A stretch of 64,000 nucleotides of DNA from an uncultured Prevotellaceae bacterium (lineage in GTDB: Bacteria; Bacteroidota; Bacteroidia; Bacteroidales; Bacteroidaceae), in contig CAMHNI010000004.1 of the NCBI GenBank assembly GCA_946186505.1, positions 1-64,000 of the forward strand. The letters run 5' to 3'. The notes beneath the pieces are model-generated. The model had not been told where the DNA came from. It ran no database searches and worked only from the letters and a program-made list of their open reading frames with translations. Below, piece after piece: positions 1-64,000 of this stretch. Each line of letters opens with the position of its first letter. The first letter of the stretch is position 1. Both the position numbers and the translations under genes were made by a program.

Positions 1-142
1 CTGCCAGCACAATGGCGTTAGCTGGCCACGCAAATGCATCCCACATTACAGGACCCACGCTCAGTTCCAGCATCAGTCCTGCAAAGATAAGGCCTCCTCC
101 AATGAGGAAGCCTTCCTTAAATGTCCAGGGTTTCGTCCACAT
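1..142 (-). CDS. Cytochrome c biogenesis (ResB/Ccs-like) protein, N-terminal part
   Basis: Partial gene running off the left edge. On the minus strand an ATG at 142 opens a frame beginning MWTKPWTFKEG, followed by a hydrophobic Gly/Leu-rich segment that looks like a first membrane helix. Its ATG overlaps the nrfA stop (TGATG), so the two are translationally coupled. In Bacteroidetes the gene after nrfHA is usually a ResB/CcsA-type haem-export and cytochrome c assembly protein, which would serve the multihaem enzymes encoded just upstream. Only about 47 residues are visible, so the family call rests mainly on context. Confidence 0.6.
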   Translation of the reverse strand, partial: MWTKPWTFKEGFLIGGGLIFAGLMLELSVGPVMWDAFAWPANAIVLA

Positions 143-1701
143 CAGATTTCAATCAGTTTTCCGTTCTTTTTCGCCTCTTCAATCCACTTGGGCTCGATTT
201 CCTGCAGGAAGCGTTGCTTGTTCTCGTTCAGCTTCTGCATGTTGAGACCGATGGCAGCCTGAGCCTTTGCCTTGGTGCTATAATCAGGCACAGGGATGGC
301 TTCGGTATGTCCGTGCTTGGCGGCTACGCGGGCGATGAGCAAACGGGCCTGCTGGGCATAGTCGACAGAGTGGGAGAGCAGACGGGTAACTTCCTGAGGC
401 GCATGGAAAGTAGCACCATGAGAGGCGATGGCATAGTCCCAACGCCACTGGCTCTTGCGCAACAAAGCCTGGATAGGAGCCATCTCAGCCTCTGTAGCTC
501 CCTTGTCGATGATGAACTTAGCCTCGAAATGGGCACGGGCCAGTTCCTGCTCGGCACGGTTGCGCACCTCGTTGCACTTCTCCTGACGGTCGTACACATT
601 CTGGCGCAGCACCTCGGCATCCTGACGGTGACAGGTCTGACAAGTGCGGTCAATCTTGGCCAATGGCGACTGAATCTGGTGGTCAGAGAACTTCACGCCA
701 CCTTCCTGCTTATAGGGCATGTGACAGTCGGCACACGATACGCCGCGCTGAGCATGGATACCGTGCTGCGACATCTCCCAACCCGGATGCTGAGCCTTCA
801 GAATCTTCGTGCCAGATAGCGGATGGATATAGTCGTAGAAACCAATCTCGTCGTAGTATTCCTCGGCAGCCTCGCAGGTTAATCCCTTGTCGTGCGGGAA
901 TACCAGATAGTTGGCCTTGCCGGGATTCTTCTCGTCGTTAGGCTTGATGAAGTAGTACTCCACGTGGCACTGAGCGCATACCAGCGAACGCATTTCCTGA
1001 TGGGTAGCATTCTTCACATCCAGACCACGACGGGCAAAGGCCTCGTAGAGGGCAGGACGGGCAGGGCGCAAATCCATGGTGCGGGCATCGTGACAGTCTG
1101 AGCAGCCGATGGTATTCACCTCTTCAGCTCCTAACTCACTCCACTTCTTAGCATAGAAGTTAGCAGGATCAAATTGATCCTTACCATTACCCAGTTCGCG
1201 CATCATGCGAGGCACATCGGGTCCCTTACACGTCCAGCAGGTGGCGGGCTGCATATCTACGGCGATAGAATCGCTTCCATCGGCAGTCTTTACCATAATT
1301 CCTGGATTACCCGTACGCAGAATCTTGCGCATATCCTCAAGGGCGTGCTTATGTCCACGAGGGGTATTGTAGTGGCGCGAGAAGGCATAGCCAGCCCACA
1401 GCACCACCATCTCAGGACGCTGCTCGAGCACATCTACCTCCTGCGACGAGTTGTACTTTGATTTGAACGTGGTGTCCTCTGTCATCGCCCACGTCTCGTA
1501 CTCACGCGGATAGTCAGCCTTGAACTTCTCGTTCTGAGCGATTATTTCATCCTCAAACACAGTACGCTTGTTGTTGAACACACTGGCCACCTCGGCCCTG
1601 CGCTCCATCAGCGACGACACAAGCAGTCCCAGGATAAAGACTACTGCCATAGATCCTCCGAAGAGTATCCAACCTTGCCATTTTTTCAATTGCTTTGCCA
1701 T
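142..1701 (-). CDS. nrfA: Ammonia-forming cytochrome c nitrite reductase, catalytic subunit
   Basis: Periplasmic pentahaem enzyme that reduces nitrite to ammonium with six electrons. 519 residues, normal for NrfA plus a membrane anchor. An N-terminal hydrophobic segment (about residues 11-30) is an uncleaved signal or anchor. The catalytic haem site is CWTCK (C155-K159), where lysine replaces histidine as the axial ligand, the hallmark of NrfA. Four CxxCH sites follow: CSDCH, CAQCH, CADCH and CQTCH. It lies 41 bp downstream of nrfH, so both are probably one transcript from the promoter upstream of nrfH. Electrons come from menaquinol through NrfH. Confidence 0.97.
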   Translation of the reverse strand: MAKQLKKWQGWILFGGSMAVVFILGLLVSSLMERRAEVASVFNNKRTVFEDEIIAQNEKFKADYPREYETWAMTEDTTFKSKYNSSQEVDVLEQRPEMVVLWAGYAFSRHYNTPRGHKHALEDMRKILRTGNPGIMVKTADGSDSIAVDMQPATCWTCKGPDVPRMMRELGNGKDQFDPANFYAKKWSELGAEEVNTIGCSDCHDARTMDLRPARPALYEAFARRGLDVKNATHQEMRSLVCAQCHVEYYFIKPNDEKNPGKANYLVFPHDKGLTCEAAEEYYDEIGFYDYIHPLSGTKILKAQHPGWEMSQHGIHAQRGVSCADCHMPYKQEGGVKFSDHQIQSPLAKIDRTCQTCHRQDAEVLRQNVYDRQEKCNEVRNRAEQELARAHFEAKFIIDKGATEAEMAPIQALLRKSQWRWDYAIASHGATFHAPQEVTRLLSHSVDYAQQARLLIARVAAKHGHTEAIPVPDYSTKAKAQAAIGLNMQKLNENKQRFLQEIEPKWIEEAKKNGKLIEI

Positions 1702-1742
1702 AATATTTCTTTTTTATTTATTTGCGATGTTTGTTGAATTTT

Positions 1743-2360
1743 TCATTTCATCATGTTCTGAAGCCATTCCGGCACAGGCGATGGTGGTAGGGGAGTCACC
1801 CCCTCGGCTCCAGGTGTTGCCATCAGCGAGTTCATGCCACCGTGGGGCACGTTACGATGACAGTCCCAGCACACCTTGCCGCCTGTAGCCAACTGCTGCA
1901 TATAGCCCATGCGGCCTGTCTTCACAAACTCCGTGTTCAGCTGTGTGTGGCAGCGGATACAATTGTCCATCACTACCTGACCTGTTAGCTTCTCGGCCTT
2001 GATGGCCTGATGCTCCATGTGGCCCACGAAATACACTGTGTGCTTTAAACCGTCGACTGCCTTGAAACCGTAATATACGGCGAGATTCTGATGGGGCACA
2101 TGGCAATCGTTGCAAGTGGCACCGTTTGACTGATGGTCGATACGTCCGTGAGAGGAGTGGCTCCACGTAGCATAGTAAGGTGTCATGATGTGGCAGTTGA
2201 CGCAGGCCGACGGGTTGTCACCTATAAAATAAGTATGCGCCCTAAGCAGATACATAAACAATCCGCCGAGGCCGCATACGACGCCCGCTATCACCAGCAA
2301 ACCCACCTTCTGTCGATACGATAGCCAGTCTTTAAAAGCAAAAAAATCTTTCAGCTTCAT
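1743..2360 (-). CDS. nrfH: Cytochrome c nitrite reductase small subunit (tetrahaem quinol dehydrogenase)
   Basis: NapC/NirT-family membrane-anchored tetrahaem cytochrome that oxidises menaquinol and passes electrons to NrfA. 205 residues. One transmembrane helix spans about residues 19-40, followed by haem motifs CVNCH (C53-H57), CNDCH, CIRCH and CWDCH near the C-terminus. The C-terminal tail after the last haem is rich in Pro and Gly, as in Bacteroidetes NrfH. First gene of the nrfH-nrfA-ccs operon. A TATATTTG -7 element lies about 24 bp upstream of the ATG at 2360. Confidence 0.96.
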   Translation of the reverse strand: MKLKDFFAFKDWLSYRQKVGLLVIAGVVCGLGGLFMYLLRAHTYFIGDNPSACVNCHIMTPYYATWSHSSHGRIDHQSNGATCNDCHVPHQNLAVYYGFKAVDGLKHTVYFVGHMEHQAIKAEKLTGQVVMDNCIRCHTQLNTEFVKTGRMGYMQQLATGGKVCWDCHRNVPHGGMNSLMATPGAEGVTPLPPSPVPEWLQNMMK

Positions 2361-2383
2361 TCGTTATAGGTATATTTACGTTG

Positions 2384-2391
2384 CAAATATA
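2384..2391 (-). promoter_or_regulatory. Bacteroidetes -7 element upstream of nrfH
   Basis: Read on the minus strand the octamer is TATATTTG, matching the TAnnTTTG -7 consensus of Bacteroidetes sigma factor. No convincing TTTG lies at the standard 19-21 nt spacing; the nearest is at 2404-2407, which is too close. The strength and any nitrite or redox control cannot be judged. Confidence 0.5.
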
Positions 2392-2407
2392 CGGAAAATA
2401 TTCCAAA

Positions 2408-2693
2408 CTGCCTAATTTTAGGACATAATAATTGTTAATCCGCCATTCTCTTCTCAAATCTGAACAGCCCGTCCTCCTGGTCAAACTACTCTATCCTAAG
2501 CGGGACACAGAAGCCCTCCCAACAAGCTACTCTGTCACAATTATTTCGGTGCTTGTTATACCAATCTAAGTTTCCGAGGCTTTCTTGGCTATGCGCGAAA
2601 TAATAGCGAATGCTGATTTATACCAACGATGTCTATTCGGAGTCCGCCGAAGCGGAAACCAACGGCAAAATTACACAAAAATCTTCATTTTAG
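2408..2693. other. Intergenic stretch between nrfH and the IS element
   Basis: About 290 bp without a credible reading frame. A small hairpin, TCCGC-CGAA-GCGGA, lies near 2643-2656. Nothing else recognisable was seen. It may be remains of an older gene disrupted before or by the adjacent IS insertion. Confidence 0.4.
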
Positions 2694-2698
2694 TAACA

Positions 2699-2711
2699 CC
2701 TAAAATCCGCA
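2699..2711. repeat. IS left terminal inverted repeat
   Basis: CCTAAAATCCGCA, pairing with 4280-4292 with one mismatch. It lies 160 bp beyond the transposase stop codon. Confidence 0.7.
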
Positions 2712-2870
2712 ACTAATAGTGATGCTGACTAATTTTGCAGTTTGCTTCTCCATCAGACGACAGTCTTGCCAGTACAGACGTGATTATGCATGGGTCATGC
2801 CCAGTTTCCCCTTACCCCGGTCAAGCATTACAGGGGCTTTATGCTACCGTTAACCCGCGAATTCGGTTTC

Positions 2871-4157
2871 TTAGCCGTCTGTGAATGCAAAAGGGTTCTG
2901 ATATGATTTGTTGTCCGTGTATATATTCAGCTGATAGTGCCTTGCCGTTCTTATCCACTTGGCTGGCACGCTGATGAACCTGAACACGAAGGCTTTGATG
3001 CGGCTTGTCTTCTTCAGTCCGAAGGCTTTTGTGTCCAGCCTGCCCATAAGGAACTTGTAGAAGTTGCGTATCATAGCCGTCAGCAGCAGGAATACGGTGT
3101 TCTCTGCCATGAAGGACTTAGGCAGCCTTGCCCAGCCGAAGCCATTGTTCATGTCGTCAAAGATACGCTCCTTGCCGCCTCTGAGGTTATAGAACTCCAC
3201 GATCTCTCGGTTGGTTGAGGTATAGTCGTTGGTCAGGATGCATCGGTATGTGTACTTGCCCTCCCACAAGTCCTGCTCACCGTCCAATCTACGCTCCCGC
3301 TGTATGACGAGGCGATATGCCTTGCCCTCCCATTTCTCAGTGATGATGGAGTTCAGTTCATATTCGATGCCGTTTATCTCCTGATGCTGCCATCCACGCA
3401 GTGCCAGCAGGCTGTCATAGAGCGATGAGCAGTTGTTTGCACGGATGTAGAAGAGCTCCGAGTGCTTCTCGACGGTCTCTACTATCTTGCGCGAACAGGA
3501 TCCGCAATCCATGCGGGCGCGTCTGATGTGGATGTCTTCCGATTCAAGATTCGAGAAGATGCGTTCCAGTGTGTCTTGCTGGTGGAAACGTACGTTGGCA
3601 TTGCCGTCGCGGTTCTCTATACCCACGATGAGGTCGCCAATGACGGCCACACCGGGACTGTAGCCTGTGAACTTCTTGTAGGTCATCTTCGCATCGCACT
3701 TCTCCGTCTCTATGAACTGATGGTCGAAGTCAAGGTCATACGACGCTCCTGCCATGAGCTGCCCTGTGTTCAGGAGAGCCTTTACCAGCAAACGGTTCAG
3801 CCTCGTGGCGGTATTGAAGTCATAGCTCTTGCCCGTGTCAGAGGTGTAGGTCGTGTTTGCCATGGCCAGTTCTGAAATCGCTCTCAGAATTGTGTCAGAG
3901 CTGCATGTGCGAAGTGTGGGATGCAGCGAGAGATGGGGCATCAGGTGGCTCGTAACGTCCTCCACGCAGTCACCGCCACAAAAGTAGACACTTGCCAGCG
4001 AACCTGCAATCTCGCCGTACTGGTAGCCGAATGACGTACATCGGAGACCCAGTACTTTGTCGATAACCGGACCTGCATAACGGGATAATTGCTCCCTCAC
4101 GTGAAATATTCCTCCAAAAGGAGTGATTTTCTCATATTTTATGCTTACCTTTGCCAT
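2871..4157 (-). CDS. IS1380-family transposase
   Basis: DDE transposase of the IS1380 group, which catalyses cut-and-paste movement of the surrounding element. Full length at about 428 residues from the ATG at 4157. That start gives MAKVSIKYEKITPFGG, the usual N-terminus of Bacteroidetes members; an in-frame ATG at 4217 would add 20 atypical residues. Visible family features are the acidic stretch DLDFDHQFIETEK in the first third and the late motif YNLRGGKERIFDD with the catalytic Glu. No frameshift is seen. Confidence 0.9.
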   Translation of the reverse strand: MAKVSIKYEKITPFGGIFHVREQLSRYAGPVIDKVLGLRCTSFGYQYGEIAGSLASVYFCGGDCVEDVTSHLMPHLSLHPTLRTCSSDTILRAISELAMANTTYTSDTGKSYDFNTATRLNRLLVKALLNTGQLMAGASYDLDFDHQFIETEKCDAKMTYKKFTGYSPGVAVIGDLIVGIENRDGNANVRFHQQDTLERIFSNLESEDIHIRRARMDCGSCSRKIVETVEKHSELFYIRANNCSSLYDSLLALRGWQHQEINGIEYELNSIITEKWEGKAYRLVIQRERRLDGEQDLWEGKYTYRCILTNDYTSTNREIVEFYNLRGGKERIFDDMNNGFGWARLPKSFMAENTVFLLLTAMIRNFYKFLMGRLDTKAFGLKKTSRIKAFVFRFISVPAKWIRTARHYQLNIYTDNKSYQNPFAFTDG

Positions 4158-4279
4158 GCCATTGATGATTTTGCTTGTCTTGATTTGCAGCACTAAGGTA
4201 AGTGAAAAATCTGACATGGCAAAATCCTGGGCAACTTTTTGTTACTCAGGAACTTAGAAAAATAAATAAACTAAAGTGC

Positions 4280-4292
4280 TGCGGAATTTAGG
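4280..4292. repeat. IS right terminal inverted repeat
   Basis: TGCGGAATTTAGG, the inverted partner of 2699-2711. It ends only 17 bp before the -7 promoter element of the next gene (4310-4317), so the insertion sits inside that gene's promoter region. Confidence 0.7.
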
Positions 4293-4309
4293 TATTAATA
4301 GAAAATGTG

Positions 4310-4317
4310 TAACTTTG
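4310..4317 (+). promoter_or_regulatory. -7 promoter element TAACTTTG
   Basis: Perfect TAnnTTTG match 20 bp before the ATG at 4337. The position expected for the -33 element falls in the terminal repeat of the adjacent IS, so the IS end may now supply or have destroyed the upstream half of this promoter. Confidence 0.6.
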
Positions 4318-4336
4318 CATCAAACAAAAGAGAATT

Positions 4337-5020
4337 ATGGCAAAGGATTTAACGACTTCGGCTATTGAGCGGCAGAACGTATTAAACAATACAGTGGCAC
4401 TGCCAAGGATTCAGGAGGCTTTAGACGTAAAGCTTCTTGAGTTTGAAGGACGCTATGTGCTGACAAAACAGATGGTGGCAGATTATTATGGGGTAGATGA
4501 AAGAACGATAGAGCGGCTACTTGTGGCTAATGACGAAGAGCTGAAGCATAACGGATACTTTTTATGTAAGGGTAAAGCCTTGAAAGACTTCAAGTTACGT
4601 TTTGCTAGCGACATCAATGTCGCTCACAAAGCAGTTTCTTTGGGTCTCTTTGATTTTCGCTCATTCCTCAATATCGGGATGCTGCTGACTGAGAGTGAGA
4701 AAGCGAAGTATGTCCGTTCGCGCATTCTCGATATCGTCATATCTACCATTAATGAGAAAACAGGTGGAGGTACCAAATATATCAATCGGAGAGATGTCCT
4801 TATGGAGCCTATTATCTATGATGCTCGCCAGAAGATGGCTTCGCGTGACTTGGCTTTCCGTGATGTATTTCATGGGAATATCGCAGAGTATCTGAAAGCC
4901 GTTACGCCAGAGGAGTTCGACAAGTTTATCGGAAGCAAGTCGCTCGACTTTGATGCTATTATGGCATTGCCTGAGAATCAAGAAGTATTGAGAATCTTAA
5001 AGCAGGCAGAAGATGAGTGA
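4337..5020 (+). CDS. DNA-binding protein, apparently lacking its central region
   Basis: 227 residues. A helix-turn-helix-like segment lies at about residues 42-62 (LTKQMVADYYGVDERTIERL). It is followed by LLNIGMLL-like and RSRILDIVI segments that recall Rha/antirepressor-like regulators. From memory of the family, Bacteroidetes relatives are about 330 residues, with a middle part of roughly 100 residues between KYINRR and MASRDLAFRD. Here those two blocks are only about 15 residues apart, which suggests an in-frame internal deletion. Relatives often sit near Fic/Doc toxins; none is present here. Function unknown beyond probable DNA binding. Confidence 0.6.
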   Translation: MAKDLTTSAIERQNVLNNTVALPRIQEALDVKLLEFEGRYVLTKQMVADYYGVDERTIERLLVANDEELKHNGYFLCKGKALKDFKLRFASDINVAHKAVSLGLFDFRSFLNIGMLLTESEKAKYVRSRILDIVISTINEKTGGGTKYINRRDVLMEPIIYDARQKMASRDLAFRDVFHGNIAEYLKAVTPEEFDKFIGSKSLDFDAIMALPENQEVLRILKQAEDE

Positions 5021-5070
5021 GATTCAGTAGATCACAAAGTATAAATGATTGTGCCCTATGGGACGCTTAC

Positions 5071-5174
5071 CGCGAAATTCGCTGAAGTGGTAATCACTTC
5101 AACCACAAAATCCACCACTTATCAATCGTTAGTTTTTCAATAGATTAAGTTGAATAGTGGCGGATGTGGTAATA
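5071..5174 (-). repeat. Dispersed CCAC-rich repeat, copy 1
   Basis: Its reverse complement matches 47814-47923 over about 105 bp with only scattered differences, for example CTATTCAACTTAATCTATTG in both. It contains repeated CCACCACTT and AACCAC words. The other copy borders a wrecked VirE-type element, so this copy is probably the footprint of a related element. The remainder of the 300-bp gap between 5021 and 5322 shows no gene. Confidence 0.75.
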
Positions 5175-5273
5175 TTTCTCCTAAAAAAAGTACAGAGAAA
5201 TGTTTCTGGCACGCAACTGTATAATAGAAAAGAATAAAATTTGGAAAAAGAACGATATTTCAGAAAAAAGTTG

Positions 5274-5281
5274 TATCTTTG
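5274..5281 (+). promoter_or_regulatory. -7 promoter element TATCTTTG for ald
   Basis: Perfect TAnnTTTG match 41 bp before the ald ATG. The closest upstream TTTG (5240-5243) is 30 nt away, longer than the usual 19-21. Confidence 0.6.
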
Positions 5282-5322
5282 TCCCGTCAATTCAATAATA
5301 TTACAAATAACCTGATAAGCGT

Positions 5323-6426
5323 ATGAAAGTTGGAATTCCAAAAGAGATTAAGAACAATGAGAACCGCGTGGGTATGACCCCGGCGGGAGTAGCAGAACTG
5401 GTAAGGCACGGTCATGAGGTGATGGTGCAGCATACGGCAGGCGAGGGTAGTGGCTTTGCCGACAGCGAGTATGTGGCTGTCGGCGCACAGATATTGCCGA
5501 ATATTGAGGACGTCTATCGAGAGGCCGATATGATAGTGAAGGTGAAGGAACCCATTGAGCCGGAGTACAAGCTGGTGAGGAAAGGTCAGCTGCTGTTCAC
5601 CTATTTCCATTTTGCCTGTGAGCGTGAGCTGACAGATGCCATGCTGAAGAGCGGGGCCGTCTGCTTGGCTTACGAAACGGTGCAGTTGCCGAACGGTTCG
5701 CTGCCCCTGTTGCAGCCGATGAGTGAGGTGGCCGGACGTATGGCCGTGCTCAACGGAGCGTACTACTTGCAGAAGACGAAGGGCGGCAAGGGCAAGCTCA
5801 TCAGCGGTGTGCCCGGTGTCAGCCCGGCCCGTGTGCTGGTGCTTGGCGGCGGCGTTGTGGGTGAGGCAGCAGCATTGATGGCTGCCGGACTGGGAGCCGA
5901 CGTAACCATCACCGACATCTCGCTGCCCCGTCTGCGTCAGCTCGACATTGAGACGCCTGCCAACGTACATACCCTCTACAGCTCTGAGCACAACATCGTC
6001 CGTCAGTTGAAGGATGTCGATATTGTCATTGGTTCGGTATTAGTGCCAGGCGACAAGACGCCTCACCTTATCACCAAGGAGATGCTGGCACTGATGGAGC
6101 CGGGAACGGTGCTCGTCGATGTGGCCATAGACCAAGGAGGCTGCTTCGAGACCTCGCGGCCTACCACTCATAGTGACCCCGTCTATGTGGAGGACGGCAT
6201 TCTGCACTACTGTGTGGCCAACATCCCTGGCGCCGTGCCCAACACCTCGACGCTGGCCCTCACCAACGCCACCCTGCGCTATGCCATCGCACTGGCCGAC
6301 AAAGGCTGGCAGCAGGCTTGTAAGGATGACTCGGCTTTGGCCAAAGGTCTGAATGTTGTCGAGGGCAAGGTGGTATATAAAGCTGTTGCCGATGTCTTTG
6401 GCTTGCCGTATCATCCGCTGTGGTAG
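5323..6426 (+). CDS. ald: Alanine dehydrogenase
   Basis: NAD-dependent interconversion of L-alanine with pyruvate plus ammonium. 367 residues, the normal length. The N-terminus MKVGIPKEIKNNENRVGMTP is the family signature, followed by VKVKEPIEPEY. The dinucleotide-binding Rossmann motif VLVLGGGVVGEAAA lies in the middle, and the late block VDVAIDQGGCFETSRPTTH is typical of alanine dehydrogenases. With nrfHA and gdhA in the same window it belongs to ammonium-linked metabolism, though it is not in an operon with them. The next gene starts within about 40 bp. Confidence 0.96.
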   Translation: MKVGIPKEIKNNENRVGMTPAGVAELVRHGHEVMVQHTAGEGSGFADSEYVAVGAQILPNIEDVYREADMIVKVKEPIEPEYKLVRKGQLLFTYFHFACERELTDAMLKSGAVCLAYETVQLPNGSLPLLQPMSEVAGRMAVLNGAYYLQKTKGGKGKLISGVPGVSPARVLVLGGGVVGEAAALMAAGLGADVTITDISLPRLRQLDIETPANVHTLYSSEHNIVRQLKDVDIVIGSVLVPGDKTPHLITKEMLALMEPGTVLVDVAIDQGGCFETSRPTTHSDPVYVEDGILHYCVANIPGAVPNTSTLALTNATLRYAIALADKGWQQACKDDSALAKGLNVVEGKVVYKAVADVFGLPYHPLW

Positions 6427-6463
6427 GCAGATGAAGATAGTGGAACTATGTCAGCGTAACTCT

Positions 6464-9400
6464 ATGAGACCAAGACATTTCGCGACTCTGCTACTTCTGG
6501 CTCTGTCATTGGCTTCAGCTACAGCCGAAACATATTACGACCTGACGGAGCATTACCTGACGAACAGCCTGTTCGACGGCGATTACGACTATGATGTAAG
6601 CCAGACGGGCAATGTGGCGCAGGAGATGCTGTCTGTCAAAGGTTGGACGAACGACTACACAATGGATTACACCATCGTGGGTGTCTATCAGGTAGGCACA
6701 AAGAAAACCTACAACAATGCAAGCATCCCTGCTACCAATGTTGAGGGTTCTGCCGAGGGTGGCGTTCTGGCGCTGAGCACAGGGTGGGGCTGCGAGTTGA
6801 AACTATATCAGAGGGTGACGCTGCCAGCAGGTAAGTATAGGATAGTGTCTGCTTACTATAATGGCGATGCCTCGAAGACAGCGGGCATGAGTCTGCTTGG
6901 GTGGATTCCTGATAAGGGTTCGGCGGTAATGTCGGCAGTCAACTCGTTTGCTTGTGGTCAATGGGTGGAGGATGTTGTTTCGTTCACACTGACCGCAGAA
7001 ACTACGGGTAAGATCCAAGTTGGCTTTAAGGCAGTCACAGGGCAAGGCTCTGCCGCCGTAGCCAAAATTTCCGTTGACTACGTAAAGTTGCTGAGTGAAA
7101 CACCTCACAACGAAGGTGACATCGCCGTTGCCCCCTTCGTCGCTACCGACAAGCGTTTTGCTCGCGGAGCCACAATGGCTTTCGGTCGGCTGTCGGTGAT
7201 TTCGAATGGTATGACAGTCAAAGAACGCGGATTCTGCTGTGGCAAGACCCCAGAGCCTACCATTGATGACACCCGTTCGTCGCAGGTGCTTAATAACAAT
7301 GGCGAAATATACTGCCTCAAGAACCTGACTCCTGCCACCAAGTATTATATGCGGGCATACGCTATCATGGATAATAACGAAGCCTATTATGGGGAAGCCA
7401 TCAAGTTCTATACCATTCCTATGGGCAACGTTACATATTGGTATAACAACACTGGTGACGATGCTGCTAACAAGCGTGTGAACCAAGCTGCCACTCAGGC
7501 CTGTGAAATTTTTAGTAATCTGACAAGCATACAGAAGCACTTTGCTATCGGCTACCGTTCAGGTACGCCCACCGCCGACTGCAACTACAAGGACGATCCG
7601 TGGATGAATATGGGTGCCAATGCCGACTATCAGCGTACGGGTACCATCATGCATGAGATGCAACACGGGTTGGGACTTGTGCCGTACTCCACACAATGGA
7701 ACAAGAACAACCTGCGTGAGCGTCTCGACGGCGAAGGCCGTGGCTCCGGCTGTTGGCTGGGCGACCGCGTGTCAGCCTTCCTCGACTTCTGGGACAATAC
7801 CACCGGCTCGCTGCTCAATGGTGACTACCAGCACATGTGGCCATACGGCATCAATGGTGCCCATGAAGACAATGGAACGCTTGTGCTCTACTACGGCAAT
7901 GCCATGATAGGACAAGCCTTGGGCGAGGACGGACTGGAGCATAAATCGTCCACCTTTGCCGACCCCTACTATTCGTTCGACCAGGAGGACGACGTGAAGT
8001 ACTACATCAAGAACGAGTCTGCGGAGCGTGGCTTGTACTCTTCCTACCTCATGCCCAATAAATCAGGTTCATTACAGTGGGTCAGCATGACGGCCGCCGA
8101 GGCTGTCGAGAACGACAGTACAGCCTGGTACATCACCTTCACGCCCAACAACCAGTATTACCAGCTGCGCAATGCAGCTACCGGCCAGTATCTGTCATAT
8201 AGTGGTAGTGCCATTAAGACAGCCACGAAGACGACACTCACCGCCAACGAGAACTGGCACCTGATGAAGGGCCGTGTCGATGTGGACGGACAGCGCGGCT
8301 ACTGGATGATCCACCCCACAGGCAACTGGAGTCCCCAGTGTCTGCAAGCCAACACGAACGGTGCTACAACGGCAGCTACGTTCAATATTGCCAACACGGC
8401 AGAGACGCAGCGGTGGCTCATTATGACAGCCGAGGAGCTGGAGACTATTGAGACGAAGGCCGTAGAGCAGCAGAAGAAGGTGGTCGATGATATGATAGCA
8501 CAGGTGAGGCAGATGGCAAAAACGCCTTATAAGGAGTACGTGGAAGGAGCCGGTGCCACATTGGAAGAAGCTCTTGCAGGTATTGAAAACCGCAAGGAAG
8601 CCTCTGCCAATACTGTAGAACTGTCTGCACTGGCAACCGAGGCCAAGACTGTCGGCATGGACTTCCTGAAATGTGTCACACCCGTTGATGCTTCCAAGCC
8701 TTTCGATCTGACGTGGCTGCTTGTGAATCCCACAGTCAATGATAATATCGACGGTTGGACGACAACGGCAGGCATTACGGCTCTCAGTTTTGGTTGTGTG
8801 GAGTATTATCAGAAGACCTTTGACTTTAACCAGACAGTCACGGGGCTGCCTGCCGGAGTCTATGAGTTCGACGCTCAGGCTTTCCAGCGTCCTGGCAAGG
8901 CTGAAGAGTGTAGCGGAAAAAACATCACAACTTCTATCTACGCAGGTAGTGCTTCGCAGGCTGTGGCTCATGCCGTCAGCGATGCTCAAAGCAGTAAGCT
9001 GGGTGGCAATGAGTCGGAGGTCAATGGCCAGTACATCCCCAATAACATGGAGGCTGCCAGCATCTATTTCGGCGAGAATCTCTATCAGAACAGCGTCATC
9101 ACCAAATTGCCCACCGATGGCGGCAGTTTGAAAGTCGGTCTGCGCTGTACTTCCTCATCTGACTACTATTGGACTATCTTCGACAATTTCCGTCTCTTCT
9201 ATCTTGGCGTGCCTTCCACGATGGAAGTTACAGCCCGTTCCGCAGGGAACAAGTTCTGGGCAACGTTCTATAGTGGCATGGGCAACTATGAATTGCCTAC
9301 AGGTACCACGGCTTATACTGGTACTGTTGAAGGAGAGACTCTGGTTCTACATAAGCTTGGCAGTGTCATACCTCAGGGATGTGCTGTCATCATCGTGAGC

Positions 9401-9775
9401 GAGACAGAGGGCACGCTGACACTGAACAGAACGTCCAAGAGTGCCATTGTCGAGGGTGGAAATGACCTGCAGGGTGTTGATGTTGAGACGACTGTAGCAC
9501 AATACAGTGGCAGCGTCTATGTCATGGGTGAGTCAGGCAGTGTGTTTGGCTTCCATCCGTATAGTGACAAGGAAATACCCAGTAGTAAGGCGTTCCTCGT
9601 GCTTGGCTCGTCATCACGAATGCTGAATATTGTTTTTGACGCTGAAACAGGCATCAGCACCATCTCGTCCGTTCCAAATGGTAAGGGGAGGATGTATAAC
9701 CTTAACGGTCAACAGGTTGACAGACCGTCCCGTGGCGTTTATGTCATGGACGGGAAGAAGCTGATGATAAAATAA
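6464..9775 (+). CDS. Large secreted zinc-metalloprotease-like protein with lectin and carbohydrate-binding modules
   Basis: About 1103 residues from the ATG at 6464, chosen because MRPRHFATLLLLALSLASATA is a clean signal peptide; 6431 is an alternative. The order is: an N-terminal beta-sandwich-like module of about 200 residues; a fibronectin-like Bacteroidetes repeat (NLTPATKYYMRAYAI); a metallopeptidase-like core with HEMQHGLGLVP (H397, E398, H401), an HExxHxxG zinc site; a ricin-type lectin segment (YYQLRNAATGQYLSYSG); a helical linker; a second sandwich module; and a C-terminal tail MYNLNGQQV...GVYVMDGKKLMIK typical of Prevotella secretion signals. Tandem paralogue of the next gene. The substrate is unknown. 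Confidence 0.8.
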   Translation: MRPRHFATLLLLALSLASATAETYYDLTEHYLTNSLFDGDYDYDVSQTGNVAQEMLSVKGWTNDYTMDYTIVGVYQVGTKKTYNNASIPATNVEGSAEGGVLALSTGWGCELKLYQRVTLPAGKYRIVSAYYNGDASKTAGMSLLGWIPDKGSAVMSAVNSFACGQWVEDVVSFTLTAETTGKIQVGFKAVTGQGSAAVAKISVDYVKLLSETPHNEGDIAVAPFVATDKRFARGATMAFGRLSVISNGMTVKERGFCCGKTPEPTIDDTRSSQVLNNNGEIYCLKNLTPATKYYMRAYAIMDNNEAYYGEAIKFYTIPMGNVTYWYNNTGDDAANKRVNQAATQACEIFSNLTSIQKHFAIGYRSGTPTADCNYKDDPWMNMGANADYQRTGTIMHEMQHGLGLVPYSTQWNKNNLRERLDGEGRGSGCWLGDRVSAFLDFWDNTTGSLLNGDYQHMWPYGINGAHEDNGTLVLYYGNAMIGQALGEDGLEHKSSTFADPYYSFDQEDDVKYYIKNESAERGLYSSYLMPNKSGSLQWVSMTAAEAVENDSTAWYITFTPNNQYYQLRNAATGQYLSYSGSAIKTATKTTLTANENWHLMKGRVDVDGQRGYWMIHPTGNWSPQCLQANTNGATTAATFNIANTAETQRWLIMTAEELETIETKAVEQQKKVVDDMIAQVRQMAKTPYKEYVEGAGATLEEALAGIENRKEASANTVELSALATEAKTVGMDFLKCVTPVDASKPFDLTWLLVNPTVNDNIDGWTTTAGITALSFGCVEYYQKTFDFNQTVTGLPAGVYEFDAQAFQRPGKAEECSGKNITTSIYAGSASQAVAHAVSDAQSSKLGGNESEVNGQYIPNNMEAASIYFGENLYQNSVITKLPTDGGSLKVGLRCTSSSDYYWTIFDNFRLFYLGVPSTMEVTARSAGNKFWATFYSGMGNYELPTGTTAYTGTVEGETLVLHKLGSVIPQGCAVIIVSETEGTLTLNRTSKSAIVEGGNDLQGVDVETTVAQYSGSVYVMGESGSVFGFHPYSDKEIPSSKAFLVLGSSSRMLNIVFDAETGISTISSVPNGKGRMYNLNGQQVDRPSRGVYVMDGKKLMIK

Positions 9776-9801
9776 GAACATAACTAAAAACAAGGAAGAA
9801 T

Positions 9802-12126
9802 ATGAAAAAGAGAGGATTAATCTCAGCAGGTCTTGTCGGGTTGTTTGCCCTGCAGACCTCGGCGCAGGCGCCCAAAGTAGTGACCGATACCCGTTATGCC
9901 CGCGGAGCCACGATGGCTTTCGGACGTATCAAGAGTTCGTCGGCCAACGGCGGCGCGGCCATCCTGAAGCGTGGTTTCTGTCTGAGCGAGACACCAGAGC
10001 CGACGGTGGATGACATCGTCAGCACGAAGCAGCTGTCGAACAACGGCGTTATCTACTACTTCGAGGACCTGAAGCCGGCCACGAAGTACTACATGCGTGC
10101 CTACGCCACCAACAAGGACAGCGTGACGGGCTATGGCGACGTCATCAAGTTCTACACGATTCCTATGGGTACCATCAAACTTCAAATGCGCGATGGTGGT
10201 GACCAGACGACCTATAACCGTATCAAGGCCGCCTCTGAGGAAGCCGTTGGCTGGTGGAACAAGCTGACTGAGATGAAGGGATTCTCTCCCAGTGTGGGTT
10301 TTGTCTCTGGAACTCCCACTGCCGACTGCTCGTATGGCGGCTGGATTCGCGTGGGATCGAATACTTCCTATCAGCGCTGCGGCACCATCATGCATGAGAT
10401 GCTTCACGGCATAGGCGTCATACCCTGGGCCGATACCGAGTGGAGCCGCCATAATCTGCGTTCAGGCGTCAACGGCGACGGCTACGGCACAGGCAACTGG
10501 CTGGGTGACCGTGTCACTGCGGTACTGCGCTTCTGGGATAACTCCACCACAGAGCTGCTGAACGGTGACTACCAGCACATGTGGCCCTACGGCATTAACG
10601 GTGCCCAGGAAGACAACGGCAGCGACCTGCTCTATATCGGCAACTCACTCGTTTGCCAGGCCTTGGGTGAGGACGGTTTGCAGCATACCAGTTCTCTGTT
10701 TGCCGAGCCTTATTATGCCCTGGAACAAGAAGATACCATCAAATACTACCTGAAGAACGAATCGGTTGATCGCGGTCTTTATACCTCTTATCTGAAACCC
10801 AACCAGAACGGACAGTTAAAGTGGGTGGAGATGTCGGCCGCCGAGGCATCAGGGAACGACAGTACTGCCTGGTACATCACCTTCACGCCCAACAATCAGT
10901 ATTACCAGCTGCGCAATGCAGCTACCGGCCAGTATCTGTCATATAGTGGCAGTGCCATTAAGACAGCCACGAAGACAACGCTGACCGCCAGCGAGAACTG
11001 GCACCTGATGAAGGGACGCGTCGATGTGGACGGACAGCGCGGCTACTGGATTATCCACCCCGAGTCGAACTGGACACCCCGTTGCCTGCAGGCCAATGCC
11101 AATGGCAATACGGCCTCTGTCACGTTCAACATCGCCAACACGGCAACATCGCAGCGTTGGCTGATAATGACGCTCGCCGATGTGGAAGCCGCTGAGGCCA
11201 AGGCTATGGAACAGATAAGGAAAGAGGTGAAAGGTACATTGGAGCTGGTGAAGGCTTTGGCTGAGGTACCGCATGCAGAAGACGTAGAAGGGACAGACGC
11301 TGCCCTGCAGACCACAGTCAGCAGCATCGAGAGCCGTATGGCCGATGCCAAGTCTCCGTCTGAACTGTTATCGATGTCCGGCGAGGCACTGGCAGCAGCA
11401 GCCGTATTCCTTCGCGGAGCAACCCCCACAGACATGTCGCGTCCGTTCGACCTGACATACATGTTAGTGAACCCCACGTTCGATACGGATGCTGCCGGAT
11501 GGTCGCTGTCATCGGCCACGGTCAATTCCGGTTGTGTGGAGTTCTATGAAAAGACTTTTGACTTCAACCAGACGGTCAAGAACTTGCCCAAGGGCACCTA
11601 TGCCTTCTGCGGTCAGGGCTTCCAGCGTCCAGGTTCCACGACGGTTTCCTACAGTGACTACAAGTCAGGCACCAATAAGGTCAATGCCGTCATCTATGCA
11701 GGCAACAAGAGCGAGAAGATGGCTCACATCTGCGACACGATTATGGCGCGCAAGGTGGGTAAGGGTGCTGAGACCCCTGTGGCAAGTGGCAAGTATGTGC
11801 CCAACGACATGCTGGCAGCTGCAGCCTACTTCCAGAAGGGCTGCTATGAGAACCGCGTCCTTGGTGTGGTTGATACCGATAACGGCTCACTCAAGGTGGG
11901 TGTCAAGTCCACGTCCATGCCCTCCTCATATTGGGCCATCTTCGACAACTTCCGCCTCTACTTCTATGGTAGCAAGAGTATTGATGACGTGACCGCCATT
12001 GAGGGAATGAGAGCTGATGGAAGTGAGGAAATGAGAAATGGAGTCTATGACTTGCAAGGCAGAAAAGTCAGTGAACCGTCGAAGGGCGTCTATATCGTCA
12101 ATGGCAAAAAGGTTGTCATCAAATAG
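9802..12126 (+). CDS. Secreted zinc-metalloprotease-like protein, tandem paralogue
   Basis: 774 residues with a signal peptide MKKRGLISAGLVGLFALQTSAQA. It has the same modules as the preceding protein but lacks the N-terminal sandwich and the long C-terminal insert: fibronectin-like repeat, metallopeptidase core with HEMLHGIGVIP (H198, E199, H202), ricin-type lectin segment, helical linker, sandwich module, and tail VYDLQGRKV...GVYIVNGKKVVIK. The lectin-coding part is almost identical in DNA to that of the preceding gene, unlike the rest, which suggests recent gene conversion. It is separated from its neighbour by 26 bp and ends 3 bp before ligA. Confidence 0.8.
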   Translation: MKKRGLISAGLVGLFALQTSAQAPKVVTDTRYARGATMAFGRIKSSSANGGAAILKRGFCLSETPEPTVDDIVSTKQLSNNGVIYYFEDLKPATKYYMRAYATNKDSVTGYGDVIKFYTIPMGTIKLQMRDGGDQTTYNRIKAASEEAVGWWNKLTEMKGFSPSVGFVSGTPTADCSYGGWIRVGSNTSYQRCGTIMHEMLHGIGVIPWADTEWSRHNLRSGVNGDGYGTGNWLGDRVTAVLRFWDNSTTELLNGDYQHMWPYGINGAQEDNGSDLLYIGNSLVCQALGEDGLQHTSSLFAEPYYALEQEDTIKYYLKNESVDRGLYTSYLKPNQNGQLKWVEMSAAEASGNDSTAWYITFTPNNQYYQLRNAATGQYLSYSGSAIKTATKTTLTASENWHLMKGRVDVDGQRGYWIIHPESNWTPRCLQANANGNTASVTFNIANTATSQRWLIMTLADVEAAEAKAMEQIRKEVKGTLELVKALAEVPHAEDVEGTDAALQTTVSSIESRMADAKSPSELLSMSGEALAAAAVFLRGATPTDMSRPFDLTYMLVNPTFDTDAAGWSLSSATVNSGCVEFYEKTFDFNQTVKNLPKGTYAFCGQGFQRPGSTTVSYSDYKSGTNKVNAVIYAGNKSEKMAHICDTIMARKVGKGAETPVASGKYVPNDMLAAAAYFQKGCYENRVLGVVDTDNGSLKVGVKSTSMPSSYWAIFDNFRLYFYGSKSIDDVTAIEGMRADGSEEMRNGVYDLQGRKVSEPSKGVYIVNGKKVVIK

Positions 12127-14145
<2,019 letters not shown>

Positions 14146-14154
14146 AAATAATAT

Positions 14155-14919
14155 ATGGATGAAAAACCAATCATACTGATATCTAATGATGACGGCTATG
14201 GCGCCAAGGGCATCAATGCCTTAGTTGAGATGCTCAGGCCTATAGCCAGTCTTGTGGTGTGTGCGCCCGAGGGTCCCCGTTCGGGCTACTCCTGTGCTTT
14301 CTCGGCCGAGACACCCCTCCGATTGCGGCTGCGCAGAGAGGAGCCCGGACTGCAGGTCTGGTCGTGCAATGGCACACCTGTCGATTGCGTGAAAATAGCC
14401 TTGGCTCGCATTACCAGGCGCTGTCCTGACATGGTCATTGGTGGTATCAACCACGGTGACAACGGTTCGGTGAACACCCATTACTCTGGTACGATGGGTG
14501 TTGTTGTCGAAGGCTGTATGAAGAATATCCCGTCGGTGGCCTTCTCATTGTGCGACCATAGGGAGGATGCCGATTTCTCTCCGCTCCGTTCGCTCATTCT
14601 GACCATCACGCAGCGTGTACTCGCCGAGGGATTGCCAACGGGCACCTGCCTGAACGTGAACTTCCCCCTGGCAACCGAGTTCAAGGGCGTGCGAGTCTGC
14701 CGGATGGCCAAAGGCCGCTGGATAAATGAGATTACTACATGTCATCATCCTCGGGGCTACGACTATCATTGGATGGTAGGCAGTTATGTCAATGACGAGC
14801 CAGACGCTGACGAGACGGACAACTGGGCACTGACACACGGTTACGTAGCCATTACCCCAACGAGGGTTGACGTGACGGCTTATGAGTCTATGGAGCAGAT
14901 AAGGGGCTGGAACCTATGA
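14155..14919 (+). CDS. surE: 5'/3'-nucleotidase SurE
   Basis: Metal-dependent nucleoside monophosphate phosphatase of the stress-survival SurE family. 254 residues. The N-terminal motif ILISNDDGYGAKGI carries the metal-binding NDD, and later blocks SGYSCAFS, CNGTPVDCVKIAL and GINHGDNG are family hallmarks. It overlaps the lpxB start by 4 bp, so it is translationally coupled, a common Bacteroidetes arrangement. Confidence 0.96.
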   Translation: MDEKPIILISNDDGYGAKGINALVEMLRPIASLVVCAPEGPRSGYSCAFSAETPLRLRLRREEPGLQVWSCNGTPVDCVKIALARITRRCPDMVIGGINHGDNGSVNTHYSGTMGVVVEGCMKNIPSVAFSLCDHREDADFSPLRSLILTITQRVLAEGLPTGTCLNVNFPLATEFKGVRVCRMAKGRWINEITTCHHPRGYDYHWMVGSYVNDEPDADETDNWALTHGYVAITPTRVDVTAYESMEQIRGWNL

Positions 14920-16028
14920 AGTATTACCTGATAGCCGGTGAGGCCAGTGGCGACCTGCATGCATCGCGTCTGATGCACGCGCTGAAGGCGAGAGATTCCA
15001 AGGCCGATTTCCGCTTTTTCGGCGGCGACCTGATGGCTGCCGAGGGGGGCACATTGGTCAAGCACTACCGTGAGCTGGCCTATATGGGGTTCGTGCCCGT
15101 GTTGTTGCATCTTCCCGACATTCTTGCCGGTATGAAGATGTGCAAGCGGGATATCAGGGAATGGAATCCCGACGTGGTCATTCTCGTTGATTACCCTGGC
15201 TTCAACCTCGATATTGCCAAGTATGTGCATGCTGAAGGCATCTGTCCTGTCTATTATTACATTTCGCCCAAGATATGGGCGTGGAAGGAGTATCGTATCC
15301 GTCGCATCAAGCGCGATGTTGACGAACTGTTTTCCATACTGCCTTTTGAGGTGGAGTTTTTCGAGCAGAAACACCATTTCCCGATTCACTACGTAGGTAA
15401 CCCTACTGCGCAGGAAGTGCGTGAATACCTGACCTCAGCTCCCCGGCAAGCTAATCCCCGACATGTTATAGCGCTGCTTGCCGGCAGCCGTAAGCAGGAA
15501 ATCAAGGACAACTTGCCGGCCATGATTGAAGCTACGCGGCATCTGGCCGACAGTTATGACGTCGTGCTGGCAGGGGCACCCTCCATTGACCAGACGTACT
15601 ACGAATCCTATCTGGAGGGTACTCATGTCCGACTGGTCATGAACGAGACCTACCGGCTGCTGTCAGAATCGACGGCGGCACTCGTTACCAGCGGTACGGC
15701 AACTTTGGAAACTTGCATGTTCCGCATACCGCAAGTCGTCTGTTACTATACTCCGTTGCCCACACTGTTTGGATTGCTTCGTCGGCTTATACTAAAAGTG
15801 AAGTATGTTTCGCTGGTCAACCTGATAGCCGGATTTGAGGTCGTTCCGGAATTGGTGGCTGATACATTCAGTGTCGGCAACATCCGCAGCGAACTGGAAA
15901 AGATACTGCCTGGCGGTAGTGAGCGCCAGCGCATGCTCAATGACTATGAGGAAGTTCATCGCAGACTGGGGGAGAGCGATGCACCCGACCGTGCTGCAGA
16001 GGTGATGACAGGGCTATTATGCCCTTAG
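14916..16028 (+). CDS. lpxB: Lipid-A-disaccharide synthase
   Basis: Condenses UDP-diacylglucosamine with lipid X to form the lipid A disaccharide at the inner membrane. 370 residues, typical. It begins MKYYLIAGEASGDLHASRLM, the LpxB signature, with FFGGDLM and the conserved block YISPKIWAWKEYRI. The C-terminal GT-B half contains ALLAGSRKQEI and SGTATLET. The start overlaps the surE stop. Confidence 0.97.
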   Translation: MKYYLIAGEASGDLHASRLMHALKARDSKADFRFFGGDLMAAEGGTLVKHYRELAYMGFVPVLLHLPDILAGMKMCKRDIREWNPDVVILVDYPGFNLDIAKYVHAEGICPVYYYISPKIWAWKEYRIRRIKRDVDELFSILPFEVEFFEQKHHFPIHYVGNPTAQEVREYLTSAPRQANPRHVIALLAGSRKQEIKDNLPAMIEATRHLADSYDVVLAGAPSIDQTYYESYLEGTHVRLVMNETYRLLSESTAALVTSGTATLETCMFRIPQVVCYYTPLPTLFGLLRRLILKVKYVSLVNLIAGFEVVPELVADTFSVGNIRSELEKILPGGSERQRMLNDYEEVHRRLGESDAPDRAAEVMTGLLCP

Positions 16029-16059
16029 AGTTCTGGCTGCTCTCAAAAACTTCAAGAAA

Positions 16060-16091
16060 TTTGGTGGTCTCGGTATTTCTTCGTAACTTTG
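16060..16091 (+). promoter_or_regulatory. Promoter of the MATE exporter gene
   Basis: TTTG at 16060-16063, 20 nt, then TAACTTTG at 16084-16091: a near-ideal Bacteroidetes promoter. Transcription should start around 16095-16098, within a few bases of the ATG at 16096 or 16102, so the message would be nearly leaderless. Confidence 0.75.
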
Positions 16092-16101
16092 CACCTTGGA
16101 T

Positions 16102-17454
16102 ATGGATAATAAGCAATCGACACTTGAACTAGGCACCAAGCCCGTAGGCCGTCTGCTGTGGCAATATGCCCTGCCTGCTATTGTGGCGATGACGGCTTCG
16201 AGCCTGTATAATATCATCGACCGTGCTTTCATCGGTCAGATGGTAGGCCCTGAGGCCATTGCCGGTCTGGGCATCACGTTTCCGTTCATGAACCTGAGCG
16301 CAGCCTTTGGCGCAGCTGTCGGCGTGGGTGCTTCGGCTTGCATCTCAATGAAACTGGGTCAAAAGGACTACAAGACGGCTGAGAACCTGCTGGGTAATAC
16401 GGTGACGCTGAACCTGATTGTAGGTTTCCTGTTTATGGCGGTCTGTCTGCTGTTCCTTGACCCCATTCTGCGCTTCTTCGGTGCTTCCGACGTAACACTG
16501 CCCTACGCCCGTCAGTTCATGGTAATCATCCTGTTGGGTAACATGGTGACGCACATGTATTTCGGTATGAATGCAGTCTTGCGGGCTGCTGGAAAGCCGC
16601 GCCACGCTATGTATGCCACGCTCTTTACCGTGGGTATGAATATCCTGTTGGTCATCGCCTTTGTGTGGTGGTTCCGGTGGGGCATCAGAGGAGCCGCGCT
16701 GGCCACTATTGCCAGCCAGTCGATGGCGTTGTGCTGGCAGATGTGGATATTCTCTGACAAGCGTGAACTGCTGCATCTGAAGCGGGGCATCTTCAAGCTG
16801 AAGGCCGATTTGGTGCGCAACATTATTGCCATCGGCATCTCTCCCTTCCTGATGAATGTCACAAGTTGTATTATCGTTATTTTCATGAATAACCAATTCG
16901 TGCGTTATGGTGGTGATATGGCTGTGGGTGCCTATTCTATTGCCAACTCGATGGCGATGGTGTTCTTCATGTTCGTCATGGGTGTCACCCAAGGCATGCA
17001 GCCCATCGTGGGCTATAATTACGGTGCCGAGAAGTACGACCGCATGATGCGATGCCTGTGGTTGGCTATTGGCGTGGCAACCTCCATCCTGTTGGTGGGC
17101 TGGGCGTTGGCTATGTTGTTCCCGCTGCAGATAGCCCGTATCTTTACTACCGATCCCGAACTGCTGAGGCTGTCGGTGCGTGGCATCCGTCTCGATATGC
17201 TGGTGTTCCCCATCATTGCGTCACAGGCCGTTATCACCAACTTCTTCCAATGCATCGGCAAGGTGAAAATCAGTATCTTTCTCTCGCTTTCGCGACAGCT
17301 GTTCATGCTGTTGCCGCTGGCCTATCTGCTTCCGCTGTGGTGGCAGTTGGACGGTGTATGGTACTCCATGCCGTTCAGCGACTTCGGCTCGTTTGCCATG
17401 ACTTGGCCTCTGCTGTTGTGGTATCTTAGAAAATTCAAAACCTATGGAAAATAA
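16102..17454 (+). CDS. MATE-family multidrug/Na+ exporter
   Basis: Inner-membrane secondary transporter of the multi-antimicrobial extrusion family. About 450 residues with roughly 12 hydrophobic helices. It begins with the characteristic GRLLWQYALPAIVAMTASSLYN block and contains GQMVGPEAIAGLGITFP; the second half repeats the fold (MGVTQGMQPIVGYNYGA). An ATG at 16096 is also possible, but 16102 leaves room for a transcript start after the promoter. It overlaps the next gene by 11 bp. Substrate not predictable. Confidence 0.9.
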   Translation: MDNKQSTLELGTKPVGRLLWQYALPAIVAMTASSLYNIIDRAFIGQMVGPEAIAGLGITFPFMNLSAAFGAAVGVGASACISMKLGQKDYKTAENLLGNTVTLNLIVGFLFMAVCLLFLDPILRFFGASDVTLPYARQFMVIILLGNMVTHMYFGMNAVLRAAGKPRHAMYATLFTVGMNILLVIAFVWWFRWGIRGAALATIASQSMALCWQMWIFSDKRELLHLKRGIFKLKADLVRNIIAIGISPFLMNVTSCIIVIFMNNQFVRYGGDMAVGAYSIANSMAMVFFMFVMGVTQGMQPIVGYNYGAEKYDRMMRCLWLAIGVATSILLVGWALAMLFPLQIARIFTTDPELLRLSVRGIRLDMLVFPIIASQAVITNFFQCIGKVKISIFLSLSRQLFMLLPLAYLLPLWWQLDGVWYSMPFSDFGSFAMTWPLLLWYLRKFKTYGK

Positions 17455-18067
17455 CCGAATCATCATTTGTGTTGGCCGCCAGTTGGGCAGCGGTGGGCAT
17501 GATATCGGGCGCATGCTGGCCCTTGATTTCGGAGCCAAGTACTACGACCGTGAACTGCTGAATCTGGCAGCAAAGGAAAGCGGACTCTCGGAGCACGTCT
17601 TCGAACAGCACGACGAGCGCAAAAGCTTCTTGCGGTCATTCCTCCATCTGCCTAATGGAATGGCCGGTGCCGACTTTGGGCGCCAGGGCTTTTCTCAGGA
17701 TACCATCTTCCAGTTCCAGAGCGAGGCCATTTTGAAGGCTGCAGACCAAGGGGCCTGCGTATTTGTCGGACGTTGTGCCGACTATGTGCTGCGCGACCGT
17801 GAGGATGTGGTCAGCATCTTTATCACGGCCTCAATGGACTTCCGTATCAAGCAGGTCATGAGCAAACAGTATTTTGCTTCGCCGCAAGATGCCCGCCGCT
17901 TTATCGAACAGGGTGAGTCGAAGCGTGCCGACTACTACAACTACTATACGGGCAAGAAGTGGGGGCATGCTACAAGCTATGACCTCTGTATTGACTCATC
18001 GATACTGGGGCTGGTCGAGACCGAGAAGTTCATTGCCGAGTTTATCCGCAAACGTTTTGAGCTATGA
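17444..18067 (+). CDS. Cytidylate-kinase-like P-loop protein
   Basis: 207 residues of the cytidylate-kinase-like family (cmk2-type). The N-terminus IIICVGRQLGSGGHDIGRML holds the P-loop, with GAKYYDRELLNLAAKESGLS next. Later, CVFVGRCADYVL and the R-rich lid segment DARRFIEQGESKRADYYNYY complete the kinase fold. True CMP kinase is normally a separate gene, so the substrate is uncertain. It overlaps both the MATE gene upstream and the phosphoesterase downstream, forming one transcriptional unit. Confidence 0.85.
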   Translation: MENNRIIICVGRQLGSGGHDIGRMLALDFGAKYYDRELLNLAAKESGLSEHVFEQHDERKSFLRSFLHLPNGMAGADFGRQGFSQDTIFQFQSEAILKAADQGACVFVGRCADYVLRDREDVVSIFITASMDFRIKQVMSKQYFASPQDARRFIEQGESKRADYYNYYTGKKWGHATSYDLCIDSSILGLVETEKFIAEFIRKRFEL

Positions 18068-18555
18068 AGAGAATCGGCATACTGAGCGACACCCACGCCT
18101 ATTGGGACGAGAAGTACCTGCATTACTTCGAACCGTGCGACGAAATCTGGCATGCGGGCGACATCGGCTCTGTTGAGGTGGCCGAGAAATTGGCTGCTTT
18201 CCGCCCCTTCCGTGCTGTCTATGGCAATTGCGATGGTGGCGACCTGCGGCTGATGTATCGCGAGCTGAACCGCTTCAAGTGCGAGGACGTCGATGTGCTC
18301 ATCAAGCATATCGGCGGCTATCCTGGCAACTACGATGCCTCTATTCGCTCGACGCTCTTTGCCAATCCGCCACAACTGTTTGTGGCCGGGCATTCGCACA
18401 TTCTCAAAGTGAAGTACGACAAGACGCTCAACCTGCTGCACATCAATCCTGGAGCTGCTGGCTTGCAGGGGTGGCACAAGGAGCGCACGCTCATACGCCT
18501 CGTCATCGATGGGAAGGAATTCAAAGACCTTGAGGTGATAACCTTGGGGGACTGA
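18064..18555 (+). CDS. YfcE/MJ0936-type metallophosphoesterase
   Basis: 163-residue calcineurin-like phosphodiesterase. Metal-binding motifs are seen in order: GILSDTHAYWD, WHAGDIGS, GNCDG, and GHSH followed by NPGAAG. Small proteins of this type hydrolyse phosphodiesters in vitro; the physiological substrate is unknown. The start overlaps the preceding stop by 4 bp. Immediately downstream are two tandem REP-like palindromes. Confidence 0.9.
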   Translation: MKRIGILSDTHAYWDEKYLHYFEPCDEIWHAGDIGSVEVAEKLAAFRPFRAVYGNCDGGDLRLMYRELNRFKCEDVDVLIKHIGGYPGNYDASIRSTLFANPPQLFVAGHSHILKVKYDKTLNLLHINPGAAGLQGWHKERTLIRLVIDGKEFKDLEVITLGD

Positions 18556-18558
18556 AAA

Positions 18559-18651
18559 GCCTCCCCAAGCCCCTCCTAAGGAGGGGGTGTTTAGATACAT
18601 GATGGGCGAGTGAAAAGCCTCCCCAAGCCCCTCCTAAGGAGGGGGTGTTTA
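18559..18651 (-). repeat. REP-like palindromes, tandem pair
   Basis: Two copies (18559-18593 and 18617-18651) of a 35-bp unit: GCCTCCCCAAGC, the hairpin CCCTCCTAAGGAGGG, and GTGTTTA. About 50 bp including flanking GTGAAAAG and TAGATACAT is duplicated. The opposite orientation follows at 18737, so transcripts could fold into large hairpins. They may act as a terminator or mRNA-end structure for the upstream operon. Confidence 0.85.
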
Positions 18652-18705
18652 GATACATGTATAGGGGGGTGAAAGAGAAAAAAATATAGTATAAAATATA
18701 AAATA

Positions 18706-19911
18706 ATGGAGAATAATATGAATAGTAAATGTAACCAAACACCCCCTCCTTCGGAGGGGCTTGGGGAGGCCCAGAGGCCTCGTACCATCGTCATTACTGG
18801 TGGCGCAGGCTTCATCGGAAGCCACGTGGTGCGCCTGTTTGTAAACAAGTATCCCAATTACCACATCATCAACCTCGACAAGCTGACGTATGCAGGTAAT
18901 CTGGCAAACCTCAAGGACATCGAGGACAAGCCCAACTACGAGTTCGTGAAGATGGACATCTGCGACTTCGATGCTTTCTACCAGCTGATGCAGGACAAGA
19001 AGGTTGACGGCATCATCCACCTGGCTGCTGAGAGCCATGTGGACCGCTCAATTAAAGACCCCTTCACCTTTGCCCAGACCAATGTCATGGGAACGCTGAG
19101 TCTGCTGCAGGCTGCCAAACTCTATTGGGAGTCGCTGCCTGAACGCTATGAAGGCAAGCGCTTCTATCATATCTCGACCGACGAGGTGTATGGTGCCTTG
19201 GAACTGACGCACCCAGAGGGCATCGAGCCTCCGTTCACCACCACGGCATCGAGTGCTGAGCACCATTTGGCTTACGGCGACAAGTTCTTCTTGGAGACCA
19301 CCAAGTACAATCCTCACTCACCCTATTCAGCTGCCAAGGCATCGAGCGACCACTTTGTGCGTGCTTATCACGACACTTACGGCATGCCCGTCATCGTGAC
19401 CAACTGCTCGAACAACTACGGCCCCTATCAGTTCCCTGAGAAGCTGATACCTCTCTTTATCAACAACATCCGCCACCGCAAGCCGCTGCCCGTCTATGGC
19501 AAGGGTGAGAACGTGCGCGACTGGCTCTTCGTTGAAGACCACGCCCGTGCTATCGACCTTATTTTCCATCAGGGCTTGATTGCCGAGACTTACAACATCG
19601 GCGGCTTCAACGAGTGGAAGAACATCGACATCATCAAGGTGGTCATCAACACCGTCGACCGTCTGCTGGGGCGTAAGGAAGGCGAGGACATGGACCTCAT
19701 CACCTTCGTTACCGACCGTGCTGGCCACGACCTCCGCTACGCCATTGACTCATCGAAGCTCCAGAAGGAACTCGGCTGGGAACCCTCACTCCAGTTCGAG
19801 GAGGGCATCGAAAAAACCGTCCGCTGGTATCTCGACAACCAGGAGTGGCTCGACAACGTCACATCAGGTGACTATCAGAAGTATTACGAGAAGATGTATA
19901 ATAATAGGTAG
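18706..19911 (+). CDS. rmlB: dTDP-glucose 4,6-dehydratase with REP-encoded N-terminal extension
   Basis: Converts dTDP-glucose to dTDP-4-keto-6-deoxyglucose, the branch point of dTDP-deoxysugars. 401 residues; family members are about 350-380. The Rossmann motif TGGAGFIGSH, the block DKLTYAGNL, the catalytic STDEVYG and the YSAAK active-site Tyr/Lys are intact. The N-terminal 25 or so residues, including [13 protein letters not shown], are encoded by a REP-like palindrome at 18737-18770. No alternative start lies between the repeat and the Rossmann motif, so the repeat must be translated. It works with the fdtA- and fdtB-like genes downstream. Confidence 0.95.
   Translation: MENNMNSKCNQTPPPSEGLGEAQRPRTIVITGGAGFIGSHVVRLFVNKYPNYHIINLDKLTYAGNLANLKDIEDKPNYEFVKMDICDFDAFYQLMQDKKVDGIIHLAAESHVDRSIKDPFTFAQTNVMGTLSLLQAAKLYWESLPERYEGKRFYHISTDEVYGALELTHPEGIEPPFTTTASSAEHHLAYGDKFFLETTKYNPHSPYSAAKASSDHFVRAYHDTYGMPVIVTNCSNNYGPYQFPEKLIPLFINNIRHRKPLPVYGKGENVRDWLFVEDHARAIDLIFHQGLIAETYNIGGFNEWKNIDIIKVVINTVDRLLGRKEGEDMDLITFVTDRAGHDLRYAIDSSKLQKELGWEPSLQFEEGIEKTVRWYLDNQEWLDNVTSGDYQKYYEKMYNNR
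18737..18770 (+). repeat. REP-like palindrome inside the rmlB reading frame
   Basis: Forward-orientation unit (AAACACCCCCTCC, then the GGAGGGGCTTGGGGAGGC half), inverted relative to the pair at 18559-18651. It encodes [11 protein letters not shown] near the RmlB N-terminus. Confidence 0.85.
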
Positions 19912-19913
19912 GG

Positions 19914-19965
19914 GCCTCCCCAAGCCAGAGGGCCTACCCAAGCCCTCCCGAAGGGAGGGATGTTA
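19914..19965 (-). repeat. REP-like palindromes upstream of the DUF559 gene
   Basis: A partial unit (GCCTCCCCAAGCC at 19914-19926) followed by a full unit of the second subtype (GCCTACCCAAGCCCTCCCG onward, 19932-19965). Reverse orientation. With the forward copies at 20513-20590 they bracket the DUF559 gene as inverted repeats. Confidence 0.85.
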
Positions 19966-19991
19966 ATATGATAAAGAGGTAGAAACGCAGT

Positions 19992-20504
19992 ATGGAGAAA
20001 CGTGAGAAAGGGGTGAGTGTAGATCTGCAGGATTTTGTTCCTCAACGCTCTAAATCCCAAAATCAGGTAACCAAACATCCCTCCCTTCGGGAGGGCTTGG
20101 GTGGGCCCTCAGACTCGGGTGGGCCCTCTGTGCACTATGGCTGGTCAACTGCCGATGCCTTAGCATATACTGCAGTAGAGAACAACGCAATCGAGAACCG
20201 CAAACTTATGACACAAGCTGAAGACAGACTTTGGTATGAACTGAAAGCGAACAAACTGGGAGTTCACTTCCGTCGCCAGCATGTTATGGGAATGTATATT
20301 GCCGATTTCGTTTCTCTGAAAAATCATCTTGTCATTGAGGTGGACGGCGAATATCATCTTTCCTCAGAACAGAAGTTGGCTGACCAATATCGTACAGACT
20401 ATCTCCAGCGTAAGGGCTATCGTGTCATCCGTTTTACGAATCAACAAGTATTAACGGATTTAGAATCTGTTATGTCAACAATAATAAAATCACTAATCGC
20501 ATAA
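19992..20504 (+). CDS. DUF559 (Vsr-like) endonuclease domain protein flanked by REP-like repeats
   Basis: 170 residues. The C-terminal two-thirds is a DUF559 domain of the PD-(D/E)xK/Vsr type: LWYELKANKLGVHFRRQH, YIADFVSLKNHLVIEVDGEYH with the catalytic D...ExD-like acidic residues, then DYLQRKGYRVIRFTNQQVL. The N-terminal third contains [19 protein letters not shown], encoded by an internal REP-like palindrome. The gene is bracketed by inverted REP copies on both sides. The biochemical role of DUF559 is unknown; the arrangement resembles a REP unit carrying its own nuclease gene (inference). Confidence 0.8.
   Translation: MEKREKGVSVDLQDFVPQRSKSQNQVTKHPSLREGLGGPSDSGGPSVHYGWSTADALAYTAVENNAIENRKLMTQAEDRLWYELKANKLGVHFRRQHVMGMYIADFVSLKNHLVIEVDGEYHLSSEQKLADQYRTDYLQRKGYRVIRFTNQQVLTDLESVMSTIIKSLIA
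20073..20128 (+). repeat. REP-like palindrome inside the DUF559 reading frame
   Basis: A full second-subtype unit (AAACATCCCTCCC, then GGGAGGGCTTGGGTGGGCC) plus an extra copy of its tail (CTCGGGTGGGCCCTC). It is in frame and encodes [19 protein letters not shown]. Confidence 0.85.
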
Positions 20505-20512
20505 AAAGTAAC

Positions 20513-20590
20513 CAAACACCCCTCCCTTCGGGAGGGCTTGGGTAGGCTTTGTAACCAAACACCCCCTCCTTGGGAGGGGCTTGGGGAGGC
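20513..20590 (+). repeat. REP-like palindromes between DUF559 and purT
   Basis: Two forward units, one per subtype: 20513-20547 with the GGGAGGGCTTGGGTAGGC tail and 20557-20590 with the GGAGGGGCTTGGGGAGGC tail. The second ends 7 bp before the purT ATG, so any hairpin would sit over the ribosome-binding region of purT. Confidence 0.85.
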
Positions 20591-20597
20591 TTTTAAG

Positions 20598-21830
20598 ATG
20601 AAAAAAATACTATTATTAGGCTCAGGAGAACTGGGCAAGGAGTTTGTAATTGCCGCCATGAGGGCTGGCCAGTATGTAATCGCTTGTGACCGTTATGACA
20701 ATGCGCCCGCGATGCAAGTCGCTGATGAGCGCGAAGTGTTCTCCATGCTCGACGGCGATGCACTCGAAGCTGTGGTCCGCAAGCATCAGCCCGATATCAT
20801 CGTGCCTGAGATTGAGGCCATCCGTACCGAGCGCCTCTTCAAGTTCGAGGAGGAGGGCATTCAGGTGGTGCCTTCGGCACGTGCCGTCAACTACACGATG
20901 AACCGCCGTGCCATCCGCGACCTGGCTGCAAAGGAGCTCGGCCTGCGTACGGCGAAGTACTTCTACGCCAAGACCTTCGAGGAGTTCAAACGGGCGGCCG
21001 ATGAGATTGGTTTCCCCTGCGTAGTAAAACCCCTGATGTCGTCGTCAGGTCACGGTCAGAGCTATGTGCACAACGACGGCGAGCTGGAACAGGCTTTTCG
21101 CGAGGCTATGGAGGGAAGTCGTGGCGACGTGAAGGAAGTCATCATCGAGGAGTTCATCGACTTCGAATCAGAGTTCACGCTGCTTACCGTCACCCAGCAG
21201 CACGGCTGGCCCACGCTGTTCTGTCCGCCCATCGGACACGTTCAGAAGGGTGGCGACTATCGTGAGTCGTGGCAACCCTACAAGATTAGCGACGAGGCTC
21301 TGAAGCAGGCTCAGATGATGGCCGACAAGGTGACGAAGGCGCTGACGGGTGCAGGCATCTGGGGCGTTGAGTTCTTCCTGACGAAGCAGGGCGAGGTCAT
21401 CTTCTCTGAATTGTCTCCGCGTCCGCACGATACGGGTATGGTGACGCTGGGTCACACCACGAACCTCTCGGAGTTTGAACTGCATTTCCGCGCCATCATG
21501 GGCCTGCCCATTGCAGGCATCCACTTGGAGCATGCAGGAGCCTCGGCAGTCATCTTGTCGCCGAAGGAGGCTTCAAGTCCCGTTGACCGTTCCCTGCTCG
21601 ACTACAACCTGGAAGAGCCGTTGAAGGAAGACCGCACGCGCATCCGCATCTTTGGCAAGCCCGAGGCTCACAAAGGCCGCCGCATGGGTGTCGTGCTCTG
21701 CTACGGCGAGGTGGGCGACGATGTGAATGCCCTGCGCGACAAGGCAAAGCGACTGGCAAAGACGGTATTGGGAACTGATCCGTATGCGCTAAAAGCCTCC
21801 CCAAGCCCCTCCGAAGGAGGGGGTGTTTAG
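20598..21830 (+). CDS. purT: Formate-dependent phosphoribosylglycinamide formyltransferase
   Basis: ATP-grasp enzyme that formylates GAR with formate and ATP in purine synthesis. About 410 residues from the ATG at 20598 ([16 protein letters not shown]); a longer frame upstream is only translated REP sequence. The blocks [40 protein letters not shown] and [15 protein letters not shown] are intact. The last 10 or so residues, [12 protein letters not shown], and the stop codon come from a REP-like palindrome at 21795-21829, replacing the normal C-terminal end. It is placed among sugar genes but probably not functionally linked to them. Confidence 0.95.
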
Positions 21831-21886
21831 ATACATAATAGTAGGGTAAAAGCCTCCCCAAGCCCCTCCCAAGGAGGGGGTGTTTA
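21795..21886 (-). repeat. REP-like palindromes at the purT 3' end
   Basis: Two reverse-orientation units (21795-21829 and 21852-21886). The first supplies the last codons and the stop codon of purT; the second lies in the 13-69 bp before the fdtA-like gene. Confidence 0.85.
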
Positions 21887-21899
21887 AATACTAAAAGAG

Positions 21900-22433
21900 A
21901 TGAAGGAAGAAGAACATCAACAACAACAACAGCGAGAAGAACAGGTAATCAAACATCCCTCCCTTCGGGAGGGCTTGGGTGGGCTTTCGGCCTTGGTTGG
22001 GCTTTCGGCCTTGGGTGGGCTTTCGGGCTTGGGTGGGCTTTACTCCTTGCCCAAAATCACCGACCCTCGCGGCAACCTGACGTTTGCCGAAGCGCAGTCG
22101 ATGGTGCCCTTCGACATCAAGCGGGCGTATTGGGTGTACGACGTGCCTGCCGGAGAGAGTAGGGGAGGCCACGCCCACAAGCGGCTGAAGCAGTTTGTGG
22201 TGGCGCTGAGCGGCTCGTTCCATGTGACGCTCGACAACGGCTATGAGCGCCAGACGGTGCTGCTGAACCATCCCTATCAGGGCCTGCTCATCGATGTCAA
22301 CACGTGGCGCACGCTCGACGATTTCTCTTCGGGTGCCGTCTGCCTCGTGCTGGCTTCCGAGCATTACGACGAGGACGACTACATATACGACTACGATGAG
22401 TTCCTCGCCTATATAGGGCGACCCTCCAAATGA
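21900..22433 (+). CDS. fdtA: FdtA-like dTDP-4-keto-6-deoxyhexose 3,4-ketoisomerase with REP-encoded N-terminus
   Basis: Cupin-fold isomerase moving the keto group of the RmlB product from C4 to C3, setting up C3 amination. 177 residues; family members are about 135. The core begins SLPKITDPRGNLTFAEA and contains VPFDIKRAYWVYDVPAGESRGGHAH, including the active-site HAH, then the cupin strands to the end. The first 50 residues are not family sequence: MKEEEHQQQQQREEQ, then [11 protein letters not shown] and glycine/leucine-rich repeats, all encoded by REP-like DNA. WxcM-type ketoisomerases giving the other epimer look similar, so the exact product is uncertain. Confidence 0.88.
   Translation: MKEEEHQQQQQREEQVIKHPSLREGLGGLSALVGLSALGGLSGLGGLYSLPKITDPRGNLTFAEAQSMVPFDIKRAYWVYDVPAGESRGGHAHKRLKQFVVALSGSFHVTLDNGYERQTVLLNHPYQGLLIDVNTWRTLDDFSSGAVCLVLASEHYDEDDYIYDYDEFLAYIGRPSK
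21951..22038 (+). repeat. REP-like palindrome with amplified tail inside the fdtA frame
   Basis: One forward unit (21951-21984) followed by three more copies of its 18-bp tail, of the form GGCTTGGGTGGGCTTTCG. The 18-bp period preserves reading frame, giving tandem GLSALGGLSG-type peptide repeats. Confidence 0.85.
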
Positions 22434-22464
22434 CGTCATAACGAAATAACGTTATCACGAACGA

Positions 22465-23403
22465 ATGATTGAAATAAGACGATACACAGCAGACAGGGCC
22501 GACGAGTGGAACCGCTTCGTGGCTGCGTCGAAGAACGGCACGTTCCTCTTTGACCGCCGCTTCATGGACTACCACAGTGACCGTTTTCACGACCATTCGC
22601 TGATGGTGTTCCGCGACCATCGGCTCTACGCGCTGCTGCTTGCCAACGAGCGTGACGGCGTGCTCGTCTCTCATGGTGGATTGACCTATGGCGGCTTGGT
22701 GATGAGACCGCAGTGTTCGGCCAAGGGCGTGCTCGATGCTTTCACGGCCATCAACGGCTATCTGCGCGACAATGGTTTCCGAAGTGTTGTCTATAAGGCC
22801 ATTCCCTGGATTTACCACCAGTTGCCAGCCGAGGAAGACCTCTATGCGCTGACTGCTGTCTGCAACGCCCGCCTCACCATCCGCGACATTTCGTCGGCTA
22901 TTGTCGGCACGCGGCGGCTGAAGTTCACCGAGTCGCGCCGTTCTGGACTTCGCAAGGCGCTGAAAGCAGGGCTGACGGTCAGCGAGTCTGACGATGTGGA
23001 TGCCTTCTGGCACATTCTCAACGACAACCTCACGCAGAAATATGCCGTCCGTCCTGTGCATACTGCCGACGAACTGCGCCTGCTCCGTTCACGATTGCCT
23101 GAGCATATCAAGCTGTGGCTCGTCCTCGATGGTGACACGCCCGTTGGCGGCACCCTGCTGTTCCTCACGCCGCAAGTGCTCCACACGCAGTACATCTCGG
23201 CCAACTCCTTTGGCAAGCAGCATGGAGCCATCGACCTGCTGTTCGACCACCTTATCAATCATGTCTACGCCGACTATCCCTACATCGATTTCGGCAAATC
23301 GACGGTCAGCGACAGCGCCGACCTCAACGAGCAGCTCATCTTCCAGAAGGAAGGCTTTGGCGCTCGCGCCGTCTGTTACGATACTTACGAATGGACGGTT
23401 TAA
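22465..23403 (+). CDS. FemAB/GNAT-type acyltransferase
   Basis: 312 residues with the peptidoglycan-bridge FemAB-like or GNAT-like architecture: MIEIRRYTADRADEWNRFV at the start, FLFDRRFMDYHSDRF, then GGLTYGGLV, and a late block YISANSFGKQHGAIDLLFDHLI typical of BioF2-like acetyltransferase domains. Placed between the ketoisomerase and aminotransferase genes, it could acylate the amino sugar they make, although the usual N-acyltransferase in such pathways is of the hexapeptide-repeat type. It ends directly in a heptanucleotide repeat tract. Confidence 0.75.
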   Translation: MIEIRRYTADRADEWNRFVAASKNGTFLFDRRFMDYHSDRFHDHSLMVFRDHRLYALLLANERDGVLVSHGGLTYGGLVMRPQCSAKGVLDAFTAINGYLRDNGFRSVVYKAIPWIYHQLPAEEDLYALTAVCNARLTIRDISSAIVGTRRLKFTESRRSGLRKALKAGLTVSESDDVDAFWHILNDNLTQKYAVRPVHTADELRLLRSRLPEHIKLWLVLDGDTPVGGTLLFLTPQVLHTQYISANSFGKQHGAIDLLFDHLINHVYADYPYIDFGKSTVSDSADLNEQLIFQKEGFGARAVCYDTYEWTV

Positions 23404-23596
23404 GTGATGAGTGATAAGTGATGAGTGATAAGTGATGAGTGATAAGTGATGAGTGATGAGTGATAAGTGATAAGTGATGAGTGATAAGTGATAAGTGATA
23501 AGTGATAAGTGATAAGTGATGAGTGATAAGTGATAAGTGATAAATGATGAGTGATAAGTGATGAGTGATAAGTGATGAGTGATAAGTGATAAGTGA
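23404..23596 (+). repeat. Heptanucleotide tandem repeat GTGATRA
   Basis: About 27 units of 7 bp, alternating GTGATGA and GTGATAA with one GTGATAA-to-AATGATGA variant, filling the whole gap from the upstream stop codon to the aminotransferase gene. The last unit even contributes an in-frame GTG for the next gene (23593). Because seven is not a multiple of three, all plus-strand frames meet stops, whereas the minus strand is open and creates a spurious long frame. Confidence 0.95.
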
Positions 23597-23613
23597 AAAA
23601 TTTGCTTCCGCCG

Positions 23614-24882
23614 ATGATTAAATATTTGCCCCTGAAACGAATAAACGCCCGTTACGACGCTGAAATTCGCGAGGCCATCAGCCGCGTGCTCGACTCCGGC
23701 TGGTATCTGAAAGGCGAGGCCACGCGACAGTTTGAGCAGCACTATGCCGAGTATATCGGCACGCGCTATTGCATTGGCTGTGGCAACGGCTTGGATGCGC
23801 TGCGACTGATTCTCCGAGCCTATATGGAGATGGGCGTGATGCACGAGGGTGACGAGGTCATCGTGCCCGCCAACACCTTCATTGCCTCTATCTTGGCCAT
23901 CACCGAGTGCGGCTTGAAACCTGTGTTGGTGGAGCCGGATTTCAATACCTTGCAAATCGATGACACCCTCATTGAGCAGGCCATCACAAAGCGTACTAAA
24001 GCTGTGATGATTGTTCACCTCTACGGCCGCTGCGCCTATACGGAAAGGATTGGGGAAATATGCCGCCGTCACAACCTCAAACTCATCGAGGATAATGCGC
24101 AGGCACATGGTTGTAACTATAAGCCTCCCCAAGCCTCAAGGCCTCCCCAAGCCTCAAGGCCTCCCCAAGCCCCTCCTAAGGAGGGGGTGTTTGATTACCT
24201 GAAGAGGGAGGATAGTGCGGCTTCTCAGGTATCTAAACATCCCTCCCTTGGGGAAGGCTTGGGTGGGCTTTCTGACTTGGGTAGGCTTTCTGACTTGGGT
24301 GGGCCCTTAACCGGCTCCCTTTCTTCTGCCGCCCACAGCTTCTATCCAGGCAAAAATCTTGGCGCATTGGGCGATGCAGGGGCCGTCACCACCAACGACG
24401 AGCAATTGGCTGCCATCGTTCGGTCGCTGGGCAACTATGGTTCCTCGCGCAAGTATGTGTTCGACTATATCGGTTACAACAGCCGGATGGACGAGCTGCA
24501 GGCCGCCGTGCTCGACGTAAAACTGCGACACCTCGATGCCGATAACCAACGGCGCCGTGAGATTGCCGCCCGCTATGAAAGCGAAATCAGCAATCAGCAG
24601 GTGAAAATTATACGCTCTGATCGCGACTGCGTGTATCACATCTTCCCCGTTTTCAGCCCTCGTCGTGACGAACTGCAGGCTTACCTGAAGGAGAACGGCA
24701 TTGAGACCATGATACACTATCCCATTCCGCCCCACAAGCAGGCCTGCTACAAGGAGTGGAACACGCTCGCGCTGCCCATCACCGAGCTAATCAGCGAGCA
24801 GGAACTCTCCATTCCCTGCCATCAGGCCATGACCGACGATGAAGTGACGGCCGTCATCAGCACCATGAATAACTTCCTGTAA
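23614..24882 (+). CDS. fdtB: FdtB-like PLP aminotransferase carrying a REP-encoded internal insertion
   Basis: DegT/DnrJ/EryC1 sugar aminotransferase expected to aminate C3 of the dTDP-3-keto sugar. 422 residues against about 365 for the family. The ATG at 23614 gives the normal start MIKYLPLKRINARYD. Conserved blocks are CIGCGNGLDALRLIL, VPANTFIAS, LIEDNAQAHG and SFYPGKNLGALGDAG with the PLP lysine (K247). Between HGCNY and TGSLS about 62 residues are inserted, translated from REP-like DNA at 24121-24306. The insertion falls in a loop just before the PLP-lysine strand; whether the enzyme still works cannot be told from sequence. Confidence 0.9.
   Translation: MIKYLPLKRINARYDAEIREAISRVLDSGWYLKGEATRQFEQHYAEYIGTRYCIGCGNGLDALRLILRAYMEMGVMHEGDEVIVPANTFIASILAITECGLKPVLVEPDFNTLQIDDTLIEQAITKRTKAVMIVHLYGRCAYTERIGEICRRHNLKLIEDNAQAHGCNYKPPQASRPPQASRPPQAPPKEGVFDYLKREDSAASQVSKHPSLGEGLGGLSDLGRLSDLGGPLTGSLSSAAHSFYPGKNLGALGDAGAVTTNDEQLAAIVRSLGNYGSSRKYVFDYIGYNSRMDELQAAVLDVKLRHLDADNQRRREIAARYESEISNQQVKIIRSDRDCVYHIFPVFSPRRDELQAYLKENGIETMIHYPIPPHKQACYKEWNTLALPITELISEQELSIPCHQAMTDDEVTAVISTMNNFL
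24121..24306. repeat. REP-like palindromes inserted in the middle of fdtB
   Basis: A reverse unit with two extra 18-bp tail copies (GCCTCCCCAAGCCTCAAG, 24123-24192), a 42-bp spacer encoding YLKREDSAASQV, then a forward second-subtype unit with two extra tail copies (24235-24306). The whole is an imperfect inverted repeat that stays in frame and has no stop codon. Confidence 0.9.
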
Positions 24883-24921
24883 ACCAGAACCGATGACAGC
24901 TCGGCCATAGAGAGAAAAAGC

Positions 24922-25224
24922 ATGAACAAGGTTAGAATTACAGCCATACGCCAGACAGTCTATCCTGACCTGATGGCAAAGTTTGAGAACCCCATTGAAC
25001 ATACTTGTGATGTCAGGGAGGGGCAGCAATGGATTTCAGCTAATGGTGAATGTCCGGAAGGGATGTGCCCGTCTGCATGGTACACCATGCGGGAATTCGT
25101 GGAATCGCTGGCCAAGGGCGAAGGGAACTTCTACGATGGCTGGATGAAGAACCCCATGAGTGCGATGATAAGCTGCAACGACGGCTTCCGCCCGTTCAGC
25201 TTCTATATTGAGGTGATTGAGTAA
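24922..25224 (+). CDS. TIGR04076 family protein
   Basis: 100 residues. Matches the TIGR04076 pattern: an N-terminal KVRITAIRQTVYPDL strand, a Cys in HTCDV, a CPEGMCPSAWYTM segment, and the ending MISCNDGFRPFSFYIEVI. The conserved cysteines suggest metal or redox chemistry, but no function is established. It ends a run of plus-strand genes; the next gene is on the other strand. Confidence 0.75.
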   Translation: MNKVRITAIRQTVYPDLMAKFENPIEHTCDVREGQQWISANGECPEGMCPSAWYTMREFVESLAKGEGNFYDGWMKNPMSAMISCNDGFRPFSFYIEVIE

Positions 25225-25270
25225 TTACGACACAGACACATGCTTCCTGGTGAATGCTGGTGCAAGACCA

Positions 25271-25307
25271 AGAAAAATCCGCAACCTCTTGAGGGAGAGA
25301 TTGCGGA
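25271..25307 (-). terminator. Rho-independent terminator after the smalltalk gene
   Basis: On the minus strand a hairpin TCCGCAATCTCTC ... GAGGTTGCGGA is followed by ATTTTTCTT. It ends the HU-smalltalk transcript. The interval between it and the smalltalk stop holds no gene; the amidase gene that often follows smalltalk in Bacteroidetes is absent. Confidence 0.75.
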
Positions 25308-25398
25308 CGTTAAGAGATGGGTGTGTGTTCGTGTTTCAGCGCTCGGCTTTCTTGCGTCCCTGCGGTAGCAAGCAACCAGAGGTCGAGCGGCCGCTTGG

Positions 25399-25521
25399 CT
25401 ATGCCAAGAATGTGATTGGACCGTGGCCCAAGCAAGAGGTCGTTCCGAGGGCGGTCAGAGCCGCCGTCAGGATTGACACGATGACCTGCAGGATGGTCTT
25501 CCAAGTTTCTTTGTTCTTCAT
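25399..25521 (-). CDS. Smalltalk protein (short membrane peptide)
   Basis: 40 residues: MKNKETWKTILQVIVSILTA, then a small hydrophobic run and TSCLGHG. It matches the Bacteroidetes smalltalk family of tiny single-helix peptides found next to HU-like genes and VirE-type loci. The frame extends upstream of 25521, but the start at MKNKETW is the family start. Function unknown. Confidence 0.8.
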   Translation of the reverse strand: MKNKETWKTILQVIVSILTAALTALGTTSCLGHGPITFLA

Positions 25522-25612
25522 GGTTCTTCGTCCTTTTGTTCGTTCATTTTTATAGTTAGGAGGGGGGCAGGGCGGCTTGGAAACCCTCAGCTCATCCTCT
25601 GCCCCCTTGGAG

Positions 25613-26086
25613 TTAAGGCTCCGTCTCGTCGCCGTCGTCGCCACCGCTGCCCTCTTCCTGTTCAGGGTCGGGCTTCAGCTGGTCGATGCTGATGAACTCG
25701 GCCTTCTTCAGGAACTGACGGCTGGAGAGGTCCATCTCCTGCTCCTGACCCGGCAGGAACCGGATGTGCAGACCCTTGACGTTCTCCTGTACGCTGTACT
25801 TCTCCTTAGAGTTGGCCCCCGAGCTCTCGAGCGTGGTGTAGAACGTGCCGAGGCCGTCAATCTTCACCTTCTTCGAGTTGAGCAGCATCTCGACCAGACA
25901 GCTGCGGAACTTCTCCAGCACGCCGAACACCACGTCCGAGGTGTAGATGCTTCCGTGCTCCGCGATGTGCTGTGCCAGCTTGCGCGTGTTCATCGTCTCG
26001 AGTGCCTTGGCGCGGCCGTACCACTTGCCGTACGTCTTCGAAGCCGTGTTCATGTTCTGTTTCACTTCATACAAAATCTTTGCCAT
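25613..26086 (-). CDS. HU-like DNA-binding protein
   Basis: 157 residues from the ATG at 26086; the frame upstream is not family sequence. It belongs to the Bacteroidetes HU-HIG-like family: KTYGKWYGRAKALETM, then RKLAQHIAEHGSIYTSDVVFGVLEKF and VKIDGLGTFYTTL, with an acidic Glu/Asp/Gly tail. Such proteins mark phage-like or VirE-type loci. Transcribed leftward from a promoter at 26167-26198, divergent from the restriction genes. Confidence 0.88.
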   Translation of the reverse strand: MAKILYEVKQNMNTASKTYGKWYGRAKALETMNTRKLAQHIAEHGSIYTSDVVFGVLEKFRSCLVEMLLNSKKVKIDGLGTFYTTLESSGANSKEKYSVQENVKGLHIRFLPGQEQEMDLSSRQFLKKAEFISIDQLKPDPEQEEGSGGDDGDETEP

Positions 26087-26166
26087 AATCGTTGTGTGTT
26101 TTCGTGGTTTTAGATACTCTGTGGCGAGCTTCACGGGTCGCCAACATCCCGTTTGTGATCACGATG

Positions 26167-26198
26167 CAAAGGTACAACATATTTCGTGAGCCTCCAAA
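26167..26198 (-). promoter_or_regulatory. Promoter of the HU-like gene
   Basis: On the minus strand TTTG (26198-26195), 20 nt, then TACCTTTG (26174-26167): a full Bacteroidetes promoter with ideal spacing, about 80 bp before the HU ATG. Confidence 0.75.
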
Positions 26199-26356
26199 TT
26201 TCACCCCTCGATTTGGGGCGATTTTCAGCACAAATTGGGCGAATTTGAAGGCCCCGTAATTTCACGCCCTCAAATCCGTATTTTCCGAGCCTTTGAGATT
26301 ACTTTTCGTCGCTGCCGGGCAAGGTGGGCGGTTTTCGGTTGCCACAACGCCACAAC

Positions 26357-26496
26357 GCCACTTTGCCACATTAAGCACCTTCGAGATTGCACAAATACCC
26401 TTATTAAATTATTATATATTATAATATATAATAATTCTATAATATCAATTCTTCCAATCCGTCACTATTGCCATCACCTTAATGTGGCAAAGTGGC
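26357..26496. repeat. Inverted 19-bp repeat around an AT-only palindrome
   Basis: GCCACTTTGCCACATTAAG at 26357-26375 and its perfect reverse complement at 26478-26496, separated by 102 bp that contain a 30-bp AT palindrome. Extra CCACAACG and TTGTGGC words extend each arm imperfectly. A third copy of the 19-mer ends the VirE-type gene at 35457-35475. An origin, recombination site or operator is possible; none is proven. Confidence 0.85.
26407..26436. repeat. 30-bp perfect AT-only palindrome
   Basis: The half-site AATTATTATATATTA (26407-26421) is followed immediately by its exact reverse complement. It lies at the centre of the 19-bp inverted repeat and could extrude as a cruciform or mark a strand-opening site. 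Confidence 0.9.
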
Positions 26497-26564
26497 ATTG
26501 TGGCAAAGTGGCGGATTGAAATAAAAAAAGTTAGCCAAAATGGTACACAATTCAAAATTTTTTG

Positions 26565-26572
26565 TATCTTTG
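26565..26572 (+). promoter_or_regulatory. -7 element TATCTTTG of the restriction locus
   Basis: Perfect TAnnTTTG match 26 bp before the ATG at 26599. It probably drives the antitoxin-like gene and the XamI-type R-M genes together. Confidence 0.6.
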
Positions 26573-26598
26573 CCCCAGATATTAAAACAAATAATATT

Positions 26599-26880
26599 AT
26601 GGTAGTAGTAACAGGCAGAGACTTCAGGGCCAACACGGCAAAGTATGTTGACGTGGCCCTTCGTGGTGAGGACGTGGTGGTGAAATCACGTGCCGGCAGT
26701 TTCCGTGTCGTTCCCATCAGCGAGGATGATATCGTGATAAACAAGCGCGACCTGACTGAAGAACTCCGTGGTGCACTTTTGGAGGCCAAGGAGGCGATAG
26801 AAGGCAAACGGAAATTGAACACTCTGGACAACCTGATCAATGAGCTTCGAAATTCTCTTGCTGCCATAAGAAATAAATAA
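26599..26880 (+). CDS. Phd/YefM-like protein upstream of the R-M genes
   Basis: 93 residues, starting MVVVTGRDFRANTAKYVDVA; the frame upstream runs through repeat and promoter DNA and is not used. The N-terminal part follows the Phd/YefM prevent-host-death pattern (TGRDFRANTAKYVDVALRGEDVVVKSR ... FRVVPI). The rest is a charged helix ending LINELRNSLAAIRNK. No RelE- or Doc-type toxin follows; the partner position is filled by a restriction endonuclease. It may be an orphan antitoxin or a DNA-binding controller of the R-M operon (inference). Confidence 0.7.
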   Translation: MVVVTGRDFRANTAKYVDVALRGEDVVVKSRAGSFRVVPISEDDIVINKRDLTEELRGALLEAKEAIEGKRKLNTLDNLINELRNSLAAIRNK

Positions 26881-26910
26881 CTTTTATTATCAAATAAAGC
26901 ATCTCCTATT

Positions 26911-27876
26911 ATGAAGAAATATTCCATCAACAAGAATAATACAGGACAATGGAAAAAGGACGTCCAGAAATCAGTCATATTTTATAATGAATGGTTTCTA
27001 AACTTTGCACCTTCTACATATGTCAATGCTCGCCAAGATGCTATCAATAAAGTAGAGAATGCTTTCCAGAAGACTGAATGTTTCAACAAGCTCACTATTG
27101 ATATACTGAGGACTGCTCCTGAAACCATTACGATTCTCCGCATGGCTACAACTCCTCCATTGGCACGTGATCGTTTAATGGGCCTTGCTGATGTCCCAAG
27201 AGCATTTGTTAAGGGAATGGAAGAAGGCAAATTGCCACAACGTATGCCAGCTGATATTCTTGAAGATAATCTGAACCGTATTATTGCAGTTATCAGTAAA
27301 TTATTTGATATTGACATTATGCCTTGGCTGACAACTGGGGCCTTCCCTCATGAAATGGATCGATTGTTGGCTACTCATGTAATTGGTGATCGTGTGTGCG
27401 GCTCTTTGGCAGACCCGATAATTCGAAACGAACAAGAGCGCAGACAACTTGGAAGTATCAGTCAGTTCTTGAAAGAAAGGGGGTACAATTTTGTAGAGTC
27501 AAAATACATTAATGATTTTAGGGAAATGGAGCCTGGTACATTCACATACCATTTGAATGTATCTGCTAAAATGGGAAGGCGACAGAATGTTAACATGCCT
27601 ATTGATGTCGTTATTATGCGTAAAACGGCAGCAACAGGTGAACTGCCCTTACTCGTTGAGTGTAAATCTGCGGGCGATTTCACAAACACGAACAAACGAC
27701 GCAAGGAAGAGGCTACAAAAATTGAACAGCTTAAAAACACATATGGCAAAGATGTTGAGTTTGTTCTTTTCCTTTGTGGTTATTTTGACAGCGGATATCT
27801 TGGTTATGAAGCGGCCGAAGGTATTGATTGGGTATGGGAACATCGCATTGAGGACTTAGAAAAAGCAGGTATCTAA
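26911..27876 (+). CDS. XamI-family type II restriction endonuclease
   Basis: 321 residues. Recognised as the RE_XamI family by the C-terminal nuclease block: PIDVVIMRKTAATGELPLLV, then ECKSAGDFTNTNKRRKEEA with the PD-(D/E)xK-type D...ECK residues, and FLCGYFDSGYLGYEAAEGID. XamI itself cuts GTCGAC; whether this enzyme shares that specificity is inferred from family only. It is followed 5 bp later by its likely partner methyltransferase and is AT-richer than the core genes. Confidence 0.88.
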   Translation: MKKYSINKNNTGQWKKDVQKSVIFYNEWFLNFAPSTYVNARQDAINKVENAFQKTECFNKLTIDILRTAPETITILRMATTPPLARDRLMGLADVPRAFVKGMEEGKLPQRMPADILEDNLNRIIAVISKLFDIDIMPWLTTGAFPHEMDRLLATHVIGDRVCGSLADPIIRNEQERRQLGSISQFLKERGYNFVESKYINDFREMEPGTFTYHLNVSAKMGRRQNVNMPIDVVIMRKTAATGELPLLVECKSAGDFTNTNKRRKEEATKIEQLKNTYGKDVEFVLFLCGYFDSGYLGYEAAEGIDWVWEHRIEDLEKAGI

Positions 27877-27881
27877 ACATT

Positions 27882-29414
27882 ATGAATGAAAGAGAGATAA
27901 GAAGAAAGGAAATGCAAGACCATCTTGATGCGCAAAAAACGCAGAAGGATAGGAATGTTATGGGGCAATTCTCCACACCATTCCCGTTGGCGCTTGACAT
28001 GATGACATATATGCGGAAGTTGCTCGGAACTGATGATGTTTCATTTGTTGAGCCATCTATTGGTACAGGAGTTTTCTACTCTGCTTTTACAGAGGTGTTT
28101 GGAAACAAGGGGCAGCAAGTTTTGGGCTTTGAGATAGACCCACATTATTTCAATCCAACAAAAGACTTTTGGGATGGATTTCCGATAGAACTCAGATGCT
28201 CTGATTTTCTTGCCCAGAAACCGGATCGGCTTTTTGACATGCTTGTGGCTAATCCTCCGTATGTTCGCCACCACCATATTGATAACGAAACAAAAGTCAA
28301 GCTCCAAAACGAGATACTTCGTAAGACTGGCATCAGGATTTCCGGTCTAGCAGGACTTTACTGCTATTTTATGATGCTTTCTTCTGCATGGCTAAAAGAA
28401 GGAGGTGTCTCTTGTTGGCTAGTTCCTAGTGAGTTTATGGATGTCAATTACGGAGAAGCTGTTAAACGTTATCTTCTGCAAAATGTAGAACTGCTACATA
28501 TTCACCGATTCAATGCCGACGATTTGCAATTTGCCGATGCCTTGGTTAGTTCATGCATTGTCATTTTTAGAAACAATAGACCTGCTGAAAAGCATAAGAT
28601 ACAATTCACACTTGGCGGTAATATAACTGCTCCTGAGATTGTTAAGATGGTGAGCATACAACAATTAAAGGCAGATCAAAAGTGGACTAATCTATTCACA
28701 CAAGAAATCCAACATGATGAGCATCAAGCAAAACTCGGTGATTTCTTTACAGTAAAGCGCGGTATTGCCACAGGCGACAACGATTTCTTTATCCTTGATA
28801 AGGAAACTATAGAACGTTACGAAATTCCTCAGCAATTTTTGCGCCCGATTCTTCCAAGCCCACGTCATATTAAGAGTGACCGCATTAAGAGTGACAATGG
28901 CATGCCTGTTGTACAGCACCAACAATTCCTATTCTGCTGTAGTTTACCTGAGAGCGTCCTAAAAGAGAAATACCCCAAAGTGTGGGAGTATGTTTGTCTT
29001 GGCTATGAGCGGGGGGTACAAAAAGGCTATATCTGTAGTCGCAGGACGCCATGGTATTCATGTGAAGAGCGAGAACCTGCTGCTATTGTTGTGCCATATA
29101 TGGGACGATCAGAAACGAGTAATCGTCTTTTCCGTTTTATATTAAATACCTCTAAAGCCATCACTACCAACGTTTATCTATTGCTTTACCCGAAGCCACA
29201 ATATGCCCATTGCATTAAGGATGAGAATGTGTTGGAAGAAATTTGGCATGAACTAAATGCTATTCCAACGGAAACACTTTCTCGTAATGGGCGTTTCTAT
29301 GGAGGGGGTCTTCGAAAGATGGAACCAAAGGAGTTGATGCAAACACCTGCTAAAGGTATTGCAGATTTATTGGTAGGCAGAAGAGAGTATCAGCAATTAT
29401 CGCTTTTTGGATAA
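27882..29414 (+). CDS. N6-adenine DNA methyltransferase of the XamI-type R-M system
   Basis: 510 residues. An Eco57I/TaqI-like adenine methyltransferase: GQFSTPFPLALDMM near the start, the SAM-binding block FVEPSIGTGVFYSAF (motif I), and catalytic NPPY (motif IV) in LVANPPYVRHHH. The C-terminal 250 residues are a target-recognition domain containing KRGIATGDNDFFIL, common in this type. It should protect the sites cut by the preceding endonuclease. No frameshift is seen, so the pair looks intact. Confidence 0.92.
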   Translation: MNEREIRRKEMQDHLDAQKTQKDRNVMGQFSTPFPLALDMMTYMRKLLGTDDVSFVEPSIGTGVFYSAFTEVFGNKGQQVLGFEIDPHYFNPTKDFWDGFPIELRCSDFLAQKPDRLFDMLVANPPYVRHHHIDNETKVKLQNEILRKTGIRISGLAGLYCYFMMLSSAWLKEGGVSCWLVPSEFMDVNYGEAVKRYLLQNVELLHIHRFNADDLQFADALVSSCIVIFRNNRPAEKHKIQFTLGGNITAPEIVKMVSIQQLKADQKWTNLFTQEIQHDEHQAKLGDFFTVKRGIATGDNDFFILDKETIERYEIPQQFLRPILPSPRHIKSDRIKSDNGMPVVQHQQFLFCCSLPESVLKEKYPKVWEYVCLGYERGVQKGYICSRRTPWYSCEEREPAAIVVPYMGRSETSNRLFRFILNTSKAITTNVYLLLYPKPQYAHCIKDENVLEEIWHELNAIPTETLSRNGRFYGGGLRKMEPKELMQTPAKGIADLLVGRREYQQLSLFG

Positions 29415-29438
29415 TGACAGATGAGGTTATAGTTGATC

Positions 29439-29742
29439 ATGGAAGGTGATTTTCTAACCTATGCAATCGATTCTCATGGGAAGATGGTCTATATTGAAGA
29501 TGTTCCTAATGGTCTAGCATGTAATTGCAGTCTACCCTAAAGGAAATCTGTTCGAGAATGAAGAACACAAACGAAGATGTCATGCTACCTATAGGCTCTT
29601 TAAGGAGTTATATGACTTTTGTCAGAATTATGTAAATGCAAAAGAATGTCACGACTATTGTTCATTCCATAAGGCTTGCTTCGAATATCGTGGACAAAGA
29701 TATGTGTTTTGTAGCAATAAGAAGATGCACAATTCAACTTAG
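29439..29742 (+). pseudogene. CoiA-like (competence-protein-like) gene remnant
   Basis: From the ATG at 29439 a frame gives LTYAIDSHGKMVYIEDVPNG, then LACNC and a stop at about 29540. That is the N-terminal strand and first cysteine motif of CoiA-like proteins. In a shifted frame sense sequence continues (KGNLFENEEHKRRCHATYRL, then LYDFCQ, ECHDYCSFHKACF) to a stop at 29742. Large internal parts are missing. I interpret it as a decayed gene left in the island. The rest of the 487-bp gap holds only a promoter for the next gene. Confidence 0.55.
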
Positions 29743-29843
29743 TAATAATTGTTTGTCATTTGTTTCGAATGGCGAAATTACTAAAAATAGTTTGAAATCA
29801 GCAACTTTTCTCCCTTACCTGCAATAAGGTGTGGGATTTTTAG

Positions 29844-29851
29844 TATCTTTG
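29844..29851 (+). promoter_or_regulatory. -7 promoter element TATCTTTG
   Basis: Perfect TAnnTTTG match 50 bp before the ATG at 29902. No -33 element at good spacing was recognised. Confidence 0.5.
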
Positions 29852-29901
29852 CACTCCAATTACAATTTTGAGGTTTCATTTTTTTAATAGATGTAGAAGG
29901 T

Positions 29902-30729
29902 ATGCCGATATTTGCATTTTATGATTTTAGGATTGGACAGCGAAAAGATGATGAGGTTGACATGTTTAAGGTTCAGGAAGAGGATAACCAACCCCAAAAG
30001 CATTATGATTCGCCTGAAGCCTGCTTCGGGAGTTTTTTCAAAACGGGTGGCAAGTTGTCGCTGAACGTGTTGAGGGAGAAGGGGAAAGGCAAGGAGAAAT
30101 CTGTAGAATGGGAACCTTTTGAGAATGACGTACTGATGGTGGCTGACGATGTGATACTAATGACTATCGAAAATAACAAGGTTAAGCACACTACCAACAA
30201 AAAGAAAGACGTGCCACATGAGCATCATCCTTATTGTCACGTGGTGATTGACAATCGACCAGGACATCATGTGATGGCTGTAGTGAAGAATTCGGCTTTC
30301 GACAATAAGCCTGACAAAGTATGTGGCATACTCCATCAGGTATTCAACAGCCCGACTATTCTTGGGCAGTATCATTTGCAAATTGAGTTTATCAAGCGAC
30401 AGAGGAAGAAAAACGAATTCTGGCCTGTGGTGAATGATATCCGAAGTATATTCAAGGATAGTGTGCGTCAGATTCGCATGGATTTTTCGGGCAAGGATGC
30501 AGATGTTGATTCTAATCCAAATGATGTGGTGGCCATGATGTGCTCGCTGGCCAGAAAATCAGCATCTACGGCTGCTGTCACTCTGAATGCCGAGGGTGAA
30601 GAGGTGAAGCTGGATGAACTTCACGAAGATCTGACAAACATGGCAAATATCTGCCTGACGCAGAAGGGCTACGACTTAACTGTGAAATTCCGCACTTTGG
30701 TCTCTATCGCTATGGAGCTGACATCGTAG
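29902..30729 (+). CDS. Unrecognised 275-residue island protein
   Basis: No family recognised. The protein is soluble, without signal or membrane segment. It starts MPIFAFYDFRIGQRKDDEVD, has a Lys-rich segment, a His-rich patch (HEHHPYCHVVIDNRPGHH) and a helical C-terminal third. It is placed with its own promoter between the R-M system and the VirE-type genes, and is followed by an overlapping frame and a second unknown gene in the same orientation. It may be a phage-defence or element-maintenance factor, but nothing in the sequence shows this. Confidence 0.7.
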   Translation: MPIFAFYDFRIGQRKDDEVDMFKVQEEDNQPQKHYDSPEACFGSFFKTGGKLSLNVLREKGKGKEKSVEWEPFENDVLMVADDVILMTIENNKVKHTTNKKKDVPHEHHPYCHVVIDNRPGHHVMAVVKNSAFDNKPDKVCGILHQVFNSPTILGQYHLQIEFIKRQRKKNEFWPVVNDIRSIFKDSVRQIRMDFSGKDADVDSNPNDVVAMMCSLARKSASTAAVTLNAEGEEVKLDELHEDLTNMANICLTQKGYDLTVKFRTLVSIAMELTS

Positions 30730-30740
30730 CCCAATTTGGT

Positions 30741-30914
30741 GTGGAAGACGAAGTGATAGAAGAGTTTGAAGGCGGTGTCAAGAGAATGAACTTCGAGAAT
30801 CCCAATGGCAGCTTTGCCTTAATAGATTGGCTCGACCGCATGCAGGAACTATTAAAGACATATGGAGATGAAATACCTGTTCAGAAAGGAACTGCGCGAC
30901 GCCGTAGAAGATAA
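30741..30914 (+). other. Open -1 frame bridging two unknown genes
   Basis: The frame one base behind the 275-residue gene is open from about 30620 to the stop at 30912-30914 and reads like real protein from 30741 (VEDEVIEEFEGGV, NFENPNGSFALIDWLDRMQE). Possible starts are GTG 30741 or ATG 30786; it overlaps the next gene by about 50 bp. Either a small separate gene, or the true C-terminus of the preceding protein reached by a frameshift. Confidence 0.4.
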
Positions 30915-31743
30915 ATACGGGGAATTCCGCGTGTATGAGGCACTGAGAATTCCATGCATAGCGCAGATGAATGAATCGGAAGAATTTGCGCTACACCCCA
31001 GCGACTTGTTTTATCATACGCTTTTCACAATAGACGAGATAAAGCAATGGAGCAGTGTTGATGCTAAGAAATATATCAGTAATGCTTTGTGGGATGACTT
31101 GTATAGTTGCTTTAGGGAGAATGGCGGTGTATATTCAAAAGATGATCTGAATAAGGCCGTGGCCGAGGTGATGTATTCTGTGGCCATGCTCCTGACGTGG
31201 AGTGATCTTCCCAATTTCATTCCCTTGGCAGGTACAATGATCTATCAGATAGAAATGCACTTGCCTGGCTATACTGACGATGTGCATAAGAAATTCGATG
31301 ATAGCTTCGATATGCAGGATGCAGATGCTTTCAGGAAGTATCTTGCAGATTATTTGGTTTCAGACGAGCAGATATCAGAGGACATCAATGTGATGATAGA
31401 CGAGATAGGCTTAAATGATAAAACACCTGTCATTGAATCGCCTGTTAAGGAGGTAGAAAGCAAAACTGGAACTCTTACCATCAGCCAGCTTGTTATCTTA
31501 TTCTCTTCTGTGCTAAACGTCAGCCTCGATCCAACTTTTGACAATCAAAGTAGTTTGGCGACTTTCATTGCTCGTGTGTCAGGCAAAGAATTTGAGAGTG
31601 TTAGACAGAAGATTATGAGTCTGGCCAAGGCCAAAAAGCCCGGCAAGCAAACAAAGAAAGATGCAGAGATTGTAGCTAAGATGTTGGATGACTATAATCC
31701 TCAGTTAGCAAGCGAAATTAGAGATAGATATATAGACGATTGA
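30862..31743 (+). CDS. Unrecognised 293-residue island protein
   Basis: Starts MEMKYLFRKELRDAVEDKYG (an ATG at 30868 is also possible). The N-terminal two-thirds is helical and acidic. The C-terminal third, beginning LTISQLVILFSSVLNVSLD and ending NPQLASEIRDRY, resembles a helical domain seen at the end of many Bacteroidetes mobile-element proteins. The Lys-rich KAKKPGKQTKK stretch may contact nucleic acid. A strong terminator follows, so it ends the transcript begun at 29902. Confidence 0.7.
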   Translation: MEMKYLFRKELRDAVEDKYGEFRVYEALRIPCIAQMNESEEFALHPSDLFYHTLFTIDEIKQWSSVDAKKYISNALWDDLYSCFRENGGVYSKDDLNKAVAEVMYSVAMLLTWSDLPNFIPLAGTMIYQIEMHLPGYTDDVHKKFDDSFDMQDADAFRKYLADYLVSDEQISEDINVMIDEIGLNDKTPVIESPVKEVESKTGTLTISQLVILFSSVLNVSLDPTFDNQSSLATFIARVSGKEFESVRQKIMSLAKAKKPGKQTKKDAEIVAKMLDDYNPQLASEIRDRYIDD

Positions 31744-31799
31744 TAAGTTTGTAGTACTACACGACCACTACAGAAGTACTACACCATTATTACCTTTGT

Positions 31800-31834
31800 C
31801 CCCAGATTCCAAAATGGAGTCTGGGGCTTTTCGT
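31800..31834 (+). terminator. Strong rho-independent terminator
   Basis: A 12-bp stem with one G-T pair, CCCCAGATTCCA - AAA - TGGAGTCTGGGG, followed by CTTTTCGTTT. It closes the unknown two-gene unit ending at 31743. Confidence 0.85.
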
Positions 31835-31922
31835 TTATGCCCCTTTATTAACCTGGGTGGAGTGAGAATCTCATGAGGTAAGGCTGCGCAGCGTTCTTCG
31901 AAACTCACAAAGCTCAAACAAA

Positions 31923-32381
31923 ATGAAGATCATAATTGAGAAAGGTGATTCGGAAGAGAAGGTAAAGATGGCTGAGGCATTGCTGGCTAATGGGCTGGTG
32001 AGTGCCATTGAGAGGGCCGAAGTGAAAGTTGACGTGGTCAGCAAGTCAAACGAAGAGGTGGCTGCGGCTGTAGCCGAGGTTACACGGTTGTTTGGTGTGG
32101 GTGCTCAGTGGACGGCTGTCTATAGGGTGTTGGTTGACTTCTGTGGTTGGGACAGCGATGTGGCAGCATTCTGCCGTCGCATGAACCTTATTATTAAAGA
32201 TGTGAAGGTCTCGTTTGATTGTAACTATCAGGCTATCCAGAAACCGCTGGCGGCTAATGGCATACTCAGGAAGGATTTTAAGGCCTGGCAGAAGTATCGT
32301 GCTCCGAAGGGTGACCGGGTGTTTCCAAGACAGTTGCTTATTGCCGAAAAGTTGCTGAAATTACTTTCAATCAATGCTTAA
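31923..32381 (+). CDS. Small hypothetical protein of VirE-type loci
   Basis: 152 residues with no recognised domain. It starts MKIIIEKGDSEEKVKMAEAL, has a helical N-terminal half and a basic C-terminal half (ILRKDFKAWQKYRAPKGDRV). Similar small proteins accompany VirE/DUF3987 genes in Bacteroidetes mobile loci (from memory). Function unknown. Confidence 0.65.
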   Translation: MKIIIEKGDSEEKVKMAEALLANGLVSAIERAEVKVDVVSKSNEEVAAAVAEVTRLFGVGAQWTAVYRVLVDFCGWDSDVAAFCRRMNLIIKDVKVSFDCNYQAIQKPLAANGILRKDFKAWQKYRAPKGDRVFPRQLLIAEKLLKLLSINA

Positions 32382-32447
32382 ATTTACGATGATTATCTGG
32401 AATTTACTATCTGAAAGTAATCAAATACAACCCCTCGTTTTTTGCCT

Positions 32448-32455
32448 TACCTTTG
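32448..32455 (+). promoter_or_regulatory. -7 element TACCTTTG upstream of the VirE-type operon
   Basis: Perfect TAnnTTTG match about 87 bp before the ATG at 32542, in a 130-bp gap between genes. Confidence 0.55.
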
Positions 32456-32541
32456 CATCGTCGAAAGGACATAAGGGCCCGAGACACAACAAAAAGTTTA
32501 ATCTGAGCTGAATGCGAGTGAGGGAAGTCTCGCGAGTGAAA

Positions 32542-33036
32542 ATGGCCAAATTTCAGCACTTGCTTCATCTCGCAAATTCAATCAGATTTATGCAGAACGA
32601 ATTCAAGAAGCAGCTGTTGCTGCAAAACGTCCAGATGGACGGCAGTGTGAACTTCAACGTGAATGGTAACATTACCATTATTCCATGCCCGTGGGAAGAC
32701 GAGAAGGAGGTAACCAACGGTGAATGTGTAAGCTATGAGGGCGGCATCAAGGTAGAGCCCAATGGACTGACACGTGTAACAAGGTGGAACCGGGGTTCAA
32801 GAGGACCTCTCCACGAAACTCTCTTCGAGACTCTTCACGGAGCAGTGAAGATGACACGCCCTCAAATACGTCCCAGCGATGGTCGCCGACGCATCAACGA
32901 GGAGTACATCTACGTCACCTTCAAGTTCCCGAAGAAATACGGGCTGGCTCTGACCAAGGCCCTCTATCAGGAGGAGGCCGACGAGATTTTGTCTTACTTT
33001 AAAACACGCAAGGAGGAAACTGTATGGAGCAAATGA
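32542..33036 (+). CDS. Hypothetical protein preceding the VirE-N/DUF3987 gene
   Basis: About 164 residues from the ATG at 32542 (MAKFQHLLHLANSIRFMQNE); a further ATG at 32512 adds ten residues. No domain recognised. A basic central region (VTRWNRGSRGPLHETLFETL) and KMTRPQIRPSDGRRR suggest nucleic-acid contact. Its last 13 bases overlap the start of the VirE-N/DUF3987 gene, so the two are translationally coupled. Confidence 0.65.
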   Translation: MAKFQHLLHLANSIRFMQNEFKKQLLLQNVQMDGSVNFNVNGNITIIPCPWEDEKEVTNGECVSYEGGIKVEPNGLTRVTRWNRGSRGPLHETLFETLHGAVKMTRPQIRPSDGRRRINEEYIYVTFKFPKKYGLALTKALYQEEADEILSYFKTRKEETVWSK

Positions 33037-35474
33037 AATGGCTAATAGCAATCAATCCGCGACAGAACAAGGAGCAAACAAGGGCATTCGTAAAAGAATG
33101 CCCGCTCCAAGACTATGATTCTCTTACGAAGTCACCAAGATTGAAGCAGTTGGAGCAGCGCATCAACGGCAGTCAGGATGAAGAGGAGCAGCGCAAGTTA
33201 AAGGGCTGGTTGCCGTTCCGCTGTCCGCACTACACCAAGTTCCGTGATGACTATCGCGATCGTGAGCATATCGTTGCCGAGAGTTTCACTTGGCAGACTT
33301 GCATCGATATTGATGACCCTGAGTTGGTGGAAAAAGCCAACGAGATGTCTGAAAAACTCGATGTTGAGATAGGTGGACGTTGGCAGGGCTTGATGCTCCA
33401 TAAGGATTACTCTATCCGTCGCAAACTGCACATCGATATTCGTCTGCCATTAGGTATGACGGTGCCCGAGGCGCAACGTGAGTATTGTAAGGCTCTTGGT
33501 GTAGCTTGCGATACAAGTTGTTTTACCCCTGAGAGGTTTATCTACATCTCGCCAGCCGATTTTGAAATCTATCGTGCTGATGGTTGGTACGCTCAACTTT
33601 CAGAGGAAGAGATTGCTCAGCGTCGCAAGGCCTATACAGATAGAGGACTCTCGATAGATGGTCGTACTGAGGATGGCTCTTACTATGATCCAGGCGATGA
33701 TGGCGATGCTCCAACACCTGCCCCTGTAGCACCTGCCGTGCCCCCCGAAGCCCCTGCAGAGAAAGTTGAAACTAAGTACCCGCAAGAATTTAAGGGTGTG
33801 CCTTATACCTCTATTATCAGTGAGTACTGGCGCAGAACGGGTGGTGAGCCCTCAGAGGGTGAGCGTAACAAGCGACTGCATCAGTTGGCGGCTAACCTGC
33901 GAGCCATCTGCGATGATAACGAGGAATGGTTGTTGGAAGTGATGCCCCGATATGGCCTTTCCGTTCAGGAAATGAGGAGCATTATCCATTCGGCTTGCAA
34001 GGAACCTACCAAAGGTTCACGACTGATAGATCAGATTGTGAGTGCGCTCGAAATGGGAATCTCTTCGGATGAAATCGAGGATGCCGAGGCTGTGGCTGCT
34101 GAGACTGGTGTGAAAGTCAATGTCAAAGCCCTGCCCATTGGTTTGAAAGAGTCGCTGACGGGTGTTCCCGTTTCCATGCACATGCCTGTGCTCTGTGGCA
34201 TCATGCCGATGGCAGCGGCCTACGCTGACCAGGTGGAGGTGGAGTATTGTGATGGTAATATCCATCGCCTCGGGCTGATGAGCATCATTCGCGGTGAGCA
34301 GGCCTCGAACAAATCGGTGGTGAAAAATGCCATTGACATCTGGAAACGCCAACTGGAAGAGGAGGATGCACTGGCCCGCAAGCGTGAAGAGGAATGGAAG
34401 GAACGCAAGAAGGGCCGTAAGGCTAACGAGAAGGCTCCCGACGACCCACACGTTTTGATAAGAATGGTGCCGGTGACGGTCTCGTGTTCTACGCTGTTGA
34501 AGCGATTCAAGAATGCCCAAGGGCACACGCTATACTCGTTTGGCGAGGAACTTGACACCCTCCGGAAAACCAACGGTGCTGGCAGTTGGAGTTCGAAGTA
34601 CGACATCTATCGCCTCTCGTTTGATAACGGTGAATGGGGGCAGGACTACAACTCGGATCAGGCTGAATCTGGTGTCGTGAAAGTAGCTTATAACTGGACG
34701 ATGCTCGGAACCTATGGGGCCATGCGGAAGTGCTTTAAGTCGGATAATATCGAGAACGGTCTTTCTTCGCGTATCCTCGTTGCCGAGATGCCTGACAGTT
34801 CTTTTTCAAAGATGCCGAAGTTTGGCAAACGTTCGGCTGAGGACGAGGCTCGAATCCAGCAGGCTGTAACAAGATTGCGTTCGTTTAGCGGACTGGTGGA
34901 TGTACCACGTTTGAGGAAAGCCATCGAGGCGTGGGTGGAGGAGAAGCGTGTAGAGGCTGCTAAGGACATCGACCATGTGAAGGACACTTATCGTAAACGT
35001 GCTGCCGTCATCGGCTTCCGTTGTGGAGTGATCTTCCACCTGCTGGAGACCCCCTCCCCGCTCCCCCTGAATGGGGAGAGTAGTCACCTTCAAGGGCAGG
35101 AACTATCAACTCCCCTCCATACAGGGAGGGGTAAGGGGGTGGGTCGGGAGTCCAAAAACTGTATAAAGTTTGCGCTGATGATGGCCGAGTATTGCCTAAG
35201 TCAGCAGATTAAGACCTTCGGTGAGGCCCTGCAAAATCAGTACGTCGATGCCAGCGACGAGTGCCAGCGCTATGGCGCCAATCACTCGGTGTTCGACCAA
35301 CTGGCTCCTTCGTTCTCGATGGATGATCTCCGTGCTCTGAAACGTGGCTATTGTGGTGAGTCGGCTTTGCGCAACATCATCACCCGCTGGAAACGCGATG
35401 GCTGGATTGAGAAAACCGACAGCAAACACTGGGCTAAAGTGCCACAATGCCACATTGCCACTTTGCCACATTAA
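33024..35474 (+). CDS. VirE N-terminal/DUF3987 protein (primase-helicase-like)
   Basis: 816 residues. The N-terminal 215 or so match the BT4734-like VirE-N domain: LKGWLPFRCPHYTKFRDDYR, IGGRWQGLMLHKDYS and CFTPERFIYISPADFEIY, a primase-like fold. After a Pro/Ala-rich linker comes a DUF3987 helicase-like domain (SIIRGEQASNKSVVKNAIDI is its P-loop-like segment). About 34 residues near 676-709 are translated from a different REP-like palindrome. The C-terminus VPQCHIATLPH is encoded by the 19-bp repeat also found at 26357. Probably a replication or mobilisation protein of the island; it is not the Agrobacterium VirE2 type. Confidence 0.85.
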   Translation: MEQMKWLIAINPRQNKEQTRAFVKECPLQDYDSLTKSPRLKQLEQRINGSQDEEEQRKLKGWLPFRCPHYTKFRDDYRDREHIVAESFTWQTCIDIDDPELVEKANEMSEKLDVEIGGRWQGLMLHKDYSIRRKLHIDIRLPLGMTVPEAQREYCKALGVACDTSCFTPERFIYISPADFEIYRADGWYAQLSEEEIAQRRKAYTDRGLSIDGRTEDGSYYDPGDDGDAPTPAPVAPAVPPEAPAEKVETKYPQEFKGVPYTSIISEYWRRTGGEPSEGERNKRLHQLAANLRAICDDNEEWLLEVMPRYGLSVQEMRSIIHSACKEPTKGSRLIDQIVSALEMGISSDEIEDAEAVAAETGVKVNVKALPIGLKESLTGVPVSMHMPVLCGIMPMAAAYADQVEVEYCDGNIHRLGLMSIIRGEQASNKSVVKNAIDIWKRQLEEEDALARKREEEWKERKKGRKANEKAPDDPHVLIRMVPVTVSCSTLLKRFKNAQGHTLYSFGEELDTLRKTNGAGSWSSKYDIYRLSFDNGEWGQDYNSDQAESGVVKVAYNWTMLGTYGAMRKCFKSDNIENGLSSRILVAEMPDSSFSKMPKFGKRSAEDEARIQQAVTRLRSFSGLVDVPRLRKAIEAWVEEKRVEAAKDIDHVKDTYRKRAAVIGFRCGVIFHLLETPSPLPLNGESSHLQGQELSTPLHTGRGKGVGRESKNCIKFALMMAEYCLSQQIKTFGEALQNQYVDASDECQRYGANHSVFDQLAPSFSMDDLRALKRGYCGESALRNIITRWKRDGWIEKTDSKHWAKVPQCHIATLPH
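35049..35145. repeat. Second REP-like type, inside the DUF3987 reading frame
   Basis: Inverted arms ACCCCCTCCCCGCTCCCCCT and CAGGGAGGGGTAAGGGGGTG around a short spacer. A GC-skewed palindrome unlike the GGCTTGGGGAGG units elsewhere in the window. It keeps frame and contains no stop codon. Confidence 0.8.
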
Positions 35475-35475
35475 G
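35457..35475 (+). repeat. Third copy of the 19-bp GCCAC repeat
   Basis: GCCACTTTGCCACATTAAG, identical to 26357-26375 and in the same orientation. The TAA inside it is the stop codon of the VirE-N/DUF3987 gene. A related CCACAATG word precedes it, as at the other site. Confidence 0.9.
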
Positions 35476-35497
35476 GTTGTTTTAAATATGTATGATT

Positions 35498-36094
35498 ATG
35501 GAACTGATATTAGAACGTATAGCAAAACGCAAGACCTACACGATAGGGAGACTCTATTTGAAAGCCTACCCAAGCCCTCCCCAAGGGAGGGATGTTCAGA
35601 TACCAGACGCTGCCGCTTCAAGTAATCAAACACCCCCTCCCCAAGGGTGGGATGTTCAGATACCAAACTCCGCCGCTCCAAGTAATCAAACATCCCCTCC
35701 TTGGGAGGGGCTTGGGGAGGCTTGTAGGCTTGGGGAGGCTCGTAGGATTGGGGCCTACTTCTGCGACACCCTCGAACCCACTTGGCGCGACTACGCCAAA
35801 GGTGCTTACAAGATGAAAGGCCGCTCGGCCATTCCCGAAGGCCGCTACGCGGTAGTGATCTCTTATTCACCGAAATTCAAGCAGTGGCTCCCCATCCTGC
35901 TCGGCGTACCTAAGTTCAGCGGCGTTAGAATCCATGCGGGCAACACAGCCAAGGACACCGAGGGCTGCATCCTCGTAGGCAAGAACCGTGAGGTGGGCAA
36001 GGTGCTCGACTCGCGCATCTGGCTCCACCGTCTGAAACAGAAAATCGTCGAGGCGAAGGGTAGGGGTGAAGCCGTCTGGCTGACCATCAAGTAA
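35498..36094 (+). CDS. DUF5675 protein with large REP-encoded insertion
   Basis: 198 residues; family members are about 130-140. The family sequence starts MELILERIAKRKTYTIGRLY and resumes at AYFCDTLEPTWRDY, followed by AIPEGRYAVVI and the hallmark GVRIHAGNTAKDTEGCILVG. In between about 60 residues ([33 protein letters not shown] and similar) are translated REP DNA. DUF5675 proteins sit next to DUF3987 and HU genes in Bacteroidetes phage-like loci; a role in lysis or cell-wall handling has been supposed but is not shown. Confidence 0.85.
   Translation: MELILERIAKRKTYTIGRLYLKAYPSPPQGRDVQIPDAAASSNQTPPPQGWDVQIPNSAAPSNQTSPPWEGLGEACRLGEARRIGAYFCDTLEPTWRDYAKGAYKMKGRSAIPEGRYAVVISYSPKFKQWLPILLGVPKFSGVRIHAGNTAKDTEGCILVGKNREVGKVLDSRIWLHRLKQKIVEAKGRGEAVWLTIK
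35563..35745. repeat. REP-like cluster inside the DUF5675 frame
   Basis: A reverse unit (35563-35597), then two copies of a 60-bp block (each with GATGTTCAGATACCA and AGTAATCAAACA, about 35591-35650 and 35651-35700), a forward unit (35687-35720) and an extra tail copy. The 60-bp duplication is a multiple of three, and the frame is preserved throughout. Confidence 0.85.
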
Positions 36095-36111
36095 ATCTCT
36101 CTCATATCAAG

Positions 36112-36149
36112 GACTGACAGCATCGGCAAGTGCTGTCGGTCTTTTTTTT
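36112..36149 (+). terminator. Rho-independent terminator after the DUF5675 gene
   Basis: An 11-bp stem GACTGACAGCA / TGCTGTCGGTC with one G-T pair and an 8-base loop, followed by eight T. It closes the VirE-type operon. Confidence 0.9.
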
Positions 36150-36193
36150 ATGGTAAGCAAACACGTGGGGAATCAAAGCGGAACGATATAATA

Positions 36194-36232
36194 CAAAGAA
36201 AAAGACCGCTAACTCATTGTGAATCAGCGGCC
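36194..36232 (-). terminator. Terminator downstream of tRNA-Pro
   Basis: On the minus strand GGCCGCTGATTCA - CAA - TGAGTTAGCGGTC forms a 13-bp stem with a few wobble pairs, followed by TTTTTCTTTG. It lies 18 bp beyond the tRNA 3' end. Confidence 0.8.
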
Positions 36233-36249
36233 TCTTTCGATATAGGTGG

Positions 36250-36322
36250 TCGAGGTGACAGGACTCGAACCTGCGACAGCCTGGTCCCAAACCAGGAACG
36301 CTACCAACTGCGCTACACCTCG
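36250..36322 (-). tRNA. tRNA-Pro(TGG)
   Basis: The 73-nt cloverleaf reads on the minus strand CGAGGTG (acceptor), GCGC AGTTGGTA GCGT (D arm), CCTGG TTTGGGA CCAGG (anticodon TGG), GCAGG TTCGAGT CCTGT (T arm), CACCTCG and discriminator A. All stems pair. CCA is not encoded. No duplicate of its 3' end was found at the other edge of the neighbouring island. Confidence 0.97.
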
Positions 36323-36386
36323 TTGCCTTGAAAGCGGGTGCAAAATTACAAAGAATTTTTGACCCGCCCAAATTTTTCAAAGACTT

Positions 36387-37574
36387 TTATTTGATAATAC
36401 CCTGTTCGACGAAGATTTTCTTCAGGGCTACCACCGAGCGGTCAACCTGCTCTGTGGTGTGGGTGGCCATCAGGGCATAGCGTACGAGGGTGTCCTGAGG
36501 TGCACATGCGGGAGGAATGACGGGGTTGATGAACACGCCGGCCTTGAAGGCGAGTGCCGTCACGAGGAATGTCTTCTCGACGTCGCGCACATAGAGGGGG
36601 ATGATGGGACTCTCGGTGTCGCCGATTTCGAAGCCTTCCTCACGGAAGCGCTTCAGGGCGTAGTTGGTGACGTTCCACAGGGCCTCGATGCGCTCAGGCT
36701 CGCTCTGAATGATGTTCAGGGCGGTCATGGCGGCAGCTGTTGCTGCGGGCGTGTTGGAGGCTGAGAAGATGTAGGTGCGGCAGGTGTGGCGCAGCCAGTT
36801 GATGGTATCGAAGTCGGAGGCGATGAATCCGCCGATGGATGCGAGTGACTTCGAGAATGTGCCCATGATGAGATCTACCTCGTCGGTGAGTCCGAAGTGG
36901 TCGCAGACGCCTCTACCTTGTCGGCCGAAGACGCCGATGCCGTGAGCCTCGTCGACCATGATGGAGCAGTTGTACTTGTGCTTGAGCTCCACGATTTCGG
37001 GCAGCTTGGCCAGGTCGCCTTCCATGGAGAAGACGCCATCGACGACGATGAGCTTGATGGCCTCCTGCGGCAGTTTCTGGAGCACGCGCTCCAGATCGTC
37101 CATGTCGTTGTGCTTATAGTGCAGCTGCTTGGCAAAAGCCAGTCGGCGTCCGTCGACGATTGAAGCGTGGTCGCGATCGTCGCAGATGACGAAGTCGTCC
37201 TTGCTGAGCAGTGCGGGTATAACACCCTGGTTGACAGAGAATCCGGTGGAGAAGCAGAGGCAGTCGTCCTTGCCGATGAACTCGGAAATCTGTTTTTCCA
37301 ACTGTACGTGCAGGTCGAGCGTTCCGTTGAGGAAGCGGCTGCCAGCACAGCCCGAGCCGTACTTGTCGAGCGCGGCCTTGGCAGCATCGATGATGCGCTG
37401 GTCGCCTGTCAGTCCAGTATATGCGTTAGAGCCGAACATCAGCACCTTGTGTCCGCCCATCTCTACTTCCGTGCCCTGTTTTCCCTCGATGGCGCGGAAA
37501 TAGGGGTACACGTCAGCGGCCATGTACTTCTGCGGCTCACGGTACTGCTTGTATCTTTCTTGTAACTGTCCCAT
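36387..37574 (-). CDS. spt: Serine palmitoyltransferase (sphingolipid synthesis)
   Basis: PLP-dependent alpha-oxoamine synthase that condenses serine with an acyl-CoA, the first step of Bacteroidales sphingolipid synthesis. 395 residues from the ATG at 37574 (MGQLQERYKQYREPQKYMAA); the frame upstream covers promoter DNA and is not used. Conserved blocks are GSNAYTGLTGDQRI, GSGCAGSRFLNGT, VDEAHGIGVFGRQG and the PLP-lysine site GTFSKSLASIGGF. KBL and BioF are close relatives, but the YPYFRAIE N-terminal region fits the Bacteroidetes Spt group. Confidence 0.9.
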   Translation of the reverse strand: MGQLQERYKQYREPQKYMAADVYPYFRAIEGKQGTEVEMGGHKVLMFGSNAYTGLTGDQRIIDAAKAALDKYGSGCAGSRFLNGTLDLHVQLEKQISEFIGKDDCLCFSTGFSVNQGVIPALLSKDDFVICDDRDHASIVDGRRLAFAKQLHYKHNDMDDLERVLQKLPQEAIKLIVVDGVFSMEGDLAKLPEIVELKHKYNCSIMVDEAHGIGVFGRQGRGVCDHFGLTDEVDLIMGTFSKSLASIGGFIASDFDTINWLRHTCRTYIFSASNTPAATAAAMTALNIIQSEPERIEALWNVTNYALKRFREEGFEIGDTESPIIPLYVRDVEKTFLVTALAFKAGVFINPVIPPACAPQDTLVRYALMATHTTEQVDRSVVALKKIFVEQGIIK

Positions 37575-37622
37575 TCCGATTTTGGTATAGTTTATTTTTT
37601 TCGTTTCTTTTTTTTCAGGCTG

Positions 37623-37630
37623 CAAAGTTA
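37623..37630 (-). promoter_or_regulatory. -7 element TAACTTTG of spt
   Basis: On the minus strand TAACTTTG lies about 48 bp before the spt ATG. The region also holds the divergent promoter for the lipid kinase. Confidence 0.65.
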
Positions 37631-37724
37631 CACATTTTTTATTAAACAGTGCACTTTTTTGGTAATAAATGTTTGTTTTTGACATTTTTCTTGTATTTAC
37701 ATGCTAAATTTCAGATGAAATTTG

Positions 37725-37732
37725 TAATTTTG
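37725..37732 (+). promoter_or_regulatory. -7 element TAATTTTG of the lipid kinase gene
   Basis: Perfect TAnnTTTG match ending only 5 bp before the ATG at 37738 (11 bp before a second ATG at 37744), so the transcript would be nearly leaderless. Confidence 0.65.
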
Positions 37733-37737
37733 CAAAC

Positions 37738-38778
37738 ATGAACATGGACAAGAAGCGCGTCACGTTCCTTGTGAATCCCATTTCAGGCACCCACTCGAAG
37801 CAGGAAGTGCCTGAGATGATAGAGGCAACTCTCAACCGGGAGTTGTTCGACCACAAGGTCCTGTTCACCGAGTATGCCGGCCACGCTGCCGAGCTGGCCA
37901 GACAGCAGGCCGACGAACAGACGGACATCGTGGTGGCCGTGGGTGGTGACGGCACTGTGAACGAGGTGGCCCGCTCGCTTGTTCACACCCAGACGGCGCT
38001 GGCCATCGTGCCCTGCGGCTCAGGCAACGGGCTGGCGCGGCACCTGTGTCTGCCGATGGACATCTGCAAGAGCATCGAGGTCATCAACAGCTGCCGCATC
38101 GAGGCGTTCGACTACGGCATCATCAACGGCCTGCCCTTCTTCTGCACCTGCGGCATGGGCTTCGACGCGTTTATCTCGCTGAAGTTTGCCGAAGCCGGCA
38201 AGCGCGGCCCTATCACCTACGTGGAGAACGTGCTGAAGGAGGGACTGAAGTACAAGCCTGAAACCTACGAGGTGAAGGACGACACGGGCACCCACCACTA
38301 CAAGGCGTTCCTCATAGCCTGTGCCAATGCGTCGCAATACGGCAACAACGCCTACATTGCGCCTGGTGCCACGATGACCGACGGCGAGATGGACGTCATC
38401 ATCATGGAGCCGTTCAACGCGCTGGAAGCGCCGCAGATAGCCGCCGACCTGTTTATGAAGACCCTGGGCAACAACTCGAAGATCAAGACCTTCCGCACCA
38501 AGCACCTGCAGATACACCGCAAGGCTCCTGGCGCCATCCACTACGACGGCGACCCCATGATGACCGACGCTGACATTGACATCCGCATCGAGCATCTCGG
38601 CATCCGCATCGTCACCAACCCTGACGTCACCGAGGACGTTGCCCAGCCCAACCCTGTGCTGAATGCCTTCAGCGACTTCTTTAATAATATAAATAATGTA
38701 CGCGAGGACATCGGGAAACGCGGCCATCGCATACAGGTCATCAACAAGCTGATGCTGCGCAAGCTGTCGAAGCTTTAG
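37738..38778 (+). CDS. Diacylglycerol/sphingosine kinase-family lipid kinase
   Basis: 346 residues of the YegS/DgkB-type catalytic family. It starts with KKRVTFLVNPISGTHSKQEV, has the nucleotide-binding VAVGGDGTVNEVARSL, and GSGNGLARHL. It probably phosphorylates a lipid alcohol at the membrane. It is divergent from spt with a shared 160-bp promoter region, which suggests but does not prove a link to sphingolipid or diacylglycerol turnover. Confidence 0.9.
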   Translation: MNMDKKRVTFLVNPISGTHSKQEVPEMIEATLNRELFDHKVLFTEYAGHAAELARQQADEQTDIVVAVGGDGTVNEVARSLVHTQTALAIVPCGSGNGLARHLCLPMDICKSIEVINSCRIEAFDYGIINGLPFFCTCGMGFDAFISLKFAEAGKRGPITYVENVLKEGLKYKPETYEVKDDTGTHHYKAFLIACANASQYGNNAYIAPGATMTDGEMDVIIMEPFNALEAPQIAADLFMKTLGNNSKIKTFRTKHLQIHRKAPGAIHYDGDPMMTDADIDIRIEHLGIRIVTNPDVTEDVAQPNPVLNAFSDFFNNINNVREDIGKRGHRIQVINKLMLRKLSKL

Positions 38779-38813
38779 GAGGGGTGAATGTTGAAAGTTG
38801 AAGGTTGAGTGAG

Positions 38814-38987
38814 ATGTGGCAGTACATTATTATCATCATTGTGTTGGTCTTGGCCGTCGGATATGCCGGATGGCGCATACGGCGGACACTGCGAAGCGAC
38901 ACAACGTGCTGCGGATGCGAGGGCTGTCCGATGAAAAATCAATGCTGCGACAAAAAAAACTGCGAAAAATTTGGCCATTCCAAATAA
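38814..38987 (+). CDS. FeoB-associated Cys-rich membrane protein
   Basis: 57 residues from the ATG at 38814. One transmembrane helix (YIIIIIVLVLAVGYAGW) is followed by a basic stretch and the cysteine cluster CCGCEGCPMKNQCC. It matches the FeoB-associated Cys-rich family, usually found beside feoB for ferrous iron uptake; no feoB is present here, so it is an orphan copy. The promoter for tRNA-Cys overlaps its end. Confidence 0.8.
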   Translation: MWQYIIIIIVLVLAVGYAGWRIRRTLRSDTTCCGCEGCPMKNQCCDKKNCEKFGHSK

Positions 38988-39001
38988 AAGCGTTACCTTT
39001 G
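38970..39001 (+). promoter_or_regulatory. Promoter of tRNA-Cys
   Basis: TTTG at 38970-38973, 20 nt, TACCTTTG at 38994-39001: ideal Bacteroidetes layout, partly inside the end of the Cys-rich protein gene, 91 bp before the tRNA. Confidence 0.75.
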
Positions 39002-39091
39002 CAGCCGATTTTAGCAGGAGCCCTGGCCTTCGGTCGAGCCACCTGACGCTCGGAAGAGCTGAAGCAAGCTTCGCTCTCCTCTCATTAAAAC

Positions 39092-39163
39092 GGTGCCTTG
39101 GATGAGTGGCTTAGTCAACGGTCTGCAAAACCGTCTACAGCAGTTCGAATCTGCTAGGCACCT
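39092..39163 (+). tRNA. tRNA-Cys(GCA)
   Basis: 72 nt. Acceptor GGTGCCT / AGGCACC with discriminator T; anticodon stem ACGGT - CTGCAAA - ACCGT giving GCA; T arm GCAG TTCGAAT CTGC. A terminator hairpin follows 8 bp later. CCA is not encoded. Confidence 0.93.
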
Positions 39164-39170
39164 CTCGGAA

Positions 39171-39204
39171 ACGGGAATCTCTACGGAGGTTCCCGTTTTT
39201 TTTG
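39171..39204 (+). terminator. Terminator of tRNA-Cys
   Basis: The ACGGGAA ... TTCCCGT stem is followed by eight T. Confidence 0.85.
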
Positions 39205-39561
39205 TTTCGTGACTTTTCATTCGTCAGACAGAAATAATCATAATTCAACTTTGGCGTGCCAGGTAACCGTTTCTCCCACTGAGTCAGGGGGAGTTGTTCA
39301 GACCTCCCCTAACCCCATTCTTTGCGAGCAAAGCGTCCCAAAGGGCCGAGCGCCCGAGCAAAGCTCGCCTACCCGTAGCCTTTCCTAACTTAGGAGGGGA
39401 ACGCCACAACGGGGTGTCCCACTGAGGGGAAAGAGATTCTTGATTTCCCTTTCCCTGTTGTTTGCGGGCACGCCAAGCAGGCTCCTGCTGTCACTTTTTC
39501 ATTGATTTATGTCAAAAAGATGACAAAAAGAAAGTTTTTCGTTAAAAAAACTGATAAAATG
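39205..39561. other. Gene-free stretch with a third REP-like repeat type
   Basis: No credible frame. It contains GC-rich inverted words: TTCTCCCACTGAGTCAGGGG near 39271, CCTCCCCTAACCCC near 39303, TTAGGAGGGGAACGCC near 39390 and TCCCACTGAGGGGAAA near 39417. These look like the two halves of a composite palindrome of another REP-like type, with the short inverted pair AGCAAAGC / GAGCAAAGCTC inside. The rest, to the gdhA promoter, is AT-rich. Confidence 0.5.
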
Positions 39562-39592
39562 TTTGTAGTTTCAGATTTTTGATGTAATTTTG
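39562..39592 (+). promoter_or_regulatory. Promoter of gdhA
   Basis: TTTG at 39562-39565, 19 nt, TAATTTTG at 39585-39592. This leaves a leader of about 98 nt before the ATG at 39694, long enough for regulation by leader structure. Confidence 0.75.
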
Positions 39593-39693
39593 CCGCTCGA
39601 AAGCAAGACCTTCGCTTCGCAAGCGAAGAAGCGCAAACAAGAAATCAATAAACAACAAACAGTATAACAACTAAAAAAGACAAAAAAAAGATT

Positions 39694-41031
39694 ATGAATG
39701 CAGCACAAGTTGTAGAACAGTTGAAGCAGCGCTTCCCCAACGAGCCGGAGTACATCCAGGCCGTCAGTCAGGTTCTTCCCACCATCGAAGAAGAGTACAA
39801 CAAGCACCCTGAGTTCGAGAAGGCCAACCTTATCGAGCGTCTTTGCATCCCCGATCGCGTATGCGAGTTCCGCATTACATGGGTTGACGACAAGGGTAAC
39901 GTACAGACTAACATGGGTTATCGCATTCAGCACAACAACGCCATTGGCCCGTACAAAGGCGGTCTCCGTTATCACAAGAGCGTGAACCTGGGTATTCTGA
40001 AGTTCCTCGCCTTCGAGCAGACCTTCAAGAACTCGCTGACCACACTGCCTATGGGTGGTGCCAAGGGTGGTTCCGACTTCTCGCCCCGTGGCAAGAGCGA
40101 CGCTGAGGTGATGCGTTTCTGCCAGGCATTCATGAACGAACTCTACCGCGTGATTGGTCCCGATGAGGACGTTCCCGCTGGTGACATCGGTGTTGGTGGC
40201 CGTGAGGTTGGCTATCTGTTCGGACAGTACAAGAAGCTCACCCACCAGTTCCAGGGCGTGCTCACTGGTAAGGGCATCCCCTTCGGCGGTTCACTCATCC
40301 GTCCTGAGGCTACTGGTTATGGTACCGTTTACTTCCTGACCTCTATGCTTGCTACCCGCAACATCGACATCAAGGGCAAGAAGGTGCTGATCTCTGGTGC
40401 TGGTAACGTGGCTCAGTATGCTGCTGAGAAGTGCCTGCAGCTGGGTGCTATCCCCATGACCATGTCTGACTCTGACGGTTACATCTACGATCCCGATGGC
40501 ATCGACCGTGCTAAGCTCGACTACATCATGGAGCTGAAGAACGTGGAGCGCGGACGTATCAAGGAGTATGTCGAGGAGTATCCCACAGCCAAGTACTACG
40601 AGGGCAAGCGCCCCTGGTATGAGAAGGCCGACATCGCCCTGCCTTGCGCTACTCAGAACGAGATCAACGGCGACGAGGCTCAGGCTCTGGTCAACAACGG
40701 TATCATCGCCGTTGCTGAGGGTGCCAACATGCCTTCACTGCCTGAGGCTATCAAGATCTTCCAGGATGCCAAGATTCTGTACTCTCCTGGTAAGGCCTCG
40801 AACGCCGGTGGTGTGTCTGTATCGGGTCTTGAGATGTCGCAGAACTCTGAGCGTCTGTCGTGGACGGCTGAGGAGGTCGACAACTACCTGAAGCGCATCA
40901 TGAACGACATTCACGAGAACTGCGTGAAGTACGGTACTGAGAAGGACGGCTACATCAACTACGTGAAGGGTGCCAACGTGGCTGGCTTCATGAAGGTTGC
41001 CAAGGCCATGATGGCTCAGGGCATCGTGTAA
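39694..41031 (+). CDS. gdhA: NADP-type glutamate dehydrogenase
   Basis: Interconverts 2-oxoglutarate plus ammonium and glutamate; the main ammonium assimilation route in this group. 445 residues, hexameric type. Blocks: YRIQHNNAIGPYKGGLRYHK, LPMGGAKGGSDFSPRGKSD with the catalytic Lys, DVPAGDIGVGGREVGY, and Rossmann ISGAGNVAQYAAEK. The 3' end is followed by a partial duplication of its last codons and by a terminator. Confidence 0.97.
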   Translation: MNAAQVVEQLKQRFPNEPEYIQAVSQVLPTIEEEYNKHPEFEKANLIERLCIPDRVCEFRITWVDDKGNVQTNMGYRIQHNNAIGPYKGGLRYHKSVNLGILKFLAFEQTFKNSLTTLPMGGAKGGSDFSPRGKSDAEVMRFCQAFMNELYRVIGPDEDVPAGDIGVGGREVGYLFGQYKKLTHQFQGVLTGKGIPFGGSLIRPEATGYGTVYFLTSMLATRNIDIKGKKVLISGAGNVAQYAAEKCLQLGAIPMTMSDSDGYIYDPDGIDRAKLDYIMELKNVERGRIKEYVEEYPTAKYYEGKRPWYEKADIALPCATQNEINGDEAQALVNNGIIAVAEGANMPSLPEAIKIFQDAKILYSPGKASNAGGVSVSGLEMSQNSERLSWTAEEVDNYLKRIMNDIHENCVKYGTEKDGYINYVKGANVAGFMKVAKAMMAQGIV

Positions 41032-41112
41032 GCTCGGCGAAGCCAAGGTTTACACAATGATGCCCGTCAGGGAATCGTATAAGCTCGGCGAAGCCAAGGT
41101 TAGCACGATGAT
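41020..41112 (+). repeat. Tandem duplication of the gdhA 3' end
   Basis: About 43 bp beginning GGCATCGTGTAAGCTCGG (41020 onward) is repeated as GGAATCGTATAAGCTCGG (about 41070 onward), both continuing CGAAGCCAAGGTT. A shorter third echo, ATTGTGTAAGCATCG, follows. Confidence 0.8.
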
Positions 41113-41162
41113 GACAAGCATTGTGTAAGCATCGTATAAACAACAAAGCAAATAACCAATGC

Positions 41163-41200
41163 GGGGATGATGGCCGAAACGCCTTCATCCCCTAATTTTT
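41163..41200 (+). terminator. Terminator of gdhA
   Basis: The stem GGGGATGA / TCATCCCC with an inner GGC/GCC pair is followed by TAATTTTTT. Confidence 0.8.
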
Positions 41201-41243
41201 TATAATAATCGGGCCATCTTTCGGCTATTCGGGAATAATTTAG

Positions 41244-41251
41244 TAATTTTG
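41244..41251 (+). promoter_or_regulatory. -7 element TAATTTTG of the Lnb-like gene
   Basis: Ends 5 bp before the GTG start at 41257, so the transcript would be leaderless or nearly so. Confidence 0.6.
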
Positions 41252-41256
41252 CACCC

Positions 41257-42444
41257 GTGAAACGTATTGGCCACATCATAAAGACCCTATATGTATTAGC
41301 CATCGGTGTGTTGTTTCAGTCGCAGGCAATGGCTGAAACCGTTGACCCTGTGGCCTATATGGACAGTGTGGAGTTCACGCTCATCACCTGTTCGCCCCAT
41401 CAGGAAATCTACAGCCTCTACGGCCATACGGCCTTGGGCGTGACCGATTTGCATCAGGGACACGAACAGGAAGTGGCGTTCAACTGGGGCGTTTTCAACT
41501 ACCATCAGTCGTTTTTCATCACACGTTTCATCCTGGGCCTGACCGACTATGAGTTAGGGCTGTCGCCGTTCGAACCTTTCTGCAACTACTACCGTCACTG
41601 GGGAAGCTCCGTGACCGAACAGACGCTGAACCTGACGTCTGCAGAGAAGCTCCGTCTCAACGAGGCACTCAAGACGAACTACCTGCCCCAAAACCGTGTC
41701 TATCGCTACAACATCTTCTACGACAACTGCTCCACCCGTCCGCGCGACGTCATCGAAAGCTGCATCGACGGCGAGGTGGTTTACGAGGAGCGCAAGGATT
41801 ACGAGCCGACCTTCCGTGACATCCTGCACGACAACACGAGGAACTATCCCTGGACGACGTTCGGCATCGATATGCTCCTGGGCCTGAAGGCCGACCAGAA
41901 AATCAGCCGCGAGGAGCAGGAGTTCCTGCCTGCCAACCTCCAGTATGACTTCGACCATGCGCGCATCAGGAACAACGACGGCAGCTGGCGGCCGTTGGTC
42001 ATAGATCACACCATGCCCGTCAGCCCTGGTGTTCAGACGGTGGAGAGCGGCTTCCCGCTGTCGCCGATGGCCAGCTTCCTCCTGTTGCTCGCCCTCTCCG
42101 TGCTCTTCTTCGTCTTGGAGTGGAAACGCCGTAAGACCTTCAAATACTGGGATGCAGCACTGATGCTGCTGATGGGACTGCCTGGCTGTCTGCTGCTGTT
42201 TATGGTCTTCTCGCAGCACCCCACCACGAGCCTGAACCTGCAGATGCTGCTGGTGAACCCCGTCCACCTGTTCTATCTGCCAGCAGTGCTCCGCCGCAGG
42301 CGCACCCACTACTTCAGGCTGCTGTCAGTCCTGGTCGTCCTGTTCCTTGCAGGAGCCTTCGTCCAGCACTACGCCGAGGGTCTGCTGCTTTTGGCATTAT
42401 GTTTGCTATTGAGAATCTGGATTCATTATAGAAATGAGAAATAA
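41257..42444 (+). CDS. DUF4105/Lnb-family membrane protein
   Basis: 395 residues starting with GTG; the signal peptide is RIGHIIKTLYVLAIGVLFQS. The periplasmic DUF4105 (Lnb_N) domain is clear: LITCSPHQEIYSLYGHTALG, FNWGVFNYHQSFFITRFILG and FYDNCSTRPRDV, whose His and Cys are candidate catalytic residues. The C-terminal third has about four membrane helices. Relatives have been linked to lipoprotein N-acylation in Bacteroides; assignment of this copy is inferred from family. The stop overlaps the next gene's start. Confidence 0.8.
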   Translation: MKRIGHIIKTLYVLAIGVLFQSQAMAETVDPVAYMDSVEFTLITCSPHQEIYSLYGHTALGVTDLHQGHEQEVAFNWGVFNYHQSFFITRFILGLTDYELGLSPFEPFCNYYRHWGSSVTEQTLNLTSAEKLRLNEALKTNYLPQNRVYRYNIFYDNCSTRPRDVIESCIDGEVVYEERKDYEPTFRDILHDNTRNYPWTTFGIDMLLGLKADQKISREEQEFLPANLQYDFDHARIRNNDGSWRPLVIDHTMPVSPGVQTVESGFPLSPMASFLLLLALSVLFFVLEWKRRKTFKYWDAALMLLMGLPGCLLLFMVFSQHPTTSLNLQMLLVNPVHLFYLPAVLRRRRTHYFRLLSVLVVLFLAGAFVQHYAEGLLLLALCLLLRIWIHYRNEK

Positions 42445-43984
42445 ATACATATATATCACCTTGCTGGCCATCTTGGGCATCACGCCCGAGATGATGGCTC
42501 AGAACAACATACAGCATGCGCCGCGACTGGTGGTCAACATCACCATCGATCAGTTGCGATCCGACTATCTCGAAGCCTTCTCGCCGCTCTACGGGGCCGA
42601 CGGTTTCAAGAAGCTGTTGCAGCAAGGACTGGTGTTCTACAACTCCAACTTCCCCTTCAGCCCCATCGATCGTGCATCGGCCACGGCGTCGGTTGCCACA
42701 GGCACCACGCCCTACTACCACAGCATCGTTGGTGAGAAGTGGCTCAACCGCGAGACGCTTTGTCCTGTTTACTGCGCTGGTGAGGACATGAAACCCGATG
42801 GTCTCTCGACGTCCACCATCGGCGACGAACTGAAGGTGGCCACCGAGGGCAAGGCCAAGGTCTTCAGCATCGCACCGTTCGACGATGCTGCCATTATGTC
42901 AGCCGGTCATGCTGCCGACGGTGCCTTCTGGATTGACGACAGGAACGGCCTGTGGTGTACGTCACCCTACTATGCCCTCCAGCTGCCGGCCTGGCTGCTG
43001 CTGTTCAACGAGACGCAGTCGCCTGCCTGGGATAAGACCCGACAGTCCTGGGAACCCGCCTTCGAACTCTCGGGCAAGTTCAACTACTTCCAACATTCGG
43101 CCAACGCTCAAAAACCCTTCAAGCACAAGTTCAGTGGTGCCAACCGCATCGCGCAGCTGAAGACCAGCGGCATCATCAATGCCTATGTCACCGACATGGC
43201 CAGCCGCTGTGTGGCGCAGGAGGCTTTGGGAGGCGACCGCGTGACCGATTACCTCACCGTCAACTACTATGCCGGTACGTTCAATCACCAGCCCGTGTCT
43301 GAATGCCAGATAGAACTCCAGGACACCTATGTCCGGTTGGACAGCGAGGTGGGGCGGCTTGTCAGTGAGGTTCAGGAGATTGTCGGCGAGGAGAACGTCC
43401 TCTTCGTTATCACCTCTACGGGCTATAGCGATGCTGAGAGTGCCGACTACGAGAAATACCGCATTCCAACGGGCACGTTCTACATGAACCGCTCGGCCAA
43501 TCTGCTCAACATGTATATGGGTGCCATCTGGGGACAGGGCCGCTATATTGAGTCGTGCTTCCACAACCAGATGTTTCTCAACCAGAAGCTGTTGGAGTCG
43601 AAGCGCATCTCGCTCACCGATGCCTGCCAGCGTGCTCAGGAGTTTCTCACGCAGCTGTCTGGCGTGCGCAACGTCTATAGCAGCCTGCAGTTGCTGACCA
43701 GCACCAGCGAGCAGATTCTGAAGGTGCGCAACGGTTATAATCCCACCCGCTGCGGTGACATTCTCATTGAGGTGTCGCCAGGGTGGAAGCTCTTTAACGA
43801 GGACAACCAGGACACGCAGCTGTCACGTGCGTCCTTCATCCAGTTCCCCATTATCTTCTACGGTGCTGGCACGCAGGCTGGACGTATCAACGACCATGTG
43901 ACCGCCGACCGCATAGCGCCCACCATCGCCAAGTCCATCCGTATTCGAGCTCCCAATGCCTGCTCATCGGAACCGCTGTTCTGA
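42434..43984 (+). CDS. Alkaline-phosphatase-superfamily protein, probably catalytically altered
   Basis: 516 residues with a signal peptide (IYITLLAILGITPEMMAQ). It belongs to the PafA-like phosphatase/phosphodiesterase fold: LVVNITIDQLRSDYL carries the first metal Asp, and SPIDRASATASVATGTTPYY is the nucleophile region. The second metal site, usually TSDHG, reads ITSTGYSDAE here, and no usual His-containing third motif is seen. It may be a non-catalytic relative or one with different chemistry. Start overlaps the Lnb-like gene by 11 bp; secA follows 59 bp later. Confidence 0.75.
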   Translation: MRNKYIYITLLAILGITPEMMAQNNIQHAPRLVVNITIDQLRSDYLEAFSPLYGADGFKKLLQQGLVFYNSNFPFSPIDRASATASVATGTTPYYHSIVGEKWLNRETLCPVYCAGEDMKPDGLSTSTIGDELKVATEGKAKVFSIAPFDDAAIMSAGHAADGAFWIDDRNGLWCTSPYYALQLPAWLLLFNETQSPAWDKTRQSWEPAFELSGKFNYFQHSANAQKPFKHKFSGANRIAQLKTSGIINAYVTDMASRCVAQEALGGDRVTDYLTVNYYAGTFNHQPVSECQIELQDTYVRLDSEVGRLVSEVQEIVGEENVLFVITSTGYSDAESADYEKYRIPTGTFYMNRSANLLNMYMGAIWGQGRYIESCFHNQMFLNQKLLESKRISLTDACQRAQEFLTQLSGVRNVYSSLQLLTSTSEQILKVRNGYNPTRCGDILIEVSPGWKLFNEDNQDTQLSRASFIQFPIIFYGAGTQAGRINDHVTADRIAPTIAKSIRIRAPNACSSEPLF

Positions 43985-44043
43985 GCCCTTTGAGCCCCAT
44001 AGGCTCCATTAACCCATTACAAAAAAAATAAAAAACGATAATA

Positions 44044-47445
<3,402 letters not shown>

Positions 47446-47498
47446 CCCTTATTCGTAACTTTCACCCGTTATAAAGGTATTTATAAAGTATTAGAACT

Positions 47499-47741
47499 AT
47501 GATTGGAATTATCTTATCAATTGTTATTGGCTGTTTGGCTGGCTTCTGCGCCGGCAAGTTGATGAAAGGCGGCGGCTTCGGCTTCCTTATGAACCTGTTG
47601 TTAGGACTCTTCGGCGGTGCATTGGGCGGCTGGCTTTTCAATCTATTAGGTATCGAATGGGGTGGTCTGCTCGGACAGCTTGGCACAGCCATCGTTGGTG
47701 CCGTTCTCATCCTCTACATAGCATCGCTGCTGAAGAAATAG
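47499..47741 (+). CDS. GlsB/YeaQ/YmgE-family small membrane protein
   Basis: 80 residues, three glycine-rich hydrophobic segments (MIGIILSIVIGCLAGFCAGK, FGFLMNLLLGLFGGALGGWL, LGTAIVGAVLILYIASLL), the standard architecture of the transglycosylase-associated GlsB/YeaQ stress family. It follows secA by 53 bp and is the last core gene before a wrecked mobile element. Confidence 0.88.
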   Translation: MIGIILSIVIGCLAGFCAGKLMKGGGFGFLMNLLLGLFGGALGGWLFNLLGIEWGGLLGQLGTAIVGAVLILYIASLLKK

Positions 47742-47813
47742 CGCCGAAGCCCTCGTACTATTGTCAAGGCAGCCAAATTTCGTTTTAGATTCGCAAAAAA
47801 AAAGTTTGCAACC

Positions 47814-47923
47814 TATTACCACATCCACCACTATTCAACTTAATCTATTGAAAAACAGATGGTTGTTTAGTGGTGGATTTTGTGGTTGAAGTGGTATTAT
47901 ATTACCACTTCGGCGTATTTCGC
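47814..47923 (+). repeat. Dispersed CCAC-rich repeat, copy 2
   Basis: Matches 5071-5174 in reverse complement over the whole length. It contains ATTACCACATCCACCAC and GTGGTGGATTTTGTGG inside one copy, so it is itself a long imperfect palindrome. It borders the VirE-type remnant on its left. Confidence 0.8.
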
Positions 47924-47985
47924 AGCAAAAAACTTGCATTTTCAGTTTATTTTTTGTGTCTTTGCAGTGAAATTCCGAACCGTTT

Positions 47986-48367
47986 ACAACTAAAAATCAC
48001 ATCTTGGAGGAAAAAACTTTCGATTTCAACGAGATTCCTGCCAACTGTTAGCAGTGCCGGTGATTCTGCACGGCAGATCCAAAACAGGTGGCGTGGGGCT
48101 TTGCCCATGTCTTCGCTAAGTTCGGCTACGAACCGCCGCGTTATGAGCGCTACGAGCAGAGTCTCGACTACAGATAGCCGCAAATAATCGTTCCGGAGCC
48201 GTAGTAAAAACGTTCCAGCAGCCTTGGAACGCCGTTCCAAGGCCGTCGGAACGTCGTTCCATCGCTTCAAGAATGCTGTTTCGTTCGGCCGTGTCCTCGC
48301 CAACATACCCGGCCTCCACCTCCGCGTCACGAACCAAAACAGCCAGTATCTGGTCGTAAAACTATAG
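47986..48367 (+). pseudogene. Remnant of a VirE/DUF3874-type element gene
   Basis: Three separate frames still make protein-like sense: ILEEKTFDFNEIPAN (stop at about 48051), DPKQVAWGFAHVFAKFGYEP to a stop at about 48179, and, after another stop, AGTSFHRFKNAVSFGRVLAN followed by the C-terminal signature LRVTNQNSQYLVVKL to a stop at 48367. The last resembles the C-terminus of DUF3874/VirE-type mobile-element proteins. Several stops and a GGAACG-rich low-complexity insertion break it. I read it as a decayed cousin of the 33-35.5 kb element. Confidence 0.55.
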
Positions 48368-48373
48368 AAAAAG

Positions 48374-48478
48374 TGGTGGAAGTGGTAAATATCCACCACT
48401 TCTACCACCCTTATTACCACTTCATAACTAATTTATATACAAATAGATAACTACAAAAGTGGTGGAAGTGGTAATAAG
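48374..48478. repeat. CCAC-type inverted repeats around an AT-rich core
   Basis: CTTATTACCACTTC (48410-48423) pairs perfectly with GAAGTGGTAATAAG (48465-48478) across an AT-rich 41-bp core. Just upstream AGTGGTGGA (48373 onward) pairs with TCCACCACT (48392-48400). The layout (inverted CCAC arms, AT-rich centre, next to a VirE-type C-terminus) mirrors that at 26357-26496. Confidence 0.75.
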
Positions 48479-48556
48479 ATGGCGAAAAAAATTTTTGTTA
48501 TATATTGGGATGGCACTGATAGAGTACGCAGCGCGTACACTTTTTTCTGAAGAGGA

Positions 48557-48581
48557 AATTCGTCAGCCGAGCTGACGAATT
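48557..48581. repeat. 25-bp hairpin palindrome
   Basis: AATTCGTCAGC - CGA - GCTGACGAATT, perfect 11-bp arms. Not followed by a T-tract, so it is not a typical terminator. No gene is visible between 48479 and 49238. Confidence 0.75.
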
Positions 48582-48666
48582 GGACTGGGCTGAGTTCGTT
48601 AAGGTTCCTTTGTCCAGAGGCTGCCGGTTAATTAAAAATGTACGTAAATTGGTGAATGAGACCATC

Positions 48667-48690
48667 GTGGCAAAGATATAAGTGAGTATC
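48667..48690 (+). repeat. Left island-flanking direct repeat
   Basis: GTGGCAAAGATATA followed by AGTGAGTATC. 22 of 24 positions match 62017-62040 in the same orientation. The copy here lacks the complete -7 element and second palindrome arm present at 62 kb. Confidence 0.8.
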
Positions 48691-48801
48691 GCATCAAGCC
48701 ACAGCACCCCATCGCCATTGCCAAAGAGCATTATGCTGAGAAGTCTTTCAGGAATCTATAAGAAAAACTTATGAGTTGGATTTCATTTGCCCTAATAAGC
48801 G

Positions 48802-48823
48802 GTTGTTCGGAATTCCGAACAAC
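48802..48823. repeat. 22-bp perfect palindrome
   Basis: Half-site GTTGTTCGGAA followed directly by its reverse complement. It lies about 60 bp upstream of the island promoter's -33 box, a good position for a dimeric regulator (inference). Confidence 0.85.
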
Positions 48824-48836
48824 AGAAATAGACACT

Positions 48837-48850
48837 CCACAAGGCTTGTG
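48837..48850. repeat. CCACAAGGCTTGTG palindrome, left copy
   Basis: CCACAAGGCTTGTG; a near-identical CCACAAGCCTTGTGG occurs at 61988-62002 just inside the right flanking repeat. The two bracket the island symmetrically. Confidence 0.75.
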
Positions 48851-48883
48851 AAAAACAAATTTCCTCTTTTTCTTATCAAATAA

Positions 48884-48915
48884 TTTGGAATGTTCAATAA
48901 TTCTTTTTATCTTTG
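48884..48915 (+). promoter_or_regulatory. Promoter of the motor/cytoskeleton island
   Basis: TTTG at 48884-48887, 20 nt, TATCTTTG at 48908-48915: a textbook Bacteroidetes promoter. It is the only strong promoter seen before the ten co-directional genes from 49239 to 61977. Confidence 0.8.
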
Positions 48916-48918
48916 CAG

Positions 48919-49238
48919 CAGACTCAGATAGCCCATTAGGGTGAGAGGGTCAAATTTTATTGGAAAAGGACGTTTACGAACGTTATCTTCAGAGTCTCAA
49001 ATCTCGCAAATTTGAATCTTCATCTGAGGAAACGCAGCTAGAACGTCCGCGTTAGATGTATTGTATTCTGCTACAGTATATCTTGGCGTGGGCTAACTCG
49101 AGTTGCTTATCTTGATGAAGGGGCAATGCGAGAGCCTGAGACTTGGGATAAGCGAGAAGTAGTGACTCCCACGTCTTTACATTTAACCTAAAACAAACAA
49201 GCCGAATCTTGGGAGGGCAATAGGCGATATTGGCAAAA
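48919..49238 (+). other. Long 5' leader of the island operon
   Basis: About 320 nt between the predicted transcript start and the first ATG. An open frame from about 48960 encodes EKDVYERYLQSLKSRKFESS and stops at about 49055; it may be a leader peptide or a gene remnant. Further on, CGTGGG (about 49086) can pair with CCCACG (about 49169) to close a 90-nt domain containing an AACTCGAGTT hairpin. It may be a structured regulatory RNA; not matched to any known class. Confidence 0.4.
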
Positions 49239-50501
49239 ATGAAGAAGTATGGTTTGGCGGTAATAGCAGCAATACTTTTAATAGGAACCTTTAGCATTAT
49301 TTTAAGTGGATGTGACATAAATACAGTTGGCGACCCTCATTTTAATGCAGATGGTACTTTGGCGGATTCGACGGAATTAGTTACTTTGAAGCCGAGCGCT
49401 CCTGCAAAGATCAAATTCTATGTTGAGGTGTCAGGTAGCATGAATGGTTTTTTTAGAGCCAATAAGGCTACAAATTTCAAAAAAGATGTGTGGCAGGTTC
49501 TTAGTTATTATTCTGCTATAGCCCCTGAAATAACGATTCTTACCAATGACGGTAATATGGGAACCAGTTACACCCAATCGCAATTCCAGACCATGATGAA
49601 TACAGGAGCATTTGTAAGTACGGCATCAACAAGGGTACCGGATATGCTAGAATCTATTTTCAATAACCTCAACACAGAAAATGGAGAGGTTGCAGTTTTG
49701 ATTTCAGATATGAAATACAGTCCAGTTGGTTTAGCTGCACCAGAAGTTTTGCTGAGCCAGTATAGCACAGACATCAGCGAAAAACTTGGCAGACAAAAGA
49801 AAGCTGTTTGCCTAATAGGTGCGATTTCTGACTATTTGGACAAAAAAGGCACTGTGATGACTGACAAATCGCCATATTATTTCTTTGTCATAGGAAATGG
49901 TGAGCAAGTGGCATTTATGCGAAACGGCATTTCTACGATGCTGGAAAATAACAAGCGATACATTGATAATATTGAGAGTGGTTTTGACTATGGAGTACCT
50001 ACATGTTCTTTTGGCATTCCTGACAACTGCTGGCAGTTGAATGAAACGACCCCGACTTTTGTAGGATTTGACGAGTCTGCTAATGACACATGTACGATAA
50101 AGATGGAAGTCCATCTTGAAGGCTATCGGTGGATTGTAGCATCAGAGCAGTATTTCAAAAACGCATTTAAGATTAAAGCTCTCTATGGCTCGAACGTGGA
50201 AGTTGGTAAGGTGGATTTTAACATTAAGAATATAACAGACAAAGAACTTGTTCGCACTGCTACCGCTATTGCAGAAATAAAAATTTTCAATATGGCTATG
50301 GATTCCGAGGTTCTTGAATGGACATTAGAACTCCCTGATACAGACTATACCCTTTTCAGTCCATACTTTGATGGAGCTATCAGTGAAGCAGACGTCACAA
50401 AGTCATACTCTGTAGCAGATTTTGTAAAAGGAATATTTTATGGTGGCGTTGTAAACAAGACATTAAAGCCCAATTACATATTAATCTCTAAAAACTCATA
50501 A
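49239..50501 (+). CDS. vWA-like lipoprotein of the motor island
   Basis: 420 residues. Start at the ATG at 49239 rather than the TTG at 49230. The lipoprotein signal AVIAAILLIGTFSIILSGC puts the lipidated Cys at 25, so it is envelope anchored. FYVEVSGSMNGFF resembles a von Willebrand A MIDAS (DxSxS) strand with Glu in place of Asp; a second vWA-like strand VAVLISDMKYSP carries the later Asp, and KKAVCLIGAISDYLDKKG follows. The C-terminal half is a beta-rich domain of unknown kind. First gene of the operon, with the next gene 3 bp away. Probably an external or periplasmic sensor or adaptor (inference). Confidence 0.75.
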   Translation: MKKYGLAVIAAILLIGTFSIILSGCDINTVGDPHFNADGTLADSTELVTLKPSAPAKIKFYVEVSGSMNGFFRANKATNFKKDVWQVLSYYSAIAPEITILTNDGNMGTSYTQSQFQTMMNTGAFVSTASTRVPDMLESIFNNLNTENGEVAVLISDMKYSPVGLAAPEVLLSQYSTDISEKLGRQKKAVCLIGAISDYLDKKGTVMTDKSPYYFFVIGNGEQVAFMRNGISTMLENNKRYIDNIESGFDYGVPTCSFGIPDNCWQLNETTPTFVGFDESANDTCTIKMEVHLEGYRWIVASEQYFKNAFKIKALYGSNVEVGKVDFNIKNITDKELVRTATAIAEIKIFNMAMDSEVLEWTLELPDTDYTLFSPYFDGAISEADVTKSYSVADFVKGIFYGGVVNKTLKPNYILISKNS

Positions 50502-50504
50502 TGT

Positions 50505-50948
50505 ATGAAATTATTAAAGCTATATTGTTGGATTGCTGGCACAATGGCCGATTTCGCGAAGCCTTTTTCAGGAAACAAGGCTCTTTATAATCAAGCCAAA
50601 GGGTTTTGGAGCAAGTTAGAGAACTCTTCCTTGGTTATTTTTCTTATCTTTTTGGTTTTAGGCATTGCATGGGCCGCCTATTACTACACATCTTACAATA
50701 ACAATCCTGGCCGTCATTATACACCTAAGCACTGGATTCTTATGCTTCTCGTTACTGTTGTCGTTACCTTCCTCGTGACACTCGGCTTTGAGTATTTAGC
50801 CGTAGAGCCAAAAATCAACGGAGCATTCTTGCTTGAAGTTAAGATAGCTATTGCTAATGCACTTTACGCAGCATTAGCATATCTTTTTACCTCTATCATT
50901 TGGTGTAATACATTACCGACGAACGCATACAGGATGTTTAAATTTTGA
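50505..50948 (+). CDS. Small multi-helix membrane protein of the motor island
   Basis: 147 residues, no known family. Three probable transmembrane helices: SLVIFLIFLVLGIAWAAYYY, WILMLLVTVVVTFLVTLGFE, and a weaker AIANALYAALAYLFTSIIW. The N-terminal 40 residues are basic and likely cytosolic. It lies between the lipoprotein and tubulin-like genes with 3-6 bp gaps. It may recruit the cytosolic filament proteins to the membrane (inference). Confidence 0.7.
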   Translation: MKLLKLYCWIAGTMADFAKPFSGNKALYNQAKGFWSKLENSSLVIFLIFLVLGIAWAAYYYTSYNNNPGRHYTPKHWILMLLVTVVVTFLVTLGFEYLAVEPKINGAFLLEVKIAIANALYAALAYLFTSIIWCNTLPTNAYRMFKF

Positions 50949-50954
50949 ACGATT

Positions 50955-52352
50955 ATGAAGAAAGTATTCGTATTTTGCATCGGAGGAACAGGAATCCGTG
51001 TAATGAAAAGCATAACGATGCTTATGGCTGGAGGTATGAGTACCAATGGATATACTGTTGTGCCAGTTATTCTTGATCCGCATCTGGATCTTGAAGAAAA
51101 GAAGAATTTGCATTCGTTGATTAACGACTACAAAACTATATATAAACAAAGCATTAATAATGGAACGTCCACTTTGAATCATCTTGACGGATTCTTTAGT
51201 TCAGAGATGCGAACCCTTAAAGATTTAAACAATCAACAAAATGACACACAGGAGGTTGTAGGTAGCAAGGAACAATTCCGTTCATACATTGATGTTTCAA
51301 ATCTGGGGACAAGAGATATCAACAACTATCTTGTCGAGACTCTGTTCTCCACTAAGAATCTGAACAACCCTTTGTCTGTAGGGTTCAAGGGGAACCCCAA
51401 CGTAGGAACCGTCGTTTTAGGCGACATGATTGAAGGTGCGGATTGGTTCAAGGCTTTTAAACTACATTGTGAGAAAGATGACCGCGTATTTATCATTAGT
51501 TCCATCTTTGGTGGAACAGGAGCATCTGGATATCCTCTCCTTGAAAAGAAAATCCGTGGAACGAACAACCAACCAACAGTAAAGAATGCCCTAATGGGCG
51601 CCATTACGGTCTTGCCCTATTTTGGTCTGAAAGACCCGTCTTCATCTGGTAGTGATATTGATTCGACTAACTTCTACACTAAGACGAAAGCAGCATTGGC
51701 TTACTATCAAAACACTGTGCAATCTGACTATCTTTACTACGTTGGAGAGAAAACACTTCGTCAGGTTTATGAGAATGATGAACAGAAACAAGAAGATACT
51801 GCCAATTTCATTGAATTGGTGGCAGCATCAGCATTGTTTGATTTTCTTACAAGAGAAAGGCCAGAACGTCGTCAATATATGACAAGAGCCATTGAGGATG
51901 ACAAAGAATCCATGTCTTTACCATCTTTGGGAGATGGCTACAAAGATATAGTCAAATCCGTAGCTGACTACATGATTCTACGACAGTTAGTCGAGCATTT
52001 GAGTGAAGAGCCCTTTTTCCCTCTTTCAAAAGATCGTGGGTTGAACAGTTCTTTCTATAAAGATTCTGCGTTCTTATCACTGAAACGCTTTACTGATGTA
52101 TACTTCAAATGGTATCACGAACTGGCAACGAACAACCGCGCCTTTGCACCACTACATTACGATAATCCACGTATGATGTCTGGATTTATAAAGCATATGA
52201 ACCTTGATGCTAAAGACGATTCATATTACCTTCTTGAGATGATTAAAGCAAGCAATGCCTATAAAGCAAAAGACCATAGCAACAAATTCAGATTTTTCCT
52301 GCAATTTGCCTATGACGCTATCAATCACTATACAAAGAAAATTTACATATAA
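50955..52352 (+). CDS. Tubulin/FtsZ-like GTPase of the motor island
   Basis: 465 residues. The N-terminal FVFCIGGTGIRVMKSI (residues 5-20) is the Rossmann entry of tubulin-like proteins. SSIFGGTGASGYPLL (G186-G192) is the tubulin/FtsZ signature loop GGGTG(S/T)G with one change, contacting GTP phosphates. It belongs with divergent FtsZ-like/Tubulin_2 families found in operons with actin-fold and vWA proteins and proposed to remodel membranes. No TubZ-type DNA partner or FtsZ C-terminal tail is seen. Ends 2 bp before the actin-like gene. Confidence 0.8.
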   Translation: MKKVFVFCIGGTGIRVMKSITMLMAGGMSTNGYTVVPVILDPHLDLEEKKNLHSLINDYKTIYKQSINNGTSTLNHLDGFFSSEMRTLKDLNNQQNDTQEVVGSKEQFRSYIDVSNLGTRDINNYLVETLFSTKNLNNPLSVGFKGNPNVGTVVLGDMIEGADWFKAFKLHCEKDDRVFIISSIFGGTGASGYPLLEKKIRGTNNQPTVKNALMGAITVLPYFGLKDPSSSGSDIDSTNFYTKTKAALAYYQNTVQSDYLYYVGEKTLRQVYENDEQKQEDTANFIELVAASALFDFLTRERPERRQYMTRAIEDDKESMSLPSLGDGYKDIVKSVADYMILRQLVEHLSEEPFFPLSKDRGLNSSFYKDSAFLSLKRFTDVYFKWYHELATNNRAFAPLHYDNPRMMSGFIKHMNLDAKDDSYYLLEMIKASNAYKAKDHSNKFRFFLQFAYDAINHYTKKIYI

Positions 52353-52354
52353 TT

Positions 52355-55300
52355 ATGCCAAGAATAGATTTAAATATAGTCGATAGAGGAGCCCAAGGAA
52401 CATCATGGACGGCAGACAGTATTGCTCTGACCGCAGAAAGTCTTGATGAGGTAATGGAACAAAAAACCGATAACAGCGGTGCTTTAAACTCCTTGCCCAC
52501 ACCTTTTGCACGTTTCTTTGTTGCAAAAGAAGCATTCCGCCGCTTGCTGGCAGAAAACCTCAATAGCAATAATGAGGCAGGATTTGCCTATAGTCAAATG
52601 GTATCGGATATCCTCGATGTATATGAACTCCTCTTTAACCTCACATTCCATATGAACAACTCTTGGAAACGTGGTGAAAGGTTGGAGCTTCGAGAATGGA
52701 AGAGTCAGGAGAATCTGGCAATAATCAAAGCTAAAATGCCTGTATTCTACAATTCAATAGAAGAGTATTTCAATACGGACATCAAGGAAGACAAACTCTT
52801 TTTCCTTGTGTTTTCTGAAAACGGTAAAGAGGTATTGCTTGCTTGTAGTTCTCCATTTACTGGCTTTGTGACTCCCCCAGACATGGATAAGTCTATGGCA
52901 AAGATTGATGGTGTTGCTACCCTTGTATTTGCTGGCGAACAATACAAGGATTTGCATATCAGGAGGAAATCCGGTGGTGAATACTTCCGCGATGTTAAGC
53001 CTTTTAGCGAAAGGGAAGCTGAATTCAAGAACTATATGTTCAATACTTTGTTTGGCTCCGACGATGTAGATGGCAGATTCAAGGAGATAAAAGAATTTGT
53101 CAGAAGCTATAAATTGGATTCCGACATCCGTAGTGACTACAAGCAGAAACTTGCACCTGTAAAAACAGACCAAAACGATGATTTGGTAATCAATGGTCTT
53201 CGCATTCAAGAACTCAACGAAATTGACGTAAACAATTTCTTTACAGATACGCTGATTAGACTACCTTACAGAATATCAAAGGACAATTTCATAGCCGTTA
53301 CATATCAGAATGATTTCTCAGGGAGAGACTATGATTATCTCCTGCCCTTCAAACCAGAGGTGATGGGGCTGTTTGATGATGGTCATCTGGATGCAGACAT
53401 ACATATCAACCGAAACTCTGTAACTGCTATTCTCCGCTATAATAATAAAGAATATACGAAAGAGTATGCTTTAGATCCATTCCAGGCAGGACAAGGCCGA
53501 ATCGTGGATCTTCAGGGATGTAAGATCAGCTTTGACTTAGGAATTTTCCCAAATATCTTATCTCATAAAACACAAGAGAACAACTATTTCAAGGTACTTG
53601 TTGTTGGTGCTGATGAAGACCCAGAAGCCCCAAACTTCAATATCGACCAGATTTCGTTATCATTCTTTAAGAATGGAGAAGACGGATTTGAGCATATTAA
53701 AGAAGTTACTGCTGAGCAAAATGCTTCATTTGGTACTTGGCCTGCAGTTGTACGCTCTCGACAAAAAACAGAATTGGAAGAAAGCGGCACGAAATTCTAT
53801 GAATTGTACAACACCACTTTTGACCTTATTGAGGTGAAAGTGTTGAATTTCACGGGGCTCATTAAACCTGTATGGCGTAGAAGCCAAGCAACGAACGAGA
53901 CATATACTTATGCCATCGACCTTGGAACGTCTAACACGTTTATGTCTCGTTGTAAGAATGGTCCGGACGGCCAGCCAGACTTAAGCCGTAAACCAGAACT
54001 GTTCAAGATGGAGAAACCTATGGTCAGTTTCATGCATGAGATACCCAACGACCAGCAATTCTCTTTGACGAGAAGAATAGAAGATTCTATATTCGATAAA
54101 GCAAAAAATAGAATCAAAACAGAGTTCTTGCCTGCAATCATTGATGGTACTGATTACAAGTTCCCCATCCGTACTGCAATTTGCGGTATTCATGACCGTT
54201 CAAAGAAACCAAAATTATTTGACAATCACAACATAGCCTTCTTCTATGAAAAGTTGATGGCTAATGAAGACCAAGAAGTCCACACCGACATCAAATGGGA
54301 TAAGAACGAGGATTTGTTACGTATATTTGTTCGTGAACTATTGCTGATTATCAAATGTGACATTTTACAACGCAATGGTGACTTGAATCGCACAAAACTT
54401 GTATGGTTTAGCCCATTAAGTTTCTCTGGCACGGAAAAGGAACTGTATCAAGACATTTGGACTAATGAACCTAAAGAAGTGCTTTTCATACAGAAGGAAC
54501 AAATAAAACAATACTCTGAATCTGAGGCTCCATATTACTACTACAAGAAAATGGACTATATAGTAGACTCCGATGCTGTGACAGTGATTGACATTGGAGG
54601 CGGTTCTACAGATTTCGTCTATTTCAAAGACAATAAGCCAGTTGTAGCCAATTCCGTTCATTTTGGATGTGATGTTCTATGGGAAAATGGTTTCAATGCC
54701 TTTGGTAATGCAAGGGATAACGGCATCTTTAAACGCTATGCTGACACCATACGTTTCGAGAGGAAAGACCTTGAAGACTTGAATGAGAGTTTCAAGAATG
54801 TTGATGCTGTCAAAACGAAAGACATTATCAATTTCTGGCTTGGAAATGAACAGTACTGTGGTATCATTAAATTGTTACGGGCTGACTTCAAACCAGTTTT
54901 CGTTTATCACTTCACGTCAATTCTGTTTTATATGGCAAGCATGTATAAGGACAATGGACTTGCAGCCCCGCGCACAGTCGTGTTTAGCGGCAATGGCAGT
55001 AAGTATATTGATAGCTTCATTTCAACAGAATCTGAAGTATTGGAAAAGATTATCAATACTGTGTTTGGCAAGGTTTTTGGAGGTACGCATAACATACACC
55101 TGAAACTTCCTGAAGAACGCAAGGAATCTACTTGTTACGGTGGTCTTTACCGTGAGCCATCTGCTCCTAAGGTTAGAAATGTAGTATATCAAGGCGATAA
55201 TACGAGAAACTATCAGAAAGTGTCAGACATTACTTCCAACTTTGATTCTCTTAAGGTTGCCCTTCTCGCGAAGTATAAAGATTTGAACACTTTGTACAAG

Positions 55301-55513
55301 TCTGTCATTGACTTATTGAAACAAGAGAAGATTATTGATAGTGCAGCCAATACGAAGAAGTATCTTGATGCTGCTACATCTGACATGGGCATACCCCTTA
55401 GTAACTACTACAAAACACAAGTTAAGGAGAAATATAGTGAAGAGGTGGTTTACAATGATTCGGTATTCTTTATCCCTATTATTAATCGTGTGTTTGAAAT
55501 GACAAAACTGTAA
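52355..55513 (+). CDS. Hsp70/actin-fold ATPase (SrfB-like) with large N-terminal extension
   Basis: 1052 residues. The first 515 have no recognised domain. The actin/Hsp70 ATPase core follows: phosphate-1 YAIDLGTSNTFMS (D522), phosphate-2 VIDIGGGSTDFVYF (D746), and adenosine motif VVFSGNGSKYID (from 876). Size and layout recall SrfB-like proteins, which occur beside tubulin-like and vWA proteins in other bacteria. No DnaK substrate-binding domain is present. With the preceding tubulin-like GTPase it makes a two-cytoskeleton pair. Ends 1 bp before the MotA-like gene. Confidence 0.8.
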   Translation: MPRIDLNIVDRGAQGTSWTADSIALTAESLDEVMEQKTDNSGALNSLPTPFARFFVAKEAFRRLLAENLNSNNEAGFAYSQMVSDILDVYELLFNLTFHMNNSWKRGERLELREWKSQENLAIIKAKMPVFYNSIEEYFNTDIKEDKLFFLVFSENGKEVLLACSSPFTGFVTPPDMDKSMAKIDGVATLVFAGEQYKDLHIRRKSGGEYFRDVKPFSEREAEFKNYMFNTLFGSDDVDGRFKEIKEFVRSYKLDSDIRSDYKQKLAPVKTDQNDDLVINGLRIQELNEIDVNNFFTDTLIRLPYRISKDNFIAVTYQNDFSGRDYDYLLPFKPEVMGLFDDGHLDADIHINRNSVTAILRYNNKEYTKEYALDPFQAGQGRIVDLQGCKISFDLGIFPNILSHKTQENNYFKVLVVGADEDPEAPNFNIDQISLSFFKNGEDGFEHIKEVTAEQNASFGTWPAVVRSRQKTELEESGTKFYELYNTTFDLIEVKVLNFTGLIKPVWRRSQATNETYTYAIDLGTSNTFMSRCKNGPDGQPDLSRKPELFKMEKPMVSFMHEIPNDQQFSLTRRIEDSIFDKAKNRIKTEFLPAIIDGTDYKFPIRTAICGIHDRSKKPKLFDNHNIAFFYEKLMANEDQEVHTDIKWDKNEDLLRIFVRELLLIIKCDILQRNGDLNRTKLVWFSPLSFSGTEKELYQDIWTNEPKEVLFIQKEQIKQYSESEAPYYYYKKMDYIVDSDAVTVIDIGGGSTDFVYFKDNKPVVANSVHFGCDVLWENGFNAFGNARDNGIFKRYADTIRFERKDLEDLNESFKNVDAVKTKDIINFWLGNEQYCGIIKLLRADFKPVFVYHFTSILFYMASMYKDNGLAAPRTVVFSGNGSKYIDSFISTESEVLEKIINTVFGKVFGGTHNIHLKLPEERKESTCYGGLYREPSAPKVRNVVYQGDNTRNYQKVSDITSNFDSLKVALLAKYKDLNTLYKSVIDLLKQEKIIDSAANTKKYLDAATSDMGIPLSNYYKTQVKEKYSEEVVYNDSVFFIPIINRVFEMTKL

Positions 55514-55514
55514 T

Positions 55515-57101
55515 ATGAACACTTTTGTAGGCACCCTTATATTTTCTGCTTTTGTATTCGTCATATTTCTAGGTCTTCAGATGAAGTATTTTTTTGAGAC
55601 CAAGAAATACAGGCGATTGTTTAACGATTTCTTCAAGAAGAATTCGGAATATATGACGTTCCGCAAACAGATTGGGGACGAGGCAATCACTCAGCTAAGC
55701 CGTGTAGGAGTAGAAGGAAGCGACCTTAATGTGCTCATAGACGAGATTAATCACTATGTGGCAAAAACTAAGGGGACAACCGACTTTTCTGTTATTCAGA
55801 ATAAAGTTGAGCGTAAACTAAATATGCGGTATGACCAGTCTGTAGCTAAACTGGCGTTTCCCACATACCTTGGTCTGATGGGAACATTCCTTGGCGTATT
55901 TTTGGGAATACTTATGTTTATTCTTGGATTTAATGGTGCAGGCGACGTGTCAGACGAATCCATTAAGAATCTCTTGACAGGTGTTCTTGTCTCAATGTCA
56001 ACTAGCTTATTTGGTCTTCTATTTACAACGATTAACAATGCTAAAGCCGGAGAAGCAAGAAAGAATATAGAAGAGGATAAAAACGAGTTTTATGATTTCG
56101 TTCAAACGGAACTGATGCCATCACTCGATGTCTCAATGGTACTTGCAATTACCAAACTGCATGAAACTGTTGACCGTTTTGAACCTGCTTTTGACAGAGT
56201 GATAAACCGATTCCAAGACACCTTTGACCGTTGTACCAAAGCCTTTGGCGACAGCTTTGAGCAAAATGTTACAGCAGTTGCCAATGCTGTTGATACTATG
56301 GGCAAGAATATGGATAAGATTAACGAGAATATCAGTTTGCAGAAACAACTGCTATCGACTCTGAGAAGTGACGAAATTGTCAAGGGTTTGGACAAATACA
56401 TTGAGGCAGCCAATCACTTCGTTAGTATCACTAAATCTCTTAATAAGTTTGAAGAGGCTCGGAGAATGTTATTGGCAGCGACACAGGAAGCTATAAATAT
56501 CCAAAATGCATATTCAGAATCTCTTAAAGTTCCAAGAGAGGTGGCTGTCAGAATCAACCAAATTCTTGACAGAATCAAGAATTTCGAGGAGAGTGTCCAG
56601 CGTCTTGGTCCTCAACTTGATAGACGAGAGATTCTTGGCAACGATGTAGTTAATGCAATCCATGACCAGATAAAGGGCATTTCTAAGAAGGGAAAGATTG
56701 CTGATAAGTATCTTGAAATGGCAGATGGTAAACTCGAAGACTTATTTACAGCACAGACGGCTGTCATTGAGAGTATGAACAAACGATACAAAGAAGCTTT
56801 GGAAGGCCACATTGATGGATTTGAAGCAATGATTAAACGCCAGACCGAAGAACTCGAAACAAGGCACAAGGAGTTTATGAAGGCAATGGAGGAAAAGCTT
56901 AATATTGGAGAAATACAAAAAGACTTTGCATCGCTTAGGAAATTGAATGATATTGCTACAGAATTGTCTAAGTTGACTGAAGACCCAGTAAAAGCTGATG
57001 AACTGAATGAAATCCTCCAGAAGATCCAGGATGAAATTGGTAAAATTGAAGTAAATGAAAACCGTGGTGGTGGCGGGTTGTTTGGATTCGGTAGAAGATG
57101 A
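55515..57101 (+). CDS. MotA/ZorA-like proton-channel subunit with long coiled-coil tail
   Basis: 528 residues. The first helix is LIFSAFVFVIFLGLQM; two central helices, LAFPTYLGLMGTFLGVFLGI (from 113) and LLTGVLVSMSTSLFGLLFTT (about 150-172), carry the Pro/Gly/Thr pattern of MotA/TolQ/ExbB channels. From about residue 185 to 510 it is charged heptad-like coiled coil, and it ends in GGGGLFGFGRR. The long cytosolic tail is the feature that sets ZorA of Zorya defence apart from MotA and ExbB. Paired with the MotB-like gene 6 bp downstream. Confidence 0.85.
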   Translation: MNTFVGTLIFSAFVFVIFLGLQMKYFFETKKYRRLFNDFFKKNSEYMTFRKQIGDEAITQLSRVGVEGSDLNVLIDEINHYVAKTKGTTDFSVIQNKVERKLNMRYDQSVAKLAFPTYLGLMGTFLGVFLGILMFILGFNGAGDVSDESIKNLLTGVLVSMSTSLFGLLFTTINNAKAGEARKNIEEDKNEFYDFVQTELMPSLDVSMVLAITKLHETVDRFEPAFDRVINRFQDTFDRCTKAFGDSFEQNVTAVANAVDTMGKNMDKINENISLQKQLLSTLRSDEIVKGLDKYIEAANHFVSITKSLNKFEEARRMLLAATQEAINIQNAYSESLKVPREVAVRINQILDRIKNFEESVQRLGPQLDRREILGNDVVNAIHDQIKGISKKGKIADKYLEMADGKLEDLFTAQTAVIESMNKRYKEALEGHIDGFEAMIKRQTEELETRHKEFMKAMEEKLNIGEIQKDFASLRKLNDIATELSKLTEDPVKADELNEILQKIQDEIGKIEVNENRGGGGLFGFGRR

Positions 57102-57107
57102 TTGAAT

Positions 57108-57881
57108 ATGGACGGGAAAAACAATAGTTCTTTTTGGCCTAGCTATGTGGATATTATGACAACGTTGTTTGCCATAACACTTATTTTATTTGCAGTCTCA
57201 TTCAGCCGTTTTAAAATCAAGGAAAAGCAGCTACAAAGCCTTGTTGATGAATATGAGAATATCATCACGGTCTACTCAACAGTTGGTTCAATAGACTCTA
57301 CTCGTTATTTTGGTTACAACGAGCAATACCTTAAACACCTTTTTACTGTTGATGTCGAATACCAGCTGAAAGAGTATCATATTGACAAATTAGAGCTTGA
57401 TGTTAAAGACCCTGTTAGCGCCAATAACAAAAGAGACAGTATTGTGGTAGCTGGAGAGATAATCAAGAACACCATTCTCCAATTAGAGAACTCAGACTCC
57501 ATAAGAAACAACATAAAGTTCTTGGTAGTTATCGAAGGCCAATCTTCAAAGATTCCATTTTTTGAAAGCGATTGGAAGAACAATTATACGCTTTCTTATC
57601 TGAGAGCCCAGTTTCTGAATAATTTCTGGAAAGAACATGGTATAGACCTGTCCGCAATCCCGAAATGTGAACTTATCATATCTGGTAGCGGTGAAGGAGG
57701 GGTTCCCCGTATAGAGCCTAATGAAGATGAGTTGCATAAACTAGCGTCTGACAACAAAGAGTATAGAACACTGTGGGAAGAAGAAGAAAGAAAGAATCAA
57801 CGCTTCTTGATACACATAGTACCAGTTATTGGAAACATCGATGTAACGAAAGAAAAAATTAACAAACTCCAAGGTAAATAG
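57108..57881 (+). CDS. MotB/ZorB-like stator subunit with OmpA-type domain
   Basis: 257 residues from the ATG at 57108 (a TTG at 57102 is possible). The N-terminal SSFWPSYVDIMTTLFAITLI has Trp then Asp (D15) at the start of a single transmembrane helix, the arrangement of the ion-binding Asp in MotB/ZorB. Residues about 110-240 look like an OmpA/MotB peptidoglycan-binding domain: VVIEGQSSKIPFF, then LSYLRAQFLNNFW, SGSGEGGVP and NQRFLIHIVPVI. It should form a 5:2-type channel with the preceding protein. Confidence 0.82.
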   Translation: MDGKNNSSFWPSYVDIMTTLFAITLILFAVSFSRFKIKEKQLQSLVDEYENIITVYSTVGSIDSTRYFGYNEQYLKHLFTVDVEYQLKEYHIDKLELDVKDPVSANNKRDSIVVAGEIIKNTILQLENSDSIRNNIKFLVVIEGQSSKIPFFESDWKNNYTLSYLRAQFLNNFWKEHGIDLSAIPKCELIISGSGEGGVPRIEPNEDELHKLASDNKEYRTLWEEEERKNQRFLIHIVPVIGNIDVTKEKINKLQGK

Positions 57882-57884
57882 GTC

Positions 57885-59282
57885 ATGACGGAGTCTGTAA
57901 TGGATATCAATAATGAATATGAAAAGCTTTTTGGCAGGGCAAAGTCCATTAATCTTTTCGATTCTGACGAAGAGTACGAAAATCTTCGGCAGTATATAAT
58001 CAGTCAGCCAAATGATTACATAAAGAGCCGTGTCCTTCCTTTTAATGGAATCGAATTGACACCATACAATGAATATATATGGAAAGGGGAAATAGAATCA
58101 GCCACCCATGACGGTAGACATGTATTCTACATAAAACAGAGTAAACCTTTTTGTAAGGCTGCATGCTATTTTGACGCATGCAAAGGCACCATTGTTTTCC
58201 TCCGATATAGCTATATTGTTAATTCAAATTCATATAGCAACGATTTCTCCCTTTTGTCGGGCAGAAAAAAGCTCTTAATTCACAAGAGCTGTCAGGACAA
58301 ACAAGGTAGATACTTAACAGAGAATGTCAGATGTTCTTCACCATTGGTAACAGCATCGTATGTTCTCGGACGTAAGGCAGACTTATCCGAATGGTGTGAC
58401 GAGAAAGGGAAATCTATCGTTACCTATTATCCAGAGTTGGCAAGATTGCAGGCACTAGAAAGAAAGAAGAAAGAGACAGAAAAAGAAGAACAGAACAAAG
58501 GGAGTGTGTTGTTGGGGGTGCTTAATGGTATCGCTAATTACTTGACTAAAAGAGCTGCTAATAGGCACATTTTCTATATTGAAGAAGATGGGGTTTGTAG
58601 TGCTTCCGGCTATTTGGAAGAAGACTCTAAACAATTCTTCATCAAAAAAGGTAGTTTAGTCTCTAAGGAGTCTGACATAATATACGCATCCTCTCAATCA
58701 GGTAAAGCAAGACTGCGGTTTCTTGATAAGGCTTGTGTCTTGAAGACTCATTATTATTGCGTGTCAAAGGACGCTAAATGTCGTTCTGCATCAGCGGCAG
58801 CTTGCTATGTGTTAGGTCGTAAAGCTGATTTTACATCTTGGAAGGATGATAAAGGAAGATCTTTGGAAGAAGTCTATCCGAATCGATTCTTTACCCCACA
58901 AAAAGAATCTTCTCAATTGTCGCTTCCTTTTCCTTTAGATGAACCTCCACTCTTCCATATCGTGAAAACGGATGATGCCAAAAGATACTGTCGAGCTTCA
59001 GGAACTTACGATAGTGTTGGAAAACAATTTCTTATTCTGAAAGATAGTATTTTGTCATTAGATGTGTCATCATCATATCGTTATACTGCAGCAGATTACA
59101 AGCGACAGAAGTTTATCAAGTTGAACTGTGTCAAAAAGTCAAATGGCTTTGTGATGAAACGTGATGCTTTGTGTGACTCCCCAAGTGCAGCGGCGAGTTT
59201 CGTACTTGGCAGGTCTGCTAATGGCTGGTTAGAATGGAAGGATGAATCTAACAGAACACTTAAAGAGGTTTATAACCATTAG
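57885..59282 (+). CDS. Triple-DUF4357 protein
   Basis: 465 residues with three copies of the DUF4357 fold, each ending in a conserved signature: SYVLGRKADLSEWCDEKG (about residue 170), CYVLGRKADFTSWKDDKGRS (about 310), SFVLGRSANGWLEWKDESN (near the C-terminus). The repeats are separated by a Lys/Glu-rich linker and a short hydrophobic stretch (SVLLGVLNGIANYLTK). DUF4357 is otherwise found as an accessory domain on nucleases and methyltransferases, probably for nucleic-acid recognition. It lies between motor and nuclease genes, so it could be the cytosolic DNA-sensing part (inference). Confidence 0.78.
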   Translation: MTESVMDINNEYEKLFGRAKSINLFDSDEEYENLRQYIISQPNDYIKSRVLPFNGIELTPYNEYIWKGEIESATHDGRHVFYIKQSKPFCKAACYFDACKGTIVFLRYSYIVNSNSYSNDFSLLSGRKKLLIHKSCQDKQGRYLTENVRCSSPLVTASYVLGRKADLSEWCDEKGKSIVTYYPELARLQALERKKKETEKEEQNKGSVLLGVLNGIANYLTKRAANRHIFYIEEDGVCSASGYLEEDSKQFFIKKGSLVSKESDIIYASSQSGKARLRFLDKACVLKTHYYCVSKDAKCRSASAAACYVLGRKADFTSWKDDKGRSLEEVYPNRFFTPQKESSQLSLPFPLDEPPLFHIVKTDDAKRYCRASGTYDSVGKQFLILKDSILSLDVSSSYRYTAADYKRQKFIKLNCVKKSNGFVMKRDALCDSPSAAASFVLGRSANGWLEWKDESNRTLKEVYNH

Positions 59283-59287
59283 TCGCC

Positions 59288-60217
59288 ATGAAGAGGTTTA
59301 TAATTGGATTTATCATTACAATTCTATTTCTTGCATTTGCCATTGGTCAATGCAATGACACGACAGAAGAAGACGCTGGCGAGATGGTATCCCTATATTC
59401 CTACACCGAAGAGAAAGATAAAGGGGAGAAGTATGTTGTTGCACTCACACAAGAGACAGAAGAAAAGGGTGAGAAAGATATTATGTCTGAGAAAGAAGTT
59501 GCAACAGAAAGAGACGATGTTGATGTTGACGGAATTGATGTCAAAGGAATCGTTCTCTTACCATCAAACGTTCCCAGCTTGTTTTTATCTCGCACTGCAT
59601 ATTGCTTATCATACAATAAAGAAACACGCTGTCCAAATTGGGTTGCTTGGAATTTGACAGCTGACCATGTAGATGGAGAATGGGGCAGGTCAAACGACTA
59701 TCGGGAGGATTATAAAGTACCTGCGCCAAGGGCAACCAATGAAGATTATAGGGGGAGTTCGTGGTCAAGAGGACACATGTGCCCCGCAGGTGACTGCAAA
59801 TGGGATGCGAATGCAATGAGCGAGACCTTCTTGTTGTCAAACATGTGTCCTCAAGATAGAAACCTCAATAGTGGTTTATGGAATAGAATTGAGATGGACT
59901 GTCGCAAATGGGCACAAAGGTATGGTAGCGTATATATCGTATGCGGCCCATTGTTATACAACAAAGAACATGAAACTATTGGCATGAACAAGGTTGTCGT
60001 TCCAGAGGCTTTTTTCAAGGTGGTACTATGCTTACAGGGACAATCAAAAGCAATTGGTTTCATTGTCAAGAATAATGCAGGAACAAAAAAGAAAGACCAA
60101 TACGTAAATACAATTGATGAAGTAGAACGTCTAACTGGCTATGATTTCTTTTCTTCGCTGCCTGACAGTATTGAGGAGAAAGTTGAGGCTTATTCAAGTT
60201 TAGATGATTGGAGGTAA
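59288..60217 (+). CDS. Membrane-anchored or exported DNA/RNA non-specific endonuclease (NUC1 family)
   Basis: 309 residues. N-terminal IIGFIITILFLAFAIG is a signal anchor or signal peptide followed by an acidic linker of about 60 residues. The ββα-metal nuclease core is clear: WSRGHMCPAGDCKW with catalytic His163 (family DRGH with Ser for Asp), LSNMCPQDRNLNSGLWNRIE with the metal-binding Asn, and VYIVCGPLL. The active site would be outside the cytoplasm unless the anchor is inverted. It follows the DUF4357 gene by 5 bp and is the likeliest effector of the island. Confidence 0.85.
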   Translation: MKRFIIGFIITILFLAFAIGQCNDTTEEDAGEMVSLYSYTEEKDKGEKYVVALTQETEEKGEKDIMSEKEVATERDDVDVDGIDVKGIVLLPSNVPSLFLSRTAYCLSYNKETRCPNWVAWNLTADHVDGEWGRSNDYREDYKVPAPRATNEDYRGSSWSRGHMCPAGDCKWDANAMSETFLLSNMCPQDRNLNSGLWNRIEMDCRKWAQRYGSVYIVCGPLLYNKEHETIGMNKVVVPEAFFKVVLCLQGQSKAIGFIVKNNAGTKKKDQYVNTIDEVERLTGYDFFSSLPDSIEEKVEAYSSLDDWR

Positions 60218-60223
60218 TGATTT

Positions 60224-60544
60224 ATGAAGTTGGATAAGAATCATTTAACGAGTGGAATTGTTGGGGTAATCATGGGAGCAAGCTCAGTCATGGGAATCAA
60301 TGCCTTGTCTGACAATAAAAACGTGATTTCGTATTTCTATGATACTATGCCGCATAGGGGCAACGCATCGATGTACGACAGAGTAGAGTCTGATGCAGAC
60401 GGCGATGTGTTCATAACGACAAAGGGAAGGAAATATCACAGAAGAGGCTGTTACATTCTTAGGCAGTCGGATGAAGTGAAGCAGGCAACACATTCAGACG
60501 TTATTGGCGTTGGCTATGAGCCGTGTAAAAAATGCAAACCGTGA
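60224..60544 (+). CDS. Membrane-anchored Ada-like zinc-ribbon protein
   Basis: 106 residues. A hydrophobic segment (SGIVGVIMGASSVMGINAL) near the start, then a C-terminal metal-binding motif: FITTKGRKYHRRGCYIL ... GVGYEPCKKCKP, the pattern of the Ada-type Cys zinc-binding domain found beside secreted nucleases. It follows the nuclease by 6 bp, so it may assist the nuclease in binding DNA (inference). Confidence 0.72.
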   Translation: MKLDKNHLTSGIVGVIMGASSVMGINALSDNKNVISYFYDTMPHRGNASMYDRVESDADGDVFITTKGRKYHRRGCYILRQSDEVKQATHSDVIGVGYEPCKKCKP

Positions 60545-60567
60545 TTTGCTTATTTTGATATTTGCTG

Positions 60568-61977
60568 ATGAAACAGGTCTATCTCATTCTTGCAGTCTTG
60601 ATGCTGCTTTGCCTTATGCCGATGCCGTATGGCTATTTCCAGCTGGTACGGTTTGTGGCGATGGTGGTGTTTGGCTTGATGGCATACCAATACTACATGA
60701 GTCAGAAAGCTATAGCATCGGTAGTATTCGGAGTTCTGGCAGTGCTGTTCCAACCCATCTACAAGATTGCGTTGGGACGGGCGATGTGGAATGTTGTTGA
60801 CGTGTTGGTCGCAGTGTTGCTGATAGGGTTGTTCGTGTTAGAGAAGCGACTTGAGAAGAAAACGACAGTTGGCTATCAACAGCTGCCGCCACATGATCAG
60901 GTAAAACTTGAAAACAACGAGATAGAGTTTAAACTGGCAGGCAAACTATCGCCCAAGGAATTGGTATATGTTGCCAGCGAAGAGGATAAAGCTCTGACAG
61001 AATTGTTTGAGAAACGACCAGAGGTGCTGGAGGGCTGGGGACAGATGATAGGATTCCACATTGTCTATCTGCCGCTACTGATGAAGAGACTGAAGGATAA
61101 GCGAGTGTTGCAATACAGGGCACCTCATCTAAGCGACGCTGATTTGGATGATGTCGCGGTGGGGAATGACTTCATGCTTCAGTATCTGGAGAACCCTGCG
61201 GACAGAAAGAAGATAAAACAGGGATTCATCCGTACTGAGGACATTCATCGAGGAAGTGACGGTAAGGATAGGGCGACGAATCGATTCTATCCGTTGTCAT
61301 CGACGAGTGGTGAGCCATTGGCAGACCAACTGCACAGGATAGGCAAACAAATATCAGTCGAAAAAGCAAGATACGACAGGTATTTGGAAAGCAAAAACCA
61401 AAGTTATGAAGAATGGGGCGATGCCAATGATAATGAGCCACCTTCTGAATTGGGCTTTGGTTCGCAGAGTGATGAGGAGTCAACGGATGATCTGATGGAG
61501 GAGGTACGGGAGCGGATTGCGAAGTTGCGCCAACGGGGTATTGCAGAGTATCTGCTGGAGCAGTTGATTCACCCGGACAGTCGTCTGAGCCGGATGGTGA
61601 TTACCAAGGACTGGCGTATCGTTCTGCCCGACTACAACGAAATGGAAATCAAGATGGAACCTCTTGTAAAAGCCGTATATCTTTTGTTCTTGCATCATCC
61701 TGAAGGGATTATGTTTAAGCATCTTCCAGACTGTCGCGAGGAACTCACAGCGATATACCTCAAATTGAAACCTTCAGGTTTGAATGATAAGGCCTTGCAA
61801 AGTATTGAGGATGTGACGAACCCACTCCTGAACTCCATCAACGAGAAATGTGCGAGGATACGTGGGGCTTTTGTAGGGAAATTTGATAATCATATGGCTA
61901 AACATTATTATATAGATGGTAGACGTGGCGAGGCCAAGAAAATAGCATTAGACCGTTCGCTCGTTATCTGGGAATAA
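60568..61977 (+). CDS. DUF6804-like membrane protein with large cytosolic domain
   Basis: 469 residues from the ATG at 60568. Four hydrophobic helices in the first 95 residues (VYLILAVLMLLCLMPMPYGY, FVAMVVFGLMAYQYY, IASVVFGVLAVLFQPIYKIA, VVDVLVAVLLIGLFVLE) match the small DUF6804 membrane family. The rest is cytosolic: an Arg/Glu-rich middle and a conserved-looking tail (PLVKAVYLLFLHHPEGIMF, SINEKCARIRGAF, YYIDGRRGEAKKIALDR) shared by other Bacteroidetes island proteins. Last gene of the island; the right flanking palindrome follows 10 bp after the stop. Confidence 0.7.
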   Translation: MKQVYLILAVLMLLCLMPMPYGYFQLVRFVAMVVFGLMAYQYYMSQKAIASVVFGVLAVLFQPIYKIALGRAMWNVVDVLVAVLLIGLFVLEKRLEKKTTVGYQQLPPHDQVKLENNEIEFKLAGKLSPKELVYVASEEDKALTELFEKRPEVLEGWGQMIGFHIVYLPLLMKRLKDKRVLQYRAPHLSDADLDDVAVGNDFMLQYLENPADRKKIKQGFIRTEDIHRGSDGKDRATNRFYPLSSTSGEPLADQLHRIGKQISVEKARYDRYLESKNQSYEEWGDANDNEPPSELGFGSQSDEESTDDLMEEVRERIAKLRQRGIAEYLLEQLIHPDSRLSRMVITKDWRIVLPDYNEMEIKMEPLVKAVYLLFLHHPEGIMFKHLPDCREELTAIYLKLKPSGLNDKALQSIEDVTNPLLNSINEKCARIRGAFVGKFDNHMAKHYYIDGRRGEAKKIALDRSLVIWE

Positions 61978-61987
61978 AATCGTATTT

Positions 61988-62002
61988 CCACAAGCCTTGT
62001 GG
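61988..62002. repeat. CCACAAGCCTTGTGG palindrome, right copy
   Basis: A 15-bp palindrome with a single central C. Counterpart of 48837-48850. Confidence 0.75.
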
Positions 62003-62016
62003 GGCGAAAAAACTTG

Positions 62017-62040
62017 GTGGCAAAGATATATGTGCGTATC
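62017..62040 (+). repeat. Right island-flanking direct repeat
   Basis: GTGGCAAAGATATA then TGTGCGTATC; 22 of 24 identical to 48667-48690. Together they enclose 13.3 kb. Confidence 0.8.
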
Positions 62041-62044
62041 TTTG
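62037..62044 (+). promoter_or_regulatory. -7 element TATCTTTG of the dnaB operon
   Basis: Perfect TAnnTTTG match 24 bp before the ATG at 62069, embedded in the inverted repeat at 62011-62054. Confidence 0.65.
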
Positions 62045-62068
62045 CCACCAAGTTTAATTGTTACTATT

Positions 62069-62545
62069 ATGACAGACTACGAGTACATTTTACAGCAGGC
62101 AAGGAAGTTCCATTATACGAAGTGGGACGATGGAGAGTTGAGGAAGTGCGCGGAAATGCTTAAGGCATTGTCACGGCAAGAGTTGGTATTGCTCTACAAC
62201 AGCAAGTGGATAAGTGGGGAGAAGTTTCTAAAGGAAACCATCTTCCATCTTATGTTTAAGGAAAGAATTGAGGAAAGAGACAGGAAAATCAAGGAGATGA
62301 ATGTAGATGAGCTGATAGAGAATCTCAATGACGAAAATGGTTATGGGAAGTTCATCGTACTTGAAATGAAAGAACGTTATGACTCGTTGTGCGATGAAGA
62401 AAAAGTGAAGATTCTCGATACTTTGTCTGAAACTACCAAAGCAAATATGAGGTGGGCAGAGAGTAAGCGGAAACAGTTGAAGAATGACGAGAGAACAATA
62501 TGTCAGAACAAAGAAATTATAGTAGACGCGATTCACAATCAATAG
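62069..62545 (+). CDS. Small hypothetical protein upstream of dnaB
   Basis: 158 residues from the ATG at 62069; the frame upstream runs through the promoter palindrome and is not used. Helical, charged, no known domain: MTDYEYILQQARKFHYTKWD, LSRQELVLLYNSKWISGEK, then Lys/Glu-rich to the end. Its last 46 bp overlap the start of dnaB, so translation is likely coupled. Confidence 0.65.
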   Translation: MTDYEYILQQARKFHYTKWDDGELRKCAEMLKALSRQELVLLYNSKWISGEKFLKETIFHLMFKERIEERDRKIKEMNVDELIENLNDENGYGKFIVLEMKERYDSLCDEEKVKILDTLSETTKANMRWAESKRKQLKNDERTICQNKEIIVDAIHNQ

Positions 62546-64000
62546 ACCTCACGTATGGTCATTTAATGCCACAAGCGCCAGAGGTGGAGAAGGCTGTACT
62601 TGGTGCATTGATGATTGACAGGGATGCATACATGGAGGTTTGCAACCTGTTGCGGCCAGAGAGTTTCTATGAGCCCCGGAACCAAATGGTGTATGATGCC
62701 ATCGTACGTCTCAGTATGGATGACAACCCTGTAGATGTGCTGACGGTAACAGACAAGCTGGGGAAGATGGGGAAACTTGAGGAGATTGGTGGCCCCGTTT
62801 ATATTGTAGAACTGAGTTCGAAGGTGGCGACTTCTGCCAATATTTTGTATCATGCAAACATTGTGGCAGAGAAGTATCTGGCGCGACAGATGATAAGCTT
62901 TGTCAGTGTCATAGGCAGAAAAACCTTCGATGAGTCCTACGACATCAAGGATGTGGTGCAGGAAGCGGAAAGTACACTCTTTGAACTGACGCAGAAAAAC
63001 ATGAAGAAGGACTATTCCGTATTGGCACCAATAGTAGACAAAGCAATGGAAATGGTGAGGATTGCCCATTCCAACAAGGGGGGTACTACTGGTATTTCGA
63101 CGGGCTACTTCAAACTTGACGATATGACTTGCGGATGGCAGAACTCTGACCTCGTGATTATCGCAGGGCGTCCTGCGATGGGCAAGACGGCTTTTGCACT
63201 TTCTTTGGCAAAGAACATTGCGGCAGACCAGAAGATTCCTATGGCGTTCTTCTCATTAGAAATGTCGGATGTACAGTTGGCAAACCGATTGATGTCGAAT
63301 GCATGTAAGATAGACGGAAAGAAACTGTTGAGTGGACAGTTAGACAGGGAAGATTGGTTAAGGCTTGATAAGAAGTTGGGCATATTGGAAGACGCGCCAT
63401 TATATATAGATGATACAGAGGGACTCTCTGTCATGGATCTTAGGTCGAAGGCACGGCGACTGGTTAACGAGAAAGGAATAAAACTGATTATGATAGACTA
63501 TCTGCAACTGATGACTGCCAGCGGGATGAAGTATAATAGTCGCCAAGAGGAGGTGTCGTTGATTTCGCGTTCGCTGAAGGGACTGGCCAAAGAGTTGAAC
63601 ATCCCTGTTTTGGCATTAAGTCAGCTGAATCGTGGCGTTGAGGGACGTACAGGTGCCGAAGGGAAGCGCCCTCAGCTATCAGACCTCCGAGAGTCAGGAG
63701 CCATTGAGCAGGATGCAGATATGGTCATATTCTTGCATCGCCCAGAATACTATCACATCTTAAAGAGTGCTGACGGATCAATTGACTATCAAGGGAAAGC
63801 CGAGGTTATCATCTCAAAACATCGAAAAGGGGCAACTGGAATTATCATGATGAATTTTAAAGGTGAATATACACGCTTTGAGAATTATGATGACCCATTA
63901 GCTGGAATTCGCCTACCAACAGAAGGAGGAGAAATCAGAGGCTCTGTTGTTAATGGAGAGGATAATGGCATGATATTCTCTTCAGAAGAGTATGATCCAT
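62500..64000 (+). CDS. dnaB: Replicative DNA helicase DnaB, 3' part beyond the window
   Basis: Hexameric helicase of the replication fork. 500 residues are visible and no stop is reached. It starts MSEQRNYSRRDSQSIDLTYG; the N-terminal domain PQAPEVEKAVLGALMIDRDA is standard, Walker A is IIAGRPAMGKTAFALSLAKN (K229), then MAFFSLEMSDVQL, LIMIDYLQLMT (Walker B), ALSQLNRGVEGR and SDLRESGAIEQDADMVIFLH. It reads like the Bacteroidetes chromosomal DnaB rather than a phage one, without an intein in the visible part. Confidence 0.95.
   Translation, partial: MSEQRNYSRRDSQSIDLTYGHLMPQAPEVEKAVLGALMIDRDAYMEVCNLLRPESFYEPRNQMVYDAIVRLSMDDNPVDVLTVTDKLGKMGKLEEIGGPVYIVELSSKVATSANILYHANIVAEKYLARQMISFVSVIGRKTFDESYDIKDVVQEAESTLFELTQKNMKKDYSVLAPIVDKAMEMVRIAHSNKGGTTGISTGYFKLDDMTCGWQNSDLVIIAGRPAMGKTAFALSLAKNIAADQKIPMAFFSLEMSDVQLANRLMSNACKIDGKKLLSGQLDREDWLRLDKKLGILEDAPLYIDDTEGLSVMDLRSKARRLVNEKGIKLIMIDYLQLMTASGMKYNSRQEEVSLISRSLKGLAKELNIPVLALSQLNRGVEGRTGAEGKRPQLSDLRESGAIEQDADMVIFLHRPEYYHILKSADGSIDYQGKAEVIISKHRKGATGIIMMNFKGEYTRFENYDDPLAGIRLPTEGGEIRGSVVNGEDNGMIFSSEEYDP

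Follow-up and report, generated by a model that had tools for sequence, protein, structure and literature searches.

The window analysed here, a 64 kb stretch of DNA, carries an operon of ten genes (A–J) on the plus strand (49239–61977) whose conserved core is six genes, A–F: a vWA-like lipoprotein, a small membrane protein, a tubulin/FtsZ-like protein, an actin-fold ATPase and a motor pair related to ZorA/ZorB. The position behind the MotB-type gene is, from its content across loci, an interchangeable slot, a new finding here. We put at roughly even the chance that the operon encodes an ion-driven envelope machine, one that would defend against the entry of phage (or other DNA) by switching on nearby hydrolases.

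A ten-gene operon with a conserved six-gene core

Re-examination of the sequence confirmed the ten co-directional genes originally predicted, which lie downstream of a single match to a Bacteroidetes-type promoter (TTTG-N-TANNTTTG, 48884..48915, plus strand, 324 bp 5' of gene A). This Bacteroidetes consensus pattern occurs six times in the 64 kb window, where shuffled sequences would lead one to expect 0.85; the match before gene A, the sole one on the plus strand beyond position 39592, is a putative promoter and no proof of function.

The original prediction treated the ten genes as a fixed set. Comparison across loci points to a core of six, with G and H exchangeable and I and J sporadic: among 14 close loci, gathered by D, MotA or tubulin queries and labelled with profiles built on the same loci, so that the shares given here and below are not unbiased frequencies, the order A-B-C-D-E was kept in all 14, F and G were present in 13 (the exception is L017, where the contig ends) and H was present in 12. 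The core genes are found together elsewhere, and the union of a vWA-like/tubulin/actin module with a ZorAB-like motor in one operon, as had been proposed, recurs repeatedly, also outside the order. Literature searches found no paper describing this gene combination, in line with the earlier statement that no described system has this gene set.

Protein A (420 aa, 49239..50501, plus strand) has a signal helix at residues 3–28, a near-invariant ExSGSM motif and then an Ig-like C-terminal domain. Pfam gives no vWA match for it, its profile found no vWA structure among solved structures, and Foldseek returned mainly Ig folds among the matches listed; a vWA fold is only probable. The vWA-like gene was present in 14/14 close loci and in 47 of the 61 tubulin loci. 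Protein B (147 aa, 50505..50948, plus strand) is a small membrane protein with about three hydrophobic segments. For protein C (465 aa, 50955..52352, plus strand), PF00091 matched 28/28 family members and PF13809 20/28 (E<=0.1), with the window's C alone reaching only 0.013 against PF00091, and the GGTG of the T4 loop (SIFGGTGASG) is invariant in the family, which is predicted on this basis to have a tubulin/FtsZ GTPase domain with its T4 loop. Protein D (1052 aa, 52355..55513, plus strand) is an ATPase with an actin/MreB/Hsp70 fold in its C-terminal half and two phosphate loops: D522, G524, T525, D746–G749 and D753 are invariant (23/23), and both the family profile and Foldseek retrieved MreB (3.4e-6 and 1.8e-8, respectively).

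The motor pair resembles ZorA and ZorB

Protein E (528 aa, 55515..57101, plus strand) is a MotA/ZorA-like channel subunit; it has three hydrophobic segments, and its C-terminal part is a long helical tail. Its partner F (257 aa, 57108..57881, plus strand) is MotB/ZorB-like, with D15 in a single transmembrane helix and R166 and N230 in an OmpA-like domain, all of them invariant (25/25 homologues for D15). In Zorya, ZorB D24 is crucial for defence (excerpts of PMC11890865).

Among solved structures, the best match of the F profile was the type I ZorB of Shewanella (8VVN, 2.1e-14); the profile also reached the E. coli-type ZorB (8QYD, 1.8e-7), and MotB only at 9.9e-4. The window's F as a single query found no ZorB among solved structures. 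NCBIfam ZorB1 matched 21 of 25 F homologues, MotD 11/25 and PRK09039-type models up to 16/25, and ZorA_2 matched 11 of 25 E homologues, with the TolQ, GldL and MotA models matching 1/25 each. The window's E scored 32, 29.5 and 19.3 bits against ZorA models with curated cut-offs of 500, 100 and 190, and the best NCBIfam model for its F was MotD (3.9e-5), ZorB1 giving only 0.041 (13.3 bits against a cut-off of 400). By these comparisons E and F are closest to ZorA/ZorB as a family, yet they fall below the curated cut-offs. Within the peptidoglycan (PG) pocket of ZorB, the Arg and N..R positions are retained in F, and H186/T187 align with Q/S. A PADLOC scan of the ten proteins (E<=1) returned only ZorA/ZorB, PDC-S14, PDC-S57 and DUF3780, and no ZorC–ZorG.

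Exchangeable hydrolases behind the motor

In the window's clade, the slot is filled by a DUF4357 protein and an EXOG-like nuclease. The first, G (465 aa, 57885..59282, plus strand), has a triple DUF4357 and no hydrophobic segment and is predicted to be cytoplasmic. The second, H (309 aa, 59288..60217, plus strand), is of the EXOG/EndoG (NUC1) type, with an N-terminal anchor or signal at residues 1–24 called from hydropathy. H matches Pfam NUC1 at 9.5e-56 and EXOG at 4.3e-35 and carries SRGH (H163) and LNSGLWNRIE; the RGH His is present in 16 of 17 aligned members, and the Arg two residues ahead is replaced by His in seven. The catalytic His of RGH and the Asn mark H as a predicted NUC1 nuclease.

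Other clades have other genes at this position. Among 15 divergent motor operons (a set that excludes L052, L075 and L076, which lack TUB/ACT and are not cut, and L097), nine have a MotB-adjacent gene that encodes a lipoprotein-like aspartic protease, a trypsin-like protease or an SNase, with motifs present and lipoboxes recognised by eye. No such hydrolase was seen in 5/15, which counts against a defence role. Across eight proteins compared, with the near copy L015 omitted, mean identity was 36.5% for G, the most rapidly diverging of the eight, and 45.7% for H, versus 67–77% for C–F.

The last two genes are less regular. Gene I (106 aa, 60224..60544, plus strand) encodes a small protein with Cys pairs, for which the earlier Ada-like label is unsupported; among the 14 close loci it occurs only in L015. 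J (471 aa, 60562..61977, plus strand), an accessory DUF6804 membrane protein, holds this position in 3/14 close loci and also in L031.

Patchy distribution and likely lateral transfer

The operon's distribution is patchy. The tubulin was present in 23/393 and 13/394 genomes, own included, and the close form in 1/36 genomes of the genus, the window's own. With MotA as the only query we found 19 genomes beyond this one: the gene adjoins a tubulin and/or actin gene in 13, lies at a contig end in two and does neither in four, which include the two weakest matches. Many loci have the tubulin/actin core without the motor, which counts against the proposed defence machine, and two motor pairs without tubulin/actin adjoin other predicted conflict genes (DarT; PP2C plus vWA). 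One related MotAB pair, in L076, is flanked by DarT and an ADP-ribosylglycohydrolase. A search of a protein collection with the F profile matched 4095 proteins; the 120 of these that were listed, mostly without names, were not used.

On the tubulin tree, the motor label (MotA or MotB, so that L097 with MotB only counts as motor-bearing) changes at least five times, with some placements unsure given long branches (L105, L099, L083 and L037 among others). The tree omits L017, L039, L051, L052, L079, L085, L087, L088, L091, L093 and L100, 11 loci that are truncated or broken or lack clear neighbours, and the duplicates L003 and L067.

Sequence identities suggest that lateral transfer, with exchange between families, is likely, because TUB (79%), ACT (71%) and MotA (68%) identity to G710, a genome of another family, exceeds that of SecA (59%). 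Against this, MotB (62%) and the vWA-like A (55%) in G710, and ACT (64%) and MotA (63%) in G737, exceed SecA (63% in G737) little or not at all. DnaB identities did not serve as a yardstick, since the dnaB gene in the window is a paralogue, with 66% identity to a second copy. For that reason too, and with the relatives' dnaB on another contig or distant from secA, an empty-site comparison across secA–dnaB was unusable.

Distant TUB/ACT pairs occur in mobile settings, namely a mobilizable cyanobacterial plasmid, beside a relaxase and an integrase (L104) and beside a terminase (L105). A plasmid search gave six records, all below 60% identity: one 1.77 Mb Prevotella replicon and five cyanobacterial. 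Among the matches listed, the common gut bacterium Phocaeicola vulgatus has a tubulin 78% identical. We rejected the reading of the operon as phage cargo: none of 50,697 phage records matched the tubulin. In IMG/VR, 5 of 68 pattern-matched stretches encode a relative, and the close form is present in L101 and L102; no phage hallmark was recognised in the fetched flanks of these two, which were not counted as viral evidence.

The window's operon sits between the secA region and the dnaB paralogue, which counts against a defence role. Conserved synteny beside other defence genes had been named as support for the idea; the A–E order was conserved, and when the flanking genes of 22 loci were scanned with PADLOC, one complete known system was identified, Gabija (L024). 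Of 169 flanking ORFs with at least 190 aa, the alignment took in 90, which came from 22 of 33 loci, and 157 models matched, most not traced to members; with no control set, we claim no enrichment. Genes in L097 and L104 looked TerD-like by eye, and the two tested had no Pfam match.

Discussion

How such a machine might work can be set out as a proposed sequence of sensing, rotation, assembly and effector steps. Damage to the peptidoglycan or envelope would be sensed by lipoprotein A and by the OmpA-like domain of F. Ion flow through an E5F2 complex would rotate the long tail of E, and the rotating tail would in turn engage C and D; these two, assembling in an NTP-dependent manner, would provide a platform or a threshold switch on the inner membrane. 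The last step would be to activate the effector or to concentrate it where the envelope is breached; here the effector would be nuclease H, probably periplasm-facing, and G perhaps reads DNA. We infer the anti-phage role. More tentatively, and somewhat short of an even chance, the operon may represent a categorically new class of prokaryotic immune machine in Bacteroidota, in which a PG-sensing rotary ion motor drives a cytoskeletal switch of tubulin plus actin at the inner membrane and so unleashes exchangeable periplasmic effectors, whose targets would be phage DNA or the proteins of injection while these are still outside the cytoplasm. Just as tentatively, those effectors would be the NUC1, SNase, and aspartic or trypsin-like protease of the slot.

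The main rival is envelope maintenance or membrane remodelling without phage, which we regard as rather unlikely: tubulin and actin-fold filaments would patrol the inner membrane or give it shape, force would pass from the motor to the peptidoglycan, and the lipoproteins would be quality-control hydrolases. Membrane remodelling was proposed for those FtsZl1 operons that also encode vWA and OmpA proteins (Makarova and Koonin, excerpts of PMC2875224); aspartic and trypsin-like lipoproteins suit proteostasis, and periplasmic proteases suit envelope quality control; and an ftsZ-like gene (by eye) lies near the operon in L019 and L020. Patchy occurrence and likely exchange between families would be unusual for maintenance, however, and quality control leaves unexplained why NUC1 and SNase nucleases share the slot with proteases. 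A conflict system with another target is less probable still. Its target might be conjugation or plasmid entry, or the toxin or contractile injection of a rival, or it might make infected or damaged cells kill themselves by releasing the hydrolases. It would fit the tubulin, HSP70 and vWA modules of predicted NTP-dependent conflict systems (PMC7159879) and the L036 tubulin/actin operon, where a trypsin-like protein occurs together with a ParA-like/GTPase protein; but N-terminal hydrophobic segments (hydropathy, for H) or lipoboxes (by eye) suggest that the slot hydrolases probably do not directly face host DNA or cytoplasmic proteins.

The original prediction named an ordinary flagellar stator or TonB-type pair beside unrelated genes as the outcome that would overturn it. 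MotA/MotB-type features and the OmpA-like domain are what such a stator or TonB/Tol-type energiser would show. We rejected it as very improbable, given the recurrent TUB/ACT synteny, which extends outside the order, and the scarcity of stator-model matches among E homologues; the genome's two MotA_ExbB (PF01618) matches also lie elsewhere (C72, C75), with E not among them. If an envelope defence machine is indeed encoded, three fields would be joined: stators as phage sensors, tubulin and actin homologues together outside division, and periplasmic defence. FtsZl1-type tubulins would gain a concrete, testable partner set.

Among known systems, Bat or MoxR–vWA of Bacteroides differ in that A has no Pfam vWA match and the ten proteins no MoxR-type match. 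GTPase-centric predicted conflict systems, for which cytoskeleton-like assembly has been proposed, resemble the operon in that their GTPases are combined with tubulin homologues and an HSP70 protein and that vWA domains, extracellular ones, also occur in them; they centre on GTPases with GAP1, and MotA/MotB has no mention in the main text (Kaur et al., 2020, PMC7159879). No DO-GTPase match was found in the window's ten proteins; the only one, to DO-GTPase1 and weak, came from the distant L036. FtsZl1 operons, whose alignment species include Bacteroides caccae, likewise place a vWA gene, and in some cases one of the OmpA family, beside the gene for a divergent FtsZ-like protein, whereas the partners named in excerpts of the source are kinases and P-loop GTPases, not actin-fold proteins, MotA-type channels or swapped hydrolases (Makarova and Koonin, 2010, PMC2875224); Pfam (E<=1) matched no P-loop GTPase or protein kinase in the ten operon proteins. 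Zorya shares the inner-membrane MotAB-like pair, a long ZorA tail, the ion-carrying Asp in ZorB, an OmpA-like periplasmic domain and a nuclease partner. The operon differs from Zorya in that its proteins do not reach the curated cut-offs, the ZorCD, ZorE and ZorFG effectors are absent from the ten, and tubulin-like, actin-fold and vWA-like proteins are added. In Zorya, nucleases are reportedly recruited by the ZorA rod within the cytoplasm (excerpts of PMC11890865), whereas the slot hydrolases here, protease or nuclease, bear anchors or lipoboxes.

Tubulin/actin genes and a MotAB-like motor form one conserved operon

The ten-gene operon (49239-61977, + strand) is real and conserved. Scanning contigs of other genomes with its actin-fold ATPase (ACT) identified 14 close loci (70-96% identity), and the order vWA-like lipoprotein, small membrane protein, tubulin-like protein (TUB), ACT and MotA/ZorA-like channel subunit was kept in 14/14, with the lipoprotein gene split in L017 and the ACT gene split in L023. 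The MotB/ZorB-like subunit and the triple DUF4357 protein were each present in 13/14 and the NUC1 (EXOG-like) nuclease in 12/14; L017 ends early, L025 has no nuclease gene, and L018 carries it upstream on the opposite strand. The co-occurrence anticipated by the original prediction was recovered, but its ten genes are not a fixed set, the core being the six genes from the lipoprotein to the MotB/ZorB-like subunit: the DUF6804 membrane protein follows in L015, L019 and L020, and the small Cys-pair protein in L015 only.

For a reverse test, we searched 394 phylum genomes and 393 order genomes with the MotA-like subunit as sole query, matching 6 and 13 genomes, respectively (own genome excluded). 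The MotAB pair adjoins TUB and/or ACT in 13 of these 19 genomes, which belong to the order, to other parts of the class and, in one case, to a lineage outside it; one of the 13, G710, was taken as the genome of L018, with gene order among the grounds. For the other six, the contig ends in two (L071, L074) and the pair has no TUB/ACT neighbor in four (L052, L075, L076, L079). From this distribution we conclude that the motor genes belong with the tubulin/actin module, as had been proposed.

The motor families are nearest to ZorAB

Taken as families, the two motor subunits are, by sequence, nearest to ZorA and ZorB. Among solved structures, the MotB-like profile matched the Shewanella type I ZorB (8VVN) at 2.1e-14 over almost its full length, 8QYD, which we take to be an E. 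coli-type ZorB, at 1.8e-7, and a MotB at 9.9e-4. The MotA-like profile matched the 8VVN ZorA at 2.9e-4, among numerous coiled-coil matches that are probably compositional. 8VVN and 8VVI are ZorAB structures according to PMC11890865. At E<=0.01, the NCBIfam models ZorB1 and ZorA_2 matched 21/25 MotB-like and 11/25 MotA-like homologs, respectively, while PRK09039-type models matched up to 16/25 and MotD 11/25 of the MotB-like homologs. D15, the channel Asp, and R166 in the OmpA-like domain are kept in 25/25 sequences.

Searched singly, the window's MotB-like protein was matched best by MotD in NCBIfam (3.9e-5; ZorB1, 0.041) and by ZorB1 in PADLOC (5.2e-6), and found no ZorB among solved structures; two residues of the ZorB pocket differ in it. 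Both window subunits score far under the curated Zorya cut-offs, and the known Zorya effectors tested for were not present, so we place the operon near Zorya without classing it as Zorya.

Hydrolases are exchanged behind MotB

In the window's clade, the DUF4357 protein lies directly behind MotB in all 17 loci where this position is visible (the window, 13 of the 14 close loci, L068, L101 and L102), and the nuclease is found in 15, being absent from L068 as well as L025. Among 17 aligned nuclease sequences, the nuclease His is kept in 16, and the RGH Arg is replaced by His in 7. These two proteins diverge fastest, with mean identities of 36.5% (DUF4357 protein, 14 loci) and 45.7% (nuclease, 12 loci), compared to 67-77% for TUB through MotB and 59% for the lipoprotein and small membrane protein. 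In PADLOC, the triple DUF4357 protein is matched by two candidate families, PDC-S14 and PDC-S57, chiefly in its C-terminal DUF4357 part.

We also examined 15 divergent motor operons that either include TUB/ACT or lie on a truncated contig. In 9/15, MotB is followed on its own strand by a gene for a lipoprotein-like hydrolase (lipoboxes by eye): an aspartic protease in L031, L051, L069, L072, L074 and L077, a trypsin-like protease in L070 and L073, and an SNase in L071. SNases occur additionally in L073 and L074, and on the opposite strand in L049; no such hydrolase was seen in L047, L048, L050, L078 or L099. Motor-less L032, L084 and L094 have aspartic proteases at the corresponding place. Pfam searches with 10 of these proteins, drawn from nine loci, gave matches that were all over cut-off: aspartic proteases (L031, L072, L077, L094, L032), trypsin-like proteases (L070, L073) and SNases (L071, L073, L074); the aspartic protease calls for L051, L069 and L074 come from a purpose-built profile and the DTGA motif.

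The core is modular, with signs of lateral transfer

The core of vWA-like protein, small membrane protein, TUB and ACT occurs also without the motor, and a signal-anchored coiled-coil protein then often comes next. Among 68 loci, gathered by queries and not a random sample, 61 have TUB and 53 have it together with ACT; both motor genes occur in 35, of which 30 also carry TUB or ACT. On a tubulin tree (n=52), the motor label must switch 8 times, and at least 5 of the switches fall on well-supported branches. One motor-less tubulin/actin operon (L036:9726-13511) resembles predicted conflict systems: behind it lie genes for a ParA-like plus GTPase protein and for a trypsin-like one.

Counting the window's own genome, TUB occurs in 23/393 order and 13/394 phylum genomes. 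Among 36 genus genomes, the close form is in the own genome only, and 8 more genomes carry a relative that is 34-38% identical. Against G710, SecA is 59% identical and TUB 79%, ACT 71%, MotA 68%, MotB 62% and the lipoprotein 55%; against G737, SecA is 63% and TUB 76%, MotB 72%, ACT 64% and MotA 63%. Identities above SecA for some operon proteins suggest, rather than prove, lateral transfer. Distant TUB/ACT pairs lie on a mobilizable cyanobacterial plasmid, beside a relaxase plus integrase (L104) and with a terminase (L105). At L104:4944-19473, the relaxase and tyrosine integrase adjoin the tubulin/actin operon, and behind it come a gene for an 880-aa protein and two genes judged TerD-like by eye, one of which was tested and had no Pfam match.

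At the window's end (62500-63999), dnaB is a second, paralogous replicative helicase, 66% identical to the copy at C16; in L019, the operon and some further genes are followed by this same small gene and then dnaB. Two Prevotella genomes have a gene recognized by eye as ftsZ-like close to the operon, each on a different side of it (L019:2279-3550; L020:19787-21073).

Defense genes in the neighborhood

In the flanks scanned, one complete known defense system was identified: a Gabija pair (L024:810-4215; GajA 5.3e-199, GajB 7.7e-174) ~2.6 kb upstream of the operon. The broader defense-island argument is weak because our PADLOC scan of flanks (90/169 large ORFs, 22 loci) had no control set; it matched 157 models at E<=1e-10, and the matches listed include PDC-S01 at 1e-178. 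Nine flank proteins and one L076 gene were then traced singly. A similar-looking gene pair (353-356/836-837 aa) flanks the operon on different sides at L018:17334-20908 and L101:1803-5417; the second L018 gene matches a NERD+UvrD candidate defense model (8e-31).

Two of the related MotAB pairs without TUB/ACT sit beside other genes of predicted conflict type. One (L076:6320-11422) lies between a TPR-DarT fusion, whose DarT-type ADP-ribosyltransferase belongs to the ssDNA ADP-ribosyltransferase family, and an ADP-ribosylglycohydrolase, and is possibly another Zorya-like defense type. The other (L075:7649-14636) shares its locus with genes for a PP2C phosphatase and two vWA proteins and with one that looks kinase-like by eye, a set resembling TerY-P type triads.

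A proposed mechanism and the nearest known systems

For Zorya, PMC11890865 proposes that the ZorB PG domain senses phage-caused damage and that ion flow and the ZorA tail recruit nucleases. By analogy, we infer each step of our model, from sensing onward: the MotB-like subunit together with the lipoprotein would sense a breach, the MotA-like tail would act upon a TUB/ACT assembly, and the anchored hydrolase would work at the inner membrane. Nucleases and proteases in one position fit a system directed against entering DNA or injection proteins better than one for quality control.

We found no description of this combination in the open-access literature, which leaves out most subscription papers, and no described system there explains the operon, in agreement with the claim that the gene set is undescribed. 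Its nearest known systems are Zorya, which it resembles in its motor families, and the tubulin/vWA conflict operons.
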